64,000 nucleotides of DNA from Mycolicibacterium hassiacum DSM 44199 (GTDB lineage: Bacteria; Actinomycetota; Actinomycetes; Mycobacteriales; Mycobacteriaceae): assembly GCF_900603025.1 (NCBI RefSeq), contig NZ_LR026975.1:1860001-1924000 (forward strand), read 5' to 3'. Shown here in pieces: positions 1 through 64,000 of the stretch (the first letter of the stretch is position 1; every line of letters begins with the position of its first letter). The position numbers and the translations under genes are program-made. A model generated the notes under the pieces. It did not search any database and was not told the origin of the DNA. It was given only the letters and a program-made list of their open reading frames with translations.

Positions 1-2
1 TC

Positions 3-461
3 GAACAGCGGGTGCGGGGCAACAAGAAGCTCTTCCACGTGGGCCGGCTCGACGCCGACACCGAAGGACTGATGCTGCTGACCAACGACGGCGAACTGGC
101 GCACCGGCTCATGCACCCCTCCTTCGAGGTACCCAAGACCTACATCGCCACCGTCGACGGTTCGGTGCCGCGCGGGCTGGGCCGTACACTGCGCGCCGGG
201 GTGGAATTGGACGACGGGCTGGCGAAGGTGGACGATTTCGCGGTGGTCGACAGGGTTCCGGGCAAGACGCTGGTGCGGGTCACGCTGCACGAGGGCCGCA
301 ACCGGATCGTGCGGCGCATGCTGGCCGCCGCCGGGTTCCCGGTGCGCGAGCTGGTGCGCACCGCGATAGGTTCGGTGCAGCTGGGGGCCCAGCGCCCGGG
401 CAGCATCCGCAGGCTCAACCAGAAGGAGCTGGGCGAACTGTACAAGGCGGTCGGCCTGTGA
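3..461 (+). CDS. rluB: 23S rRNA pseudouridine synthase, RsuA/RluB family (5'-truncated by window)
   Basis: C-terminal part of an RsuA/RluB-type pseudouridine synthase, which isomerises a uridine in rRNA. The frame is open from the first bases, so the S4-like N-terminus and the true start lie outside the window. The catalytic-loop signature [13 protein letters not shown] is present; its first Asp is the family nucleophile. The later ARN-type segment [10 protein letters not shown] is also typical. The stop overlaps the GTG start of cmk by 4 bp (GTGA), so the two are translationally coupled. In M. tuberculosis the same order is Rv1711-cmk-engA. The exact rRNA target is inferred from family. Confidence 0.93.
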
Positions 462-1138
462 GCGTGACGATCGCGGTGGACGGCCCGGCCGGCACCGGAA
501 AAAGTTCGGTATCAAGGGGTCTGGCCCGCGCCCTGGGCGCGCGCTACCTCGACACCGGTGCGATGTACCGCATCGTGACGCTGGCGGTACTGCGCGCCGG
601 GGTGGATCCCGCCGATGCGTCGGCCGTCGCGGACGTGGCCCGCGACACCGTGCTGTCGGTCGGCTACGACCCCGACGAGGACAAGGCCTACCTCGGATCC
701 GAGGACGTCTCGCGCGAGATCCGCGGTGAGGCCGTCACCCGCGCGGTGTCGGCGGTGTCGGCGGTGCCGGCGGTGCGGGCCCGGCTTGTCGAGCTGCAAC
801 GCGAATTGGCCTCCGGCCCGGGCAGCGTCGTCGTCGAAGGGCGCGACATCGGCACCGTGGTGCTGCCCGATGCCGACCTGAAGATCTACCTGACCGCTTC
901 GGCCGAGGAGCGGGCACGGCGGCGCAACGCCCAGAACGTGGCCGCCGGGCTGCCCGACGACTACGAGACGGTGCTGGCCGACGTGCGGCGCCGAGACCAC
1001 CTGGACTCCACCCGGCCGACCTCCCCGCTGCGGGCCGCCGAGGACGCCGTGGTGGTCGACACCAGCGACATGACCCAGGAGCAGGTGGTCGAACACCTCA
1101 CCCGGTTGGTCGCCGAACGGACGGGTGTGCAGCGATGA
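458..1138 (+). CDS. cmk: cytidylate kinase
   Basis: Phosphorylates CMP and dCMP to the diphosphates with ATP, in cytosolic pyrimidine salvage and recycling. 226 aa, a normal length. The P-loop GPAGTGKS is at residues 9-16, the CMP-binding YLDTGAMYR segment follows at about 30-38, and [12 protein letters not shown] and the Arg-rich lid RARRRNAQ are in the expected order. The GTG start overlaps the rluB stop, and the stop overlaps the der ATG (ATGA), giving a three-gene coupled operon. The [11 protein letters not shown] stretch reads as short DNA repeats but is ordinary for mycobacterial Cmk. Confidence 0.97.
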
Positions 1139-2541
1139 GCGACGGAACCTGGGTGGACGAAAGCGACTGGGAGATCGGCTACGACGCCGACGAGGTCGCC
1201 GAAGCGGTCGCCGAGGCCGAGACCCCGCCGGTGGTGGCCGTCGTCGGCCGGCCCAACGTCGGCAAGTCGACGCTGGTGAACCGGATCCTGGGCCGCCGCG
1301 AGGCGGTGGTGCAGGATGTGCCGGGCGTGACCCGCGACCGGGTGTCCTACGACGCGTCCTGGGGGGACCGCCGGTTCATCCTGCAGGACACCGGCGGATG
1401 GGAGCCCGACGCCAAAGGGTTGCAGCAGCTGGTGGCCGAGCAGGCCGCGGTGGCGATGCGCACCGCCGACGTGATCATCTTCGTCGTGGACGCCACGGTG
1501 GGCGCGACGATCGCCGACGAGGCCGCGGCCAAGATACTGCAGCGCTCGGGTAAGCCGGTTTTCCTGGCGGCCAACAAGATCGACAACGATCGCGCCGAGG
1601 CCGACGCCGCGGTGTTGTGGAATCTGGGGCTGGGGGAGCCGCACCCGATCAGCGCGATGCACGGCCGCGGGGTGGCGGATCTACTCGACCACGTCACCGA
1701 GGCGCTGCCCCCGGTGCGCAAACCCGTCGGCGGCGGTACCGGACCCCGTCGGGTCGCGCTGGTCGGCAAACCCAACGTCGGCAAGAGTTCGTTGCTGAAT
1801 CGCCTTGCCGGAGACCAGGTTTCAGTGGTCCACGATGTCGCCGGCACCACCGTCGACCCGGTCGACTCGTTGATCGAGCTGGGCGGCAAGACCTGGCGGT
1901 TCGTCGACACCGCGGGATTGCGCCGCAAGGTCGCCCATGCCCGCGGCCACGAGTTCTACGCCTCGGTACGCACCCGCGGCGCGATCGACGCGGCCGAGGT
2001 GGTGATCGTGCTCATCGACGCCTCGCAGCCGCTGAGCGAACAGGATCTGCGGATCATCTCGATGGTCATCGAGGCGGGACGGGCACTGGTACTGGCGTTC
2101 AACAAATGGGACCTGGTCGACGAGGACCGGCGGTACCTGCTCGAGCGCGAGATCGACCGCGAGCTGGTTCAGGTCCCATGGGCGCCGCGGGTCAACATCT
2201 CCGCCAAGACCGGCCGGGCGCTGCAGAAGCTGGTCCCGGCGATGGAGCAGGCGTTGGCGTCCTGGGACACCCGCATCCCCACCAGCCGGCTCAACACCTT
2301 CCTGCGGGACGTGGTGGCCGCCACCCCGCCGCCGGTGCGCGGCGGTCGGCAGCCGAAGATCATGTTCGCCACCCAGGCGACCACCCGGCCGCCGACGTTC
2401 GTGTTGTTCACCACCGGGTTCCTCGAGGCCGGATACCGCCGGTTCCTGGAGCGCCGGCTGCGTGAGACGTTCGGGTTCGAGGGCAGCCCGATCCACATCA
2501 ACGTGCGGGTCCGGGAGAAGCGCGGCCGCCGAAACCGCTGA
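1135..2541 (+). CDS. der: ribosome biogenesis GTPase Der (EngA)
   Basis: Double-GTPase that assists 50S subunit maturation. 468 aa. After an acidic N-terminal extension, G domain 1 has the P-loop GRPNVGKST (residues 38-46), switch DTGGW and NKID; G domain 2 has GKPNVGKSS near residue 210, DTAG and NKWD. A C-terminal KH-like domain ends in a basic tail (REKRGRRNR). The start overlaps the cmk stop by 4 bp. The N-terminal acidic extension is usual in actinobacteria. Essential housekeeping gene in other bacteria. Confidence 0.97.
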
Positions 2542-2609
2542 ACGACCGGCGGGGCCACTCGGGGATGGGTGCCGCGGACCGGCGTCGGCGCGCGCTGCCG
2601 CGACTCGAC

Positions 2610-2615
2610 TAGAGT
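2610..2615 (+). promoter_or_regulatory. -10 box (TAGAGT), leaderless start of TauE-like gene
   Basis: TAGAGT fits the mycobacterial TANNNT -10 and ends 7 nt before the GTG at 2623. No Shine-Dalgarno lies between, so transcription probably begins at the start codon. It also argues for this GTG over the upstream in-frame ATG. Confidence 0.6.
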
Positions 2616-2622
2616 TCGGCCG

Positions 2623-3405
2623 GTGTCTGTCGTCGACATGCTCCTGATCGCCCTCGCGGGGATCGGAGCAGGCGCCATCAATGCACTCGTCGGATCCGGC
2701 ACCCTGGTCACCTTTCCCACCCTCGTCACCCTGGGCGTCCCACCGGTCACCGCGACCATGTCCAATGCCGTCGGCCTCGTCGCCGGCGGGTTCTCGGCGA
2801 CCTGGGGTTACCGGCGGGAGTTGGCGGGGCAGGGGCGGCGGCTGGCCTGGCAGGTTCCGGCGTCGCTGGCCGGTGCGCTGCTGGGGGCGTGGCTGCTGTT
2901 GCATCTGCCGGAGCGGGTCTTCGAGCAGGTGGTGCCGGTGCTGCTGGTCGCGGCGCTGGTGCTGGTCGTGGTGGGGCCGCGGATTCAGGCCTGGGTGCGG
3001 CGCCGGGCCGAGCAGGCCGGCCGGGCGGCCGACGGGTTGTCGGCGGGGCGGCTGGCCGCGCTGGTGGTGGCGACGTTCGCGATCGGGGTCTACGGCGGGT
3101 ATTTCACCGCGGCGCAGGGGATCATGCTGCTGGCGGCGATGGGGGCGTTGCTGCCGGAGGGCATTCAGCGGATGAACGCCGCGAAGAACCTGTTGGCGCT
3201 GGTGGTCAACGTCGTCGCGGCGCTGGCGTATGTGACGGTGGCCTTCGACCGGATCAACTGGGCCGCGGCCGCGCTGATCGCGGCCGGGTCGCTGGTCGGC
3301 GGTTATCTGGGGGCGCACTACGGCCGGCGGCTGCCGCCGGCCGCCCTGCGCGCGGTCATCGTCGCCGTCGGCCTCATCGGCCTGTACCGGCTCCTGACCG
3401 TCTGA
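2623..3405 (+). CDS. TauE/SafE-family membrane permease
   Basis: Predicted polytopic inner-membrane protein of the TauE/SafE (DUF81) family, often linked to export or uptake of sulfur-containing or organic anions. 260 aa from the GTG at 2623. It shows the two-halves layout: GIGAGAINALVGSGTLVTFP near the N-terminus and YGGYFTAAQGIMLLAAMG in the middle, each the glycine-rich loop typical of the family, with about eight hydrophobic segments. An in-frame ATG at 2569 exists, but the added 18 residues are polar and the TAGAGT box favours 2623. Substrate unknown. Confidence 0.85.
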   Translation: MSVVDMLLIALAGIGAGAINALVGSGTLVTFPTLVTLGVPPVTATMSNAVGLVAGGFSATWGYRRELAGQGRRLAWQVPASLAGALLGAWLLLHLPERVFEQVVPVLLVAALVLVVVGPRIQAWVRRRAEQAGRAADGLSAGRLAALVVATFAIGVYGGYFTAAQGIMLLAAMGALLPEGIQRMNAAKNLLALVVNVVAALAYVTVAFDRINWAAAALIAAGSLVGGYLGAHYGRRLPPAALRAVIVAVGLIGLYRLLTV

Positions 3406-3445
3406 GCGCGCTTCCGACGGGGCGTTTCGCATTCCGCCGGGCGGC

Positions 3446-3451
3446 TAGGGT
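3446..3451 (+). promoter_or_regulatory. candidate -10 box for tRNA-Pro
   Basis: TAGGGT (with an overlapping TATCGT at 3451-3456) about 40 nt before the tRNA 5' end. It fits TANNNT; no convincing -35 was seen. Confidence 0.4.
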
Positions 3452-3491
3452 ATCGTTCTCTCGCGTCCGGTTGAGACACTCGAACGGACAA

Positions 3492-3566
3492 CGGGCTGTG
3501 GCGCAGCTTGGTTAGCGCACTACACTGGGGGTGTAGGGGTCGCAGGTTCAAATCCTGTCAGCCCGA
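3492..3566 (+). tRNA. tRNA-Pro (anticodon GGG)
   Basis: Cloverleaf drawn by hand. The 7-bp acceptor stem CGGGCTG/CAGCCCG is perfect, the D stem is GCGC/GCGC, the anticodon stem CTACA/TGTAG has loop CTGGGGG placing GGG at positions 34-36, and the T stem GCAGG/CCTGT has loop TTCAAAT. The discriminator is A and no CCA is encoded. It reads CCC/CCU proline codons. No integrase or att-like duplication lies beside it. Confidence 0.95.
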
Positions 3567-3589
3567 CTCGACTGATTCCCCGTCGGACC

Positions 3590-3618
3590 AGCCGCTGACC
3601 CGTCAGGGCAGCGGCTTT
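3590..3618 (+). terminator. intrinsic terminator after tRNA-Pro
   Basis: Perfect 8-bp stem AGCCGCTG/CAGCGGCT (3590-3597 with 3609-3616) around an 11-nt loop, running into TTT, 24 nt after the tRNA. Confidence 0.75.
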
Positions 3619-3751
3619 CGTATACGCGGCCACCGGGATTGCTCGGCCGTCGCGGCTTTCACTGCCGCCCAAGGCGATTCGCCCGGGCCGACCACCTCGA
3701 CCCGATGACCGGCGCTGGCCCCGGAGGGTTTTCGGCCGCACCCGAGCGGCG

Positions 3752-4435
3752 TCAGCCCTGCTCCATCCGGGTCAGGTAGTACTTCTCCCTGCCGGTCGGA
3801 TAGCCGCCCCCGTCGGTCGCGATGTGTACGTGGTCGTAGTGGTTGGCGGTCTCGTTGCCGTAGTCGGCGGTCCAGCTCGGCGCGCCGATGCCCGGATAGA
3901 AGCCCTGCCGCCAGATCACGTGCAGCACACCCCAGCGCTCGGCGTTAGCCAGCGCCAGCCCGGCGACCTGGTTGCCCAACCGGATGCCGGCCTCGGTGTT
4001 GTGGTTCGGGATCATGACGTCGATCGCCAGGCCGTTGGGATGCCACTTGAGCGGGTCTTCCCGGTAGCCGCCGATGGTCTTGATCTCCGGGAACATCACG
4101 CTGATCGCCCGGGCCACCCAGATCGTCTTGACCTGCAGGCCGTTCTCCGGGGCCACGCCGGGCGGCAACTCGAACTGGAAGTCCCGCGCCGCCAGCGGTG
4201 CGCTGGCGGCCAACAACTCCGCCTCGGCCGCCGGCGGGGCCGCAGCCACCTCCGGGGGCATCGCGGGGGCGCCGTCCGGCACCGGCGCGGGTGACGCCCC
4301 GGCCGGCGGCCCGGTCTGCTCGGCGGGACGCGGCGGGTTCGCGGTCTGGGCGTAGACCATTCCGGCGGAAACGGCGATCGACATCACGACCGCCAGCCAA
4401 CGGCCGACGCCGTTGACCCGGAATCTTCTGCCCAC
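3752..4435 (-). CDS. exported ARB_07466-like C-terminal domain protein
   Basis: 227-aa secreted or membrane-anchored protein. From GTG at 4435 it has a basic N-terminus and a hydrophobic segment (VVMSIAVSAGMVYAQ), then a Pro/Ala-rich linker of about 70 residues, then a compact domain with TIGGYREDPLKWHPNGLAIDV and YDHVHIATDGG. His/Asp pairs of this kind occur in peptidase-like folds related to Rv0320-type exported proteins; activity is not known. The frame is open to 4807 but that extension is low-complexity. The TAAAGT box 8 nt before the GTG supports this start. Confidence 0.8.
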   Translation of the reverse strand: MGRRFRVNGVGRWLAVVMSIAVSAGMVYAQTANPPRPAEQTGPPAGASPAPVPDGAPAMPPEVAAAPPAAEAELLAASAPLAARDFQFELPPGVAPENGLQVKTIWVARAISVMFPEIKTIGGYREDPLKWHPNGLAIDVMIPNHNTEAGIRLGNQVAGLALANAERWGVLHVIWRQGFYPGIGAPSWTADYGNETANHYDHVHIATDGGGYPTGREKYYLTRMEQG

Positions 4436-4443
4436 GGACGGAC

Positions 4444-4449
4444 ACTTTA
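4444..4449 (-). promoter_or_regulatory. -10 box (TAAAGT), leaderless
   Basis: On the minus strand TAAAGT ends 8 nt before the GTG at 4435, the spacing of a leaderless mycobacterial transcript. Confidence 0.6.
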
Positions 4450-4598
4450 CTTCCGCCGCCGCAGGCACCGACGTGGATTCCCCCGCGTGTTCGCCCCGCC
4501 GGGAAACACCCGGCGGCAGGGACACCCGGGCAGAACGCCGGGCAGAACGCGTAGGACTACTCATCCGGTCCGGCCGGCCCCGAGGGCATGCTGAGCCC

Positions 4599-5972
4599 AT
4601 GACCACACGGAGCAAACCCGTCTCCGCCCTGCAACGGCTCACCGATGCGACCCCGCCGGACCGCGACCGCGCCGTCGACGTGGCCCGGCTGGCCGCTCTG
4701 ATCGTCGTGATGTTCGGACACTGCGCGCTGTTGCTGGCCACCATCGACGCCTCCGGCGTGCGGATCAACAACCTGCTCGGCGCCGTGCCCGCGCTGCAGC
4801 CGGTCACCTGGATCGTGCAGGTGATGCCGCTGTTCTTCCTCGCCGGCGGGGCGGCCGGGGCCTACGGCTGGCACCCGGACATACAGCCGGGCACCCCGTG
4901 GGGCGCTTGGCTGCTCACCCGCGCGCAGCGGTTGTGCCGACCGGTGTTCTGGTACCTGGCCGCCTGGTCGGCCGCGCTGGTGGTCACCCGGATCGTGGTG
5001 GGTGGGCAGGCCGCCGACCGAATCGGCCGCGAAGCCGTCGCGCTGCTGTGGTTCCTCGGCGTATATCTGGTGGTGCTGGCCTTCGTGCCCGCGCTGACCC
5101 GGCTGGGCAGCTTCCGGGCGGCCGCGGCGCTGATCGCGGCGCTGCTGGCGAGCGCCGCCGGAGTCGACGTACTGCGCTGGGCGGTGGGCGACCCGCTGGC
5201 CGGGCTGCCCAACTTCGTCATCGTGTGGCTGATCCCGGTGGTGATCGGCGTCGCCTACGCCCGCCGGCTGCTGTCCCGGCGGGCGGCGCTGATCGGCGCG
5301 GCCGCCGCGCTGGCCGCCCAGGCTGCGCTCGTCGTCATCGGCCCCTACCCGGTCGCGCTGGTGGTGACCGGCACCGACGAGATGTCGAACGTCTCCCCGC
5401 CGACGCTGCTGCTCGCGCTGCACTGCACCTGGATGTCGCTGGCCTTCGTCGCCGCCGCGCCCGCGATCGGGCGGTGGGCGCAACGGCCGCGGGTCTGGTA
5501 CGCCGTCGCCGTCGGCAACGGGGGAGCGATGACGCTGTACCTGTGGCACATCCCGGCGATCGCGGTCGCGGCGCTCGCCCTGCACGCGGCCGGGCTCGAC
5601 GCCTATGACGTTGCCGCCGGAGCGTTCTGGTGGCTGCTGGGGCTGCGGGCGGTGGTGTTCGCCGTGGTGATGGCGGTGACGTTCCGGCTCCTGTCGCCGC
5701 TGGAGCACTGGCCGCTGCCGTGGTGGGACGCCCTGGTGCGGGCCACCGGCGCCCGCTCGGCGATCGCCGGTGCGCTGATCGTCGTCGCCGGGGTGGCGCT
5801 GCTGCTGTTGGCCAAGAACGGGCTGGCCGGGATCAGCGGATGGGCAACTCTTGCGTGGTTTCTGACGACGGCGCTGGCGGCGCGGGCCACCGCGCCGGCT
5901 TCGGCCGCTGCCGAACCACCTGCGGCCACCAGAACCACCGGCCCAGCAGCGCGGCAACCGACGGCGTCATGA
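4599..5972 (+). CDS. membrane acyltransferase 3 (OafA/YrhL-like)
   Basis: Predicted ten-or-so-TM acyltransferase of the Acyl_transf_3 family, which moves acyl groups onto cell-surface sugars or lipids. 457 aa from the ATG at 4599. The N-terminal signature [20 protein letters not shown] holds the family Arg and His, then [15 protein letters not shown], and a C-terminal TLYLWHIP helix. An upstream in-frame extension to 4413 lacks TM character. Its 3' end overlaps the convergent mmpL by 140 bp, which is unusually long. The neighbouring lipid exporter suggests, but does not prove, a shared substrate. Confidence 0.85.
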
Positions 5973-8721
5973 ACGCGCGGATCACCAGCGTGTCGAACAG
6001 CAGGCCCATACCGATCGTGGTGCCGACCTGCGCCACCACGGTCAGCTCGCTGACCAGCATGGAGATCATGGTGAAGGCGAACACCAGGCCGGCCGAGGTC
6101 ACCACCGACCCGCTGCCGCCCATGGCGCGGATGATCGCGGTGTTGATGCCGGCCGGCAGCTCCTCCTTCAAGCGCGCCACCAGCAGCAGGTTGTAGTCGG
6201 CGCCGACCGCCAACAGGATGATCACCGCCATCGCCATGACCATGAACTGCAGCTCGATGCCCAGCACGTGCTGCCAGATCAGCACCGACATCCCGAACGA
6301 GGCGCCCAGCGACAGCACCACGGTGCCGACGATCACCGCCGCGGCCACCAGGCTGCGGGTGATGATCAGCATGATCGTGAAGATCAGGGCGAGCGCGAGG
6401 ATCCCGGCGATGATCAGGTCGTAGGTGTTGCCCTCCTTCATGTCCTTGAAGGCCGAGGCGGTGCCGCCGATGTAGATCTTGGCCCCCTCCAGCGGAGTGC
6501 CCTTGATCGCCTCCTTGGCGGCCTGCTTGATCTTGTCGATGCGTTCGATGCCGTCGGCGGACAGCGGATCGCCCTCGTGCTGCACGATCATCCGCACCGC
6601 GCGGCCGTCCGGCGAGATGAAGTTCTCCATGCCGCGCTTGAAATCCTCGTTGTCGAAGATCTCCGGCGGCAGAAAGAAGGTGTCGTCGTTCCAGGCGTTG
6701 TTGAACGCGTCGCTCATGGCCGTCTGGTTCTCGGTCATGGCGGCCTGCTGATCCTGCATGCCCGCCTGGGTGGCGTGCATGGTCAGCATCATGTTCCGCA
6801 TCAGCTTCATCGACTCGATCTGCTGCGGCATCAGCGCCAGCATCTGCGGCATCAGCGCATCGAGCTTCTCCATCTCCGGCAGCAGATCCTGGATGTTGTC
6901 GGTCATCAGGTTCGTGTCGTCGATCAGATCGAAGATCGACCGGATCGAATGACAGACCGGGATGTTGAAGCAGTGCGGCTCCCAGTAGAAGTAGTTGCGC
7001 AGCGGCCGCATGAAGTCGTCGAAATCGGCGATGTGATCCCGCAATTCGGTGATATCGACGGTCATCGTGCGGGTCTTCTCGACCATGCTGTGCGTGGTCG
7101 CGCTCATCTCGCGCATCAGCGCGACCATCCGCTCGAGGTTCTCGATGGTCTTCTGCATCTCCTCGGCCTGCACCAGCATGTCGTCCATGCGGTCCTGCAG
7201 GTACTTGCGGTTCAGGTCCTGGGTGACCCCGCTGAGGCCGATCTGGGCCGGGAGGGTGCTGAACTCGATGGGTTTGCCGGTGGGCCGGGTGATGGTCTGT
7301 ACGCGGCCGATGCCGGGCACGCGGAACACCTGCTTGGCGATCTTGTCGATCACCAGGAAGTCCGCCGAGTTGCGCAGATCGCGATCGGTCTCGATGAGCA
7401 GCAACTCGGGGTTCATGGTGGCGGGGGAGAAGTGCCGCTCGGCCGCCGCGAACCCCTGGTTGGCCGGTAGGTCCGAGGGCAGATAGAGCCGGTTGTTGTA
7501 GTTGGGCCGGTAACCCGGCAGGGTGAGCAGCCCGACCAGGGACAGCACGATCGTCGCCATCAGGATCGGTGCGGGCCAGCGCACGATGGCCGCCCCGATC
7601 TTGCGCCAGCCGCGGATCCGCATCGCGCGCTTGGGCTCGAGCGCGCCGAACCGGCTGGCGACCGTGATGATCGCCGAACCGAGGGTCAGCGCCACCAACA
7701 CCGCGGTGGTCATGCCCACCGCCAGCGGCACGCCCAGCGACTGGAAGTACGGCAGCCGGGTGAAGCTCAGGCAGAAGGTGGCGCCGGCGATCGTCATGCC
7801 GGACCCGAGCACCACGTGCGCGGTGCCGCGGAACATGGTGTGGAACGCCGTCTCCTTGTCCTGGCCGAGGGTGCGACCTTCCTGGTAGCGGCCGATGAGG
7901 AAGATCGCGTAGTCGGTGGACGCGGCGATCGCCAGCGTGACGAGCAGGTTGGTCGCGAAGGTGGACAGCCCGATGAGCTCGTGGTAGCCGAGGAACGCCA
8001 CCACACCGCGGGTGGCCGCCAGCGACATGAACACCATGAGCAGCGCCAGCACCACGGTCACCACCGACCGGTAGACCAGCAGCAGCATGGTGATGATCAC
8101 CGCGAACGTGACGTACTCGATGATCCGCACGCTGCGGTCGCTGGCGATCTGCTGATCGGCGATCAGCGCCGACGAGCCGGTCACGTAGACCTTCACCCCC
8201 GGCGGGGGCGGGGTCTCCTCGACGATCTTCTTCAGCGCCTCGACCGAGTCGTTGGACAGCTGCTCGCCGATGTTGCCGGCGAGGAAGACCTCGACGTAGA
8301 CGGCTTTGCGATCGGCGCTCAGCGCCGCGGCCTCGGTGAGCGGGTCGCCCCAGAAGTCCTGGATGTACTCGACGTGCGTGGTGTCGGCCCGGATCTTGGC
8401 GAGCAGCTCGTCGTAGTAGCGGCGGGCGTCGTCGCCGAGCGGCTGGTCGCCCTCGAGCACGACCATCGCCGAGCTGTCGGATTTGAACTCCTGGAAGACC
8501 TCGCCGACGCGCTTCATCGCGATGACCGACGGCGCATCCGACGGGCTCATCGACACCGAGCGCATCTGCCCGACGACCTCGAGTTGCGGCACCGTGCTGT
8601 TGAGCACGCCGATCAGGACAACCCAGCCGATGATGATCGGAACGGCCATGCGGCGGATCCACGTGGCCAAGCGGCTACGCGGATCCTGCTGGGTGCCGGA
8701 TTCGGTGGTCGAAGCTCGCAT
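5833..8721 (-). CDS. mmpL: MmpL-family RND lipid/siderophore transporter (no adjacent MmpS)
   Basis: 962-aa proton-driven RND exporter of the mycobacterial MmpL4/MmpL5 type. TM1 is about residues 25-45. The Asp-Tyr proton-relay pairs sit in [12 protein letters not shown] (about 270) and [14 protein letters not shown] (about 840). A Met-rich coiled-coil insertion with [14 protein letters not shown] lies near residues 500-680, as in MmpL4/5 proteins that normally work with MmpS. No mmpS is adjacent, unlike the paralogue at 14150-17059, so it either borrows an MmpS or acts alone. The C-terminus overlaps the acyltransferase gene. Substrate unknown. Confidence 0.92.
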
Positions 8722-8807
8722 CAGATGGTCATTCGCGGTGCCGGGGGAGTCGCGGGGCGGGCCTGGGGGTGGACGGGCACCTCGCGGAGCTCCTCCCGGC
8801 AGGTCAG

Positions 8808-8827
8808 TTAGGTCTGGCTTAGTCCTA
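8808..8827 (-). promoter_or_regulatory. weak IdeR-like inverted repeat upstream of mmpL
   Basis: TTAGG (8808-8812) and CCTA (8824-8827) face each other; read leftward the core is TAAGCCAGACCTAA, matching part of the IdeR/DtxR consensus but with wrong spacing for a full box. It lies about 90 bp before the mmpL start. In M. tuberculosis mmpS4-mmpL4 is IdeR-controlled, which is why it is listed. Confidence 0.25.
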
Positions 8828-9227
8828 CCAGAAGCGGTGGTCGCAGGAAAGCTTAGATCCGCTCAACACTCGCCGGGTGTCGGGCGTGGTTCCCGGCCTC
8901 GGGCGGCGTGCGACTTCGCAAGGGGGAACAGCAGATTCGCGGTCGGAGACGACGCGTCCGAGCGGCGCTGTGAGCGATATCACTGTGGAGTGGTACAGCT
9001 GCTCGCCTGGCCGCCGGGGTCTGGACCCGATTGACGCGACCGTTAACCGGCTCCCCGTCGAGCAAAATTGCAGGGTTCAGGCTGCTCGGCGGCCCCATGG
9101 CGGCTCCTCCCGCCCGTTGCGAACCGTCCATGCACCGACCGGATCTGTCAGCTGGGCAATTGTGCGGCTGTGAACTGCGCAATCAGTGGGTTGGTTCACT
9201 TGTCACGCAAACGTTCGGCAAATGTCC

Positions 9228-9233
9228 TACACT
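9228..9233 (+). promoter_or_regulatory. candidate -10 box (TACACT)
   Basis: TACACT fits TANNNT and would give a leader of roughly 110 nt before the GTG at 9346. A TTGTCA at 9200-9205 is too far (22 bp) to be a good -35. Confidence 0.35.
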
Positions 9234-9345
9234 TTGCGTCGACCGCCCCTCGTCCACCCGTCGGGGCGGCGTGAGCAAACCGGTTCCGGTTCGACTGCTC
9301 ACCGTCGAGCAGTCGGTGGACCGGCCTGTCGGCAAAGGCGGAAGT

Positions 9346-10269
9346 GTGGACGCGGTACTTGGACTGGCGCTGACCTCTGATCGCGTCGTCTGGGCTCTGG
9401 TGGACGGTTCGGCGCCGACCGGACGCCGCATCGATCACGATGAGGTCCTCCTCGAGGCGGTGATTCCCGGTGACATCGCCCGTCACCTCGATGTGCTGCA
9501 CGGCATCGAGACCATCGCCGCGGCCAGTGGCTACCGCATCGCCGGGGTCGGTCTCACCTGGAGCGACGACACCGCCTCGAGCGCGGAGCGCCTGTTGAAT
9601 GCTCTGCGCGCCATGAGCTTTGACAAGGTCGTGGCGGTACCCGATGCCCCGGCCGGGGTCGGCGCGGATCGGGCGGTACGGACGGCGCGCCGCGCGGCCG
9701 AACCGGGAGCGCCCGGCCGCCCCGCGGCCGTCGCGGAACCCGGCGAGGGGCGGACCGACAGCCGTCAGCGAATCGCCATGCTGGCCGCCGCCGCGGTGGT
9801 GGGGGCGCTGCTGGCGCTGCCGCTCACCGCGGGAGCTCCGCAGACGACGCCACAAGGGGTGGCCGAGCCGGCCGGGGGCGCGGCGGTCGTCGCGGCAGTG
9901 CCGTCACCTCCGCCGCAGCCGCGGATCGTCAAGTCGGTCGCGTTGACACCGGCGGCCGGTGGCGACTGGAGCCCGCCGCGGAGCAACGGAGGGGCATCCT
10001 CGCGAAGCGGCGAGGACAGGGCGCAGGCCGTGCAGCCTGATGCTTCGGCGGAAGCCGCGCCCGCAGCGATGGTCGACCCGGCCCCCGCCGACGCCACACC
10101 GATCACTCCAGCGGAGGTCGCCCCGGCCGATGCGGCCCCGATCGCGGTGTCGGGCCCGATGCCGCCGGCCGCACCCGCCGAGACCGGCGAGCCGGTGCCG
10201 CCGCCACCGCCGCGGCCGCCGGACCCGCTTCAGGTGGTGTTGAGCCCGCTGTTGAGTACCCTGCCGTAG
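9346..10269 (+). CDS. DUF7159-type mycobacterial membrane protein
   Basis: 307 aa from GTG at 9346, which has an AAGGCGGA Shine-Dalgarno and gives the typical N-terminus VDAVLGLALTSDRVVWALVD of this mycobacterial family. Residues 1-105 form the conserved domain; a basic, Pro-rich linker leads to one TM segment (IAMLAAAAVVGALLALPL, about 145-165); the rest is a Pro/Ala-rich exterior tail of about 130 residues. No enzymatic motif seen, function unknown. Upstream in-frame codons back to 9031 are not credible coding sequence. Confidence 0.75.
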   Translation: MDAVLGLALTSDRVVWALVDGSAPTGRRIDHDEVLLEAVIPGDIARHLDVLHGIETIAAASGYRIAGVGLTWSDDTASSAERLLNALRAMSFDKVVAVPDAPAGVGADRAVRTARRAAEPGAPGRPAAVAEPGEGRTDSRQRIAMLAAAAVVGALLALPLTAGAPQTTPQGVAEPAGGAAVVAAVPSPPPQPRIVKSVALTPAAGGDWSPPRSNGGASSRSGEDRAQAVQPDASAEAAPAAMVDPAPADATPITPAEVAPADAAPIAVSGPMPPAAPAETGEPVPPPPPRPPDPLQVVLSPLLSTLP

Positions 10270-10278
10270 CGGGTGGGT

Positions 10279-10719
10279 TTACCAGTTCCACACGGTGGGG
10301 TCGGTGGGTGGGTATTCGTGGCAGACGTCGGTGGCGTGGGCGACGACGCCTTTGTTGTTGAAGAACAGCTTCGCCCAGTTGGGCCAGTGGAAGGCCATCT
10401 GTTCGTAATGGATGTTGGTGGCGACGTTTTCGGAGTACTGCCGCCGGGCGGGGTAGTCGAGTGAGAAGAACCAGTAGATGCGGTCGCGGGCGCCCTGCTG
10501 GACGTGCGGCGGTTTGTTCTTGTAGTCGATCATGTACCGCTCGTAGTAGACCGGGCTGGTGTCGCGGACCGCGGCCATGTACTGGTCGACGGTGCAGGTG
10601 GTCTTGAGCATCCGGTTGGGGATGGGGTAGTCGTCGGTGGAGTCGGCTGCTGCCGTTGCGGGCAGGATCATGGCCAGCGCACCGAGTGCGGCCGCGGCGA
10701 TTCCCGCTTTTCCAATCAC
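10279..10719 (-). CDS. secreted DUF5078-like protein, copy 1
   Basis: 146-aa exported protein. A signal peptide with Ala-rich core ends around ATAAA-D (residue 25/26). The mature part is conserved in mycobacteria and rich in aromatics (SPVYYERYM, IYWFFSLDYPARR, HWPNWAKLFFNNKG), with two Cys (42 and 133) that could form a disulfide. GTG start with GGAGGACC spaced correctly, 12 bp after the stop of the DUF732 gene, so the pair is an operon. The protein is identical in all three copies. DUF5078 assignment is from memory of the family; function unknown. Confidence 0.85.
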   Translation of the reverse strand: MIGKAGIAAAALGALAMILPATAAADSTDDYPIPNRMLKTTCTVDQYMAAVRDTSPVYYERYMIDYKNKPPHVQQGARDRIYWFFSLDYPARRQYSENVATNIHYEQMAFHWPNWAKLFFNNKGVVAHATDVCHEYPPTDPTVWNW

Positions 10720-10731
10720 GTCGTGGTCCTC

Positions 10732-11061
10732 CTACCGTGCGGCCTGCTCGAGGTAGTGCAGATTGTGGGGGCAGTAGGTGCGCAGCGCCGCGCCCAGGAA
10801 CTGCCAGGCCTGTTCGGTGCTGTCCTGGCCGCGGTTGAGCTGTTGTTGGACGAACTTCGCCGAGGCGTAGATGTCGGTGTCGGTGCCGCGGTCGAGTCGC
10901 TTGCAGGTGATCTTGCCGATCCAGGCGTAGTAGTCCTTCTGCCCGTAGATGCCATAGACCTGCAACTCGTTGGAGAAGTCCGTATCCACATCGGCCTGCG
11001 CCGGCACCGCCAACAGCCCCGCGGCGACCACACCGGCCAGCCCGGCCAGAATCCTCTTCAC
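10732..11061 (-). CDS. secreted DUF732 protein, copy 1
   Basis: 109-aa secreted protein. Start is GTG at 11061, preceded by GAGGAGGG; a longer frame to 11097 exists but lacks a site. Signal peptide VKRILAGLAGVVAAGLLAVP cleaved near AQA-D (23/24). The mature 86 residues match the mycobacterial DUF732 pattern, with Cys53 and Cys97 (TYCPHN) the likely disulfide. Differs from copy 2 by Leu/Ser in the signal peptide (LLAVP versus LSAVP). First gene of a two-gene leftward operon with the DUF5078-like gene. Function unknown. Confidence 0.88.
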   Translation of the reverse strand: MKRILAGLAGVVAAGLLAVPAQADVDTDFSNELQVYGIYGQKDYYAWIGKITCKRLDRGTDTDIYASAKFVQQQLNRGQDSTEQAWQFLGAALRTYCPHNLHYLEQAAR

Positions 11062-11433
11062 GACTGTTTTCCCTCCTCGACCGCCGCCGTTCAGCACATC
11101 GGTTTCGGTCGCTCGGACGTTACCCGCCGATCCGATGCCCCCTTTCGCTGGCCCTCGTCGGCGCCCCTTTTCGGCATCCCTTTCTCGGTCGGGTGCTCCG
11201 GGCGCGGCTGCCCCACTGCGGCGATGTTACTCGTGTTGTTTCCCGTCCGCCGCGCAGTTCGCGGCCGAAGAAGGCGGCCGCCCGCGATGGATACGCCGTT
11301 ATTGACCGGGAGGTAAGACCACGGTGCCGGTGCGGCACGCGGGTCCCCGACGTCACCGTCGGACCGTCCGCGCGCCGCTTAGACGTACACTGAGACACGC
11401 ACCAACCGTCTTCACGCAAGGGGAGTCCCGCCG
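11062..11433. other. divergent intergenic region of repeat unit 1
   Basis: 372 bp between the leftward DUF732 gene and the rightward exported gene. Candidate leftward -10 TAACGT (11117-11122, minus strand) and rightward -10 TACACT (11386-11391) are visible; no other gene. The same region recurs at 12608-12979. Confidence 0.6.
11386..11391 (+). promoter_or_regulatory. candidate -10 (TACACT) for small exported gene, copy 1
   Basis: TACACT followed 42 nt later by an ATG at 11434 with AAGGGGAG Shine-Dalgarno at 11418-11425. Recurs at 12932-12937 in unit 2. Confidence 0.5.
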
Positions 11434-11712
11434 ATGGGTTCGAGCAGAAAAGCTGTGCTGGCACTCGCACTTGCGGGCGGGCTGATCGCAGGCGCGTTGG
11501 GATTCGGCGCAGCGGCGGCCGGCGCGAACCCCCTGCCGCCGCCGGATCCGTCGGTGGGCGAGCCGCCGCCGCCCTGGGCGCCGCGCAAACCCGCGGACTT
11601 CTTCGCCGGCCATCCCGTCGTGTGGAGTTCGGCCTACGACGGGCGCTGGGGTGTGTGGATCAACGGCGGATTCATCCCGCTCACCAAGAATCCGTGGATC
11701 AACGCCGGCTGA
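11434..11712 (+). CDS. small secreted proline-rich protein, copy 1
   Basis: 92 aa. A clear signal peptide (GSSRKAVLALALAGGLIAGA...) ends near AGA-N. The mature part has a Pro-rich PLPPPDPSVGEPPPPWAPRK segment, then a conserved tail with GRWGVWINGGFIPL. A good Shine-Dalgarno sits 8 nt upstream. Proteins of this form occur near mycobacterial lipid-export loci, but no function is established. Faces the next DUF5078-like gene across a strong bidirectional terminator. Identical to copy 2. Confidence 0.85.
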   Translation: MGSSRKAVLALALAGGLIAGALGFGAAAAGANPLPPPDPSVGEPPPPWAPRKPADFFAGHPVVWSSAYDGRWGVWINGGFIPLTKNPWINAG

Positions 11713-11772
11713 CCAGCAGCCCGCTCCAATGCTGTTGACAGCCAACCGAATAGGCGAGTAATCGCTCTCGAG

Positions 11773-11811
11773 ACGACGAACCCCGCGGCACAATGTCGCG
11801 GGGTTCGTCGT
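11773..11811. terminator. bidirectional terminator, unit 1
   Basis: Perfect 15-bp inverted repeat (11773-11787 with 11797-11811; arm ACGACGAACCCCGCG) around a 9-nt loop, between convergent genes ending at 11712 and 11825. Confidence 0.85.
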
Positions 11812-11824
11812 TCGGGTTCGCGGT

Positions 11825-12265
11825 TTACCAGTTCCACACGGTGGGGTCGGTGGGTGGGTATTCGTGGCAGACGTCGGTGGCGTGGGCGACGACGCCTTTG
11901 TTGTTGAAGAACAGCTTCGCCCAGTTGGGCCAGTGGAAGGCCATCTGTTCGTAATGGATGTTGGTGGCGACGTTTTCGGAGTACTGCCGCCGGGCGGGGT
12001 AGTCGAGTGAGAAGAACCAGTAGATGCGGTCGCGGGCGCCCTGCTGGACGTGCGGCGGTTTGTTCTTGTAGTCGATCATGTACCGCTCGTAGTAGACCGG
12101 GCTGGTGTCGCGGACCGCGGCCATGTACTGGTCGACGGTGCAGGTGGTCTTGAGCATCCGGTTGGGGATGGGGTAGTCGTCGGTGGAGTCGGCTGCTGCC
12201 GTTGCGGGCAGGATCATGGCCAGCGCACCGAGTGCGGCCGCGGCGATTCCCGCTTTTCCAATCAC
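11825..12265 (-). CDS. secreted DUF5078-like protein, copy 2
   Basis: Same 146-aa product as copies 1 and 3, residue for residue, with the same GTG start and Shine-Dalgarno. It lies 12 bp after the DUF732 gene of its own unit. With three identical genes any phenotype from losing one is likely to be masked. Confidence 0.85.
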   Translation of the reverse strand: MIGKAGIAAAALGALAMILPATAAADSTDDYPIPNRMLKTTCTVDQYMAAVRDTSPVYYERYMIDYKNKPPHVQQGARDRIYWFFSLDYPARRQYSENVATNIHYEQMAFHWPNWAKLFFNNKGVVAHATDVCHEYPPTDPTVWNW

Positions 12266-12277
12266 GTCGTGGTCCTC

Positions 12278-12607
12278 CTACCGTGCGGCCTGCTCGAGGT
12301 AGTGCAGATTGTGGGGGCAGTAGGTGCGCAGCGCCGCGCCCAGGAACTGCCAGGCCTGTTCGGTGCTGTCCTGGCCGCGGTTGAGCTGTTGTTGGACGAA
12401 CTTCGCCGAGGCGTAGATGTCGGTGTCGGTGCCGCGGTCGAGTCGCTTGCAGGTGATCTTGCCGATCCAGGCGTAGTAGTCCTTCTGCCCGTAGATGCCA
12501 TAGACCTGCAACTCGTTGGAGAAGTCCGTATCCACATCGGCCTGCGCCGGCACCGCTGACAGCCCCGCGGCGACCACACCGGCCAGCCCGGCCAGAATCC
12601 TCTTCAC
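12278..12607 (-). CDS. secreted DUF732 protein, copy 2 (chimeric signal peptide)
   Basis: 109 aa from GTG at 12607. The mature protein equals copies 1 and 3. The signal peptide is copy-1 type (VKRILAGLAGVVAAGL) up to its C-terminal SAVPAQA, which is copy-3 type. The switch falls in the codons at 12557-12563 and marks the recombination junction that made this unit. Two Cys conserved as in copy 1. Confidence 0.88.
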   Translation of the reverse strand: MKRILAGLAGVVAAGLSAVPAQADVDTDFSNELQVYGIYGQKDYYAWIGKITCKRLDRGTDTDIYASAKFVQQQLNRGQDSTEQAWQFLGAALRTYCPHNLHYLEQAAR

Positions 12608-12979
12608 GACTGTTTTCCCTCCTCGACCGCCGCCGTTCAGCACATCGGTTTCGGTCGCTCGGACGTTACCCGCCGATCCGATGCCCCCTTTCGCTGGCCC
12701 TCGTCGGCGCCCCTTTTCGGCATCCCTTTCTCGGTCGGGTGCTCCGGGCGCGGCTGCCCCACTGCGGCGATGTTACTCGTGTTGTTTCCCGTCCGCCGCG
12801 CAGTTCGCGGCCGAAGAAGGCGGCCGCCCGCGATGGATACGCCGTTATTGACCGGGAGGTAAGACCACGGTGCCGGTGCGGCACGCGGGTCCCCGACGTC
12901 ACCGTCGGACCGTCCGCGCGCCGCTTAGACGTACACTGAGACACGCACCAACCGTCTTCACGCAAGGGGAGTCCCGCCG
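12608..12979. other. divergent intergenic region of repeat unit 2
   Basis: Repeat of 11062-11433, with the same candidate promoters shifted by 1,546 bp. No additional gene. Confidence 0.6.
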
Positions 12980-13258
12980 ATGGGTTCGAGCAGAAAAGCT
13001 GTGCTGGCACTCGCACTTGCGGGCGGGCTGATCGCAGGCGCGTTGGGATTCGGCGCAGCGGCGGCCGGCGCGAACCCCCTGCCGCCGCCGGATCCGTCGG
13101 TGGGCGAGCCGCCGCCGCCCTGGGCGCCGCGCAAACCCGCGGACTTCTTCGCCGGCCATCCCGTCGTGTGGAGTTCGGCCTACGACGGGCGCTGGGGTGT
13201 GTGGATCAACGGCGGATTCATCCCGCTCACCAAGAATCCGTGGATCAACGCCGGCTGA
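12980..13258 (+). CDS. small secreted proline-rich protein, copy 2
   Basis: Second copy of the 92-aa exported protein, identical in sequence, promoter box and ribosome site to copy 1. There is no third copy, because unit 3 is interrupted by the mmpL gene before reaching this position. Confidence 0.85.
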   Translation: MGSSRKAVLALALAGGLIAGALGFGAAAAGANPLPPPDPSVGEPPPPWAPRKPADFFAGHPVVWSSAYDGRWGVWINGGFIPLTKNPWINAG

Positions 13259-13318
13259 CCAGCAGCCCGCTCCAATGCTGTTGACAGCCAACCGAATAGG
13301 CGAGTAATCGCTCTCGAG

Positions 13319-13357
13319 ACGACGAACCCCGCGGCACAATGTCGCGGGGTTCGTCGT
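13319..13357. terminator. bidirectional terminator, unit 2
   Basis: Copy of the 15-bp perfect stem-loop of 11773-11811, here between the small exported gene and the last gene of the mmpSL operon. Confidence 0.85.
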
Positions 13358-13367
13358 TCGGGTTCGC

Positions 13368-14109
13368 GGTTTACCAGTTCCACACGGTGGGGTCGGTGGG
13401 TGGGTATTCGTGGCAGACGTCGGTGGCGTGGGCGACGACGCCTTTGTTGTTGAAGAACAGCTTCGCCCAGTTGGGCCAGTGGAAGGCCATCTGTTCGTAA
13501 TGGATGTTGGTGGCGACGTTTTCGGAGTACTGCCGCCGGGCGGGGTAGTCGAGTGAGAAGAACCAGTAGATGCGGTCGCGGGCGCCCTGCTGGACGTGCG
13601 GCGGTTTGTTCTTGTAGTCGATCATGTACCGCTCGTAGTAGACCGGGCTGGTGTCGCGGACCGCGGCCATGTACTGGTCGACGGTGCAGGTGGTCTTGAG
13701 CATCCGGTTGGGGATGGGGTAGTCGTCGGTGGAGTCGGCTGCTGCCGTTGCGGGCAGGATCATGGCCAGCGCACCGAGTGCGGCCGCGGCGATTCCCGCT
13801 TTTCCAATCACGTCGTGGTCCTCCTACCGTGCGGCCTGCTCGAGGTAGTGCAGATTGTGGGGGCAGTAGGTGCGCAGCGCCGCGCCCAGGAACTGCCAGG
13901 CCTGTTCGGTGCTGTCCTGGCCGCGGTTGAGCTGTTGTTGGACGAACTTCGCCGAGGCGTAGATGTCGGTGTCGGTGCCGCGGTCGAGTCGCTTGCAGGT
14001 GATCTTGCCGATCCAGGCGTAGTAGTCCTTCTGCCCGTAGATGCCATAGACCTGCAACTCGTTGGAGAAGTCCGTATCCACATCGGCCTGCGCCGGCACC
14101 GCTGACAGC
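13368..14109. repeat. tandem repeat unit 3 (partial)
   Basis: Matches unit 2 up to 14109, inside the DUF732 signal-peptide codons, then diverges into a different signal peptide and the mmpL gene. It carries the TG variant at 14103-14104 shared with unit 2. Confidence 0.9.
13371..13811 (-). CDS. secreted DUF5078-like protein, copy 3 (mmpSL operon)
   Basis: Same 146-aa protein as copies 1 and 2, but here it is the fourth gene of mmpS-mmpL-DUF732-DUF5078, 12 bp after its DUF732 partner. This placement suggests that the pair works with the MmpSL exporter in the periplasm; that is inference from coupling, not from a known mechanism. Confidence 0.86.
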   Translation of the reverse strand: MIGKAGIAAAALGALAMILPATAAADSTDDYPIPNRMLKTTCTVDQYMAAVRDTSPVYYERYMIDYKNKPPHVQQGARDRIYWFFSLDYPARRQYSENVATNIHYEQMAFHWPNWAKLFFNNKGVVAHATDVCHEYPPTDPTVWNW

Positions 14110-14153
14110 AGGCTGGTCGCGGCCAGAACGGTTGCGATCAGTGCACGTTTCAC
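13824..14153 (-). CDS. secreted DUF732 protein, copy 3 (coupled to mmpL)
   Basis: 109 aa. The GTG start overlaps the mmpL stop as GTGA, so translation is coupled to the exporter. Mature sequence identical to copies 1 and 2, but the signal peptide is different ([20 protein letters not shown]), showing that the homology block ends inside this gene. Cys53/Cys97 kept. This is probably the ancestral member from which the array gained or exchanged sequence. Confidence 0.9.
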
Positions 14154-17059
14154 GGCCGATCTCCTTCCGGGCCCGCAGGGGCCAACTCATGCGTCGGTTT
14201 CGGCCACGGGGACGGCACCGGCCGCTGCCGCACCCGCTGTGGCCACCAGAACCACCTACCCAACAGCGCGGCGATGGACGGGGTCATGAACGCCCGCACC
14301 ACCAGGGTGTCGAAGAGCAGGCCCAGGCCGATGGTGGTGCCCACCTGGCCGACGACGGTCAACTCGCTGACCGCCATCGACATCATCGTGAAGGCGAACA
14401 CCAAACCGGCCGAGGTCACCACCGACCCGCTGCCGCCCATCGCGCGGATGATGCCCGTGTTGATGCCCGCATGCAGCTCTTCCTTCAGGCGGGAGACCAG
14501 CAGCAGGTTGTAGTCCGCGCCCACGGCCAACAGGATGATGACCGACATCGCCATCACCATCCAGTGCAGCTCGATCCCGAGGATGTGCTGCCAGATCAGG
14601 ATGGACAGACCGAACGAGGCGCCCAGCGAAATCGCCACGGTGCCAACGATTGTCGCTGCTGCCACCACGCTGCGGGTGAGCAGCAGCATGATGATGAAGA
14701 TCAGCGACATGGACGCGATCGCCGCGATGATCAGGTCGTAGTTGTTGCCGTCGGACATGTCCTTGTACACCGCGGCGGTACCCGCCAGGTAGACCTTGGA
14801 CCCCTCCAGCGGCGTGCCCTTGATCGCCTCCTTGGCGGCCTGCTTGATCGCGTCGATCCGGGCGATGCCCTCGGGCGTCATCGGATCGCCCTCATGGGAG
14901 ATGATGAACCGCGCCGATTTCCCGTCGGGCGAGATGAACTGCTCGATGGCCTTCTTGAACTCCTCGTTGTCGAAGACCTCAGGCGGCAGGTAGAACGAGT
15001 CGTCGTTCATCGACGCGTCGAAGGCCTCGCCCATGGCCTCCGAGTTCTCCTGCATGGCAGCCATCTGCTCCTGTAGGCCCTTCTGGCTGGCATACATGGT
15101 GAGCATCATGCTGCGCATGGTCTTCATCGTCTCGATCATCGGCGGCATCAGCGTGACCATCTGCGGCATCAGCTCATCCAGCCGCTCCATGTCGGGCAGC
15201 ATCTGCTGAATGTCGTCGGTCATCGTGTCGATGCCGTCAAGGGTGTCGAAGATCGACCGCAGCGAATGGCAGATCGGGATGTTGAAGCAGTGCGGCTCCC
15301 AGTAGAAGTAGTTGCGGATGGGCCGGAAGAAGTCGTCGAAATCGGCGATGTGGTCGCGCATCTCCTGCACGTCGAGGGTCATGTCCTTCATCTTGGTGAC
15401 CATCGAGTGCGTGGTTTCGGCCATCTGAACGGTGAGTTCGTTCATCCGCTCCATGTTCTCGATCTGGCGCGACATCTCGTCGGCCTGGAGCAGCATGTCG
15501 TCCATCCGGTCCATCAGATATTTCTGGTTCAGCTTCTGGGTGGCGCCCTGCATGCTGATCAGGAACGGAATGGACGTGTGCTCAATGGGTTTGCCGTTCG
15601 GCCGGGTGATGGCCTGCACCCGGGCGATGCCCGGCACCCGGAACACCTGCTTGGCGATCTTGTCGATGACCAGGAAGTCGGTCGAGTTGCGCAGGTCGTG
15701 GTCGCTTTCGACCAGCAGCAGTTCGGGGTTCATTCGGGCCTGCGAGAAGTGCCGGTCGGCGGCCGCATAACCCTCGTTGGCCGGCAGATCCGGCGGCAGG
15801 TAGTTGCGGTCGTTGTAGTTGGTGCGGTAGCCCGGCAGCGCGACCAGCCCGACCAGGGCCAGCGCGACAGCACCGACCAGCACCGGGCCCGGCCAGCGCA
15901 CCACGACTGCGCCGACCTTGCGCCAGCCGCGCACCCGCATCGCGCGCTTGGGTTCCAGGATCTTGCCGAACCGGCTGGCGAACGCGATGATCGCCGCGCT
16001 CAGGGTCAGCGCGGCCACCACGCCGGTGACCATGCCGATGCCCAGCGGCACGCCCAGCGACTGGAAGTAGGGCAGCCGGGTGAAGCTCAGGCAGTAGGTG
16101 GCGCCGGCGATGGTCAGGCCCGAGCCCAGCACCACGTGCGCGGTGCCGCGGTACATCGTGTAGAAGGCCGTCTCCCGGTCCTCACCCGCACCGCGGGCCT
16201 CCTGATAGCGGCCGATCAGGAAGATCGCGTAGTCGGTGCCGGCCGCGATGGCGAGGGTGGCCAGCAGGTTCGTCGCGAACGGGGACAGCCCGATGATCTC
16301 GTGGAAGCCCAGGAACGCCACCAGGCCCCGCACCGCCGCCAACTGCAGCACCACCATGAGCAGGGTCAGCACCACGGTGACGACCGAGCGGTACACCAGC
16401 AGCAGCATCACGATGATCACCGCGAAGGTGACCGCCTCGATCATCCGCATGCTGCGGTCGCTGGCGATGTGCTGGTCGGCGGCCAGCGCCGACGGGCCGG
16501 TCACATAGACCCGCAGTCCCTCCGGCGGGTCCAGGTTGTCGATGATCGCCCGCACCGCGGCCACCGACTCGTTGGCCAGCTCCTCGCCCTGGTTGCCGGC
16601 CAGATAGACCTGCACGTAGGCCGCGAGCCCGTCGTTGCTCTGGGAGCCGGGCGCGGTGAGCGGGTCGCTCCAGAAGTCCTGAACGCTCTGGACGTGCTTG
16701 GTGTCCGCCTCGAGCTCGTCGACCATCCGGTCGTAGAAGGCGTGCGCCTCGTCGCCGAGCGGCTCGTCGCCCTCCAGCAGGATCATCACCGAGCTGTTGG
16801 AGTCGAACTCCTCGAACACCTCGCCGACGCGTTTCATCGCGATGATCGACGGCGCCTCCTCGGGCGCCATCGAGACCGCGCGCATCCGCCCGACCTCGTC
16901 GATCTGAGGCACCACCGTGTTGAGGACCGCGATGAGCGCGAGCCAACCGATGATGATCGGCAGCGCGAAGGTGCGGATCACGCGCGGCAGGAAGGGCCGC
17001 TCGTCGTGCCGCACCGGGGGAAACGGGTCGGTGGGGGCCTCGGTGCTGGGCTGACTCAT
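14150..17059 (-). CDS. mmpL: MmpL-family RND transporter with partner MmpS
   Basis: 969 aa, the same subfamily as the 5833-8721 paralogue (long shared segments such as [19 protein letters not shown]). TM1 about residues 28-48; proton-relay Asp-Tyr in [13 protein letters not shown] (about 276) and [14 protein letters not shown] (about 848). The Met-rich coiled-coil insertion with [14 protein letters not shown] lies between about 500 and 680. ATG start overlaps the mmpS stop (ATGA), and its stop overlaps the DUF732 start. Exports a lipid, glycolipid or siderophore in known members; here the substrate is unknown. A TetR gene upstream suggests drug- or ligand-responsive control. Confidence 0.94.
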
Positions 17060-17484
17060 GCGGATTTCACGTAACAGAAGGTTTGGGCATTCAAGCCGGT
17101 CGAAGTGCGTTCGTCCTTGACCTCGTCGTCAACGGTGATGCGGCAGGTGATCGACGAGCCGTCGCCCTGAGCCACGATGTTGGGCGCCGCCGACGGGTTG
17201 GTGGTCTCCAGCGTCAGCGACCACGGCAGCGGAGCGCCGTCGACACGCTGCGGCTTGGCGTCGAGGTCGAGGTAGTTGATGTCGGCGTAGGTCCCGGTGC
17301 CGAAGATCTCGTACTTCACCACCTTGGGGTCGAACGGCTCGGGATCCTCGGCGAACACCTTGGGCGTGACCAGGATGCCCTCCGCGCCGAAGAAGGTTCG
17401 CACCCGCGCCACGGCGAAGGCCGCCACCGTCACCACGCAGATGATGACGATCGGAATCCACGCCTTTTTGAGTAACCGGATCAT
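17056..17484 (-). CDS. mmpS: MmpS-family accessory protein
   Basis: 142 aa. One N-terminal TM anchor ([20 protein letters not shown]) and a periplasmic beta-rich domain with the family segments [19 protein letters not shown] and PWSLTLETT, and two Cys near the C-terminus (ITCRI, TFCYV). MmpS proteins assist MmpL exporters. The stop overlaps the mmpL start. No partner gene exists for the other MmpL in this window, so this one could serve both. Confidence 0.94.
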
Positions 17485-17557
17485 GACGGCCGTCCTCGAC
17501 CCGTGCCATTCATATATGGATCCTCAAGACGTCGTGTGCGTGCGGAACAGGTGCGTG

Positions 17558-17573
17558 AACTTAGCCTGTATAA
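17558..17573 (-). promoter_or_regulatory. candidate promoter of the mmpS-mmpL operon
   Basis: On the minus strand TATACA (17573-17568) and TAAGTT (17563-17558) are both possible -10 boxes in the 133-bp gap behind tetR. No clear copy of the tetR palindrome occurs here, so TetR control of mmpSL is not shown by sequence. Confidence 0.4.
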
Positions 17574-17617
17574 GTTCTCATCCTGGCACAGGTTAGCTCA
17601 AGTTTTTGTGCGCGTGC

Positions 17618-18256
17618 TCACTCGGCGCGCCCGTCGCCCGGCTCCGTCACGTCGCGTCCGTCGGAGGCCGGCAACTCGTAGCGCTGGAGATACCGCTCGA
17701 TGAACGCCTCGGCGTCGGCATGACCCCGGGTGATACCCAGCCCACGTTCCAACAGCACGATCCGCGCCAGACTGGTGACCAGCATAGCCATCACGACCGG
17801 GGGGAACTCCTCGGCGTCGACGCCGTGGGCGCGCAGCGCCGCCGCCATCACGCCGGTCTCCAGGTCGCCGAACAGCTCGGCGTAGCGGGCGATCTCGCTG
17901 CGGATCGCCTTGCGATGGTTGGCCAGCGCCATGAACTCCATGAACAACCGCGCCCCGTGGGTGCTGTTGAGCTGCCATAGCGCATGCAGCGGACGGTCGT
18001 CGGCCAGTGCCTGGCGCTGGCGTTCCAGGTTCGTCTCCGCACCGTCGCGCAGCACCGCCAGGAACAGGTCGTCCATGCTGGGGAAGTAGTAGTGCACCAG
18101 CGCCGGTTTCACCCCGGCCTTGGCCGCCACCCGCCGCGAGGTCGCCGCGGCGTATCCCTCCTCCAGCATGATCTGGGCGGTCGCCCGGATCAGCGCCTGC
18201 CTGGTCGCCGACTCCCGTGGACCCCTTGACCGCTCGTCAGCGGGACTGCTAGGCAT
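17618..18256 (-). CDS. TetR-family transcriptional regulator
   Basis: 212 aa from ATG at 18256, chosen because TAGGCT ends 6 nt upstream (leaderless). N-terminal HTH about residues 16-62 with RQALIRATAQIMLEEGYAAA, TSRRVAAKAGVKPALVHYYF and the FPSMDDLFLAVL helix; the all-helical ligand domain follows. A perfect 20-bp palindrome sits directly upstream of its -10, so autorepression is very likely. The gene lies just upstream of mmpS on the same strand and near a second palindrome that fronts an SDR remnant and a P450. Ligand unknown. Confidence 0.92.
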   Translation of the reverse strand: MPSSPADERSRGPRESATRQALIRATAQIMLEEGYAAATSRRVAAKAGVKPALVHYYFPSMDDLFLAVLRDGAETNLERQRQALADDRPLHALWQLNSTHGARLFMEFMALANHRKAIRSEIARYAELFGDLETGVMAAALRAHGVDAEEFPPVVMAMLVTSLARIVLLERGLGITRGHADAEAFIERYLQRYELPASDGRDVTEPGDGRAE

Positions 18257-18262
18257 AGCCAC

Positions 18263-18268
18263 AGCCTA
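18263..18268 (-). promoter_or_regulatory. -10 box (TAGGCT) of tetR
   Basis: TAGGCT on the minus strand ends 6 nt before the ATG at 18256. In the duplicated copy at 18947-18952 the same position has lost the box. Confidence 0.65.
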
Positions 18269-18270
18269 AG

Positions 18271-18290
18271 TGTTGGGCGATCGCCCAACA
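18271..18290. promoter_or_regulatory. TetR operator 1 (perfect 20-bp palindrome)
   Basis: TGTTGGGCGATCGCCCAACA is its own reverse complement. It abuts the tetR -10 box, the right place for autorepression. Confidence 0.85.
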
Positions 18291-18464
18291 ATCGAGGATT
18301 CAGGCTGGCCGGTCGGTCGGCAACGGCAGACCCCGGGATCGGCTTGTTGCGTTCCTGCAGCGCGGCCAGCCGCTGCGAACCGAGCACCTCGGCGCCTGAC
18401 GCATGAACTCACGGTGGAGGCGGATCGGTCAGCGAGAGCATGGCGAACCAGGTGGCGGCGGCCG

Positions 18465-18596
18465 CAGCGACCGGTACGCCGGCCCCACGTGGGCGTCGGC
18501 GAGCTCGGCTCGGGCGGTGAGGCCGGCGACCGAGGCGGCCTCGAAGCCGACGGCTGAGCACGGATCGATCGCGCTGTCGACCAGCGCGGCGTGGGT
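18465..18596 (-). pseudogene. remnant of a second TetR helix-turn-helix
   Basis: Translates to ALVDSAIDPCSAVGFEAASV followed by AGLTARAELADAHVGPAYRS, which resembles a TetR HTH (helix, GF.A.SV, LTARA, YR) but has no credible continuation in either direction. Reading is by eye, so moderate confidence only. Confidence 0.4.
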
Positions 18597-18904
18597 TTGG
18601 GCAGGTGACCTCGCGACGTGTCGGTGGCATGGTCTCCGTCCTGCTCCCGGTGGCTGTCCTCGGAGACAGCCTGCCGGGTGACTCGCGGTCACCGCAGAGC
18701 TCGCGGTTCGAGACCGTCAACCCCGCGGGAGGCCAGGTATATCCGCTGTTCAGGCCGGCCTCTCGGGAGTATGGCGGTTCAGCCATAAGGTGACTCCCAT
18801 AAGGTGACTCATGGTCACTGAGTGGCTCCAGGTCGTCCTCCAGGTCGTCGTTGCGGCGAGGAGCGCGCGTCGGAGTGTGGCCGGCTGCCGCACTCCTCGG
18901 TTCC

Positions 18905-18981
18905 ACCCCTTGACCGCTCGTCAGCGGGACTGCTAGACATAGCCACAGCCCGTCTGTTGGGCGATCGCCCAATAATCGAGG
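18905..18981. repeat. diverged duplicate of the tetR 5' end and operator
   Basis: Aligns with 18221-18297 at a constant offset of 684 bp. It includes the first codons of a tetR ([12 protein letters not shown] on the minus strand), a degraded -10 and the operator. After the first dozen residues the reading frame no longer follows tetR. Confidence 0.85.
18955..18974. promoter_or_regulatory. TetR operator 2
   Basis: TGTTGGGCGATCGCCCAATA, one base from operator 1 (18271-18290). It is 17 bp before the start of the SDR remnant and so in position to control the SDR-P450 transcript. Confidence 0.75.
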
Positions 18982-18991
18982 AGCGTGTGCG

Positions 18992-19228
18992 ATGGCCGGT
19001 CGCGTGAACGGCAGGGTGGCCTTCATCGCCGGGGCGCCCGGGGGCAGGGGAAAGGAGAACCCGGGCCCGGGAGGGTCTGGCGCCGATCTGCCAGTCGTTG
19101 CATTTCCTGCCGATCCGAGGGTAAAGCCGGTCGACATCAGCAACGCGGTGCTGTTCCCGGCTTCCGACGAAGCGCGTTACATCACCGGCGTGACCCTGCC
19201 CGTTGACGCCGGCAGCCTGCTGAGATGA
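18992..19228 (+). pseudogene. internally deleted SDR (mycofactocin-associated type)
   Basis: 78 in-frame codons join the N-terminus of an SDR ([20 protein letters not shown], a worn copy of the TGxxxGxG cofactor loop) to an SDR C-terminus ([20 protein letters not shown], then [12 protein letters not shown]). Normal proteins are about 270-280 aa, so some 200 residues including the Tyr-Lys active site are gone. The C-terminal wording matches mycofactocin-coupled SDRs. It keeps a GAGGAG ribosome site and lies 16 bp before the P450 start, so it was probably the first gene of an SDR-P450 operon. Confidence 0.8.
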
Positions 19229-19244
19229 CGCTGAGAGGATCGCG

Positions 19245-20456
19245 ATGACCGCCACTGACGAAAAGGTCTCCGACACCGTGTACTACGACCCGTACCGGGT
19301 CGACATCGTGGAGAACCCGTACCCGGTGTACGCCCGGCTGCGGGAAGAGGCGCCGCTGTACTACAACGAGAAATACGACTTCTGGGCGCTGTCGCGGTAC
19401 GCCGACGTCGAGAAGGCGCTGGCCAACTGGGAGACGTTCTCCAACCGGCGCAGCGACATCCTCGAACTGATCAAGTCGGACTTCGACATGCCCAAGGGCG
19501 TGATGATGTTCGAGGATCCGCCCACCCACACCATGCTGCGCGGGCTGCTGTCACGGGTGTTCACTCCCCGCCGGATGGCCGCCATCGAGGACCAGATCCG
19601 TGCCTACTGTGTGAAATGCCTTGACCCGCTTGTGGGTTCGGCAAGCTTCGACATCGTGGCCGAACTCGCCGCGATGATGCCGATGCGGGTGATCGGCATG
19701 CTGCTGGGCATCCCGGAGGAGATGCAGATAGAGTTCCGCGACCACAACGACGCGAATCTGCGAACCAAGCCCGGTGCGCCGATGAAGGTCGCCGACCCCG
19801 ACGCCATCGCCGACGGACGCATATACGCCGAGTACGTCGACTGGCGGGCGAAGAACCCGTCCGACGACCTGATGACGGCGCTGCTCAACGTGGAGTTCGA
19901 GGACGAGAACGGGGTGCGGCGCAAACTGACCCGCGACGAGGTGCTGCACTACACCCAGGTGGTGGCCGGAGCCGGCAACGAGACCACCGGACGGCTGATC
20001 GGCTGGCTGGTCAAGGTGCTGGCCGAACATCCGGATCAGCGCCGCGAGGTCCACCAGGACCGCTCGCTGCTGGGCCGCACCGTCGACGAGACGCTGCGGT
20101 TCGAGCCCACCGGCCCGCACGTGGCGCGTTGGCTGGCAAAGGATTACCAGGTCTACGGGCAGACCGTTCCGGCGGGCAGTGCGGTGCTGCTGCTGTTCGG
20201 TGCGGCCAACCGCGACCCGCGGCGGTATCCGAACCCCGACCAGTTCGACATTCATCGGCCCAACATCAGCCATCTGACCTTCGGCAAGGGCCTGCACTAC
20301 TGCCTGGGTGCCAACCTCGCCCGGCTGGAGGGGCGGGTGGCGCTCGACGAGCTGCTCAACCGCTGGCCGGAGTGGGACATCGACTACGACACCGCCAAGC
20401 TGGCACCGACGTCGACGGTGCGGGGCTGGGAGCGGCTGCGGATGGTGGTGCGCTGA
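19245..20456 (+). CDS. cytochrome P450
   Basis: 403-aa soluble bacterial P450, intact. I-helix AGAGNETTGR, ExxR in DETLRFEP, heme-ligand loop FGKGLHYCLGANLARLEG with the Cys in canonical spacing. ATG with GAGAGGA 8 nt upstream. It follows the SDR remnant and the second TetR operator, which suggests that expression responds to the TetR ligand. Such SDR-P450 pairs oxidise alcohols and hydrocarbons in mycobacteria, but the substrate cannot be read from sequence. Needs ferredoxin and reductase from elsewhere. Confidence 0.93.
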   Translation: MTATDEKVSDTVYYDPYRVDIVENPYPVYARLREEAPLYYNEKYDFWALSRYADVEKALANWETFSNRRSDILELIKSDFDMPKGVMMFEDPPTHTMLRGLLSRVFTPRRMAAIEDQIRAYCVKCLDPLVGSASFDIVAELAAMMPMRVIGMLLGIPEEMQIEFRDHNDANLRTKPGAPMKVADPDAIADGRIYAEYVDWRAKNPSDDLMTALLNVEFEDENGVRRKLTRDEVLHYTQVVAGAGNETTGRLIGWLVKVLAEHPDQRREVHQDRSLLGRTVDETLRFEPTGPHVARWLAKDYQVYGQTVPAGSAVLLLFGAANRDPRRYPNPDQFDIHRPNISHLTFGKGLHYCLGANLARLEGRVALDELLNRWPEWDIDYDTAKLAPTSTVRGWERLRMVVR

Positions 20457-20457
20457 C

Positions 20458-20486
20458 CCGGATCCGCATCGACTGTGCGGATCCGG
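20458..20486. terminator. bidirectional hairpin after the P450
   Basis: Perfect 11-bp stem CCGGATCCGCA/TGCGGATCCGG around a 7-nt loop, starting 2 bp after the P450 stop and facing the convergent DUF6457 gene. No U-tract. Confidence 0.65.
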
Positions 20487-20546
20487 CCGCTTGTGCGGCG
20501 TGTCGCGGACGACACCGCACGTTCGGCGGTGCCGGTCCGGGGGCGG

Positions 20547-20798
20547 CTACCCGTCGGACTCCGGCGGCAGGTGGTCGCGCACCTGCTCCAGCAGCTCCTT
20601 GAGCGCGTCGATGCGGTCGGCCCCGTCGGCCAGCCGCCGGCCCAGTGCGGTGCCGATCACGAACGTCGTCAGCGGGGTGAACTTGCGCTCCACCCGGTGC
20701 GCCACGTCACGGGCGGTCTCGAGCAACCGGGTCTTCTCGGCCGCGGTCAGCGGCGGCTCGCCCAGTGCGCGGGCCAGGTCGTCGATCCATTCGGCCAT
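20547..20798 (-). CDS. DUF6457-like small protein
   Basis: 83 aa from ATG at 20798 with AAGGAGGA upstream; an in-frame extension to 20861 is not needed. Helical, with AEWIDDLARALGEPPLTAAE and RDVAHRVERKFTPLTTFVIG, which I associate with DUF6457, a family often near molybdopterin or acyl-CoA genes. No catalytic motif. Lies 20 bp downstream of the fadD stop on the same strand, so probably the last gene of GntR-SDR-FadD. Confidence 0.7.
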   Translation of the reverse strand: MAEWIDDLARALGEPPLTAAEKTRLLETARDVAHRVERKFTPLTTFVIGTALGRRLADGADRIDALKELLEQVRDHLPPESDG

Positions 20799-20818
20799 GA
20801 GTCCTCCTTCACCGCAGC

Positions 20819-22396
20819 CTAGCCGGGCCGATAGCGGGTGCCGCGCGGCTCGCGGATCCACAACACGCCGTTGCCGGCGGTCGGTCCCTGCGCGGCCAGT
20901 TCCCGCTTGAGCACCTTATGGGTGGCCGTGGTCGGCACCTCCGGGGCGATGCGCACATACCGCGGCCAGGCCTTGGGGGACAGATCCGGTTGCGCGGCAA
21001 GGAACTTCTCGAACTCCTCGGGGGTCAGCTTGCCGTCGTCGGTCGGCACGATCGTGGCCATCACCTGGTCGCCCGCGTGCTCGTCGGGCACCCCGTACAC
21101 CGCGACCAGGCTGACCGCGGGATGGCGGATCAGGATGCGCTCGATCGGCGCGGCGGCCATGTTCTCCCCGTCGACGCGCAACCAGTCGCCGCTGCGCCCG
21201 GCCAGATAGATCCACCCGTCGGCGTCCCGGTAGGCCAGGTCCCCGGACCAGTACATGCCGTGCCGCATCCGCTCGGCGGTGGCCTCCTCGGCGTTGTAGT
21301 ACCCGGTGAAGAAACCGGCGCCGGTGGTGTTGACCAGCTCGCCGATCGCCTCGTCCGGGTTGAGCAGCCTGCCGTTCTCGTCGAACCGGGCCGGCGGGCA
21401 TTCGGTGACGGTCTGCGGGTTGTAGACCGCCACGCCCGGAAACCCTTTGCCGATCGAGCCTTTCGGCGTGCCGGGCTCGCGGGTCACGATCACCGCGTTC
21501 TCGGTGGAGCCGAACCCGTCCCACACCGTGCAGCCGAACCGCCGCTGGAACTCCTCGATATCGCGGTCGCTGGCCTCGTTGCCGAACGCGACGCGCAACG
21601 GGTTGTCGGCGTCGTCGGGCCGTTCGGGGGTGGCCAGGATGTACGCCAGCGGCTTGCCGACGTAGTTCATGTAGGTGACGCCGTAGCGGCGGATGTCGGT
21701 GAGGAACCCGGATGCGGAGAACTTGGCCGGCGCCATCGCCGCACCCGCGTACACCCCGACACCCCAGCCCGCGACCAGCGCATTGGAGTGGAACAGCGGC
21801 ATCGCCAGATAGCAGGTGTCGGCGGAGGTGAGATCGAACCGCTCGACCAGCGCCTCGCCCGACATCAGCACCATGAAGTGCGACACCTGCACGGGTTTGG
21901 GGTCGCCGCTGGTGCCGGAGGTGAAGATCAGCATGTAGGTGTCCATCGGCTCCACCTCGCGGTACGGCGTCAGCGCGCCGGCGGAGGCGATCAGCCGCGC
22001 GTAATCGGCGGTGGAGCTGTCGAGGACCCGCACCCCGCCGAGGTCCAGCCCGTCCAGCAGCGGGCGATGCTCGGCGTCGGTGATGAGGATCTGGCAGTCG
22101 GCGCGCCGGATGTCGGCGGCCAGCGCGGCACCGCGGCGGGTGGTGTTGACGCCGACCAGGACGTAGCCGCCGAGGGCGGCCGCGGCCATCTGCGCCAGGA
22201 ACTCCGGGGTGTTGCCCAGCAGCACGCCGATGTGCATCGGCCGATCGTGGTCGGCGAGCGCGAGCAGCGCGGCGGCCCGCGCGGTCGCGTCGGCGATGTG
22301 CTCGCGCCAGCTCTGCCGGGTCTCGCCGTACTTGATCGCGACGGTGTCGGATCCAGCGCGTTCCCGCAGGAGCTGCTGCAGCGTTTCGGCGGCCAT
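20819..22396 (-). CDS. fatty-acyl-CoA synthetase (FadD17-like)
   Basis: 525 aa from ATG at 22396 (an in-frame GTG at 22444 would add 16 residues). Activates a carboxylic acid to the acyl-AMP and CoA thioester. AMP-binding signature LIFTSGTSGDPKPVQ, then MPLFHSNALVAGW, GFGSTENAV, YWSGDLAYRDADGW and GRSGDWLRVDGEN, ending with the catalytic-Lys region THKVLKRELA. Wording is close to M. tuberculosis FadD17 (Rv3506). It is the third gene of a leftward operon with a GntR regulator and an SDR. Confidence 0.93.
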   Translation of the reverse strand: MAAETLQQLLRERAGSDTVAIKYGETRQSWREHIADATARAAALLALADHDRPMHIGVLLGNTPEFLAQMAAAALGGYVLVGVNTTRRGAALAADIRRADCQILITDAEHRPLLDGLDLGGVRVLDSSTADYARLIASAGALTPYREVEPMDTYMLIFTSGTSGDPKPVQVSHFMVLMSGEALVERFDLTSADTCYLAMPLFHSNALVAGWGVGVYAGAAMAPAKFSASGFLTDIRRYGVTYMNYVGKPLAYILATPERPDDADNPLRVAFGNEASDRDIEEFQRRFGCTVWDGFGSTENAVIVTREPGTPKGSIGKGFPGVAVYNPQTVTECPPARFDENGRLLNPDEAIGELVNTTGAGFFTGYYNAEEATAERMRHGMYWSGDLAYRDADGWIYLAGRSGDWLRVDGENMAAAPIERILIRHPAVSLVAVYGVPDEHAGDQVMATIVPTDDGKLTPEEFEKFLAAQPDLSPKAWPRYVRIAPEVPTTATHKVLKRELAAQGPTAGNGVLWIREPRGTRYRPG

Positions 22397-22462
22397 GCCG
22401 CTAGTTGTATCAGGTCGAATTCGGCGGACGGTGAGCGCCGTCACAACCCGCGCGGGCCGTGA

Positions 22463-23146
22463 TCAGCGCACCGGGGGCCGGGCGTGCGGGCCCCGGGTCA
22501 CCGCGTGCAGGCGGATCGCCGGCAACACCACCGCGGGGTTGACGGTGTCGAGCCAGACCACGGCCCGGGCGACGTCGTCGGCGGTGATCGCGTACATCTC
22601 GAACGGCACGTCGCGCAGCATGTCGGTGTCCACCGGACCCGGGGTGACCAGATGCACGCTGATGCCGTCGCGGTCCACCTCGCGGGCCAGCGCCCCGGCG
22701 AACGCGTTCATCCCGGCCTTCGACGCGGAGTAGGCGGTGCGGCCGAACATCGGCTCGTGGGCGGCCGACGAGGAGATGAACACGAACCGGGAGCCGGCCA
22801 CCATCTTCGGCAGCGCCGCGGCCGAGACCACGAAGCAGGAGTCCAGGTTGGCCGACATGATGGCCCGCCACTGCTCGAACGTCTGCTTGCGGGCGTACGT
22901 GCCGTCCAGGATCCCGGCGGCGTGCACCACCAGGTCGATGGTGTCGAACGGTTCGACGGCCGGCGCGAACGAGTCCGGGTTCGCGGCGTCGGCCACCACG
23001 TAGCGGGCTCCGATCTCGGCCGCGGCCGCGGCCAGCGGTTCCTCCCGTCGCGCGGTGAGTACCACGTCGTATCCCGCCTCGGCCAGTCTGCGGCCACAGG
23101 CCTTGCCGATGCCGCCGCTGCCGCCGGTGATCAGTACGTTACGCAT
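22463..23146 (-). CDS. short-chain dehydrogenase/reductase
   Basis: 227-aa SDR. Cofactor loop TGGSGGIG at residues 7-14, the NNAG equivalent VHAAGI, catalytic Ser in FISSSAA and YSASK for Tyr and Lys, then PGPVDTDM. The Arg-rich cofactor segment (TARREEP) hints at NADP. Shorter than most (about 250) because the C-terminal lobe is reduced. 39 bp after the GntR gene and 66 bp before fadD. Substrate unknown. Confidence 0.92.
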   Translation of the reverse strand: MRNVLITGGSGGIGKACGRRLAEAGYDVVLTARREEPLAAAAAEIGARYVVADAANPDSFAPAVEPFDTIDLVVHAAGILDGTYARKQTFEQWRAIMSANLDSCFVVSAAALPKMVAGSRFVFISSSAAHEPMFGRTAYSASKAGMNAFAGALAREVDRDGISVHLVTPGPVDTDMLRDVPFEMYAITADDVARAVVWLDTVNPAVVLPAIRLHAVTRGPHARPPVR

Positions 23147-23185
23147 TCCCTGTCGTTCTCCCGGATCGTGCCTGCATGCGTGGTG

Positions 23186-23995
23186 CTAATGCCGGCGGCG
23201 GGCCAGCGCCTGCGGGGACAGGGCGACGATGCGCTGCTCCGGATCGGCGCCCTGGAAGTAGGCCTGGGTGGCGGCGAGGTGTTTGGCGGCGAGTTTGCGG
23301 GCCCGTTCGGTATCGCCGGCCTCGATCGCGTCCACCAGCTTGTGGTGCACGTTCATCGCGATGCGCCGCCGCCGCAGCGCCGGGTACTCGCCCTTGGCCG
23401 CGCTCTCGGCCGCCCACCAGTTCAGGTGCCCGGTCCACAGTGTCTCGAGGCTGCCCACCACCGCGGTCATGGTGTGGTTGCCGCAGCCGCGCACCAGCTC
23501 GTCATGGAACCGGCCGCCGATCTCGGTGAACCGGGCGCCGTCGGTGATGTTGGCGGCCATCTCGGCGTTGATCTCCCGCAGCCGCGGCACCAGCGTTTCG
23601 TTGCGGTCGGGGCGGCGGGCGGCGAACGCCGCGCAGATCGGCTCCAGCTCCTGCAGCGCGGTGCCGAGATCGGCCAGGGGAACGTAGTCGCTCTGCAACA
23701 GCAGCCCGAGCATGTAGGCCGCGTTGGCCTTCGCCGGGGCGTGGACGACGGCGCCGCCGCGGTTGCCGCGCCGAACCGAGACCAGCCCCTCGGTTTCCAG
23801 GATGCGCAGCGCCTCGCGCAACGACACCAGGCTCACGCCGAACTGTTCGACGAGCACCTCCTGGCGGGGCAGCAGATCCCCGTCGGCGAGTTGCCCTTCG
23901 ACGATCTGGCGGCGCAGTTCGTCGGCGACGATCTCGGCGGTCCGGCGCGCTCCGAGCCTGCGTCGCGCCTCGGGACCGATACCCAATGTGGCCAT
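23186..23995 (-). CDS. GntR-family regulator (FadR/FCD subfamily)
   Basis: 269 aa. N-terminal winged HTH (about residues 20-85: IVADELRRQIVEGQLADGDL, VLVEQFGVSLVSLREALRIL, EGLVSVRRGNRGG), then a helical FCD effector domain with the metal- and ligand-binding histidines spread as in FadR-type regulators (FHDELV, NVHHKLVDAI). Divergent from the CaiB CoA-transferase gene across a 104-bp gap with an ATTGGTCAAT palindrome at 24051-24060. It likely represses both directions until a pathway acyl-CoA or acid appears. Confidence 0.92.
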   Translation of the reverse strand: MATLGIGPEARRRLGARRTAEIVADELRRQIVEGQLADGDLLPRQEVLVEQFGVSLVSLREALRILETEGLVSVRRGNRGGAVVHAPAKANAAYMLGLLLQSDYVPLADLGTALQELEPICAAFAARRPDRNETLVPRLREINAEMAANITDGARFTEIGGRFHDELVRGCGNHTMTAVVGSLETLWTGHLNWWAAESAAKGEYPALRRRRIAMNVHHKLVDAIEAGDTERARKLAAKHLAATQAYFQGADPEQRIVALSPQALARRRH

Positions 23996-24050
23996 GTCGA
24001 CGGCGATGCTAACAGCGGTGGTTCCGCGACCTGCGGACTATCTGCCGCCC

Positions 24051-24060
24051 ATTGGTCAAT
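24051..24060. promoter_or_regulatory. candidate GntR operator
   Basis: ATTG-GT-CAAT, a 4+2+4 inverted repeat between the divergent GntR and CaiB genes. FCD regulators often bind short TNGTNNNACNA-like palindromes. Confidence 0.4.
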
Positions 24061-24099
24061 ACTTGCAAAGATGGCAACAACACCGAGAGGCCCCCGTCG

Positions 24100-26376
24100 G
24101 TGAGCCAGCCGGCATCGACGCCGCTGCGCGATGTGCGGGTGGTGGAGATCAGCGACCGGATCGCCGGGAGTTACTGCGGCAAGCTGCTCGTCGATGCCGG
24201 CGCCGACGTGGTCAAGGTCGAACCACCCGCCGGCGACCCGTTACGCCGCTACACCGTGAGCCGCCGGGCCGTCGACACCGGGCCGTTGTTCTGCTACCTC
24301 AACGCCGGAAAACGCAGCGTCACAAGACTTTGCGATGATCTTCTGCTGAGCTCCGACATCGTCGTGCTGACCGGCACCAGGTCGGCGGCCGCCCGGCTGG
24401 GGGTGAATCCGGACCGACTGCTCGCGCGCGCCCGGCATCTGGTGGTGGTGACGATCTCCGATTTCGGGTGGGACGGACCGTGGGCGGAGCGACCGGCCAC
24501 TGAGTTCACCCTGCAGGCGGATTCGGGGTTGACCGGCTTTCGCGGTGACCCGTCCGGACCGCCGATCTCGATCGGCGGAGATCTCGGCGAGTACATGGGC
24601 GGGGTGTGGGCGGCCTACGGCGCGTTGGCCACCCACCGCCGGGCGCGCGCCGGGGGCGGCGGTGCGCACCTGGACATGTCGATGCTCGAGGCCATCACCC
24701 TGATGCAGAGCAGCGAATGGCTGCACTCGCGGCTGATCGGGGTCCCGCCGGTGCGCCGATCGCTGGAGGTGCCCTCGATCGAACCGGCCAAGGACGGCTG
24801 GGTCGGGATGAGCCTGATCACCGGGCAGCAGTGGCTGGATTTCGCCGCGATGGTGGAATGCCCGGAGTTGCTGGAGATCCCGCAGCTACGGTTCCAGTTG
24901 GGTCGTTGGGAGTACCGGGAGTGGATCCGCGAGCGAATCGCACCGTGGCTGCGTTCCCGCACCGTCGACGAGATCGTCGAACTCGGACAACTGTTCCGGC
25001 TGCCGGTCGCACCGCTGGGCAACGGCGCGACCATCCCGCAGTTCGATCACCTGCGCGAACGCGGGGTGTACCGCGGCAATCCCGCGGGCTTTCACCAGCC
25101 CCGCCCACCCTGGCTGATGTCGGATGCGCAACCGGCGCCGGTGGGCGCGACCCCGCGAATCGGTGAGCATGACGGCGCAATCGATTGGTCACCAAGGGAT
25201 TACGGACACACCGCAGTGGCGGACCGGCCGCTGGCGGGGGTGCGGGTTGTCGACTTCACCGCGTTCTGGGCGGGGCCGGCGGCCACCCATGCCCTGGCCG
25301 CGTTCGGTGCCGAGGTCATCAAGATCGAGTCGATCCAGCGGCCGGACGGGATCCGCTACTCCGGCGGAATGCGGCAGGATGTCGACGACTGGTGGGAGTA
25401 CGGCTGGGTGTTCCACGCGATGAACACCAACAAGCGCTCGGTCACGCTGGACCTGAACTCCGAACCGGGCAGGACGCTGGTCAAGCGGCTGATCGCGCGG
25501 GCCGACGTGGTGATCGAGAACTTCTCCCCCCGGGTGATGGACCAGTTCGGTCTGGGCGCAACGGAGTTGCTCGCGGTCAATCCGCGGCTGATCGTGGTGC
25601 GGATGCCGGCGTTCGGGCTGGACGGGCCCTGGCGGGACCGGGTGGGGTTCGCGCCGACCATGGAACAGATCGCCGGATTGGCCTGGGTGACCGGGTTTCC
25701 CGAGGGCCCGTCGGTGGCGCCGCGCGGGGCGTGTGACCCGCTGGCCGGTCTGCACGCCGCGTTCGCGACGGTGGCAGCCCTGGCCTGCGCCGAACGCACC
25801 GGCCGCGGGCAGCTGGTCGAGCTGCCGATGATCGAGTCGGTGCTGAACGCCACCGCGGTGCAGACCATCGAGTACGAGGTCTTCGGTGCGGTGATGGACC
25901 GGCGCGGCAACCGCGGCCACACCGACGCCGTCCAGGACGTCTACCGCTGCGCCGGAGACGACGGCTGGGTCGCGGTGGCCGCCCGCACCGCCGCCGAGCA
26001 GCGGTGTCTCGCCGAGCTGGCCGGTGGGGCGGATCCGGCCGAGCGGTTGGCCACCCAGGACCCCGCCGCCGTGGTCGAGCACCTGGTGGCGGCGGGAATC
26101 CCAGCGGCACAGGTGATTTCGCCGTCACTAGTGACCGACAACCCGCAGCTGCGGGCCCGGGGGTTCTTCGAGCGGCTCGAGCACCCGCGAACCGGCGAGA
26201 ACCTCTACCCGTGTCCGCCGTTCGCCGGGCTGGACCGACCCTGGCTGCGGACGCCGCCGCCGACGCTGGGCCAGCACACCCGCGAGGTGCTCACCGAACT
26301 GTGCGGCATGGGCGCCGGCGATCTCGACCGGCTGGCCGCCGACGAGGTGATCGGCACCCGGCCGAAGGGCATGTGA
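24100..26376 (+). CDS. fused two-domain CaiB/BaiF (type III) CoA-transferase
   Basis: 758 aa from GTG at 24100 (frame open to 24052). Two complete family-III CoA-transferase domains in tandem, about residues 1-370 and 385-758. Each begins with a V-D/E-x(n)-GPxA-type cofactor segment (VVEISDRIAGSYCGKLLVDA; VVDFTAFWAGPAATHALAAF) and KVE/KIES. Domain 1 keeps the catalytic Asp (GGGGAHLDMSMLEA); domain 2 has Glu there (GRGQLVELPMIES). Such fused proteins occur in mycobacteria (Rv1866 type). It likely passes CoA to a carboxylic acid in the catabolic island. Stop directly abuts the convergent P450 stop. Confidence 0.9.
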   Translation: MSQPASTPLRDVRVVEISDRIAGSYCGKLLVDAGADVVKVEPPAGDPLRRYTVSRRAVDTGPLFCYLNAGKRSVTRLCDDLLLSSDIVVLTGTRSAAARLGVNPDRLLARARHLVVVTISDFGWDGPWAERPATEFTLQADSGLTGFRGDPSGPPISIGGDLGEYMGGVWAAYGALATHRRARAGGGGAHLDMSMLEAITLMQSSEWLHSRLIGVPPVRRSLEVPSIEPAKDGWVGMSLITGQQWLDFAAMVECPELLEIPQLRFQLGRWEYREWIRERIAPWLRSRTVDEIVELGQLFRLPVAPLGNGATIPQFDHLRERGVYRGNPAGFHQPRPPWLMSDAQPAPVGATPRIGEHDGAIDWSPRDYGHTAVADRPLAGVRVVDFTAFWAGPAATHALAAFGAEVIKIESIQRPDGIRYSGGMRQDVDDWWEYGWVFHAMNTNKRSVTLDLNSEPGRTLVKRLIARADVVIENFSPRVMDQFGLGATELLAVNPRLIVVRMPAFGLDGPWRDRVGFAPTMEQIAGLAWVTGFPEGPSVAPRGACDPLAGLHAAFATVAALACAERTGRGQLVELPMIESVLNATAVQTIEYEVFGAVMDRRGNRGHTDAVQDVYRCAGDDGWVAVAARTAAEQRCLAELAGGADPAERLATQDPAAVVEHLVAAGIPAAQVISPSLVTDNPQLRARGFFERLEHPRTGENLYPCPPFAGLDRPWLRTPPPTLGQHTREVLTELCGMGAGDLDRLAADEVIGTRPKGM

Positions 26377-27663
26377 TCACCGGGGCGTGACGGTGATGGC
26401 CATCGCGTCGTAGATCGTCATGTTGTTGCTCAGGTTCGGGTACGTCACCACCGGGTCGCCGAGCTCGATGCCGTCGCACCGCAGCAGCAGCTCGTCGAGG
26501 ACCGCCCGGATCTCGGCCCGCGCCAGCATGGCGCCGAGGCAGTGGTGCGGCCCACCCCCGCCGAAGGCCAGGTGCGGGTTGTCGGTGCGCGAGATGTCGA
26601 AGGTGTGCGGGTCGGCGAACACCTCCTCATCGCGGTTGGCCGAGCGCAGCATCGACACCACCCGTGACCCGGCCGGAATGGTGATGCCGTCCATCTCCAC
26701 ATCGACCTTGGCGGTGCGGGTCCAGAACATGATCGGGGACGCCCAGCGCAGCACCTCCTCGACCGCGCGGGCGCGCACCGACTCGTCGGCGCGGTAGCGT
26801 TCGATCTGCCCGGGGTTGGCGACGAATGCCTGCACGCCCGAGGCCAGCGCGTTCTTGGTGGTGTCGCTGCCGGCGAAGGTGAGAACGAAGAAGAAGATCT
26901 CCAGTTCGGCGGCCGGTATCGACAACCGCTCGCCGCTGTCGTCAGTGACCACCGCCGAGATCAGCGTGCTCCAGATGTCGTCGGTGGGGCTGCGCCGCTT
27001 GCTCTCGGTGAGCTGCGAGGCGTAGGCGAAGATCTCACCGAACGATTCGAGCTGATCCGGGGTCGGTTTGCGGCTCTCCGGTGAACCCGCCTTGAGGATG
27101 CGATCGAGCGTTTCGAAGATGTGCGGGCGGTCCCGGTCGGGGATCTCGATGATGTCGCCGATCACCGACATCGGCAGCACGTCGGCGACATCGGCGATCC
27201 AGTCGCCGCCCCCGGCTTCGAGCAGCCTGTCGATCAGCGCGGCAGCCCGGGCGCGGATCGCGGTTTCGAGCCTGCCGATCGCCTTGGGGGTGAACGCGTG
27301 CGAGAGCACCCGGCGCCGTTTGGTCAGCTCGGGCGGGTCCATGTTGATGATGGTGGGAAAGCTGCCGACCGGGCCCACTCCCTGGATCAGCGGCCCGTCG
27401 GTGGCGGTGAAACTGTCGGTGTCGCGGTGCAGTCGCAGCGAATGCCGATGCTTGGTGGTCACCCAGAAGTCGCGTCCGAGTGTGCGCCGCACGTTCTCGG
27501 TCAACCGGTGCCGGAAGATCGGTTGCGTGCGGCGCAACTCGTCGAACAGCTCGTCGGGAAAACCAGTGCGCCAAAGGGAGGTATCGGCAAGGTCGACCGA
27601 AGCGGCAGGGGAGTCGTCGGTGCGCCGCACTGCCTGCCCGTCCTCTCGTCGGATCTTGACCAA
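26377..27663 (-). CDS. cytochrome P450 (CYP124/125-like clade)
   Basis: 428 aa. I-helix FAGSDTTKNA, ExxR in EEVLRWASP, heme loop FGGGGPHHCLGAMLARAE, which has one residue more before Cys than usual, as in CYP124 and CYP125 that hydroxylate methyl-branched lipids and sterol side chains. The start used is TTG at 27663; no other initiator is nearby and the N-terminus is otherwise normal. No gap between its stop (TCA) and the stop (TGA) of the CoA-transferase. Placed with FadD, CaiB and MaoC genes it would do the first oxidation of a hydrophobic substrate. Confidence 0.9.
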   Translation of the reverse strand: MVKIRREDGQAVRRTDDSPAASVDLADTSLWRTGFPDELFDELRRTQPIFRHRLTENVRRTLGRDFWVTTKHRHSLRLHRDTDSFTATDGPLIQGVGPVGSFPTIINMDPPELTKRRRVLSHAFTPKAIGRLETAIRARAAALIDRLLEAGGGDWIADVADVLPMSVIGDIIEIPDRDRPHIFETLDRILKAGSPESRKPTPDQLESFGEIFAYASQLTESKRRSPTDDIWSTLISAVVTDDSGERLSIPAAELEIFFFVLTFAGSDTTKNALASGVQAFVANPGQIERYRADESVRARAVEEVLRWASPIMFWTRTAKVDVEMDGITIPAGSRVVSMLRSANRDEEVFADPHTFDISRTDNPHLAFGGGGPHHCLGAMLARAEIRAVLDELLLRCDGIELGDPVVTYPNLSNNMTIYDAMAITVTPR

Positions 27664-27811
27664 GAATGCCTAAACTTACAAAAATACGCAATAGCCCGGT
27701 CGGGTCGCCGGGCCCTGCGGACGGAGATGCCGATGCGGACCGTGACGCCGAGCTGCGCCGTTGCTCCGTGGCCGGCGAATAATGGTGCAGTAACGTCGGT
27801 TTCGGACAGCG

Positions 27812-28339
27812 ATGAGCCCTGATCCCGGCTATCGGTTCGCGTTCGGCAGCTACGCCGACGCCCTGCGCATGGTGGGCACCCGCACCCCGCCGCGCTATGC
27901 CGGCACCGCGGTGAGCGCGGCGCGCATCCAGCACTTCGCCGCGATGGTGCAGGATCCCAACCCCGGTTTCTGGGACGAGCAGTTCGCCCGCGCGGCGTGG
28001 GGCGGACTGCTCGCCCCGCCCGCGTTGCTGATGGGCTGGCTGGTCCCGCCGCCGTGGCTGCCGGTCGCCGAACCGCCCCGCACCTCGATCGCGCTGCAGG
28101 TGCCGCTGCCCGGGACGACGTTCATCAACGCGGCGAACGAGGCCGAGTTCCCGGTCCCGATCGTCGAGGGCGATCGGTTGCACGTCATCGAGGAGGTGGT
28201 GGCGGTGTCGGAGGAGAAGACCACCAGGCTCGGCGTCGGGCACTTCGTCGAGACCCGCGACGAGTTCTACCGCGCCGACGGCACTTTGGTCGCGATCAAC
28301 CGCAACACCCTGTTCCGGTTCACCCCGGCGGCGGCATGA
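27812..28339 (+). CDS. MaoC-like hydratase, FAS1-type N-terminal domain
   Basis: 175-aa single hot-dog domain of the N-terminal MaoC type (AGTAVSAARIQHFAAMVQDP, then LLAPPALLMGWLVPPPW, and a C-terminal VGHFVETRDEFYRADGTL). It lacks the catalytic Asp-His pair of MaoC enzymes, which is normal for the structural partner in ChsH1/ChsH2-like heterodimers. The next gene starts at ATGA overlap. Divergent from the P450 at 27663. Together they probably hydrate an enoyl-CoA. Confidence 0.85.
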   Translation: MSPDPGYRFAFGSYADALRMVGTRTPPRYAGTAVSAARIQHFAAMVQDPNPGFWDEQFARAAWGGLLAPPALLMGWLVPPPWLPVAEPPRTSIALQVPLPGTTFINAANEAEFPVPIVEGDRLHVIEEVVAVSEEKTTRLGVGHFVETRDEFYRADGTLVAINRNTLFRFTPAAA

Positions 28340-28767
28340 CCGGCCAACGGTGGTGGCACGAGATCGTGGTGCCCGCCGAACTCGACGAGATCGTCGACAC
28401 CGTCGACTACCGGCGAGTGGTGATGAACTCCGGCGCCACCTGGGACTACTTCCCCGGGCACTACGACCCCGAGTTCGCCCGGCGCAACGGTCACCCCACC
28501 ATCTTCGTCAACACCATGCACGTCGCCGGCTTCATCGACCGCATCGCGACCGGGTGGGCGGGGCCGTACAGCCGGGTGGTGCGGCGCCGGATGAGGCTGC
28601 TCGGGTCGATCTACGCCGGCGACGCGATGGTGGGCCGCGGCCGGGTGGTGGGCAAACGGGTCGAAGGCGCGGGGGAGCGTCACCTGGTGGACCTCGAGAT
28701 CGCGGTGTGCAACCAGCGCGGAGAGCTGTGCTGCCCGGCCGAGGTCACTCTCGAAGTGCCGCGCTGA
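28336..28767 (+). CDS. MaoC-like hydratase partner subunit
   Basis: 143 aa, starting in the ATGA overlap with the preceding subunit. A hot-dog domain with YFPGHYDPEFARRNGHPTIF, the segment where hydratases carry their catalytic residues, and a basic C-terminal strand. Two small hot-dog genes in this arrangement form heteromeric enoyl-CoA hydratases in steroid side-chain degradation; that is the likely role here. Length and pairing match, but the exact substrate is not visible. Confidence 0.82.
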   Translation: MTGQRWWHEIVVPAELDEIVDTVDYRRVVMNSGATWDYFPGHYDPEFARRNGHPTIFVNTMHVAGFIDRIATGWAGPYSRVVRRRMRLLGSIYAGDAMVGRGRVVGKRVEGAGERHLVDLEIAVCNQRGELCCPAEVTLEVPR

Positions 28768-28781
28768 TCACCGGCCCCGAA

Positions 28782-29213
28782 TCACTCCTCGGCCGGCGAC
28801 TCCGCGGAGTCGCCGGCTTGCGTCTCGGTGTCGCCACGCGGCGCGTCGAGCACGCTCACCGCGATGCCGTACGGCAGGAAGCGCACCTTGCGGGACGGAT
28901 CGGTGTTGTCCTTGTTGGCGCGCAACGCCTCCAACTCGGTCGGGTACACCTGCTCGACGTGTGCGCTGCCGTGCTCGTCGACGGTGTAGATCACCCAGAC
29001 GCCGTCTCCGGTCTCCCCGGTCGTCTCCGGTTCCCGGCGGGGGCGGGAGCGGCGGGCCACATCGTCGAACAGGTTGGACCACCCGGCCTGTTCACCGGGC
29101 GTGCTCAGGAACCGGGCCAGCCCCTCCAGGGCGTCACGCAGACCCTGGCCGGCATCGCGCAGGACGCGGTCGAAATCGTCGGGGTCGAACCCGAACGGGC
29201 CGTTGCTGCTCAT
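28782..29213 (-). CDS. conserved mycobacterial hypothetical protein
   Basis: 143 aa from ATG at 29213 with GGAGG upstream. Acidic, soluble; N-terminal SSNGPFGFDPDDFDRVLRDA then a beta-strand domain VWVIYTVDEHGSAHVEQVYP and ending in an Asp/Glu-rich tail. No TM or signal. I do not recognise a function. A perfect 26-bp palindrome (28792-28817) lies in its last codons and may act as a terminator for the MaoC transcript from the other side. Confidence 0.75.
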   Translation of the reverse strand: MSSNGPFGFDPDDFDRVLRDAGQGLRDALEGLARFLSTPGEQAGWSNLFDDVARRSRPRREPETTGETGDGVWVIYTVDEHGSAHVEQVYPTELEALRANKDNTDPSRKVRFLPYGIAVSVLDAPRGDTETQAGDSAESPAEE

Positions 29214-29353
29214 GACTCCTCCTTGCCGCCGAAGGGGCTCACCGCCAGTGTGCCCGGCCGGGCGCATGACGTCGAGGAACGGTGCGAACGGGCAGGTGAC
29301 GGCGGTGATGCCGGGTTGCGCGGTGGGCGACGGGAACTGTGGTAAGTAACGGT

Positions 29354-30157
29354 ATGGCCTTCACACGGGCGGATGTGCTCTCCACGGCGGAGCGCTCACC
29401 CGCGGCGGCGGCGGTGCACGACAGGACCGCCTGGGTGAACCTGTTCAGCGCCGACGGCCGGATCGAGGATCCGGTCGGATCCCGGCCGCACGTCGGCCGG
29501 GCGGCGATCTGCCGGTTCTACGACACCTTCATCGGCCCCCGTCAGGTGACCTACCACCCCGACGTGGATGTGGTGATGGGCTCGACCGCGGTTCGGGACG
29601 GAGAGCTCGAGATCGTCATGGGGTCGGTGCGTCTGGACGTCCCGGTCTACATCCGCTACGACATCGGCAGCGACGACGGTGGGGCCGAGCCGAGAATCAC
29701 CGCGCTGTCGGCCTACTGGGAGTTGCCGGCGATGATCGGCCGGTTTCTGCGCACCGGGGTGGGGGCGCTGCCGGCCGGTCTGCAGCTCGCCCGCAGTCTG
29801 CTGGCCAACCTCGGGCCGGTGGGGGCCCTCGGGTTCGTCGGGGGCCTGCGGGGAACCTGGCCGCAGGGCAAACGCCGGCTCGAGACGTTCCTCGCCGACG
29901 CCCGGGCCGGCAACGAGATCGCGGTGCACCGCCTGTTGGCAAAGGGCTGCCGGATCACGCTCGGCGACGATCAGCCGATGCCGACCGCCGAGCTGATCGC
30001 CCGGATCGCCGCCACCCGGCCCCGCAAGGTGATCGCGTCCGGATTTCACCTGGTGGCGGGGCTGCAGCAGACCGACCGCCGCGACATCCTGTTCGCCGAG
30101 GTCGACCCGAAACCGTTCGCGATCAAGCGCATCCGGTATTTCACCGACCACACCTGA
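29354..30157 (+). CDS. ketosteroid-isomerase-like (SnoaL/NTF2) protein
   Basis: 267 aa from ATG at 29354. N-terminal NTF2-like part with WVNLFSADGRIEDPVGSRPH and a middle linker GRFLRTGVGALPAGLQ; the C-terminal half (AGNEIAVHRLLAKGCRITLG and RKVIASGFHLVAGLQQTDRR) reads like a second, weaker copy. NTF2-like proteins bind hydrophobic ligands, sometimes isomerising steroids; no catalytic Asp/Tyr set is clear here. Stands alone between two hypothetical genes. Confidence 0.7.
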   Translation: MAFTRADVLSTAERSPAAAAVHDRTAWVNLFSADGRIEDPVGSRPHVGRAAICRFYDTFIGPRQVTYHPDVDVVMGSTAVRDGELEIVMGSVRLDVPVYIRYDIGSDDGGAEPRITALSAYWELPAMIGRFLRTGVGALPAGLQLARSLLANLGPVGALGFVGGLRGTWPQGKRRLETFLADARAGNEIAVHRLLAKGCRITLGDDQPMPTAELIARIAATRPRKVIASGFHLVAGLQQTDRRDILFAEVDPKPFAIKRIRYFTDHT

Positions 30158-30179
30158 GGTGCCCCGACGGGGCGGCACC
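30158..30179 (+). terminator. weak hairpin after NTF2-like gene
   Basis: GGTGCC...GGCACC with an inner CCGACGG loop, directly at the stop codon; no U-tract. Confidence 0.35.
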
Positions 30180-30250
30180 GGGCAACCGTGACCGGTTCGG
30201 CGGCGGTGCGGCAGCGCCGGCCACGTTCGATATGAGACCGTAGGAGCACC

Positions 30251-30814
30251 ATGGTCGTCAGCAACGAGATCTCCTACGAAGAGTTCGGGCGCCGGTTCTT
30301 CGAGGCCGCCGTCACCGAGGAACGGGTGGGCGGGGCCATCGCCGCGATCGCCGGCGACGAGTTCGAGATCGGCCCCATCGCGCAGGGTCCGGGCAAGTTC
30401 GCCAAGGTGACCGCCAAAGTGCGCATCCAGCAGCCGAAACTGACCCGGCAGGTCGAGGACCTGATCCGGTTCTCGATCCGGATACCGCTGGAGATCGACA
30501 TGGTGGTCGACCTGTGGCTCGACCGGCCGAAGTTCATGGTGTTCGGTGAGATCGCGCTGCAGGCGACCGCGCGCGCCGCCGAGCCGCTGCTGCTGATCCT
30601 CGACGTGCAGAAGCCGCGGCCGTCCGACATCTCGATTCACGTCACCGCCAACACGTTGCGGGCCGAACTGGTGCGCATCCTGGGCAACATCGATGCCGAG
30701 ATACGGCGGTTCATCGCCGCGCACGTCGCGGGGGAGATCGACAGCCCCGCCTCGCAGAAGGCCAAGGTCATCGACGTCGCGGAGAGCATCGACACCGCCT
30801 GGACCGGGATCTGA
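30251..30814 (+). CDS. conserved mycobacterial hypothetical protein
   Basis: 187 aa, ATG with TAGGAGCACC upstream. Soluble, no signal. It contains YEEFGRRFFEAAVTEERVGG and a beta-rich core with IEIGPIAQGPGKFAKVTAKV-like strands, ending in RRFIAAHVAGEIDSPASQKA. Proteins of this kind are frequent in mycobacteria near lipid genes and may be lipid-binding, but I cannot name a family. Confidence 0.75.
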   Translation: MVVSNEISYEEFGRRFFEAAVTEERVGGAIAAIAGDEFEIGPIAQGPGKFAKVTAKVRIQQPKLTRQVEDLIRFSIRIPLEIDMVVDLWLDRPKFMVFGEIALQATARAAEPLLLILDVQKPRPSDISIHVTANTLRAELVRILGNIDAEIRRFIAAHVAGEIDSPASQKAKVIDVAESIDTAWTGI

Positions 30815-30854
30815 CCCGCCGGGCCGGCTACCCGCCGCGGCAAAAGAGGCCCCG

Positions 30855-30860
30855 TATGAT
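30855..30860 (+). promoter_or_regulatory. -10 box (TATGAT), leaderless DUF732 gene
   Basis: TATGAT ends 6 nt before the ATG at 30867, with no Shine-Dalgarno. Confidence 0.65.
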
Positions 30861-30866
30861 GCCGGA

Positions 30867-31238
30867 ATGCCTCGGATTCCCGCCCTGGTGCTCGGGCTGA
30901 CACTGCTCGCCGGTGTGCCGGCGGCGCCGGCCGCCGCCCAGACCGATCCCGCCGACGACGCCTTCCTGGCGGCGGTGAGCGAGGCCGGACTGCTGATGGG
31001 CGATCCGGCCGCGGTGGTCGACCTGGGCCGGCGGGTGTGCCCGATGCTGTCCGAACCGGGTCAGCGCAGCGCCGATGTCGCCGCGAAGGTGGCCGAGGCC
31101 GGCGGGATGCCACTGGGGCCGGCGACGATGTTCACCGGGCTGGCGATCTCGATCTTCTGTCCCACGCTGGTGTCGCAGATCGGTTCCGGGATCGCGTCGG
31201 GCGCATCGCCTGTTCCGTTGCCGCTGCCGGGGTTCTGA
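30867..31238 (+). CDS. secreted DUF732-family protein
   Basis: 123 aa. Signal peptide PRIPALVLGLTLLAGVPAAP cleaved near AAAQ-T. The mature part fits DUF732: DDAFLAAVSEAGLLMGDPAA, VDLGRRVCPML and a second Cys in SIFCPTL, so a Cys pair like the 13-kb array proteins but only distantly related to them. Open frame continues upstream to 30693 without a signal; the TATGAT box fixes the start at 30867. Function unknown. Confidence 0.85.
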   Translation: MPRIPALVLGLTLLAGVPAAPAAAQTDPADDAFLAAVSEAGLLMGDPAAVVDLGRRVCPMLSEPGQRSADVAAKVAEAGGMPLGPATMFTGLAISIFCPTLVSQIGSGIASGASPVPLPLPGF

Positions 31239-31267
31239 CCGGTCGACATAGGGCCGCGCACGCGAAA

Positions 31268-31296
31268 AGCGGGGCATCCGAGAGGGATGCCCCGCT
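31268..31296. terminator. bidirectional terminator
   Basis: Perfect 12-bp stem AGCGGGGCATCC/GGATGCCCCGCT with a 5-nt loop between convergent genes ending at 31238 and 31310. Confidence 0.8.
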
Positions 31297-31309
31297 GTCG
31301 GTGACGGAT

Positions 31310-31624
31310 CTACTTCACGTCCACGTAGATCGTGTTCGTCTGTTCCGTCAGGTAGTGGTAGTGGTGATTGGCGCTCGGCACCACCTGGCCACCGTTGTAC
31401 CAGGTATGGGTGGTACCGGGACGCACCGCGATGACCTTCGCCTGATCCAGCGGAGCGTTGCCGATCCGGTTCACGATGACCGTGTAGCCCTCGGACTTCA
31501 GTCGCTGGATCGTGTCCAGTGCGTTGTCTCCCGCGGTGGGGGCGGCGGTGACGGGAGCCGCCAAGGCGATGGCGGCCGCGGCCAGACCGCTGGCTACCGC
31601 GCCAGCAAATCCCAACTTCTTCAT
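31310..31624 (-). CDS. small secreted mycobacterial protein
   Basis: 104 aa. Signal peptide KKLGFAGAVASGLAAAAIAL cleaved near VTA-A. The mature domain (about 75 residues) has ALDTIQRLKSEGYTVIVNRI and TIYVDVK; proteins of this form recur in mycobacteria with no assigned role. ATG start. About 80 bp upstream a pair of 11-bp direct repeats 21 bp apart may be its regulatory site. Confidence 0.8.
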   Translation of the reverse strand: MKKLGFAGAVASGLAAAAIALAAPVTAAPTAGDNALDTIQRLKSEGYTVIVNRIGNAPLDQAKVIAVRPGTTHTWYNGGQVVPSANHHYHYLTEQTNTIYVDVK

Positions 31625-31704
31625 TTTCGTGCCTTCTTTCCTGCCCTGGTTGAGTCGTTGTCGAGCTCTGTCATCGGAAACATCCTGGTAACGCTTTTAA
31701 TTCC

Positions 31705-31736
31705 ATTGGCAGGAAGTTGTTGATGATTGGCAGGAA
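31705..31736. repeat. pair of direct repeats ATTGGCAGGAA, 21 bp apart
   Basis: ATTGGCAGGAA at 31705-31715 and again at 31726-31736, in an AT-richer patch upstream of the secreted-protein gene. Start-to-start spacing of 21 bp puts both on one face of the helix. Confidence 0.6.
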
Positions 31737-31863
31737 ATATGGTTTACGGCCCCACCGCCGCGATCAATCAGCTAACACGGAGCCGCGCGACGTGAGGAAA
31801 CTGTGACCGGCGGCGGGAATAAGTCTCATCACCCGCGGACGGTCGGGCCGACCGCCGGCAAAC

Positions 31864-31869
31864 TAGGCT
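31864..31869 (+). promoter_or_regulatory. -10 box (TAGGCT), leaderless Nudix gene
   Basis: TAGGCT ends 6 nt before the GTG at 31876. Confidence 0.65.
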
Positions 31870-31875
31870 GGCGCC

Positions 31876-32367
31876 GTGCCGAAACTGAGCGCCGGACTGC
31901 TGCTCTACCGCATCGCCGACGGCGGGGTCGAGGTTCTCATCGGCCACCCCGGGGGACCGTTCTTCGCGCGCCGGGACGAGGGCGTGTGGTCGATTCCCAA
32001 GGGTGAGTACGAGCCCGGGGAGGACCCGTGGGCGGTGGCGCGCCGCGAATTCGAAGAGGAGGTCGGCAAGCCCGCCCCGGACGGCCCCCGCATCGAGCTG
32101 ACCCCGGTCAGACAGGCGTCGCGCAAGATCGTCACCGCGTACGCGGTGCAGGGCGATCTCGACCTGACCGGGACCCGCTCCAACACCTTCACCATGGAAT
32201 GGCCGAAGGGGTCCGGGCAGGTCCGGGAGTTCCCCGAGATCGACCGCGTGGCATGGTTTCCGGTCGACGTGGCGCGGTCGAAGCTGCTCAGGTACCAGGT
32301 GCCGCTGCTGGACGAACTGGCGGTCAGGCTCGCAGCCGCCGAACCGGACGGACCTCGATCGCGTTGA
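31876..32367 (+). CDS. Nudix hydrolase
   Basis: 163 aa. Cleaves nucleoside diphosphates linked to another moiety; the substrate is not predictable. Nudix box with GEYEPGED and REFEEEVGK fits Gx5Ex7REUxEExGU (U hydrophobic). N-terminal SAGLLLYRIADGGVEVLIGH and the WSIPKGEY segment match the DR2356/diadenosine-type group common in actinobacteria. GTG start set by the TAGGCT box. Convergent with the next gene, 3' ends overlapping by 44 bp. Confidence 0.9.
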   Translation: MPKLSAGLLLYRIADGGVEVLIGHPGGPFFARRDEGVWSIPKGEYEPGEDPWAVARREFEEEVGKPAPDGPRIELTPVRQASRKIVTAYAVQGDLDLTGTRSNTFTMEWPKGSGQVREFPEIDRVAWFPVDVARSKLLRYQVPLLDELAVRLAAAEPDGPRSR

Positions 32368-32785
32368 TGGTCAGCGCCCGACGGTGGATCCGCCAGCCGG
32401 CCGCCGCGGTGTACAGGTAGGTGTCGTCGTAGCGCAGATGCCACACGGTGTCGCCGATCCGCTCCCCGTCGACGGTCCAGTGGTGGGCGATGCAGGTGAC
32501 GTGCCCCACCGCGCGGTCGGCGGTGTCACCGGGGGCGTACACCTCGCCCACGATCGCGTGTTCGGTGCGGCGCACCGAACTCAGCGCCCCCATCGCCCGG
32601 CGCACCCCGTCCTGGCCGCAGTGGCGGCGGGTCGGCTCCAATGTGTCCGGGGGATCCGGGAGAACCAGTTCCGCTGTGGCGGTGAACAGTTCTGCCACCT
32701 CGTCGAAGCGGCGCTCGTCGACCGCCCAGGCGTAGCGGTGGACCAGGTCGGCGATCGCCAACCGGTCGGCCGGTGAAAGCCTCAC
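32324..32785 (-). CDS. SnoaL/NTF2-like protein
   Basis: 153 aa from GTG at 32785 in the GTGA overlap with the stop of the LLM oxidoreductase. NTF2-like fold: ADRLAIADLVHRYAWAVDER, FDEVAELFTATAEL, then HAIVGEVYAP and the conserved WHLRYDDTYLYTAAAGWRIH. Usually dehydrases or ligand-binding proteins with an Asp/His pair; candidates are visible but not decisive. Coupled to the F420-type enzyme, so probably in the same pathway. Confidence 0.85.
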   Translation of the reverse strand: MRLSPADRLAIADLVHRYAWAVDERRFDEVAELFTATAELVLPDPPDTLEPTRRHCGQDGVRRAMGALSSVRRTEHAIVGEVYAPGDTADRAVGHVTCIAHHWTVDGERIGDTVWHLRYDDTYLYTAAAGWRIHRRALTINAIEVRPVRRLRA

Positions 32786-33657
32786 GGCGCCAACCCCAGT
32801 CGCTCGGCGCACGCCGACAGCAGATCGCGGGCCTCGTCGAGGTCGGAGGTCGGCGGCATCGCCAGCACCAGCCGGTCCGCCCCGAGCGCGGTCAGCCGTT
32901 CGACGCGTTCCCGGTCCACACGCGAAACGTGGTGTCCCAGCGACAGTTCCAGATCATCGGGATCGCGCCCGGCCGCGTCCGCCGCCTCGCGCATCGTCTG
33001 CACCAGAGCCGCCAACTCGGCTCCGCCGACGCCCAGCGGCTGGAACCCGTCACCGTGCCGGCCGGCCCGCCGGGCAGCCGCCCTGCTGTGTCCGCCGATG
33101 TGAATAGGAATGCGCCGCAACGGTTTCGGATAACAGGTCGCGTGCTCGAAGGAGAAGAACTCACCACGGAACGTGGCGCCCTCGGGGCCGGCGTCCCACA
33201 GTGTCCGCAGCACCCGCAGCTGTTCGTCGGCACGTCGTCCGCGGGTGGCGAAATCGGCTCCGCACGCCTCGATCTCCTCCCGAAGCCAGCCGACGCCGAC
33301 GCACAACCGCAGCCGACCGCGACACAGCGCGTCCACGGTGGCGATCCGCTTGGCCAGCACCACCGGGTGGTGGTTCGGCAACACCAGCACCCCGGTGGCC
33401 AGCTGCAGCCGCCGGGTGTGGGCGGCCAGGAACGCCAGCAGGTCGAGGGGATCGGGCACCGGGCAATCCGGTGCGAGCTCGACGCGCCCGGACGCGGCGT
33501 AGGGATAACGGCTGCTGTACCGCGCGGCCAGCACGGTGTGTTCGACCACCACGATCGACTCGAACCCGCACGCCTCGAGGTGTTCGGCGAACGGCACCAT
33601 GAAGTCCGGGTCGGCGGTGACGCCCGCGCCGACCGGCGCGACGACGGCGAATCTCAT
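32782..33657 (-). CDS. F420-dependent LLM-class oxidoreductase
   Basis: 291-aa luciferase-like TIM barrel, F420-dependent group by wording: FAVVAPVGAGVTADPDFMVP, GFESIVVVEHTVL, RLQLATGVLVLPNHHPVVLA, then GRLRLCVGVGWLREE and RIPIHIGGHSRAAARRAGRH. Uses reduced F420 as hydride donor or acceptor on an unknown substrate. On the minus strand a TAGGAA near the start almost fits a leaderless -10. Followed by the NTF2-like gene with coupled translation. Confidence 0.92.
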   Translation of the reverse strand: MRFAVVAPVGAGVTADPDFMVPFAEHLEACGFESIVVVEHTVLAARYSSRYPYAASGRVELAPDCPVPDPLDLLAFLAAHTRRLQLATGVLVLPNHHPVVLAKRIATVDALCRGRLRLCVGVGWLREEIEACGADFATRGRRADEQLRVLRTLWDAGPEGATFRGEFFSFEHATCYPKPLRRIPIHIGGHSRAAARRAGRHGDGFQPLGVGGAELAALVQTMREAADAAGRDPDDLELSLGHHVSRVDRERVERLTALGADRLVLAMPPTSDLDEARDLLSACAERLGLAP

Positions 33658-33706
33658 GACCGTTTCCTACCCGGCGAACCCGGCGTACCGCAGATGTTCG
33701 GGCGAT

Positions 33707-34807
33707 TCACAGGTCGAGCGTCAGGTGGGCGCCGGCGGCCCGCGAGACGCAGATCAGCATGTGGTCCTCGCGTTCCGGGTCGGTGAGCAGGGTGTCGCGG
33801 TGGTCGACCGCACCGCTGAGCACCCGGGTGCGGCAGCTGCCGCAGAACCCCTGACGGCAGGAGTACGGGGCGGCGACACCGCTGCGGTTCAGCGCCGCGA
33901 GCAGGGTTTCGTCCGCGCCGACGTCGATCCGCCGGCCGGTCGAGGCCACCGTGACCGAGAAGGGCCGACCGTCGACGACGGGCGGGGCGGCGAACCGCTC
34001 GAAATGCAGCTCGACGTCGTCGCGTCCGGCCAGCCGGGTGCGAATGGCGGTGAGCAGGGCGGCCGGACCGCAGGCGTAGACCGCGGTGCCCGGCGGACAG
34101 GGCCCCAGCAACTCCTCGGCGCCGGGCAGGCCGCCGGCGTCATCGGTGCGGACGTGCACCCGGTCGCCGAACCGTTCCAGCTCGTCCAGGAACGGCAGGC
34201 TCGCGCGGCTGCGGCCGGTGTAGATCAACGACCAGTCGACGCCGAGCCGGTCGGCCAGCCGCACCATGGGCAGGATCGGGGTGATGCCGATGCCGCCGGC
34301 GATGAAGCGCAGCCGCTCGGCGGGCGAACCGTAGCCGGGCACGGTCAGCGGGAACGCGTTGCGCGGCCCGAGGGTGGTGACCGTGGCGCCGACCGGGAGC
34401 GCATCGTGCACCTCGACGGACCCGCCGCCGCCGTCCGGGATCCGCCGCACCGCGATGCGGTACGTGTCGGCGTCCGGATCGCCGCACAGCGAGTACTGCC
34501 GCACCCGGCCGCTGGGCAGCCGCACGTCGATGTGGGCGCCGGGATGCCAGCCCGGCAGCGGCCGGCCGTCGGCGGCGGCCAGCGTCAACGCGACGACATC
34601 CTCGTCGCGGGCCACGAGGCGGCGCTCGGTGACGTGCAGGGTGCGGGAGCGGTCCCGCGGCGCGGGCGGGGTGGCGCGGCGCAGCGCCGCGGCGGTGACG
34701 TCCATGCCGGTGATGACCACGGTGGCCAGACCGAGCATCAGGTCGCGGCGCCAGCGGCGCAGCGGATGCTTCGGCAGCTGCCGCAGCTGCTCACGCAGGA
34801 CGTTCAC
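33707..34807 (-). CDS. ferredoxin reductase of the phthalate/vanillate oxygenase type
   Basis: 366 aa from GTG at 34807, overlapping the upstream stop by 4 bp (GTGA). Domain order FAD/FMN - NAD - 2Fe-2S: RQYSLCG at 103-109, nucleotide loop GGIGITPILPM, and a plant-type cluster with Cys317, 322, 325 and 353 (CRQGFCGSCRTRV ... LICV). Moves electrons from NADH to an oxygenase. The translationally coupled partner is a ferritin-like protein, the probable electron acceptor. N-terminal helix (about 20-40) is hydrophobic and may touch the membrane. Confidence 0.92.
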   Translation of the reverse strand: MNVLREQLRQLPKHPLRRWRRDLMLGLATVVITGMDVTAAALRRATPPAPRDRSRTLHVTERRLVARDEDVVALTLAAADGRPLPGWHPGAHIDVRLPSGRVRQYSLCGDPDADTYRIAVRRIPDGGGGSVEVHDALPVGATVTTLGPRNAFPLTVPGYGSPAERLRFIAGGIGITPILPMVRLADRLGVDWSLIYTGRSRASLPFLDELERFGDRVHVRTDDAGGLPGAEELLGPCPPGTAVYACGPAALLTAIRTRLAGRDDVELHFERFAAPPVVDGRPFSVTVASTGRRIDVGADETLLAALNRSGVAAPYSCRQGFCGSCRTRVLSGAVDHRDTLLTDPEREDHMLICVSRAAGAHLTLDL

Positions 34808-35742
34808 AGGTGCGCGGCGCGGGCGGCCGGGGAGGTGGCCAGGTAGGCCACCGCCTGCGCGGTGGAGCCCATCTCCTCCGGGGAGAAGCCGGGCCGGAAG
34901 TACGACAGCGTGGCGGTGCCGAACACGGTGCGGAACTTCGGCAGCAGCCCCAGCCGGGAGTCGCGCATCCGCAACACCTGCATCCGCCACCAGCTCATGT
35001 CGATGCGGGGATCCTTCCTCAGCAGGAACCAGGTGCCGCGCTGGAAGAACATGTAGATCGCGGTCGCGGCGACCGACATCGCCCGGATCCGGTGCAGGTA
35101 GCTGTCATGGAAGTAGCGGGCGACGTCGTAGGCCACGCTGCGGTGCTCGACCTCCTCGCTGCCGTGCCAGCGGAACAGGTCGACCATCGTCGGATCGGCG
35201 CCGAAGTCGTCCCAGCGGGAGTTGAGCGCGAAATCGCCCAGCACGGCGGTGTAGTGCTCGATCGCGGCGATCATCCACAGCCGCTCGCGCAGGTTGCTCA
35301 GCCGCCGCTGCGGGTCGGTCGAGGTGGTGGGCGCGAGCACCTGCTCGAACACGTAGTCGACGAGTTCGAGGATCGGCGTCGGATCCACCCCGTTGACGAT
35401 GAGGAAGTCGCGCACCACCTGCTCGTGCGCGGTCGCGTGGGTGGACTCCTGCCCGATGAACCCGCGGATGTCCTCGGCCAACCGGGCATCGTGCACCAGC
35501 GGCAGCGCCTCGTTGAGGGTCTGCACGAACCAGCGCTCCCCGGCGGGCAGCACCAGGTTGAACAGGTTGATCATGGTGGAGGCCACCGGGTGGCCCGGTA
35601 TCCACTCCAGCGGGATGCCGGTCAGGTCGAATTGCACCTTGCGGGCCTGGATCTGCACCGGGCCCGGATCGACCTCGCGGGCGAAGCGGCGTGGTCGCAG
35701 CACGTCCCGCCGATCCGACACCCCAGCCGACGACCCTGTCAT
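34804..35742 (-). CDS. PF10118-type protein with ferritin-like diiron ligands
   Basis: 312 aa from ATG at 35742 with GAGGAGTTGCC upstream. Family databases call it a metal-dependent hydrolase. By eye the ligands repeat as E69...E99xxH102 and E162...E197xxH200, i.e. E-x30-ExxH and E-x35-ExxH, the ferritin-like diiron pattern. Its coupled partner is a 2Fe-2S flavin reductase, which a hydrolase would not need, so an O2-activating monooxygenase or desaturase is more likely. An 18-bp imperfect palindrome lies 38 bp upstream. Substrate unknown. Confidence 0.85.
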   Translation of the reverse strand: MTGSSAGVSDRRDVLRPRRFAREVDPGPVQIQARKVQFDLTGIPLEWIPGHPVASTMINLFNLVLPAGERWFVQTLNEALPLVHDARLAEDIRGFIGQESTHATAHEQVVRDFLIVNGVDPTPILELVDYVFEQVLAPTTSTDPQRRLSNLRERLWMIAAIEHYTAVLGDFALNSRWDDFGADPTMVDLFRWHGSEEVEHRSVAYDVARYFHDSYLHRIRAMSVAATAIYMFFQRGTWFLLRKDPRIDMSWWRMQVLRMRDSRLGLLPKFRTVFGTATLSYFRPGFSPEEMGSTAQAVAYLATSPAARAAHL

Positions 35743-35779
35743 GGCAACTCCTCGTGACGAAGGTGGCGCGTCGCCGAGT

Positions 35780-35797
35780 ATACGGTACCGCCGGTAT
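35780..35797. promoter_or_regulatory. candidate operator upstream of the diiron gene
   Basis: ATACGGTACCGCCGGTAT, an imperfect inverted repeat (ATAC-G ... C-GTAT, arms at 35780-35783 and 35794-35797), 38 bp before the start. No adjacent regulator gene. Confidence 0.45.
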
Positions 35798-35833
35798 CGC
35801 CTGTGTCGGCGTGCCGCGGCCAGGGAACGCGGA

Positions 35834-36244
35834 TCAGGCCGGAGGCGGCGCGGCCGGGCCCGGGGCACCCTGGATCGGCACCACCGGCGTGGGGGTGACG
35901 GTGGTGATCCCGTTGGCGCCCACCCGCGGGCCGCCGGACGGGCGCATCGCCTCGAGCATGTCGGCCGCCTTCTGGCTGCAGTCGAGCATCAGCAGGATGC
36001 GCCCCTCGGAGGTGATCTTCTGCTTGTCCACCAGGCACTCCGACTGTGGCAGCACACTGCCGAACGATCCGCCGAAGTAGGCCTTGTAGCCCTGGGCCTT
36101 GAGGATCTGCAGGGCCTTGGCGTACGGCTCACCGACCACGTTGAGGTAATTGGAGTGGGGCTCCGGCATCGCCACGCCCGCGCCGATCAGGGCGGCCGAT
36201 CCGGCGGCCACCAACGCGCCGCTGACCACAACGAGCTTCTTCAC
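35834..36244 (-). CDS. small exported mycobacterial protein
   Basis: 136 aa from GTG at 36244 with GAGGAGAGATCC. Hydrophobic N-terminus KKLVVVSGALVAAGSAALIG, then PHSNYLNVVGEPYAKALQIL and QGYKAYFGGSFGSVLPQSE, reminiscent of the 31310-31624 protein domain, and a Pro/Ala-rich tail. Two Cys (SECLVD, LDCSQK) may pair. Unknown function. Confidence 0.8.
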   Translation of the reverse strand: MKKLVVVSGALVAAGSAALIGAGVAMPEPHSNYLNVVGEPYAKALQILKAQGYKAYFGGSFGSVLPQSECLVDKQKITSEGRILLMLDCSQKAADMLEAMRPSGGPRVGANGITTVTPTPVVPIQGAPGPAAPPPA

Positions 36245-36350
36245 GGATCTCTCCTCTTTCGTGCGCGCTGCGAACATATCGCAGCGCTGCCTATTGCGAA
36301 ACCGGAGCGAAGGGCCCCAGCGTTACAGCGACCGTGTTGCCGCGACGGTG

Positions 36351-38513
36351 TCAGGCCGTTCCGGCGGCGCCGCGGGTGTGCCCGACACCGGCCGCCATGA
36401 TCCCGGCCAGCGTCGCCGCCCGCGGGTCGTCGAACACGTCCTCGAGCAGCAGCCGGGCGCCGTCCGGGCCGCGCAGCGGCACCCGCCAGTTCGGGTACTC
36501 GTCGGTGGTGCCCGGCTGGTTCTGGGTGTTGACGTCGCCGACCGCGTCGGCCAGCGACAACGCCAGCAGCCGGGACGGGGAGCGGACCAGATAACGGTGC
36601 AGCGCGCGAACCAACTCGTCGGTGTCGGCCCCGTCCGGGTCGCCGGACAGCACTCCGGCCCGGCGCAGCTCGTCGAACCAGGCGCGCTGCTGGCGGCGAT
36701 CGGCGGCCAGCTCCTCGTCGACCGCGCGGGTCAGCAGCCCCAGCCGGTCCCGCAGCCGCACGTGCGCACCGGCCAGATAGCCCGGCGTGGGCGGCAGATC
36801 GTGGGTGGTGACCGCCGACAGGCAGAACTCCCGCCAGTGTTCGGCCGGCAGCGGGCGGGGGGTGCCCGAGCCGTCGGCACGGTCGAACTCGAACCACAGG
36901 ATCGAGGTGCCCAACACCTGCCGCTCGGCGAGGTAGTCGCGCACCCACGGTTCGACGGTGCCCAGATCCTCGCCGATGACCACCGCCCCGGCGCGGTGCG
37001 CCTCGAGCGCGACGATCCCGATCAGCGCCTCGTGGTCGTAGCGCACGTAGGTGCCCTCGGTGGGCGCCGCGCCGGGCGGGATCCACCACAGCCGGAACAG
37101 CCCGATGATGTGGTCGATGCGCACCCCGCCGGCGTGCCGCAGCAGCCCGCCGACCAGTGCGCGGAACGGTTCGTAGGCGCGTTCGGCGAGCCGGTCGGGC
37201 CGCCACGGCGGCTGCGACCAGTCCTGGCCGAGCTGGTTGAATTCGTCCGGCGGGGCGCCCGCGCTGACCCCGGCGGCCAGCACGTCCTGCAGCGCCCAGG
37301 CGTCCGCGCCGCCCGGGTCGACCCCGACCGCCAGGTCATGGATGACACCCACGGTCATGCCGACCGTGCAGGCGGTGGTCTGCGCGGCGGCCAACTGGTC
37401 GTCGGCCTGCCACTGCAGCCAGCGGTGGAAGTCGACTCGCTCGGCGTGGCTGGCGGCGTACCCGGCCACCGCGGGGCTGTCCGGATGTCGCAGGTCGACG
37501 GGCCAGCGGCGCCAGTCTCCGCCGAACTCCTCGGCCAGCGCGCACCAGGTGGCGAAGTCGTCGAGGGCGCGGCCGTGCCGTCGCCGGAACGCCTGGTACG
37601 CCAGCTCGCGCCCGGCAGAGCGCGGCACCCGGTACACCTCTTCCAGGGCGGCCCGCTTGACCTGCCACACCGCATCGCGGTCGATGAGCTCGGCCGCCAC
37701 CGCGCGCCGGTGCAGCCGGGCGCGGGCCTTGCGCAGCCGACCGCGGCCGCGCAGACAGGCGAACTCGGGAATGGCCTCCACCCGCAGATAGATCGGGTTG
37801 ACGAAGCGCCGCGAGGTGGGCAGGTACGGCGACGGTTCCATCGGTGTGGACGGCGCCGCCGCGTGCAGCGGGTTGACCAGGATGAAACCGGCACCGTGGC
37901 GCACCGACGACCACACCGCCAGGTCGGTCAGGTCGGTGAGATCGCCGATGCCCCAGGACCGTTCGGAGGCGACGCTGTACAGCTGCACGGCCGGTCCCCA
38001 ACACCGCGCCGGCGGGGTGAGCGTGGCGGGGGAGACGATCACCAGCGTCTCCGCGGGCTCGGCATCCGGCGACGAGGTCAGCCGCAGCCGGTGGTAGCCG
38101 GCCGGCAGGTCGGCGGGCAGCTCGAAACTGGCCTCGCCGACCAGCCGGTCCCCGAGCGAGAACGGCGGGGTGTTGTTCTCCAGCTGCCGCAGCCCGGTGC
38201 GCACCGTCCCGTCCTCGAGCAGCAACGTGAGCTCCGCCGGAGCGCCGTGGGTGACGTGCACCCAGAACGTCGTCGTGGCACCCGCACGGGCCACGACGAC
38301 CGGCGGCAGCGCACCCGACCAATAGCGACGGTCGCAGTCGGCCAACGCCTTTCGCCGATCGTCGTCGGTTCGCGCCGACACGCCGAACGCGTCGAGCACG
38401 GCCACGATCGTGGCTTCGGCCACCGTGCGGCGGCTGCCGGTCCAGTCCTCGTACTCGGTGGCCACCCCGAAGCGGTCGGCCAGCTCGACCAACGTCGCGG
38501 GCAGATCGGTCAT
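36351..38513 (-). CDS. malQ: 4-alpha-glucanotransferase (amylomaltase)
   Basis: 720 aa, the GH77 family enzyme that transfers maltodextrin segments in glycogen and trehalose metabolism. An N-terminal mycobacterial-type domain of about 190 residues precedes the barrel. GH77 motifs: RSWGIGDLTDL near 195, VRIDHIIGLFRLWWIPPG holding the Asp nucleophile, ALIGIVALEAH, VVIGEDLGTV (acid/base Glu) and SAVTTHDLPPTPGY with the third Asp. Homologous to Rv1781c. Divergent from the MFS gene across about 150 bp. Confidence 0.95.
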   Translation of the reverse strand: MTDLPATLVELADRFGVATEYEDWTGSRRTVAEATIVAVLDAFGVSARTDDDRRKALADCDRRYWSGALPPVVVARAGATTTFWVHVTHGAPAELTLLLEDGTVRTGLRQLENNTPPFSLGDRLVGEASFELPADLPAGYHRLRLTSSPDAEPAETLVIVSPATLTPPARCWGPAVQLYSVASERSWGIGDLTDLTDLAVWSSVRHGAGFILVNPLHAAAPSTPMEPSPYLPTSRRFVNPIYLRVEAIPEFACLRGRGRLRKARARLHRRAVAAELIDRDAVWQVKRAALEEVYRVPRSAGRELAYQAFRRRHGRALDDFATWCALAEEFGGDWRRWPVDLRHPDSPAVAGYAASHAERVDFHRWLQWQADDQLAAAQTTACTVGMTVGVIHDLAVGVDPGGADAWALQDVLAAGVSAGAPPDEFNQLGQDWSQPPWRPDRLAERAYEPFRALVGGLLRHAGGVRIDHIIGLFRLWWIPPGAAPTEGTYVRYDHEALIGIVALEAHRAGAVVIGEDLGTVEPWVRDYLAERQVLGTSILWFEFDRADGSGTPRPLPAEHWREFCLSAVTTHDLPPTPGYLAGAHVRLRDRLGLLTRAVDEELAADRRQQRAWFDELRRAGVLSGDPDGADTDELVRALHRYLVRSPSRLLALSLADAVGDVNTQNQPGTTDEYPNWRVPLRGPDGARLLLEDVFDDPRAATLAGIMAAGVGHTRGAAGTA

Positions 38514-38649
38514 CGCGATCCGGCGGCGACGCGCAGCGGGCCTGACATCGGGGCTCCTTCACAGTCGGGGGCGATCTCGGCGGGCGTACCCGTTGCGGGC
38601 GAACATAACCGCCCCGCCGCGGCCCCGCCACACGGAAGAGCTGCACCGG

Positions 38650-38655
38650 TAGGGT
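38650..38655 (+). promoter_or_regulatory. -10 box (TAGGGT), leaderless MFS gene
   Basis: TAGGGT ends 7 nt before the ATG at 38663. Confidence 0.65.
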
Positions 38656-38662
38656 CGCGGCC

Positions 38663-39859
38663 ATGGCGGGGCCGCGGGAGTCGGACACGGCGCGTGACCG
38701 CCGTGCCCGCCTCGCGGTGGCGGCGCTGTTCCTCACCAACGGCGCGCTGTTCGCGAACCTGCTGCCGCGCTATCCGGAGATCAAGGCGGATCTGCAGCTG
38801 TCGAACGCGGAGTTCGGGATGGCGGTGGCGGCGTTCCCGGCGGGTGCCCTGACCGCCGGGCTGGCCGCCGCGACGCTGATCCGGCGCTACCGCTCGGCCC
38901 GGGTCGCGGTCGGGGGCACGCTGGGCATCGCGGTGTTCGTGGTGCTCGCCGGGGTGGCCCGTACCCCGCTGCTGTTGGCGTCGGCGCTGTTCGTCGCCGG
39001 CGCCTGCGATGCGATCACCGATGTGGCGCAGAACGCCCACGGGCTGCGGGTGCAGCGCCGCTACGGGCGGTCGATCATCAACTCGTTCCACGCGGTGTGG
39101 TCGGCCGGTGCGATCCTCGGCGGGTTGACGGGTGCCGCCGCGATCGCTCTCGGGCTGTCCCGGTGGGCGCACCTGAGCATCGCCGCCGCGGTGTTCGGCG
39201 GACTGGTGCTGCTGACCGGGCCGCTGTTGCTGCCCGGGGCCGACCACGACACCCATCCGGCGGCGCGCACCGGCGACGGCGGATCGGCCGGTGCCGCGGT
39301 GTATCTGACGCTGCTGGCGCTGGTGCTCATCGCGGTCGCGGACGCCACCGTCGAGGACGCCGGATCCACTTGGGCGACACTGTATCTGCGCGACAGTCTG
39401 GGTGTGCCGGGCCCGCTGGCGGCGTCCGGTCTGGTCGCGTTCGCCGCGGCGATGTTCATCGGCCGGGTGTTCGGCGACCGGCTGGTCGACCGGTTCGGGG
39501 AGCAGGCGGTGGCGCGCGCCGGCGGATTTCTCACCGCGGCCGGCATGGGCGCGGCGCTCGGGTGGCCGACGGTGCCCGGCACGGTGGCGGGATTCGCCGC
39601 GGCCGGGTTCGGGGTGGCCACGCTGATCCCGGCCGCGATGCACCGGGCCGATCAGCTGCCGGGCCTGCGCCCGGGAACCGGGCTGACGGTGCTGACCTGG
39701 TTGATGCGCATCGGGTTCGTCGGCGCACCGGTGCTGGTCGGGGTCATCGCCGACGCGGCCGGCCTGCGGGCCGGGCTGCTCACCGTGGTCGCCTCGGGCC
39801 TGGCGGTGACGCTGCTGGCCGATGCGCTCAGTGCCCGACCCCGGCCAGCTCGATCATGA
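38663..39859 (+). CDS. MFS transporter
   Basis: 398 aa, about 12 hydrophobic segments in two halves of six, with the loop motif GNTLG-like VAVGGTLGIAVFVVLAGVAR in the first half and GRVFGDRLVDRFGEQ (motif A-like) in the second. Closest in style to the FucP/YbjJ-type sugar or drug permeases; substrate unknown. The 3' end overlaps the convergent SMR gene by 32 bp. Confidence 0.88.
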   Translation: MAGPRESDTARDRRARLAVAALFLTNGALFANLLPRYPEIKADLQLSNAEFGMAVAAFPAGALTAGLAAATLIRRYRSARVAVGGTLGIAVFVVLAGVARTPLLLASALFVAGACDAITDVAQNAHGLRVQRRYGRSIINSFHAVWSAGAILGGLTGAAAIALGLSRWAHLSIAAAVFGGLVLLTGPLLLPGADHDTHPAARTGDGGSAGAAVYLTLLALVLIAVADATVEDAGSTWATLYLRDSLGVPGPLAASGLVAFAAAMFIGRVFGDRLVDRFGEQAVARAGGFLTAAGMGAALGWPTVPGTVAGFAAAGFGVATLIPAAMHRADQLPGLRPGTGLTVLTWLMRIGFVGAPVLVGVIADAAGLRAGLLTVVASGLAVTLLADALSARPRPARS

Positions 39860-40154
39860 GCACCCCGCCGACGATCAGCGCGATGCCGGCCGCCATCACC
39901 CAGGTGAGCGGCTCCCGAAAGATCACCCGGGCGATGACCGCCACCAGCGCCACCCCGCAGGCCGTCCACACCCCGTAGGCGACACCGACCGGCATCCCGA
40001 GCGCCAGCGTCAACCACAGCAGATAGAACGAGATCGCGTAGCCGGCGACCACGGGCACGATCCAGGCCTTGCGGCGGAATCCCTCCGAGGCCCGCAGCGA
40101 CAGCGTCGCGAGAACCTCGACCACGATGGCACCCGCCAGCGTCAGCCACATCAT
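39828..40154 (-). CDS. SMR-family efflux subunit A
   Basis: 108 aa, four TM helices. The TM1 Glu of SMR proteins is in AIVVEVLATLSLRASEGF. Starts ATGATG, the first ATG overlapping the stop of the other SMR gene by 4 bp, so the two are made together as an EbrAB/YkkCD-like heterodimer that expels cationic drugs or metabolites with protons. Confidence 0.92.
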   Translation of the reverse strand: MMWLTLAGAIVVEVLATLSLRASEGFRRKAWIVPVVAGYAISFYLLWLTLALGMPVGVAYGVWTACGVALVAVIARVIFREPLTWVMAAGIALIVGGVLMIELAGVGH

Positions 40155-40489
40155 CGCTCGGCCACCGCCGCGCGTTGCGACCCGAACTCGACGAGCAGCA
40201 CCCCGGCGATGATCAGCGCCAGACCGCCGACGATCGGCCAGGTGAACGGGTCACCGAAGATCAGCGCGCCGAGCACCGCGGTGCCCGCCGAGCCGAGCGC
40301 ACCCCAGATCCCGTAGGCGACCCCGACCGCCATCCCGGCCCGCAGCACCAGCGTCAACAGCACGAACGCCGCCGGGTAGCCCAGCACCACCAGCGCCAGC
40401 CAGCCCGGATGGTCCTGCGAGGCCCGCAACGACAGGGTGGCCGCGACCTCGATCACGATGGCGGCGGCCAGCAGCATCCACGTTCGCAC
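40151..40489 (-). CDS. SMR-family efflux subunit B
   Basis: 112 aa from GTG at 40489, placed because TACGTT ends 7 nt upstream on the minus strand; a TTG at 40498 is the other choice. Four TM helices with Glu in AIVIEVAATLSLRASQDH, GMAVGVAYGIWGALGSAGTA and a C-terminal RAAVAER tail. First gene of the SMR pair. About half identical to its partner by eye, which is usual for paired SMRs. Confidence 0.9.
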   Translation of the reverse strand: MRTWMLLAAAIVIEVAATLSLRASQDHPGWLALVVLGYPAAFVLLTLVLRAGMAVGVAYGIWGALGSAGTAVLGALIFGDPFTWPIVGGLALIIAGVLLVEFGSQRAAVAER

Positions 40490-40496
40490 GTCAGAC

Positions 40497-40502
40497 AACG
40501 TA
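40497..40502 (-). promoter_or_regulatory. -10 box (TACGTT), leaderless SMR operon
   Basis: TACGTT on the minus strand ends 7 nt before the GTG at 40489. Confidence 0.6.
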
Positions 40503-40598
40503 GGCCACCGGCGGCGCGGACCCGCCCCGAAACCCTGTGGCCCGAAATCTCCGGGGACGAAATCCTCGCTGCTCAGGGGCGGTGACGGGGGTCACGCG

Positions 40599-40604
40599 TA
40601 GCCT
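40599..40604 (+). promoter_or_regulatory. -10 box (TAGCCT), leaderless carboxylesterase gene
   Basis: TAGCCT ends 7 nt before the GTG at 40612. Confidence 0.6.
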
Positions 40605-40611
40605 GAATGCG

Positions 40612-42213
40612 GTGTCGACCGACGACTCGAGGAGTGTCATGACCGACGATCAGCGGGGTCGCCCGATGACCGCCGCCGGACGCGGCACCGACGGCCTTGT
40701 CGTCGAGACCAGCCACGGCCCGGTCCGCGGCAGCGACGACGGTGAGGTGCGGTGCTGGCTGGGGATCCGCTACGCCGCCGCGCCGGTCGGTGAGCTGCGC
40801 TGGCGGGCCCCGCAACCGCCGCAGCCGTGGCGCGAGCCCGCCGACGCCACCCGGGTCGGGCCGGTCTGCCCACAGCCCACCGATCCGCGGATCCCGCTCG
40901 ACCTCGGCGCGCCGCAGGGCGCGGACTGCCTGTCGCTGAACGTGTGGACCTCATCGGACACCGAGCCGGGTGCGGGCAAACCGGTGCTGGTGTGGGTGCA
41001 CGGCGGCGCCTACGTGCTCGGGTCGTCGGCGCAGCCGCTCTACCACGGCGGTGTGCTGGCCCGCAGCGGCGACGCGGTGATCGTCACGCTCAACTACCGG
41101 CTCGGCCCGCTGGGCTTTCTGGACCTGTCCGGATTCGGTGACGGCTTCGAGACCAACCTCGGGCTGCGCGACGTGCTGTTCGCCCTGCAGTGGGTCCGCG
41201 ACAACATCGCCGCATTCGGGGGAGATCCGAACCGGGTCACGCTGTTCGGCGAATCGGCCGGCGGTGGCATCGTCACCACCCTGCTGACCAGCCCGGCCGC
41301 GGCCGGGCTGGTCTCCGCGGCGATCGCGCAGAGCTCGCCGGCCACCTCGATCTACAGCCAGGAGCGCGCACAGCGCGTCGCGGGGACGTTCCTCGACCTG
41401 CTGGGGGTGGGCCGTGACGGGGCGCACCGGCTGCCCGAACTGCCGACGGCGGCCATCCTGGACGCCGCCAAGCGCCTGTTCGACCGGATCCCGCGGCAGA
41501 CCCCGGGCATGCTGGCGTTCGCCCCGATCGTCGACGGCGACGTGGTGCCCGCACACCCGGTCCGGTCGGCGCGGGAGGGCCGCAGTCTGCCGGTGCCGCT
41601 GATCATCGGCACCAACAAGCACGAAGCCGCGCTGTTCCGGCTGCTCAAGTCGCCGCTGATGCCGATCACCCCGCAGGCGCTGCGGGCCATGTTCGAGACC
41701 ATCGCGGCCGAACAGCCCGGGCTGCAGCTGCCCAGCCCGGAGCAGTTGCGCACGGTGTACCAGGGCCGCGGCAAGGTGCCCGGGATGCGGGTGGCCCGCG
41801 ATGTCGGGTTCCGGATGCCGTCGATCTGGTTCGCCGAAGGGCATTCGCAGGTCGCGCCGGTGTATCTGTACCGGTTCGACTTCTGCACCCCGATGCTGCG
41901 GCTGCTGCGGCTCGGCGCCGCGCACGCGACCGAACTGCCGTACGTGTGGGGCAACCTCGTGCAGGGGCCGAAGGATCCGACGTTCCGGCTCGGCGGGCTG
42001 CGGACCGGCAGGGCGGTCTCGGCGCGGATCCGGGCCCGCTGGCTGAGCTTCGCCGCCGACGGGGTGCCGGCCGCGCCGTCGGCGCCGCGCTGGCGGCCCT
42101 ACACCGCCGCCGATCGGGCCACCCTGGTCATCGACGCCGAGGACCACCTGGTGACCGACCTGGACCGCCCCATCCGTGAGGCGTGGGGCGGGGAGGTCCT
42201 CAGCTTCGGGTAG
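40612..42213 (+). CDS. carboxylesterase type B (LipT-like)
   Basis: 533 aa alpha/beta hydrolase of the cholinesterase/carboxylesterase family. Nucleophile elbow LFGESAGGG, oxyanion HGGAYVLGSSAQ, the acidic residue in TNKHEAALF-type loop and His in RLGAAHATELPYVWGN. It starts at GTG 40612 (VSTDDSRSV) by the TAGCCT box; ORF extension to 40537 is not needed. Cytosolic (no signal). Acts on esters of unknown kind. Similar to M. tuberculosis LipT. Confidence 0.9.
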   Translation: MSTDDSRSVMTDDQRGRPMTAAGRGTDGLVVETSHGPVRGSDDGEVRCWLGIRYAAAPVGELRWRAPQPPQPWREPADATRVGPVCPQPTDPRIPLDLGAPQGADCLSLNVWTSSDTEPGAGKPVLVWVHGGAYVLGSSAQPLYHGGVLARSGDAVIVTLNYRLGPLGFLDLSGFGDGFETNLGLRDVLFALQWVRDNIAAFGGDPNRVTLFGESAGGGIVTTLLTSPAAAGLVSAAIAQSSPATSIYSQERAQRVAGTFLDLLGVGRDGAHRLPELPTAAILDAAKRLFDRIPRQTPGMLAFAPIVDGDVVPAHPVRSAREGRSLPVPLIIGTNKHEAALFRLLKSPLMPITPQALRAMFETIAAEQPGLQLPSPEQLRTVYQGRGKVPGMRVARDVGFRMPSIWFAEGHSQVAPVYLYRFDFCTPMLRLLRLGAAHATELPYVWGNLVQGPKDPTFRLGGLRTGRAVSARIRARWLSFAADGVPAAPSAPRWRPYTAADRATLVIDAEDHLVTDLDRPIREAWGGEVLSFG

Positions 42214-42226
42214 CCCGGGCCGGCCG

Positions 42227-42232
42227 TACACT
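42227..42232 (+). promoter_or_regulatory. -10 box (TACACT) of the sterol desaturase gene
   Basis: TACACT 14 bp after the previous stop codon; expected transcript start near 42239, giving a leader of about 48 nt with a short tandem repeat. Confidence 0.55.
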
Positions 42233-42234
42233 GG

Positions 42235-42284
42235 GCCCGACGTTCACCCGGGCGGTGTGGGCCCGACGATCACCCGGAGGTGTG
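42235..42284 (+). repeat. 26-bp tandem repeat in the sterol desaturase leader
   Basis: GCCCGACGTTCACCCGGGCG-GTGTGG then a 25-bp copy GCCCGACGATCACCCGGAG-GTGTGG, with three differences. The second copy holds the GGAGG ribosome site. Confidence 0.75.
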
Positions 42285-42287
42285 GCC

Positions 42288-43193
42288 TTGGACTGGTCCG
42301 GCGTGTTCGCGAACGTACTGCCGCCGCTGATGCACGACCCGGTGCTCTTCGCGATCCCGTTCTTCCTGCTGATGCTGACCATCGAGTGGACGGCGGCGCG
42401 GCGGCTGGCCCACGAGGAGGCGGCCGGGCGCGCACCGGCGGGCGCATACCACGCTCCCGACGCCTGGACCAGCATCTGGATGGGCGTGGTGTCGATCTTC
42501 ACCAGCGGAACGGTGAACTTCATCGCGCTGCTGGGCTACGCCGCGCTGTACGTCTACGTCGCGCCGTGGCAACTGCCCGTCGGCGCCTGGTACACCTGGG
42601 TGATCGGGATCGTCGGGGTGGACCTGCTCTACTACGTCTATCACCGCATGGCGCACCGGGTTCGGCTGTTCTGGGCCACCCATCAGGCGCACCACTCCAG
42701 CCAGTACTTCAACTTCGCCACCGCGCTGCGCCAGAAGTGGAACATCAGCGGTGACGTGGCGCTGCGGGCGGTGCTGCCGCTGCTCGGGGTGCCGCCGGCG
42801 GTGGTGTTCGCCAGCTTCTCGGTGAACCTGATCTACCAGTTCTGGATCCACACCGAACGCATCGGAAAGCTCTGGGCGCCAATCGAGTTCGTGTTCAACA
42901 CGCCGTCGCATCACCGGGTGCACCACGGCATGGACCGGCAGTACCTGGACAAGAACTACGGCGGCATCTTCATCGTGTGGGACCGGCTGTTCGGCACCTT
43001 CGAGCCGGAGACCTTCCGCCCGCACTACGGGCTGACCAAACAGGTTGACACCTACAACATCTGGAAACTGCAGACCTACGAGTACGTGGCGATCGCGCGC
43101 GATGTGCGCCGGGCGGCGCGCTGGCGCGACAAACTCGGCTACGTGTTCGGCCCGCCCGGATGGCGGCCGGCCGCCGAACGGGTCGCCGCCTGA
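42288..43193 (+). CDS. erg3: sterol desaturase / fatty acid hydroxylase family protein
   Basis: 301 aa from TTG at 42288, which is 7 nt after GGAGG; GTG 42282 and ATG 42330 (aligning with the Rv1814 start) are alternatives. Membrane-bound diiron family: histidine boxes YHRMAHR, THQAHHSS and NTPSHHRVHHG with 4-5 TM helices; MHDPVLFAIPFFLL and DKNYGGIFIVWDRLFGTFEP are near identical to M. tuberculosis Rv1814. Proposed to hydroxylate or desaturate sterols or fatty acids; its real substrate is unclear. Confidence 0.93.
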   Translation: MDWSGVFANVLPPLMHDPVLFAIPFFLLMLTIEWTAARRLAHEEAAGRAPAGAYHAPDAWTSIWMGVVSIFTSGTVNFIALLGYAALYVYVAPWQLPVGAWYTWVIGIVGVDLLYYVYHRMAHRVRLFWATHQAHHSSQYFNFATALRQKWNISGDVALRAVLPLLGVPPAVVFASFSVNLIYQFWIHTERIGKLWAPIEFVFNTPSHHRVHHGMDRQYLDKNYGGIFIVWDRLFGTFEPETFRPHYGLTKQVDTYNIWKLQTYEYVAIARDVRRAARWRDKLGYVFGPPGWRPAAERVAA

Positions 43194-43227
43194 GCCGGTT
43201 CGACCGGCCGACTCGCCGCCCGCGTCG

Positions 43228-43233
43228 TAGGGT
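43228..43233 (+). promoter_or_regulatory. -10 box (TAGGGT), leaderless oxidoreductase gene
   Basis: TAGGGT ends 6 nt before the GTG at 43240. Confidence 0.65.
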
Positions 43234-43239
43234 GCCGGT

Positions 43240-44646
43240 GTGCGCACGGTGTTCGACGCCCAGGTGGCACCCGAGCTCATCGACCGATCGCTGGCGGAGA
43301 GCACCTTCGGATCGGTGTGGCTCGAGATCCCGCGCCCGCACCATCCCGCGCTGAGCGCACCGGTGCACTGCGACCTACTGGTGGTCGGTGGCGGCTACAC
43401 GGGGCTCTGGACCGCGCTGCAGGCCGCCGAACGCGACCCGGCGCAGCGCATCGTGCTCATCGAGGCCGAACGCATCGGCTGGGCGGCGTCGGGCCGCAAC
43501 GGCGGGTTCGTCGACGCCAGCCTGACCCACGGCACCGAGAACGGCCGGTCCCGCTGGCCCGACGAGCTCGACACCCTGATCGAACTCGGGCTGGACAACC
43601 TCGACGGCATGCAGGACGACATCGCCCGGCTCGGCCTCGACGTCGACTGGCAGCGCACCGGCATGTTGACGGTGGCCACCGAACCACACCAGGTCGACTG
43701 GTTGCGCGAGGCCGCCGACGCCGGTGAGGGCCGCTTCCTCGACGAGCAGCAGGTGCGTGCCGAACTCGACTCGCCGACCTACCGGGCCGGCCTGTTCAAC
43801 CCCGTCACCTGCGCGATCGTGCACCCGGCCAAGCTGGCCGTCGAACTCGCCCGGGCCTGCGCCGAGCGCGGGGTGCAGCTCCACGAACACACCGCCGCGA
43901 CCGGCGTGCGTCGCGCCGGCGACGCGATCCGGGTGAGCACCGCCGGGCCCACCATCACCGCGCGCCGGGTGGTGCTGGCCACCAACGTGTTCCGCAGCCT
44001 GCTGCGCCGCAACCGGATGCACACCGTACCGGTCTACGACTACGTGCTGGCCACCGAACCGCTGTCGGCGGACCAGCTCGACCGCATCGGCTGGCGCAGC
44101 CGCCAGGGGGTGGGGGACTGCGGCAACCAGTTCCACTACTACCGGCTGACCACCGACAACCGGATCGTCTGGGGCGGCTACGACGCGATCTACCACTTCG
44201 GCCGGCGGGTGCGCAGCGCCTACGAGGACCGCCCGTCCACCTACCGCCGCCTCGCGGCGCACTTCTTCATCACGTTCCCCCAACTCGACGACGTCCGCTT
44301 CACCCACCGCTGGGCCGGCGCGATCGACACCAACACCCGGTTCTGCGCCCACTGGGGCAGCGCGTGCGGCGGTCGGGTGGTCTACACCAACGGGTTCACC
44401 GGCCTCGGGGTGGCGGCCAGCCGGTTCGCCGCGGCGGTGTGCCTGGACCTGTTGAGCGGCCGGGACACCGAGCGGACCCGGCTGCGGATGGTCCGCCGCC
44501 GGCCGGTGCCGTTCCCGCCCGAACCGCTGGCCAGCATCGGGATCCAGGCCACCCGGTGGTCGCTGGACCGCGCCGACCACGCCGCCGGTCGCCGCAACCT
44601 GTTCCTGCGCACACTCGACCGGCTCGGTCTGGGCTTCGACTCCTGA
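43240..44646 (+). CDS. FAD-dependent oxidoreductase (DAO family, PuuB-like)
   Basis: 468 aa. Rossmann FAD loop DLLVVGGGYTGLWTALQAAE (about residues 45-64), IVLIEAERIGWAASGRNGGF with the ARNGG-type FAD contact, and the C-terminal GGRVVYTNGFTGLGVAASRF. Wording is closest to gamma-glutamylputrescine oxidoreductases that deaminate amines with O2. No adjacent polyamine genes, so function is inferred from family. A 6-bp stem-loop (43194-43208) between this and the desaturase may end the upstream transcript. Confidence 0.88.
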   Translation: MRTVFDAQVAPELIDRSLAESTFGSVWLEIPRPHHPALSAPVHCDLLVVGGGYTGLWTALQAAERDPAQRIVLIEAERIGWAASGRNGGFVDASLTHGTENGRSRWPDELDTLIELGLDNLDGMQDDIARLGLDVDWQRTGMLTVATEPHQVDWLREAADAGEGRFLDEQQVRAELDSPTYRAGLFNPVTCAIVHPAKLAVELARACAERGVQLHEHTAATGVRRAGDAIRVSTAGPTITARRVVLATNVFRSLLRRNRMHTVPVYDYVLATEPLSADQLDRIGWRSRQGVGDCGNQFHYYRLTTDNRIVWGGYDAIYHFGRRVRSAYEDRPSTYRRLAAHFFITFPQLDDVRFTHRWAGAIDTNTRFCAHWGSACGGRVVYTNGFTGLGVAASRFAAAVCLDLLSGRDTERTRLRMVRRRPVPFPPEPLASIGIQATRWSLDRADHAAGRRNLFLRTLDRLGLGFDS

Positions 44647-44796
44647 AGTTGCTGTAACGGCGCGCCGCCGGGCGGCGAATGGCAGGGTGTAGGCGCCACC
44701 GACGGTGACGACCAGGGTCGGGGTTTGCGTGCTGCGACCGTGGGCAATTCCGGCGGTACCCGTGGGCGCCTTGGGGTTCGAGGATCGGAGGCGACA

Positions 44797-45495
44797 GTGC
44801 GCCGACGACGGTCACACGCGATCGCAGCGGCGGCGGCCTGCCTGGCCGCACTGGCCCTGCCGGGCACCCCGGCGCACGCCGACCCGGGCGTGCTGGTGTA
44901 CCCCGGTATGGAGGTCATCCAGGGCACCAACGTCTGCACGCTGGGCTTCGTCGACGTCCGGACCCGCACGGCCTACACCGCCGGCCACTGCCGGGGCGAC
45001 GGCACGGTGCGCGACAAGACCGGCACCGTGATCGGCACCCAGATGTCGTTCCGGGACAACACCCCCGACGGCGCGACGATCGACACCAACCACCAGATCA
45101 CCGACTGGCAGGTGATCCGCCTGCGCCCCGACGTCGCGGTCAACGACATCCTGCCCGGAGGCCGGGTGCTGGTCGCCGGCGACGCCGTCGAACCCGAGGC
45201 GGGGCTGCGGGTCTGCCACTTCGGGGTGATGACCGGTGAGAGCTGCGGAACCATCAAGGCGGTCTACAACGGCTGGTTCACCATGACCGACGGGGTGGTC
45301 AGCCAGAAGGGCGACTCCGGCGGTCCGGTCTACGTTCCGGGGCCGGACAACCGCGCGGCGCTGGTGGGGATGTTCAACAGCACCTGGGGCGAGTTCCCGG
45401 CCGCGGTGTCCTGGCGTCAGACCAGCCAGCAGATGGAGCAGGAGGTGATCTCCGCGGCGTCGGCGAACGTGGAGGCACCGGCCGGGATGCCCTGA
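44797..45495 (+). CDS. secreted trypsin-like serine protease homologue (Rv1815-like)
   Basis: 232 aa from GTG at 44797 with GGAGG upstream. Signal peptide with RRRR start and AAAACLAALALPGTPAHA, cleaved at AHA-D. Chymotrypsin-fold triad candidates: His in YTAGHCRG, Asp in ITDWQVIRL and Ser in QKGDSGGPVY. The family is conserved in mycobacteria (Rv1815); proteolysis has not been shown to my knowledge. Cys pair CTLG/GHC likely bridges. Confidence 0.9.
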   Translation: MRRRRSHAIAAAAACLAALALPGTPAHADPGVLVYPGMEVIQGTNVCTLGFVDVRTRTAYTAGHCRGDGTVRDKTGTVIGTQMSFRDNTPDGATIDTNHQITDWQVIRLRPDVAVNDILPGGRVLVAGDAVEPEAGLRVCHFGVMTGESCGTIKAVYNGWFTMTDGVVSQKGDSGGPVYVPGPDNRAALVGMFNSTWGEFPAAVSWRQTSQQMEQEVISAASANVEAPAGMP

Positions 45496-45509
45496 GATAT
45501 TTCGGTATC

Positions 45510-45523
45510 GACTTATGTAAGTC
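45510..45523. promoter_or_regulatory. ArsR-type operator-like palindrome
   Basis: GACTTA-TG-TAAGTC, perfect 6+2+6 inverted repeat, 12 bp before the ArsR remnant start. Confidence 0.5.
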
Positions 45524-45534
45524 ACGGCTTGGAT

Positions 45535-45684
45535 GTGAGCCGTGCATGCTTCGACGTCCTCGGCGACCCGGTGCGTCGGCTTCACCTCCGTGCGGCCGGA
45601 GGGGCGGTGCTGGGCGCCGCGGCTGGACGCGCCGGCCACCGAGATCGCGCGGGGAAGCGGCAGCGGCGAAAGCGGGACCAATGA
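45535..45684 (+). pseudogene. ArsR-type regulator remnant
   Basis: 49 codons from GTG at 45535. The first 15 (VSRACFDVLGDPVRRLHLRA) read as the start of an ArsR HTH (F-D-x-L-x-D-P-x-R-R), then the frame runs into basic, meaningless sequence and stops. About 60 residues of the HTH are missing. Confidence 0.45.
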
Positions 45685-45749
45685 CCGAGATCGGCGTCGA
45701 CCGCGAGTTCGACGCCGTCGCACGGACCGTCGGCAGCACAGGGATCTAG
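45681..45749 (+). pseudogene. SRPBCC (AHSA1-type) protein remnant
   Basis: 22 codons MTEIGVDREFDAVARTVGST and a stop. This resembles the opening strand of AHSA1/SRPBCC proteins (M-T-x-I-x-V-x-R-E-F-D-A-P...). ArsR-SRPBCC is a very common gene pair, so both scraps likely come from one lost operon. Confidence 0.4.
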
Positions 45750-46010
45750 GCGGGCCGGGCGCGGCTGGTCATCGAGCACATCGTCCCGGTCGCTGCCGCC
45801 GCCGGTGCCGAACCGCGGCCGCCCGCCCGCGGCCGACCACTGCCTGGCCGCCCAGCACGGCGAGGAGCTGAACTAGAACACGTTCTAGCCAACCGGGCAG
45901 GGCGGCGATATCCTCGACCCGATGGTTGCCCAGACACCTGTCCAGGTTGCCCCCGGACCGGAATCCGCGGGCCAGTCACCCCGATCCCTTCCGAACTGCC
46001 AGGAGCGCCA
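45750..46010. other. intergenic region before the KstD-like flavoprotein
   Basis: No gene. It contains the KstR-like operator (45874-45887) and the ribosome site CAGGAGCGCCA before the GTG at 46011. The TetR gene Rv1816 that sits here in M. tuberculosis is absent. Confidence 0.6.
45874..45887. promoter_or_regulatory. KstR-like operator
   Basis: TAGAACACGTTCTA, a perfect fit to the KstR motif TNNAACNNGTTNNA; extended by C and G on each side it is CTAGAAC-AC-GTTCTAG. 124 bp before the start of a KstD-like gene. Confidence 0.75.
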
Positions 46011-47513
46011 GTGAGCCGACTCGACATTCCGGAGACCGTCAACGCCGCCGAGGTGACGTCGTGGTCCGACGAGGTCGACGTGGTGGTGATCGGCTTCGGC
46101 ATCGCGGGCGGCTCGGCGGCGGTCAGCGCCGCCGCCGAGGGAGCGCGGGTGCTGGTGCTGGAGAAGGCCGCCGACGCCGGCGGCACCAGCGCGATGGCCG
46201 GCGGGCACTTCTATCTCGGCGGCGGCACCGCGGTGCAGCAGGCCACCGGCCACGACGACACCCCCGAGGAGATGTACAAGTACCTGGTCGCGGTCACCCC
46301 CGACCCCGACCCCGAGAAGATCCGCGCCTACTGCGAGGGCAGCGTCGAACATTTCAACTGGCTGGAGTCGCTCGGTTTCCAGTTCGAGCGCAGCTTCTGG
46401 CCGGGCAAGGTGGTGGTGCCGCCGGGCACCGAGGGACTGTCCTACTCCGGCAACGAGAAGGTCTGGCCGTTCTGTGAGCTGGCCAAACCGGCGCCGCGCG
46501 GTCACTCGGTGCCGGTGCCGGGCGAAGTCGGCGGGGCGGCCATGGTGATCGAGCTGCTGGTCAAGCGCGCCACCGAACTCGGCGTGCAGATCCGCTACGA
46601 ACACGGCGCCACCAACCTGGTGGTCGACGACACCGGCGCGGTGGTGGGGGTGCGCTGGAAGCACTACGGCGAGACCGGTGCGGTCAAGGCGAACTCGGTG
46701 ATCATCGCGGCCGGCGGGTTCGCGATGAACCCGGAGATGGTCGCCAAGTACACGCCGGCGCTCGCCACCAAGCGGAAGACCAAACACCACGGTGAGGTGG
46801 AGCCCTACATCCTGGGCAACCCCAACGACGACGGGCTCGGCATCCGGCTCGGGGTGTCGGCCGGCGGCGTCGCCAAGAACATGGACGGGTTGTTCATCAC
46901 CGCGGCGATCTACCCGCCGGAGGTCCTGGTCACCGGCGTCATCGTGAACAAGGAGGGCAAGCGGTTCGTCGCCGAGGACTCCTACCACTCGCGCACCTCG
47001 GCGTTCGTGCTCGAGCAGCCCGACCAGACCGCGTATCTGATCGTCGACGAGGCGCACATGCAGATGCCCGAGATGCCGTTGATCAAGTTCATCGACGGCT
47101 GGGAGACGATCGCGGAGATGGAGGCCGCGCTCGGCATCCCGGAGGGCAACCTGGCGGCCACACTGGAGCGCTACAACGAGAACGCCCGGCGCGGGGAGGA
47201 TCCCGACTTCCACAAGCAGCCGGAGTACCTGGCGCCGCAGGATCAGGGTCCGTGGGCGGCGTTCGACCTGTCGCTGGGCCGCGCCATGTACTCCGGGTTC
47301 ACCATGGGCGGGCTTGCGGTGACCATCGACGGCCAGGTGCTGCGCGAGGACGGCGCCGTGGTGCCCGGCCTGTACGCCGCCGGCGCGTGCGCGTCGAACA
47401 TCGCCCAGGACGGCAAGGGCTACGCCAGCGGCGTGCAGCTCGGCGAGGGATCGTTCTTCGGCCGCCGTGCCGGCCGGCACGCCGCCCGGACCGCCCGGCG
47501 ACAGCCGGCCTAG
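46011..47513 (+). CDS. KstD-like FAD-binding flavoprotein (Rv1817 homologue)
   Basis: 500 aa, GTG start with CAGGAG. Fumarate-reductase/3-ketosteroid-dehydrogenase family: FAD loop [20 protein letters not shown] (residues 24-43), [18 protein letters not shown] with the GGTS contact, and C-terminal [20 protein letters not shown] plus [20 protein letters not shown] Tyr in that final GKGYASG is near where KstD carries a catalytic Tyr. Matches Rv1817 in place. A KstR box upstream suggests sterol-linked control. Its stop overlaps the stop of the convergent ABC gene by 4 bp (CTAG). Confidence 0.9.
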
Positions 47514-49441
47514 ACGGTCGCGGGTTCGCTGCCCTGCACCCGGCTGAGCCGCCACTCGCCGTCGCCGAGCAGCTCGAGCTGGTGGGTGTGATGCTGCTCG
47601 ACGGTGCTGCGGTGGCTGACGCTGACCAGGACGGTGTCCGGGAGCTCGGTGCGCACCAGGTTGTAGAGCAGATACTCCAGCCCCTCGTCGAGCGCGGAGG
47701 TGGACTCGTCGAGGAACACCGCCTTCGGCTTGGTGAGCAGGATGCGGGCGAACGCGATGCGCTGCTGTTCGCCGGGGGAGAGCACCTTGGCCCAGTCCTG
47801 CACCTCGTCGAGCCGGTCGACAAGATGCGCCAGCGCCACCTTGCGCAGGGTGTCCCGCAGGGTCTCGTCATCGATGGAGCCCTCGGTGTTCGGGTAGCTG
47901 ACCACCGCCCGCAGATCACCCAGCGGCACGTACGGCAGCTGTGACAGGAACATCGTCTCGTTCGGGCCGCACGGCCGGGTGAGGGTGCCCGAGGTGTACG
48001 GCCACAGCTCGGCGAGGCTGCGCAGCAGCGTGGTCTTGCCGACCCCGGACTCGCCGGTGATCACCAGCGACTCGCCCGACTCCAGCCGCAGATCCAGGCC
48101 GTCGAGCAGCTGTTTGCCGTCGGGGGTGCGGACCTCGATGTCGTCGAGCTGCACCGAGCCGTCGAAGCACGCCGCGGTGGTGATCTCCGGCAGCTCGCGG
48201 CCCTTCTCGTTGGCGGTGACCAGACCGTCGAGACGGATGATCGCCGCCCGGTACCCGGCGAACAGGTCGTAGGCGTTGCGGAACCACGACAACCCGGTCT
48301 GGATCTCGCCGAACGCCGTCGCCGACTGGTTGAGCACACCGAGGGTGATCTCGCCGGAGGCGAACCGCGGGAACTGGATCAGATAGGGCAGCGGCACGAT
48401 CAGCTGGCTCATCGACCAGTTCCAGCCGTTGAACCGCAGCGAGCGGTTCACGTAGCGGCGGTAGTTGGTGACGATCGGCGCGAACAGCCTGCGCAGCCCG
48501 GTGCGTTCGGCGAGCTCACCCCGGTAGAACGCCACCGCCTCGGACGCGTCGCGCAGCCGCACCAACGCGTACCGGAAGGCCGCGTTGTACTTCTCGTTGA
48601 GGAACGACAGCCCGATGATCGGCCGGCCGATCCAGAACGCGACGATCGACGCCAGCAGCACGAACACGATGCCGATCCAGAACATCGCGCGGGGCAGCTC
48701 GATCCCGATCAGCGGCAGCGTCAGCGGCCCGGAGATCTCCCACAGGATCACGGTGAACGACAGCATCGACGCGACCGCGTTGATCGCCCCGAACAACAGG
48801 GTGCGCTGCGAGTCGAAGTACGGGACGTTGGGCAGCGGGCCGTTGTTGGCGGTGAAGATGTCGATGTCGCCCTGGATGCGCTGGTCCGGGTTGTCGATGG
48901 AGCTGTCGATGAACCGCGCCCGGTAGTAGGCCTTGCCGTCGAGCCAGTCCCCGGTCAGGTAATCGGTCAGCCAGGTCCGCCAGCGCAGGCAGAACCGCTG
49001 GATCAGGTACATGTCGAACAGCAGCCGGCTGATGTGCAAGGTGGCCAGGATGCAGAACACCTTGATGGAGAACCAGAATCCGTCGATGCCGGACTGCCGG
49101 ATCTCCTGGTTGCCGCTGGTGAGCCCGCTGCCCACCACCTGGATGCTGGTGAGCATGTCGCGGCCCTGGAAGCTGAACAGCACCTGCAACCGCACCCCGG
49201 CGATCACCAATAGCAGCACCAGCGCCAGCATCGCCCACACCGGCACGCTGGCGGGGCCCTTGAAGTAGTTGCCGCTGATCCGCCAGAACTGTCGGCCCCA
49301 GGAGGTGAAGTAGCGCAAGAACGTCGCGACGGCCAGCGTGGCGACCGCCGCGATGGCCCAGCCGACGGCGATCCATTTCAGCGACAACCACAGTTCGGCA
49401 CCCCAGTCCAGCGATGGGGCGAACATCCCGGTTCCGTCCAT
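47510..49441 (-). CDS. bacA: ABC importer, SbmA/BacA-like with fused ATPase (Rv1819c homologue)
   Basis: 643 aa. N-terminal six-TM SbmA_BacA-type domain (about 1-400; [39 protein letters not shown]), then an ATPase domain with Walker [10 protein letters not shown], signature LSPGEQQR and Walker B AVFLDEST. In M. tuberculosis this protein imports vitamin B12 and other hydrophilic molecules. Leaderless ATG at 49441 by TAGGTT 6 nt upstream. Divergent from secA2. Confidence 0.95.
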
Positions 49442-49447
49442 TCCGGC

Positions 49448-49453
49448 AACCTA
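49448..49453 (-). promoter_or_regulatory. -10 box (TAGGTT), leaderless ABC gene
   Basis: TAGGTT on the minus strand ends 6 nt before the ATG at 49441. Confidence 0.65.
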
Positions 49454-49583
49454 CAACGGGCTGCGGCGCAACGCCGGTCTGACCTGGCCGCTCACCCGGC
49501 GCCGAGTGGGGTTGATCACGCCGGTTGCCGCGGCATCCGGTGCGCGCCCCGGGCGGCGCCGGAGCCCAGGCCCGCGTTCCGCG

Positions 49584-49589
49584 TACGGT
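49584..49589 (+). promoter_or_regulatory. -10 box (TACGGT), leaderless secA2
   Basis: TACGGT ends 6 nt before the GTG at 49596, setting the start well inside the long open frame that begins at 49338. Confidence 0.65.
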
Positions 49590-49595
49590 ATGTGT

Positions 49596-51944
49596 GTGGC
49601 GAAGACCAAGACCCGCACTTCCGGACGTCTCAGCAGCCGGTTCTGGCGGCTGCTCGGCGCCAGCACCGAACGCGAACAGGCCCGGTCCATGGCCAAGGTG
49701 CGCGCCTCGGCCGAATTCGACGACAAGGCCGCCGGACTGGACGACGAGCAGCTGCGCAAGGCCGCCAAGCTGCTGGACCTGAGCGATCTCGCCGACTCCG
49801 CCGATATCCCGCAGTTCCTGGCGATCGCGCGGGAGGCCGCCACCCGCACCATCTCGCTGCGGCCGTTCGACGTGCAGCTGCTGGGCGCGCTGCGGATGAT
49901 GGCCGGCGACGTCGTCGAGATGGCCACCGGTGAGGGCAAGACGCTGTCGGGGGCGATCGCCGCCGCCGGCTACGCGCTGGCCGGCCGCAGCGTGCACGTC
50001 ATCACCATCAACGACTACCTGGCCCGGCGCGACGCCGAATGGATGGGCCCGTTGCTGGAGGCGCTGGGGCTGTCCGTCGGCTGGATCGCCGCCGAGTCCA
50101 CCCCCGAGGAACGCCGCCGCGCCTACGGCTGCGACATCACCTACGGCTCGGTCAACGAGATCGGCTTCGACGTGCTGCGCGATCAGCTGGTCATCGACGT
50201 CGCCGATCTGGTCTCGCCCAACCCCGACGTGGCGCTGATCGACGAGGCCGACTCGGTGCTGGTCGACGAGGCGCTGGTGCCGCTGGTGCTGGCCGGCACC
50301 ACCCACCGCGAGACGCCGCGGCAGGAGATCATCAAGCTGGTCGGCGAACTGGTCGACGACCCGGACGCCGAGCAGTACTACGCCACCGACGCCGAGGGCC
50401 GCAACGTGCACCTCACCGAGAAGGGGGCCCGGCGGCTCGAGGCCGCGCTCGGCGGCATCGACCTGTACTCCGAGGAGCACGTCGGCACCACGCTCACCGA
50501 GATCAACGTCGCGCTGCACGCGCACGTGCTGCTGCAGCGCGACGTGCACTACATCGTCCGCGACAACGCGGTGCACCTGATCAACGCCGCCCGCGGGCGC
50601 ATCGCGCACCTGCAGCGCTGGCCCGACGGGCTGCAGGCCGCGGTCGAGGCCAAGGAGGGCATCGAGACCACCGAGACCGGCGAGGTGCTCGACACCATCA
50701 CGGTCCAGGCGTTGATCGGGCGCTATCCGACCGTGTGCGGCATGACCGGCACCGCGCTGGCCGCCGGCGAGCAGCTGCGCCAGTTCTACAAGCTCGGCGT
50801 GTCGCCGATCCCGCCGAACACCCCCAACATCCGCGAGGACGAGCCCGACCGAGTGTACGTGACCGCGGCGGCCAAGGAGGCGGCGATCGTCGAGCACGTC
50901 AAGGAGGTGCACGCCACCGGCCGGCCGATCCTGATCGGCACCCGCGACGTCGCCGAATCCGAGGAGCTGCACGCCAAGCTGGTCAAGGCCGGGATTCCGG
51001 CGGTGTTGCTCAACGCCAAGAACGACGCCGAGGAGGCCGCGATCATCGCCGAGGCGGGCAAGCTCGGGGCGGTGACGGTGTCCACCCAGATGGCCGGCCG
51101 CGGCACCGACATCCGGTTGGGCGGGTCGAGCGCCGGGGACGACTCGGTGGAGAAGAAGAAGGTCGCCGAGCTCGGCGGCCTGCACGTCATCGGCACCGGG
51201 CGCCACCACACCGAACGGCTGGACAACCAGCTGCGCGGCCGCGCCGGGCGCCAGGGCGATCCCGGCTCGTCGGTGTTCTTCTCCAGCTGGGAGGACGACC
51301 TGGTCACCGCCCACCTGGATCCGGACAAGCTGCCGATGGAGACCGACGAGGACGGCCGGGTGGTCAGCCCCAAGGCGGCCAGCCTGCTCGACCACGCGCA
51401 GCGGGTGGCCGAGGGCCGGATGCTCGACCTGCACGCCAACACCTGGCGCTACAACCAGCTGATCGCACAGCAGCGGGCGATCCTGGTGGAACGGCGCGAC
51501 ACCCTGCTGCGCACCCCGGCCGCGCGCGAGGAGCTCAAGGAGCTGTGCCCGGAGCGCTACCGCGAACTCGAGGAGCGCCTCGGTGAGGAGAAGCTGGAGC
51601 GGATCTGCCGGCTGATCATGCTCTATCACCTCGACCGCGGCTGGGCCGAGCACCTGGCGTTCCTGTCCGACATCCGCGAGAGCATCCACCTGCGCGCGCT
51701 CGGCCGGCAGAACCCGCTCGACGAGTTCCACCGGATGGCCGTGGACGCCTTCGCCTCGCTGGCCGCCGACGCGATCGAGGCCGCGCAGCAGACGTTCGAG
51801 ACCTCGCCGACGATCGAGGACGAACCCGGCATCGACCTGTCCAAGCTGGCCCGGCCGACGTCGACGTGGACCTACATGGTGCACGACAACCCGCTGGCCG
51901 ACGAGAGCCTGTCCGCGCTGAGCCTGCCCGGGGTGTTCCGCTAG
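49596..51944 (+). CDS. secA2: accessory Sec ATPase SecA2
   Basis: 782 aa from GTG at 49596. Exports a subset of proteins with the SecYEG channel. Walker A ATGEGKT at about 110-116, DEAD-box [13 protein letters not shown] near 214, and the helicase-II motif [14 protein letters not shown] with [11 protein letters not shown]. Lacks the long C-terminal linker and zinc finger of housekeeping SecA, as expected for SecA2. Followed by pgsA2 whose -10 box includes this gene's stop codon. Confidence 0.95.
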
Positions 51945-51947
51945 GTT
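51942..51947 (+). promoter_or_regulatory. -10 box (TAGGTT) of pgsA2, overlapping the secA2 stop
   Basis: TAG of the box is the secA2 stop codon (51942-51944); the box ends 6 nt before the ATG at 51954. Confidence 0.65.
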
Positions 51948-51953
51948 TACGCC

Positions 51954-52586
51954 ATGGAGGAGCCGGGCCGACAGACCGGGACCGCGCCGGCGTCACGGTC
52001 CCGAGTGCTGACCATCCCCAATGTGCTCAGCGTGCTGCGGCTGGTGCTGGTGCCGGTGTTTCTCTGGCTGCTGCTGGTCGAGCACGCGGTCGGCTGGGCG
52101 GTGCTCGTGCTCGTGGTCAGCGGCGTCTCCGACTGGGCCGACGGCAAGATCGCCCGGCTGGTCGACAACCAGTCCTCCCGGCTCGGGGAACTGCTCGACC
52201 CGCTGGCCGACCGGCTGTACATGATCACCACCCCGATCGCGCTGGCGCTCTACGGCGCGGTGCCGTGGCCGATCGTGCTGGCCCTGGTCGGTCGGGATAT
52301 GGTGCTCGCGGCGACCCTGCCGATCCTGCGCAGCCGGGGGCTGACCGCGTTGCCGGTCACCTACATCGGCAAGGCCGCGACGTTCGCGCTGATGGCCGGG
52401 CTGCCGATGATCCTGCTCGGGCAGTGGGACGCGCAGTGGAGCCGGGTGCTGCTGGCCTGGGGGTGGGGTTTTCTGATCTGGGGGGTGGCGATGTACCTGT
52501 GGTCCGGGGTGCTGTACCTGATTCAGGTCGGGCTGGTCGTGCGGCAGATGCCCAAACGCGGCGCGACGCCGGCGGGACGGCGATGA
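51954..52586 (+). CDS. pgsA2: CDP-alcohol phosphatidyltransferase PgsA2
   Basis: 210 aa, six TM helices. Condenses a CDP-diacylglycerol with an alcohol (glycerol phosphate or similar). Signature D-xx-DG-xx-AR-x8-G-xxx-D-xxx-D complete at about residues 60-88: [20 protein letters not shown] then ELLDPLADR. Homologue of Rv1822. The ATGA overlap with the next gene couples the two. Confidence 0.94.
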
Positions 52587-53482
52587 CCCTGCTGGGCGGC
52601 TGGGATCCGGAGGCCGGCCGCAGCGCCCACGGCGCCGACCGGCCCACCGTGCTGCCGGTGCCGTCGCTGCTGCGGTCGCTGTTGACCGAGCATCTCGATC
52701 CCGGTTACGCCGCCGCTGCGGAGGCCAGGGCCGCCGGCCGCCGGCGCAGCCGCTGGCAGTCGTGGATGTGGCAGATCGCCGGGGCGGTGGTCATCGCGAC
52801 GGTGTTCGCGTTCGCGGTGGCACAGGCGCGGGCCACCGAACCCGGTATGCGGGAGACCCAGCGGGCGCTGATCGGCAGCGTGCGCACGGTCGAGGAATCC
52901 GCCGCGGCCGCCGCCGCCCGCCGCGACGAGCTCGCCGGCCAGGTCGACGCCGAACGGCGCCGCCGCCTCGAGGGCGACGCCCGCGGCCAGCGGCTGCTCG
53001 CCGAACTCGACGAGGCCGGCTTCGCCGCGGCCGCCACCGCGGTGACCGGGCCCGGACTGCGGATCACCGTGACCGACCCCGGGGTGTCCGGGGACCTGAC
53101 CGACCTGTCCAAACAGCGGTTGCCGGGCAGCCGGCAGGTGATCCTCGACCGCGACCTGCAGCTGGTCGTCAATTCGCTGTGGGGCAGCGGGGCGGAGGCG
53201 ATCTCGGTCGGCGGGGTGCGGATCGGGCCCAACGTCACCATCCGGCAGGCGGGCGGCGGGATCCTGGTCGACAATCAACCCATCGCCAGCCCCTATGAGA
53301 TCCTCGCGGTCGGGCCGCCGCACCACCTGCAGGACGCGTTCGACGCCAGCACCGCCCTGCAGCGGCTGCGCCTGCTGGAGAGCTCCTACGGTGTGGGCGT
53401 GCAGGTCGCCACCGCCGAGAACCTCACCCTGCCGGCCGGGTCGGTCCGAGAGGTCAATTTCGCCAAGGACTTCGGCGGGTAA
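52583..53482 (+). CDS. DUF881 membrane protein (Rv1823 homologue)
   Basis: 299 aa from ATG at 52583 in the ATGA overlap. Short cytosolic N-terminus, one TM helix ([19 protein letters not shown], about 65-83), a coiled-coil segment ([20 protein letters not shown]) and the DUF881 domain with [33 protein letters not shown] and [15 protein letters not shown] paralogue (53852-54679) flanks sbp on the other side. Role in division or envelope is suggested by YlxW-like relatives. Confidence 0.9.
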
Positions 53483-53526
53483 CCCACCGCGAACACCCGA
53501 CAGAAAGAGAACGTGAAGCCAACCCC

Positions 53527-53859
53527 ATGATCGGAATCGCCGCACTCGTCATCGGAATCATCCTCGGCCTGGTGTTCTCCCCGGATGTGCCCGAGGCCGT
53601 TCAGCCGTACCTGCCGATTGCCGTCGTCGCCGCCCTCGACGCCGTATTCGGCGGATTGCGCGCGTATTTGGAGCGGATCTTCGACTCCAAGGTGTTCGTG
53701 GTGTCGTTCACGTTCAACGTGCTGGTCGCCGCGCTCATCGTCTACCTGGGCGATCAGCTCGGGGTGGGCACCCAGTTGACCACCGCGATCGTGGTGGTGC
53801 TGGGCATCCGGATCTTCGGCAACGCGGCCGCGTTGCGGCGCAGATTGTTCGGTGCGTGA
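53527..53859 (+). CDS. sbp: small basic protein, Sbp family
   Basis: 110 aa, three TM helices (residues 2-18, about 24-40, 60-80) and a basic tail [11 protein letters not shown]. In Firmicutes and actinobacteria sbp lies with the same DUF881 genes near cell-division loci; here it is between two of them. Homologue of Rv1824. Precise function unknown. Confidence 0.92.
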   Translation: MIGIAALVIGIILGLVFSPDVPEAVQPYLPIAVVAALDAVFGGLRAYLERIFDSKVFVVSFTFNVLVAALIVYLGDQLGVGTQLTTAIVVVLGIRIFGNAAALRRRLFGA

Positions 53860-54679
53860 GATGGGGGAGCACACAGCGCGGGGATCCGGCGGCGGCCGCC
53901 ACGAGCTGCCGCCCGGCCGGCCGGCACCGGAGATCGGCAAACTGCACGGCGGAGGTGTGGCCGGAGTGGTGCGCCGCGGCCGGTCCCAACTCGCGTTCGG
54001 GGTGCTGGCGGTGCTGCTGTGCCTGCTGTCCGGGGTGGCGATCGCCACCCAGGTGCGCCAGACCAACTCCGACGACTCGCTGGAGACCGCCCGCCCGGCC
54101 GACCTGCTGGTGTTGCTGGATTCGCTGCAGCAGCGGGAGGCTGCGCTCAACACCGAGGTCGCCGACCTGCAGCGCACGCTCGCCGAGTTGCAGGCGTCCG
54201 GATCCAGCGATCAGGCGGCCATCGAGAACGCGCAGGCCCGGCTGGCGGCGCTGTCGATCCTGATCGGCGTGGTCCCGGCCACCGGTCCGGGTGTGACGCT
54301 GACCATCACCGACACCGCGCCCGGGGTGCCGCCCGAGACCCTGATCGATGTCATCAACGAGCTCCGCAACGCCGGTGCCGAGGCGATGGAGATCCGTGGC
54401 GGCGGCGAGGGCGGACCCGCGGTCCGGGTCGGGGTGGACACCGCGGTGGTGGGCGAGCCTGGTCGGCTGGTGGTCGACGGCGTCACCCTGAGCCCGCCGT
54501 ATTCCATTGTGGCCATTGGCGATCCGCCAACCTTGGCGGCGGCGCTGAACATCCCCGGCGGGGCGGTGGACAGCGTCGAGCGGGTGGGCGGGGAGATGAC
54601 GGTGGCACAATCCGAGCGGGTCGAGGTCACCGCCTTGCGGCAACCGAAACCGCGACAATACGCTCAGCCCGTCAAGTAA
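53852..54679 (+). CDS. DUF881 membrane protein (Rv1825 homologue)
   Basis: 275 aa from GTG at 53852, overlapping the sbp stop; ATG at 53861 would remove three residues. N-terminal cytosolic segment, TM helix [20 protein letters not shown] (about 49-68), coiled coil with [20 protein letters not shown] and the DUF881 domain [20 protein letters not shown]. Shares its architecture with the 52583 gene. Likely part of one envelope complex with Sbp. Confidence 0.9.
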
Positions 54680-54696
54680 CCATCCCGAGGAGCGCC

Positions 54697-55092
54697 GTGA
54701 GCGAAATCCCAGCCGACCTGTACTACACCTCCGAGCACGAGTGGGTGCTGCGCACCGGTGAGGACACCGTGCGCGTCGGGATCACCGACTACGCCCAGTC
54801 GGCGCTCGGCGATGTGGTGTTCGTTCAGCTGCCCGAGGTGGGCGCGGAGGTGACCGCCGGCGAGTCCTTCGGCGAGGTCGAGTCGACCAAGTCGGTCTCC
54901 GACCTGTACGCCCCCGTCACCGCGAAAGTCATTGCCGTCAACGGTGATCTGGAGGCCAATCCCGACCTGATCAACTCGGATCCCTACGGCGCCGGGTGGC
55001 TTATCGACCTGCAGGCCGACCCCGAGTCGCTGTCCGCCGGGCTCGACGCGCTGCTCGACGCGGACGGCTACCGCGCCGCCGTGTCCGAGTGA
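54697..55092 (+). CDS. gcvH: glycine cleavage system H protein
   Basis: 131 aa, GTG start with CGAGGAGCG upstream. Carries the aminomethyl group on a lipoyl arm in glycine cleavage. Lipoyl-Lys motif [12 protein letters not shown], Lys65. N-terminal [15 protein letters not shown] and [20 protein letters not shown] are typical. Located 18 bp after the DUF881 gene and about 3 kb upstream of gcvB, as in M. tuberculosis (Rv1826). Confidence 0.96.
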
Positions 55093-55100
55093 TGTGTTGT

Positions 55101-55106
55101 TAGGGT
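55101..55106 (+). promoter_or_regulatory. candidate -10 (TAGGGT) upstream of garA
   Basis: TAGGGT 8 bp after the gcvH stop; a second TACGGT lies at 55172-55177. Either could start the garA transcript (start GTG 55246, leader 60-130 nt). Confidence 0.45.
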
Positions 55107-55245
55107 TTGCAGACCGGATACCAACCAGAGCGGATCCGGCGGTGGTGGACCCGACAACGTCCACTGCGCGGTACGGTCGACATCGGACGAAACATCGGCT
55201 GGTGTCCGGCCTGATATCGCCACAGCAGCCAGTGAGGAGCAGCGG

Positions 55246-55725
55246 GTGACGGACAAGGACCAGAATTCTGGGGCTGACCAGACGTCTGACGAAGTCACCG
55301 TGGAGACGACATCGGTTTTCCGCGCGGACTTCCGCAACGAATTGGACGCCCCGGCGGCAGCAGGCACCGAGGGGGCGGTCACCGGTGTCGAGGGCCTGCC
55401 CGTGGGGTCTGCGTTGCTGGTGGTCAAGCGCGGCCCCGATGCCGGGTCACGGTTCCGGCTCGACCAGCCCGTCACATCGGCGGGTCGGCACCCCGACAGC
55501 GACATCTTTCTCGATGATGTGACTGTGAGCCGCCGTCACGCCGAATTCCGGCAGGTGGGCAACGAGTTCCACGTCGTCGACGTGGGCAGCCTCAACGGCA
55601 CCTACGTCAACCGGGAGCCGGTTGACTCGGCGGTGCTGGCCAACGGCGACGAGGTTCAGATCGGTAAGTTCCGCCTGGTCTTTCTGACCGGGCCCAAGGG
55701 CGACGACAACGGTCCAGGAAGCTAG
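55246..55725 (+). CDS. garA: FHA-domain regulator GarA (OdhI-like)
   Basis: 159 aa, GTG start, Shine-Dalgarno GAGGAG. Phospho-switch that inhibits 2-oxoglutarate dehydrogenase and controls glutamate metabolism. N-terminal phosphorylation motif VETTSVF with Thr21 and Thr22 (targets of PknG and PknB in M. tuberculosis), then an FHA domain: [20 protein letters not shown] and [13 protein letters not shown] with the Arg, Ser and Asn that read pThr. Its stop overlaps the next start by one base. Confidence 0.96.
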
Positions 55726-56474
55726 TGACAGCACCCGACACCCCCGCACTCCCCGGGATGTCGATCGGAGCGGTCCTCGAATTGCTGCGACCGGAATTCC
55801 CGGATGTGACCATCTCCAAGATCCGGTTCTTGGAGTCCGAAGGACTGGTCACCCCCCAGCGGACGGCGTCGGGCTACCGGCGGTTCACCGCCTACGACTG
55901 CGCCCGGCTGCGCTACATCCTCACCGCCCAGCGCGACCTGTACCTGCCGCTGAAGGTGATCAAGGCCCAGCTGGACGCGGCGCCGGACGGGGAGTTGCCG
56001 GAGATCACCAAATCCCCGTACGGCGCACCGCGATTGGTTCCGGACCCGGACCGGCCCGGTACCGCCGGCGCCCCGGGCTCTGCCGGGGCGGTGTCGCCGA
56101 CGCCGGCGCGGCTGAGCCGCGAGGACCTGCTGGCCCGCTCCGGGGTGGATGAGGAGCTGCTCAACGCGTTGATCAAGGCCGGGATCATCCGCACCGGGCC
56201 CGGCGGCTTCTTCGACGAGCACTCGGTGGTCATCGCCCAGTGCGCCCGCGCCCTGGGCGAGTACGGCGTCGAGCCGCGCCACCTGCGCGCCTTCCGCAGC
56301 GCCGCCGACCGGCAGTCGGATCTGATCGCCCAGATCGCCGGCCCGGTGGTCAAGGCGGGCAAGGACGGGGCCCGCGACCGCGCCGACGACCTCGCCCGCG
56401 AGGTGGCCGCGCTGGCCATCACGCTGCACACCTCGCTGATCAAATCCGCGGTGCGCGACGTACTCGACCGCTGA
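55725..56474 (+). CDS. MerR-type regulator (Rv1828 homologue)
   Basis: 249 aa; GTG start (TAGTG) shares a base with the garA stop. N-terminal winged-HTH MerR domain (residues 12-85: [60 protein letters not shown]), then a helical domain with a Gly/Pro linker. Homologue of Rv1828, which pairs with Rv1830. Ligand unknown. Confidence 0.94.
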
Positions 56475-56478
56475 GGAC

Positions 56479-56484
56479 TAGACT
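56479..56484 (+). promoter_or_regulatory. candidate -10 (TAGACT) of the BFN-domain gene
   Basis: TAGACT 4 bp after the merR stop; transcript start near 56491, leader about 54 nt. Confidence 0.5.
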
Positions 56485-56544
56485 CGATTGTGAGCCTGTC
56501 GGAAGGCTGGCAGGCAGCGTCTTTCATGCGGAGGGCAGACTCAG

Positions 56545-57039
56545 ATGGGTGAGGTTCGTGTGGTCGGCATTCGCGTGGAGCAGCCGCAGAACCAGCCGGT
56601 GTTGTTGCTCCGCGAGACCACGGGCGACCGTTACCTACCGATCTGGATCGGCCAGGCGGAGGCAGCGGCGATCGCGCTCGAACAGCAGGGTGTGGAGCCC
56701 GCCCGCCCTCTGACGCACGACTTGTTCCGAGATGTCATTGCGGCCCTGGGGCATTCGCTCAAGGAAGTCCGCATCGTCGACCTGCAGGAGGGCACCTTCT
56801 ACGCCGACCTGATCTTCGACCGGGACATCCGGGTGTCGGCCCGCCCGTCCGACTCGGTGGCCATCGCGCTGCGCGTCGGGGCGCCGATCTACGTCGAGGA
56901 GTCGGTGTTGGCGGAGGCCGGCCTGCTGATCCCCGACGAGGACGACGAGGAGGCCGCCGGAGCGGTCCGCGAGGACGAGGTCGAGAAGTTCAAGCAGTTC
57001 CTCGACAGCGTGTCACCCGACGACTTCAAGGCCACCTGA
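56545..57039 (+). CDS. bifunctional nuclease (BFN) domain protein (Rv1829 homologue)
   Basis: 164 aa, the DUF151/BFN family. MGEVRVVGIRVEQPQNQPVL opens the domain; LPIWIGQAEAAAIALEQQGV and RPSDSVAIALRVGAPIYVEE are its hallmark segments; an acidic tail DEDDEEAAGAVREDEVEKF follows. Nuclease activity is known for plant members only. Sits between two MerR-type regulators, as in M. tuberculosis. Confidence 0.94.
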   Translation: MGEVRVVGIRVEQPQNQPVLLLRETTGDRYLPIWIGQAEAAAIALEQQGVEPARPLTHDLFRDVIAALGHSLKEVRIVDLQEGTFYADLIFDRDIRVSARPSDSVAIALRVGAPIYVEESVLAEAGLLIPDEDDEEAAGAVREDEVEKFKQFLDSVSPDDFKAT

Positions 57040-57292
57040 CCCGCAGGCGGCCCGGCCGCCGGGGTCCGCGTCCGGCCCGAGGAATCGAGATGATTACGGA
57101 AACGTCTCGTCGGCGCCGACACGCGGCGGCGTTTTCGTCAACCGACGATCGGGCGGCCATACTCTGGTGACAGGCCACCGATGGGCAGTCGCACCCACGG
57201 CGGAACGCGTATGCTCGACAGAATCGAGGTTGGGCAAATGCGCCGTCGTTCAGGTCACCGACGCGAGTTCGACCGGGCGAGAGGATTCGGAA

Positions 57293-57916
57293 GTGGGAGA
57301 CACGCCACGTCAAGAAGAACTGGACCTGTCTACTGGTACCACCGCTGACGAGGCTCGGCCGTCCACTCCCGGCGAACCGGTGCAGCCCGGGCTGTTCCCG
57401 GACGATTCGGTGCCTGACGAGCTGATCGGCTACCGCGGCCCGAGCGCCTGTCAGATCGCCGGCATCACCTACCGGCAGCTGGACTACTGGGCGCGCACCT
57501 CGCTGGTGGTGCCGTCGATCCGCAGCGCGGCCGGATCGGGCAGCCAGCGGCTGTACTCGTTCAAGGACATCCTGGTCCTCAAGATCGTCAAGCGGTTGCT
57601 CGACACCGGCATCTCGCTGCACAACATCCGCGTCGCGGTCGAGCACCTGCGCAAGCGCGGGGTTCAGGACCTGGCCAACATCACCCTGTTCTCCGACGGC
57701 ACCACGGTCTACGAGTGCACCTCCGCCGAGGAGGTGGTCGACCTGCTGCAGGGCGGCCAGGGCGTGTTCGGGATCGCCGTCGCCGGGGCGATGCGGGAAC
57801 TCACCGGCGTGATCAAGGACTTCCCGGGCGAGCGGGCCGACGGCGGCGAGGCCATCCCCGCACCCGAGGACGAGTTGGCCTCCCGCCGCAAGCAGCGCGA
57901 CCGCAAGATCGGCTGA
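57293..57916 (+). CDS. MerR-type regulator (Rv1830 homologue)
   Basis: 207 aa from GTG at 57293 with GAGAGGA; the open frame reaches 57167 but the extra residues do not align with relatives. A disordered, acidic N-terminus (50 residues), then Mer[44 protein letters not shown] and a dimerisation/effector part [20 protein letters not shown]. Nearly identical in wording to Rv1830, a growth- and division-linked regulator. Basic end [10 protein letters not shown]. Confidence 0.95.
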
Positions 57917-57939
57917 CCGGCGCCCGCGTCCCGGGCGAG

Positions 57940-57945
57940 TACACT
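57940..57945 (+). promoter_or_regulatory. -10 box (TACACT) of the gcvB riboswitch transcript
   Basis: TACACT 24 bp after the merR stop; expected start near 57952, just before the P1 stem of the first aptamer. Confidence 0.55.
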
Positions 57946-57961
57946 CACAACCGCATCGCCA

Positions 57962-58170
57962 CGTGCGCGGAAGAGTTCCGTGGCCGCCAGTCACGGACGC
58001 CGAAGGAGCAACACCTCTCCGTCAACCTCTCAGGCCCCAGGACCGCGCACGGTCACGATGCCTCTGGAAAGCGGCGAGCACCGGCTCGCCCGCCCATGGG
58101 GAAAGGCCGCCCGGTGCCAACGCAGCGGGGGCCGAATCTCTCAGGCGCCCGGATCCGGGTCGACGACAGA
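57962..58170 (+). ncRNA. tandem glycine riboswitch of gcvB
   Basis: Two aptamers. The first has a perfect 9-bp P1 (CGTGCGCGG 57962-57970 with CCGCGCACG 58043-58051), core GCCGAAGGAGCAA (57999-58011) and CTCTCAGGC (58027-58035). The second repeats the core as GCCGAA (58131-58136) and CTCTCAGGC (58138-58146). Glycine riboswitches switch on gcv genes when glycine is present. The open frame running through it is not coding. Confidence 0.92.
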
Positions 58171-58175
58171 GGGAG

Positions 58176-58196
58176 AGGAACCGCAGCGGTTCCTTT
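58176..58196 (+). terminator. riboswitch-controlled intrinsic terminator
   Basis: Perfect 8-bp stem AGGAACCG/CGGTTCCT with a CAG loop and a short U-tract, 21 bp before the gcvB start. The preceding GGGAGAGG could pair with the CTCTC of the second aptamer, a plausible switch. Confidence 0.75.
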
Positions 58197-58216
58197 CGTG
58201 TGTCAGGAGATCCGAA

Positions 58217-61063
<2,847 letters not shown>

Positions 61064-61118
61064 CGCGGGTCACCCGAATCCCGGCGCCGAAATCCCCGGG
61101 ACGGCGGCGCCCGGCGAC

Positions 61119-61124
61119 TAGGGT
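61119..61124 (+). promoter_or_regulatory. -10 box (TAGGGT), leaderless hydrolase gene
   Basis: TAGGGT ends 8 nt before the GTG at 61133. Confidence 0.6.
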
Positions 61125-61132
61125 CGGGAGTC

Positions 61133-62008
61133 GTGTTGCCGGCAACCGTGGTGGACTGGCGCGACGGTGGCCGCTGGCTGACCACCCGAACGGGCCGGCG
61201 GGTGTTCACCCGCTCGGCATCCGGGGACGGCCCGACGATCCTGCTGTTGCACGGCTACCCGTCGAGCTCCTACGACTACCGGCGGGTGGTCGAGCACCTG
61301 GCCGGCCGGGCCTGGGTGACGCTGGACTTCCTCGGTTTCGGCCTGTCGGACAAACCCCGCCCGCACCGCTACAGCCTGTTCGAGCAGGCCGACATCGTCG
61401 AGGAGGTGATCGCGGCCACCGCGACCGGGCCGGTGGTGGCGATCGCCCACGACATGGGCACCTCGGTGGCGACCGAACTGCTGGCCCGCGACCTGCAGGG
61501 GCGGCTCACGTTCGACCTGCAGGCGTGCGTGCTGACCAACGGCAGCGTGATCCTCGACCGGGCCACGCTGCAGCCGTCCCAGAAAATTCTGCGCAGCCGG
61601 CTCGGCCCGCTGGCGGCACGGTTCGCCAACCAGCGGTCGTTCGCCCGTTCCTTCGGCCGGCTGTTCAGCCCGATGCACCCGCTGACGCGGGAGGAGGCCG
61701 ACGCGCAGTGGGCGCTGCTGTCGCACCAGGACGGACACCGGATCGTCCACCTGCTGATCGCCTACCTCGATGAGCGGGTGCGCTACGCGCCGCGGTGGCA
61801 CGGCGCGGTGCGGGACTGGCCGCGACCGCTGAGTTTCCTGTGGGCGCTCGACGACCCGGTCGCCACCACCCATGTGCTCGACGGGTTGCGTGAGCTTCGC
61901 CCGACCGCCCCGGTGGTCGAGCTGCGCAGTGTCGGCCACTACCCCCAGGTCGAGGTGCCGGAGCGGTTCGCGCGCGCCGCGCTGGACCTGCTGGCCGGGC
62001 CGTTCTGA
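61133..62008 (+). CDS. alpha/beta hydrolase (LipZ-like)
   Basis: 291 aa. Lid-type alpha/beta hydrolase of the haloalkane dehalogenase/epoxide hydrolase group: oxyanion HGYPSSSYDYR, nucleophile elbow IAHDMGTSVA with Asp rather than Ser (the dehalogenase/epoxide hydrolase choice), and a late His in SVGHYPQVEVP. In M. tuberculosis lipZ (Rv1834) is in this place. Starts at GTG by the TAGGGT box. The Asp nucleophile speaks against a lipase. Confidence 0.88.
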   Translation: MLPATVVDWRDGGRWLTTRTGRRVFTRSASGDGPTILLLHGYPSSSYDYRRVVEHLAGRAWVTLDFLGFGLSDKPRPHRYSLFEQADIVEEVIAATATGPVVAIAHDMGTSVATELLARDLQGRLTFDLQACVLTNGSVILDRATLQPSQKILRSRLGPLAARFANQRSFARSFGRLFSPMHPLTREEADAQWALLSHQDGHRIVHLLIAYLDERVRYAPRWHGAVRDWPRPLSFLWALDDPVATTHVLDGLRELRPTAPVVELRSVGHYPQVEVPERFARAALDLLAGPF

Positions 62009-62023
62009 CCCCACCGGGCCGCT

Positions 62024-64000
62024 CTAACCCAACAGGGTGGTGATCGCGGTCACCAGCTCCGGCCCGGCCGAGCTCGCCAGGTTCTGGTAGCGCCCGCCGG
62101 TGATCTGCGCGACCGCCTCCCAGGTGGGGCGGTCGGCGTCGTCGCCGAAATCGATGACGTTGACCGCGATCGGGCGTTGCGGGTCGAACGCGCCGCGCAG
62201 GAAGTCCTGCAGGCCCGGCCCGTCGAGGGTGCGGTCGGTGTGCGGCCCGGTGGTGATCACCAGAACCGAATTGTTCTGCCCCTCGACGTAGTTCTCCGTC
62301 GCCTGCTGGTAGACCAGGCGCAGCGTGGTGAACGAGACCGCGCCGCCGCTGGAGGCGTCCTGAGCCCGCAACTGCTCGGTCAGCACCTCCGAGCGGGGCC
62401 GGCCGCCGACCGGTGCGGACAGCTCGCCCAGGGGCACCTCGGAGCGGCCCTCGACGCCGTCGAAGGTCCACAACCCGACCGCGGCGTTGCCCGGCAGCGC
62501 ACCCAACCGGGCGGTGAGCGCGTCGACCACATTGGCCAGCCGGGACCGGCCGCCGTCGTCGGTCGGCATGGACTGGTCCAGCATGATCGTCACCGCGCCG
62601 GTGCGCACCGGTGTGGTCAGCGCGTTGGCCAAGGTGGCGCGTTCGGCGGCGTCGGCCACCGCCACCCGATCGCCGATGTCGGCGAAGTCGACGATGTCGC
62701 TGTCCGGAGGCTCGGCGCCCTCGGCGTGGAAACCGGCCTCGGCCAGCGTGGCGAGCTGTTCGCCCTTGCGCAGGAACCTGGCGAACTCGCTGGCCGCCGA
62801 CATCTGCTCCTGCGACAGCCAGTTGCCGTCCAGCAAGACCGCGGGGTAGTCGGCCACCGCGGCCGGCCCGGCCGGCCGCCAGGCGGCCAGCCGGCCCTTG
62901 GCGTCGGAGTTCGCCTGGGCGTGCTGGTAGAGCTGTTGTTCGGTGGTCACCACCGCGTGCACCTCGGCGGTGGCCGGATCGGAGGCGTCGATCAGCGCGT
63001 CCAGTGCGGTCGCGGCGGTGGTGTCGGCGAGCCGCGGCTGGCCGGCGACCAGCGCGTTGATCGCGTTCAGGCCGGCGGTCGCCGGGGCGCCGGGAGGGGC
63101 CGACGTCGCGGCGACGGCCTCGGCGACCAGGTAGGACGCGTCCGCGTCGCCGCGCACCGGCAACGCCAGCCGCAGCGAACCCCAGCCGCGCAGCCCCAGC
63201 CCGTCCAGCGTGTCCGGTTCGTTCTGCAGCCGCGGCAGGTCCGCCCACGTCCGCTGGCCGAGGGCGTGCTTCAGCTCGGGCCGGACCGCGAGCACGACCG
63301 GCGTGCTGACCAGTGACCGGCTGTCGCTGACCGCCTGCGCCCCGGCGCTGGCCTCCAGCCGGGCCGCGGAGATCGAGCTGGCCGGTATCCACAGCGCCGG
63401 GCGCTCACCGAGGTCGGTGGGCCAGGTGCCGATGAATCCGTTGACCACCCGGTCGGCGTCGGCGGCGGTGACGCCGATCTTCACACACCGGTCGCCGACC
63501 GGGGCGGCCTTGGCGTTGTAGGACTCGGCCAGCGACGAGATGTGTTCGGCGATCGACGGGTCGGCGACGACGCCGACGGTGAGGTCGCCCTCCACGCAGC
63601 GCGCCGCGGCGGCCTCGCTGCGGTCGTCGAGCACGTCGCCGACGAACCGCCACAGGATCACCGCGCCCACCACCACGACGACGCTGACCAGCGCGACGAT
63701 CACGCCGACGCTGACACCGCGCCGCCCGCCGGACACCGCACGGTGGCTGCCGGTCCACTCGTTGTTCCCGTCGGCGCTGTGCGCACCGCGGCGCGGTCGG
63801 CGCGGCGGGACCGACCCGCCACCCCCGCCGGCGGTCGCCGGGAAGCGGTCCTCGTCGTCGTCATCGTCAATGTCGGCCGGGCCGGCGGGGTCGGCCGGGC
63901 GGCCGAACCGGCGCGGGGTCGGGGACTCACCGGTCTCGACGCGCGTCACGCCCGGGCCGCGCCAGCGGGCACCGGCGTCGTCGCTGTCGTCGAGGTCGGG
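62024..64000 (-). CDS. VWA-domain membrane protein (Rv1836c homologue), 5'-truncated
   Basis: At least 659 codons; the frame continues past the window edge (PDLDDSDDAGARWRGPGVTR lies upstream of the GTG at 63949), so the start is outside, as the acidic start of Rv1836c suggests. Acidic/Gly-rich cytosolic N-terminus, TM helix GVIVALVSVVVVVGAVILWR, a substrate-binding-protein-like region (about 110-390), then a C-terminal VWA domain. The MIDAS reads DQSMP rather than DxSxS. Usually next to glcB. Function unknown. Confidence 0.88.
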   Translation of the reverse strand, partial: PDLDDSDDAGARWRGPGVTRVETGESPTPRRFGRPADPAGPADIDDDDDEDRFPATAGGGGGSVPPRRPRRGAHSADGNNEWTGSHRAVSGGRRGVSVGVIVALVSVVVVVGAVILWRFVGDVLDDRSEAAAARCVEGDLTVGVVADPSIAEHISSLAESYNAKAAPVGDRCVKIGVTAADADRVVNGFIGTWPTDLGERPALWIPASSISAARLEASAGAQAVSDSRSLVSTPVVLAVRPELKHALGQRTWADLPRLQNEPDTLDGLGLRGWGSLRLALPVRGDADASYLVAEAVAATSAPPGAPATAGLNAINALVAGQPRLADTTAATALDALIDASDPATAEVHAVVTTEQQLYQHAQANSDAKGRLAAWRPAGPAAVADYPAVLLDGNWLSQEQMSAASEFARFLRKGEQLATLAEAGFHAEGAEPPDSDIVDFADIGDRVAVADAAERATLANALTTPVRTGAVTIMLDQSMPTDDGGRSRLANVVDALTARLGALPGNAAVGLWTFDGVEGRSEVPLGELSAPVGGRPRSEVLTEQLRAQDASSGGAVSFTTLRLVYQQATENYVEGQNNSVLVITTGPHTDRTLDGPGLQDFLRGAFDPQRPIAVNVIDFGDDADRPTWEAVAQITGGRYQNLASSAGPELVTAITTLLG

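Follow-up and report, generated by a model that had tools for sequence, protein, structure and literature searches.

A reductase-linked PF10118 "metal-dependent hydrolase" of mycobacteria as a candidate two-component diiron oxygenase

Introduction

The window, the whole stretch of 64,000 nucleotides analysed here, comes from a Mycolicibacterium hassiacum genome of 5.27 Mb in a single contig, and it raises a question of naming and of chemistry: is the 312-amino-acid protein listed in databases as a "metal-dependent hydrolase" really a hydrolase, or is it the oxygenase component served by the reductase whose gene directly follows its own? The protein belongs to the large PF10118 family: of 7999 candidates scored, 2145 match it at E up to 0.001, and at the same threshold 57 of 60 genomes of the genus have a member. 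The family name would point to the wrong chemistry. In the open-licence literature COG3687 and UCP07580 are named nowhere, and among the titles and abstract openings listed none describes the PF10118 family as an oxygenase; the accessible part of one paper makes brief mention of it as a possible protease (PMC8960859). A sequence-only reading of this DNA had held that the name is probably wrong and that the two genes are a candidate two-component oxygenase, and both points are supported here by ligand conservation, the predicted fold and the pairing with reductases in two clades of the family. We put at about 0.75 the probability that the two genes encode a two-component non-haem diiron oxygenase with a hydrophobic substrate, and the broader statement, that it is a two-component diiron oxygenase or oxidase, appears very likely.

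Results

Both genes lie on the minus strand, and both open reading frames were found as the earlier reading had described them. The PF10118 gene occupies positions 34804..35742, and its start codon ATG is preceded by 5 bases by GAGGAG (35748..35753), the probable ribosome-binding site to judge from its sequence and spacing. The reductase gene, at 33707..34807, encodes 366 amino acids from a GTG start that overlaps the TGA stop of the PF10118 gene in the tetranucleotide GTGA (34804..34807, read at 34807-34804), which suggests that translation of the two genes is coupled.

The sole Pfam match of the 312-amino-acid protein at E up to 1 was PF10118, "Predicted metal-dependent hydrolase", at 231 bits, and no NCBIfam model scored above its cut-off. 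The six residues previously proposed as metal ligands are all present: E69 (codon 35536..35538, in helix 52-82), E99 and H102 of an ExxH motif (35437..35448, helix 86-115), E162 (35257..35259, helix 144-174), and E197 and H200 (helix 184-211), all predicted to be ligands from their invariance and their helical positions. They are invariant in each of three alignments (19 of 19, 79 of 79 and 89 of 89 aligned members); the 79-row set leaves out loci L063 and L066, for which a wrong start had been read, and the 89-row set takes in 33 distant members that share just 21-26% identity with the window protein. Q98, H106, H193, E196 and E199 are likewise invariant in the 89-row alignment. The original ligand list, correct for its six residues, was thus incomplete, as it missed the equally invariant H193, which opens the motif H193-x-x-E196-E197-x-x-H200 (35143..35166). 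In AurF the ligands include H223, E227 and H230. As the spacing of H193, E197 and H200 matches these, a seven-ligand, AurF-like HxxEExxH site with H193 as the seventh metal ligand is possible.

An AlphaFold2 model of the protein is a ferritin-like bundle of high confidence (pLDDT 94) that places the predicted ligands about midway along the four core helices. All 50 VIA-align matches listed are ferritin-like dimetal proteins, and the fold matches listed in the PDB include R2, R2lox, CmlI, VlmB, methane monooxygenase and their kin. Among the Foldseek matches listed, for which E-values are weak, the two best are R2lox structures, and stearoyl-ACP desaturase, CmlI and VlmB are also present; no hydrolase occurs among the 50 Foldseek and 50 VIA-align matches listed. 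A single-sequence search retrieved no solved relative at E up to 10. The seven matches of an 18-row profile to solved structures (best E 0.046) were set aside as chance-like hits to unrelated proteins. The predicted fold and the ligands together support membership of the PF10118 protein in the ferritin-like diiron superfamily.

The reductase carries a Fer2 domain at residues 285-357 (58.3 bits in Pfam; 33737..33955, minus strand) with the 2Fe-2S cysteines 317, 322, 325 and 353, and a NAD-binding domain marked by GGIGITP at residues 171-177 (34277..34297, minus strand). Its best solved relatives (6laa, 6kbh, 7ylr and 2pia) comprise two P450s with fused reductase domains, phthalate dioxygenase reductase, and 7ylr, which is a ferredoxin entry; the E-value for 2pia is 3.4e-49. 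RxYSLCG, the flavin motif, is kept in at least 95% of 77 reductases, as are GGIGITP and the 2Fe-2S cysteines. By sequence, then, the partner is of the phthalate-dioxygenase-reductase type with a C-terminal 2Fe-2S domain. Because reductases of this family bind FMN, the flavin is probably FMN rather than FAD; the NAD and 2Fe-2S domains assigned at the outset stand, and the FAD label is probably wrong. The best NCBIfam match of the reductase was PaaE (TIGR02160), at 87.2 bits against a cut-off of 420.8 bits that it did not reach. Residues 23-42 (34682..34741, minus strand) form a hydrophobic N-terminal segment with a peak 19-residue hydropathy of 1.74, which judging by its composition could contact the membrane. 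Among 76 reductases, with starts picked by script, 29 have a 19-residue window above 1.3 within the first 75 residues.

How often PF10118 genes adjoin such reductases was assessed in a genus sample of 60 genomes, in which 104 PF10118 and 67 reductase rows among the matches listed were joined by position. Identity to the window protein is at least 66% in clade A, to which it belongs, 37-51% in the sister clade B and about 41% in clade C. Among these matches the reductase lies directly downstream in 28 of 29 clade-A cases, the exception being at a contig edge; in 35 of 37 clade-B cases it is on the same strand and no more than 2 kb away. None of the 12 clade-C cases listed has a window-type reductase, and in 11 of the 12 a ferredoxin-NAD reductase lies directly downstream; the one member scanned with NCBIfam, from the clade-C loci (L043, L045 and L143-L154), is of the AndAa/HcaD kind known from aromatic dioxygenases. 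For PF10118 rows more distant than clades A-C, the reductase was found in none of the 25 among the matches listed, nor in any of five distant loci read for about 5 kb on each side. One 50-residue fragment (G005:C369; no reductase found) is a clade-A member by its identity of 72%; the 29 and the 25 both leave it out. Similarly, in loci of named genomes (best 80 of 578) the reductase is directly downstream in 76 of 80, the exceptions being L101, where the contig ends, and three Tsukamurella loci. In a sample of the phylum, 12 of 198 genomes had a PF10118 match, and in loci outside the genus of at least 38% identity the reductase was present in five of seven, a count that leaves out locus L260 at 25% identity. 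The family is therefore accompanied by two different kinds of oxygenase reductase, although not in every clade: a neighbouring reductase is the rule in clades A and B and is no property of the whole Pfam family, given the 0 of 25 distant rows among the matches listed.

The new element is the linkage of PF10118/reductase pairs to EphD-type epoxide hydrolases. Among named loci (from the best 80 of 578), an EphD-type epoxide hydrolase is in the cluster in 24 of 35 of clade B; all 24 hydrolases have HGxP and HDWG, the latter with the Asp nucleophile, and a dehydrogenase lies alongside in 15 of them. In the genus sample, where neighbours were read for 36 of the 37 clade-B loci, 27 of 36 have the hydrolase (one of the 27 only 31% identical), and its gene sits between the PF10118 gene and the reductase; in the phylum sample it is present in three of seven loci. 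The genus loci have two forms, an alpha/beta hydrolase of about 300 amino acids or a 586-amino-acid fusion with a short-chain dehydrogenase. The fused form tested, from one relative, passes NCBIfam NF004514 (733 bits against a cut-off of 455), whereas the single form tested aligns with its first half at 312 bits, under the cut-off. The single form has 40 solved relatives, of which 30, the best ten included, are named epoxide hydrolases and seven are dehalogenases. As background, the whole window genome has nine matches to the epoxide-hydrolase domain, and its EphD-like gene at 1600429-1602156 is unlinked to the pair. The position of the hydrolase gene varies, being upstream in, for example, Williamsia and Saccharopolyspora, between the pair in mycobacteria, and downstream in Nocardia, Tsukamurella and Streptomyces, and finding one gene set in three arrangements speaks for a functional link between the PF10118 pair and the hydrolase.

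None of the 45 named clade-A loci (from the best 80 of 578) has an epoxide hydrolase nearby, so a window-type reductase does not always bring the linkage with it. In a midpoint-rooted tree of 99 members, 11 of them from clade A, clade A forms one clade inside a group with 99/99 support, which also includes Williamsia loci with an epoxide hydrolase and a dehydrogenase. This placement makes epoxidation a reasonable guess for the window pair, beside hydroxylation, desaturation or halogenation, and one to which we give slightly less than even odds.

Other neighbours of clade B point to the kind of substrate. In 11 of 36 genus loci (L036:8436-11687 and ten more) a 1083-amino-acid protein with AMP-binding and NAD_binding_4 domains, fatty-acyl-AMP-ligase-like and thioester-reductase-like, is encoded just upstream of the PF10118 gene; a protein that by sequence appearance is SRPBCC-like lies near it in 13 of 36, and a flavin monooxygenase in six of 36, five of the six at 79% or more. 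This neighbour set suggests acyl chains as the substrate. The flavin monooxygenase directly precedes the clade-B gene in L037, L044, L155, L156 and L166, and its best NCBIfam match, under the cut-off, is a Baeyer-Villiger enzyme; L155 and L156 have the epoxide hydrolase and lack the reductase.

Around the window pair itself, the stretch 32324-33657 holds, on the same strand, a gene for an F420-dependent LLM oxidoreductase (TIGR03619), 49 bases downstream of the reductase, and a SnoaL-like gene that overlaps it. The LLM and SnoaL genes were rejected as partners: of 45 clade-A loci, which reach about 7 kb downstream, just 8 and 15, respectively, have them on the same strand, and it also counts against them that in L048, a relative, the gene after the reductase encodes a protein kinase. 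Upstream of the pair, a 147-amino-acid protein (35834-36277) that starts with a hydrophobic stretch and matches no Pfam family is found in 42 of 45 clade-A loci, and malQ is near the pair in 34 of 45; both look like shared gene order and were dismissed as functional partners. Elsewhere in the window genome there are three further PF10118 genes or remnants: L005:5497-6429, whose neighbours are a divergently oriented flavin monooxygenase gene and one for a TetR regulator, L006:5825-6502, and L007:5963-6343, which is fragmentary and overlaps another open reading frame at its end.

Discussion

The fold class predicted for the PF10118 protein, the conservation of its ligands, the type of the reductase, the coupling of the genes and the epoxide-hydrolase linkage in relatives were all computed. 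Given the fold and the iron-binding residues, the adjoining reductase and the epoxide hydrolase beside many relatives, the pair probably oxidises fatty molecules with O2. Under this scenario NADH would reduce the flavin of the reductase, probably FMN, and electrons would run via the 2Fe-2S domain at its C-terminus to the PF10118 bundle and a diiron centre there, held by E69, E99, H102, E162, E197, H200 and perhaps H193. The reduced centre would then activate O2 and oxidise a substrate that is hydrophobic and in all likelihood a fatty-acyl chain; in clade B an alkene would be epoxidised and the epoxide then opened by the EphD-type hydrolase of the same cluster. For the window pair we infer the identity of the metal, the use of O2, the reaction and the substrate. 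That clade B is an alkene epoxidase is the likelier case, if by a modest degree.

The strongest rival keeps the ferritin-like diiron enzyme and changes the outcome, to a hydroxylase, a desaturase, an AurF-like N-oxygenase or a CylC-like halogenase. HxxEExxH is close to the HxxDExxH of AurF, Q98-E99 yields the QExxH ascribed to CylC-type halogenases in the part of the source available (PMC12101540), stearoyl-ACP desaturase, CmlI and VlmB are among the fold matches listed, and the dehalogenases make up 7 of the 40 solved relatives of the neighbouring hydrolase. Near the 45 loci of the window's own clade, moreover, there is no epoxide hydrolase. Neither hydroxylation nor desaturation, however, would explain why EphD-type hydrolases accompany the relatives in three gene orders, and we regard a different outcome as unlikely, albeit a serious contender. 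Rather improbable is an R2lox-like oxidase that reacts once with O2, or a storage or sensor protein, to which the reductase is linked for some other reason: such a protein would fit the two best Foldseek matches, yet the reductase is kept alongside in 76 of 80 loci (best 80 of 578) and a different reductase family adjoins clade C in 11 of 12 among the matches listed. A true metal-dependent hydrolase, for which only the inherited database name speaks, is very improbable, as no hydrolase was among the 50 Foldseek and 50 VIA-align matches listed, no NCBIfam model scored above its cut-off, and members of clades A, B and C usually adjoin a reductase of the oxygenase type.

If PF10118 proteins are diiron oxygenases, an O2-using system that has gone unstudied is widespread in mycobacteria and their relatives. 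More tentatively, clades A and B may be unrecognised single-subunit diiron epoxidases with their own FMN/2Fe-2S reductases, which supply EphD-type hydrolases with lipid epoxides and perhaps carry out the epoxidation step of oxygenated mycolates or related long-chain lipids in mycolic-acid bacteria. EphD of M. smegmatis modifies epoxymycolates, and the accessible part of the paper that describes this names no oxygenase partner for it (PMC7998700). The gene that the available text of a 2025 review names for epoxymycolate synthesis, MSMEG_1350, is a methyltransferase and not an oxygenase (PMC12845086), and the portions of the two papers at hand (PMC7998700, PMC12845086) name no epoxidase for epoxymycolates. 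If the proposal is true, EphD-type epoxide hydrolases would gain a direct genetic partner as a candidate source of their epoxides, as far as the accessible parts of that literature go. As for likeness to EphD itself, an epoxide hydrolase fused to a short-chain dehydrogenase, the fused clade-B neighbour tested passes NF004514.

Compared with known systems, the PF10118 protein resembles R2lox in its fold match, but the hhalign probability with a four-row R2lox set is 4.2% (profile-profile comparisons left out loci L215, L219, L225 and L228), H193 is extra relative to R2lox, and R2lox is not known to need a reductase. With the AurF family it shares the position of the third histidine, as H193 lies four residues ahead of E197, but it has no match to PF11583 (only to PF10118 at E up to 1) and the hhalign probability with a 30-row set is 1.7%, which like the value for R2lox is not significant. 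AurF-type (PF11583) matches occur in 56 of 61 genus and family genomes, the window genome having three, and the PF11583 member L183 carries HxxEExxH. CylC-type halogenases are described, in the section of the source available, as having QExxH plus HxxDExxH (PMC12101540); likened by this description of motifs, the PF10118 protein shares QExxH and has HxxEExxH, with E for D. Unlike the AurF/CmlI N-oxygenases and the CylC/NocO halogenases, it has a regular reductase partner.

Two further systems resemble the pair through the reductase. PaaABCE, the phenylacetyl-CoA epoxidase, is a ferritin-like diiron epoxidase with a flavin/2Fe-2S reductase, and the window pair is alike in having a predicted diiron component with such a reductase, for which PaaE is the best NCBIfam match; it differs in that the PaaE cut-off was missed and that no Paa-type subunit was among five window neighbours scanned. 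To phthalate dioxygenase reductase the window reductase is alike in its domain order, RxYSLCG, GGIGITP and CX4CX2CX27C. The usual partners of that family are Rieske oxygenases or CYP116B P450s, whereas the window reductase pairs with a ferritin-like protein and bears a hydrophobic N-terminal segment.
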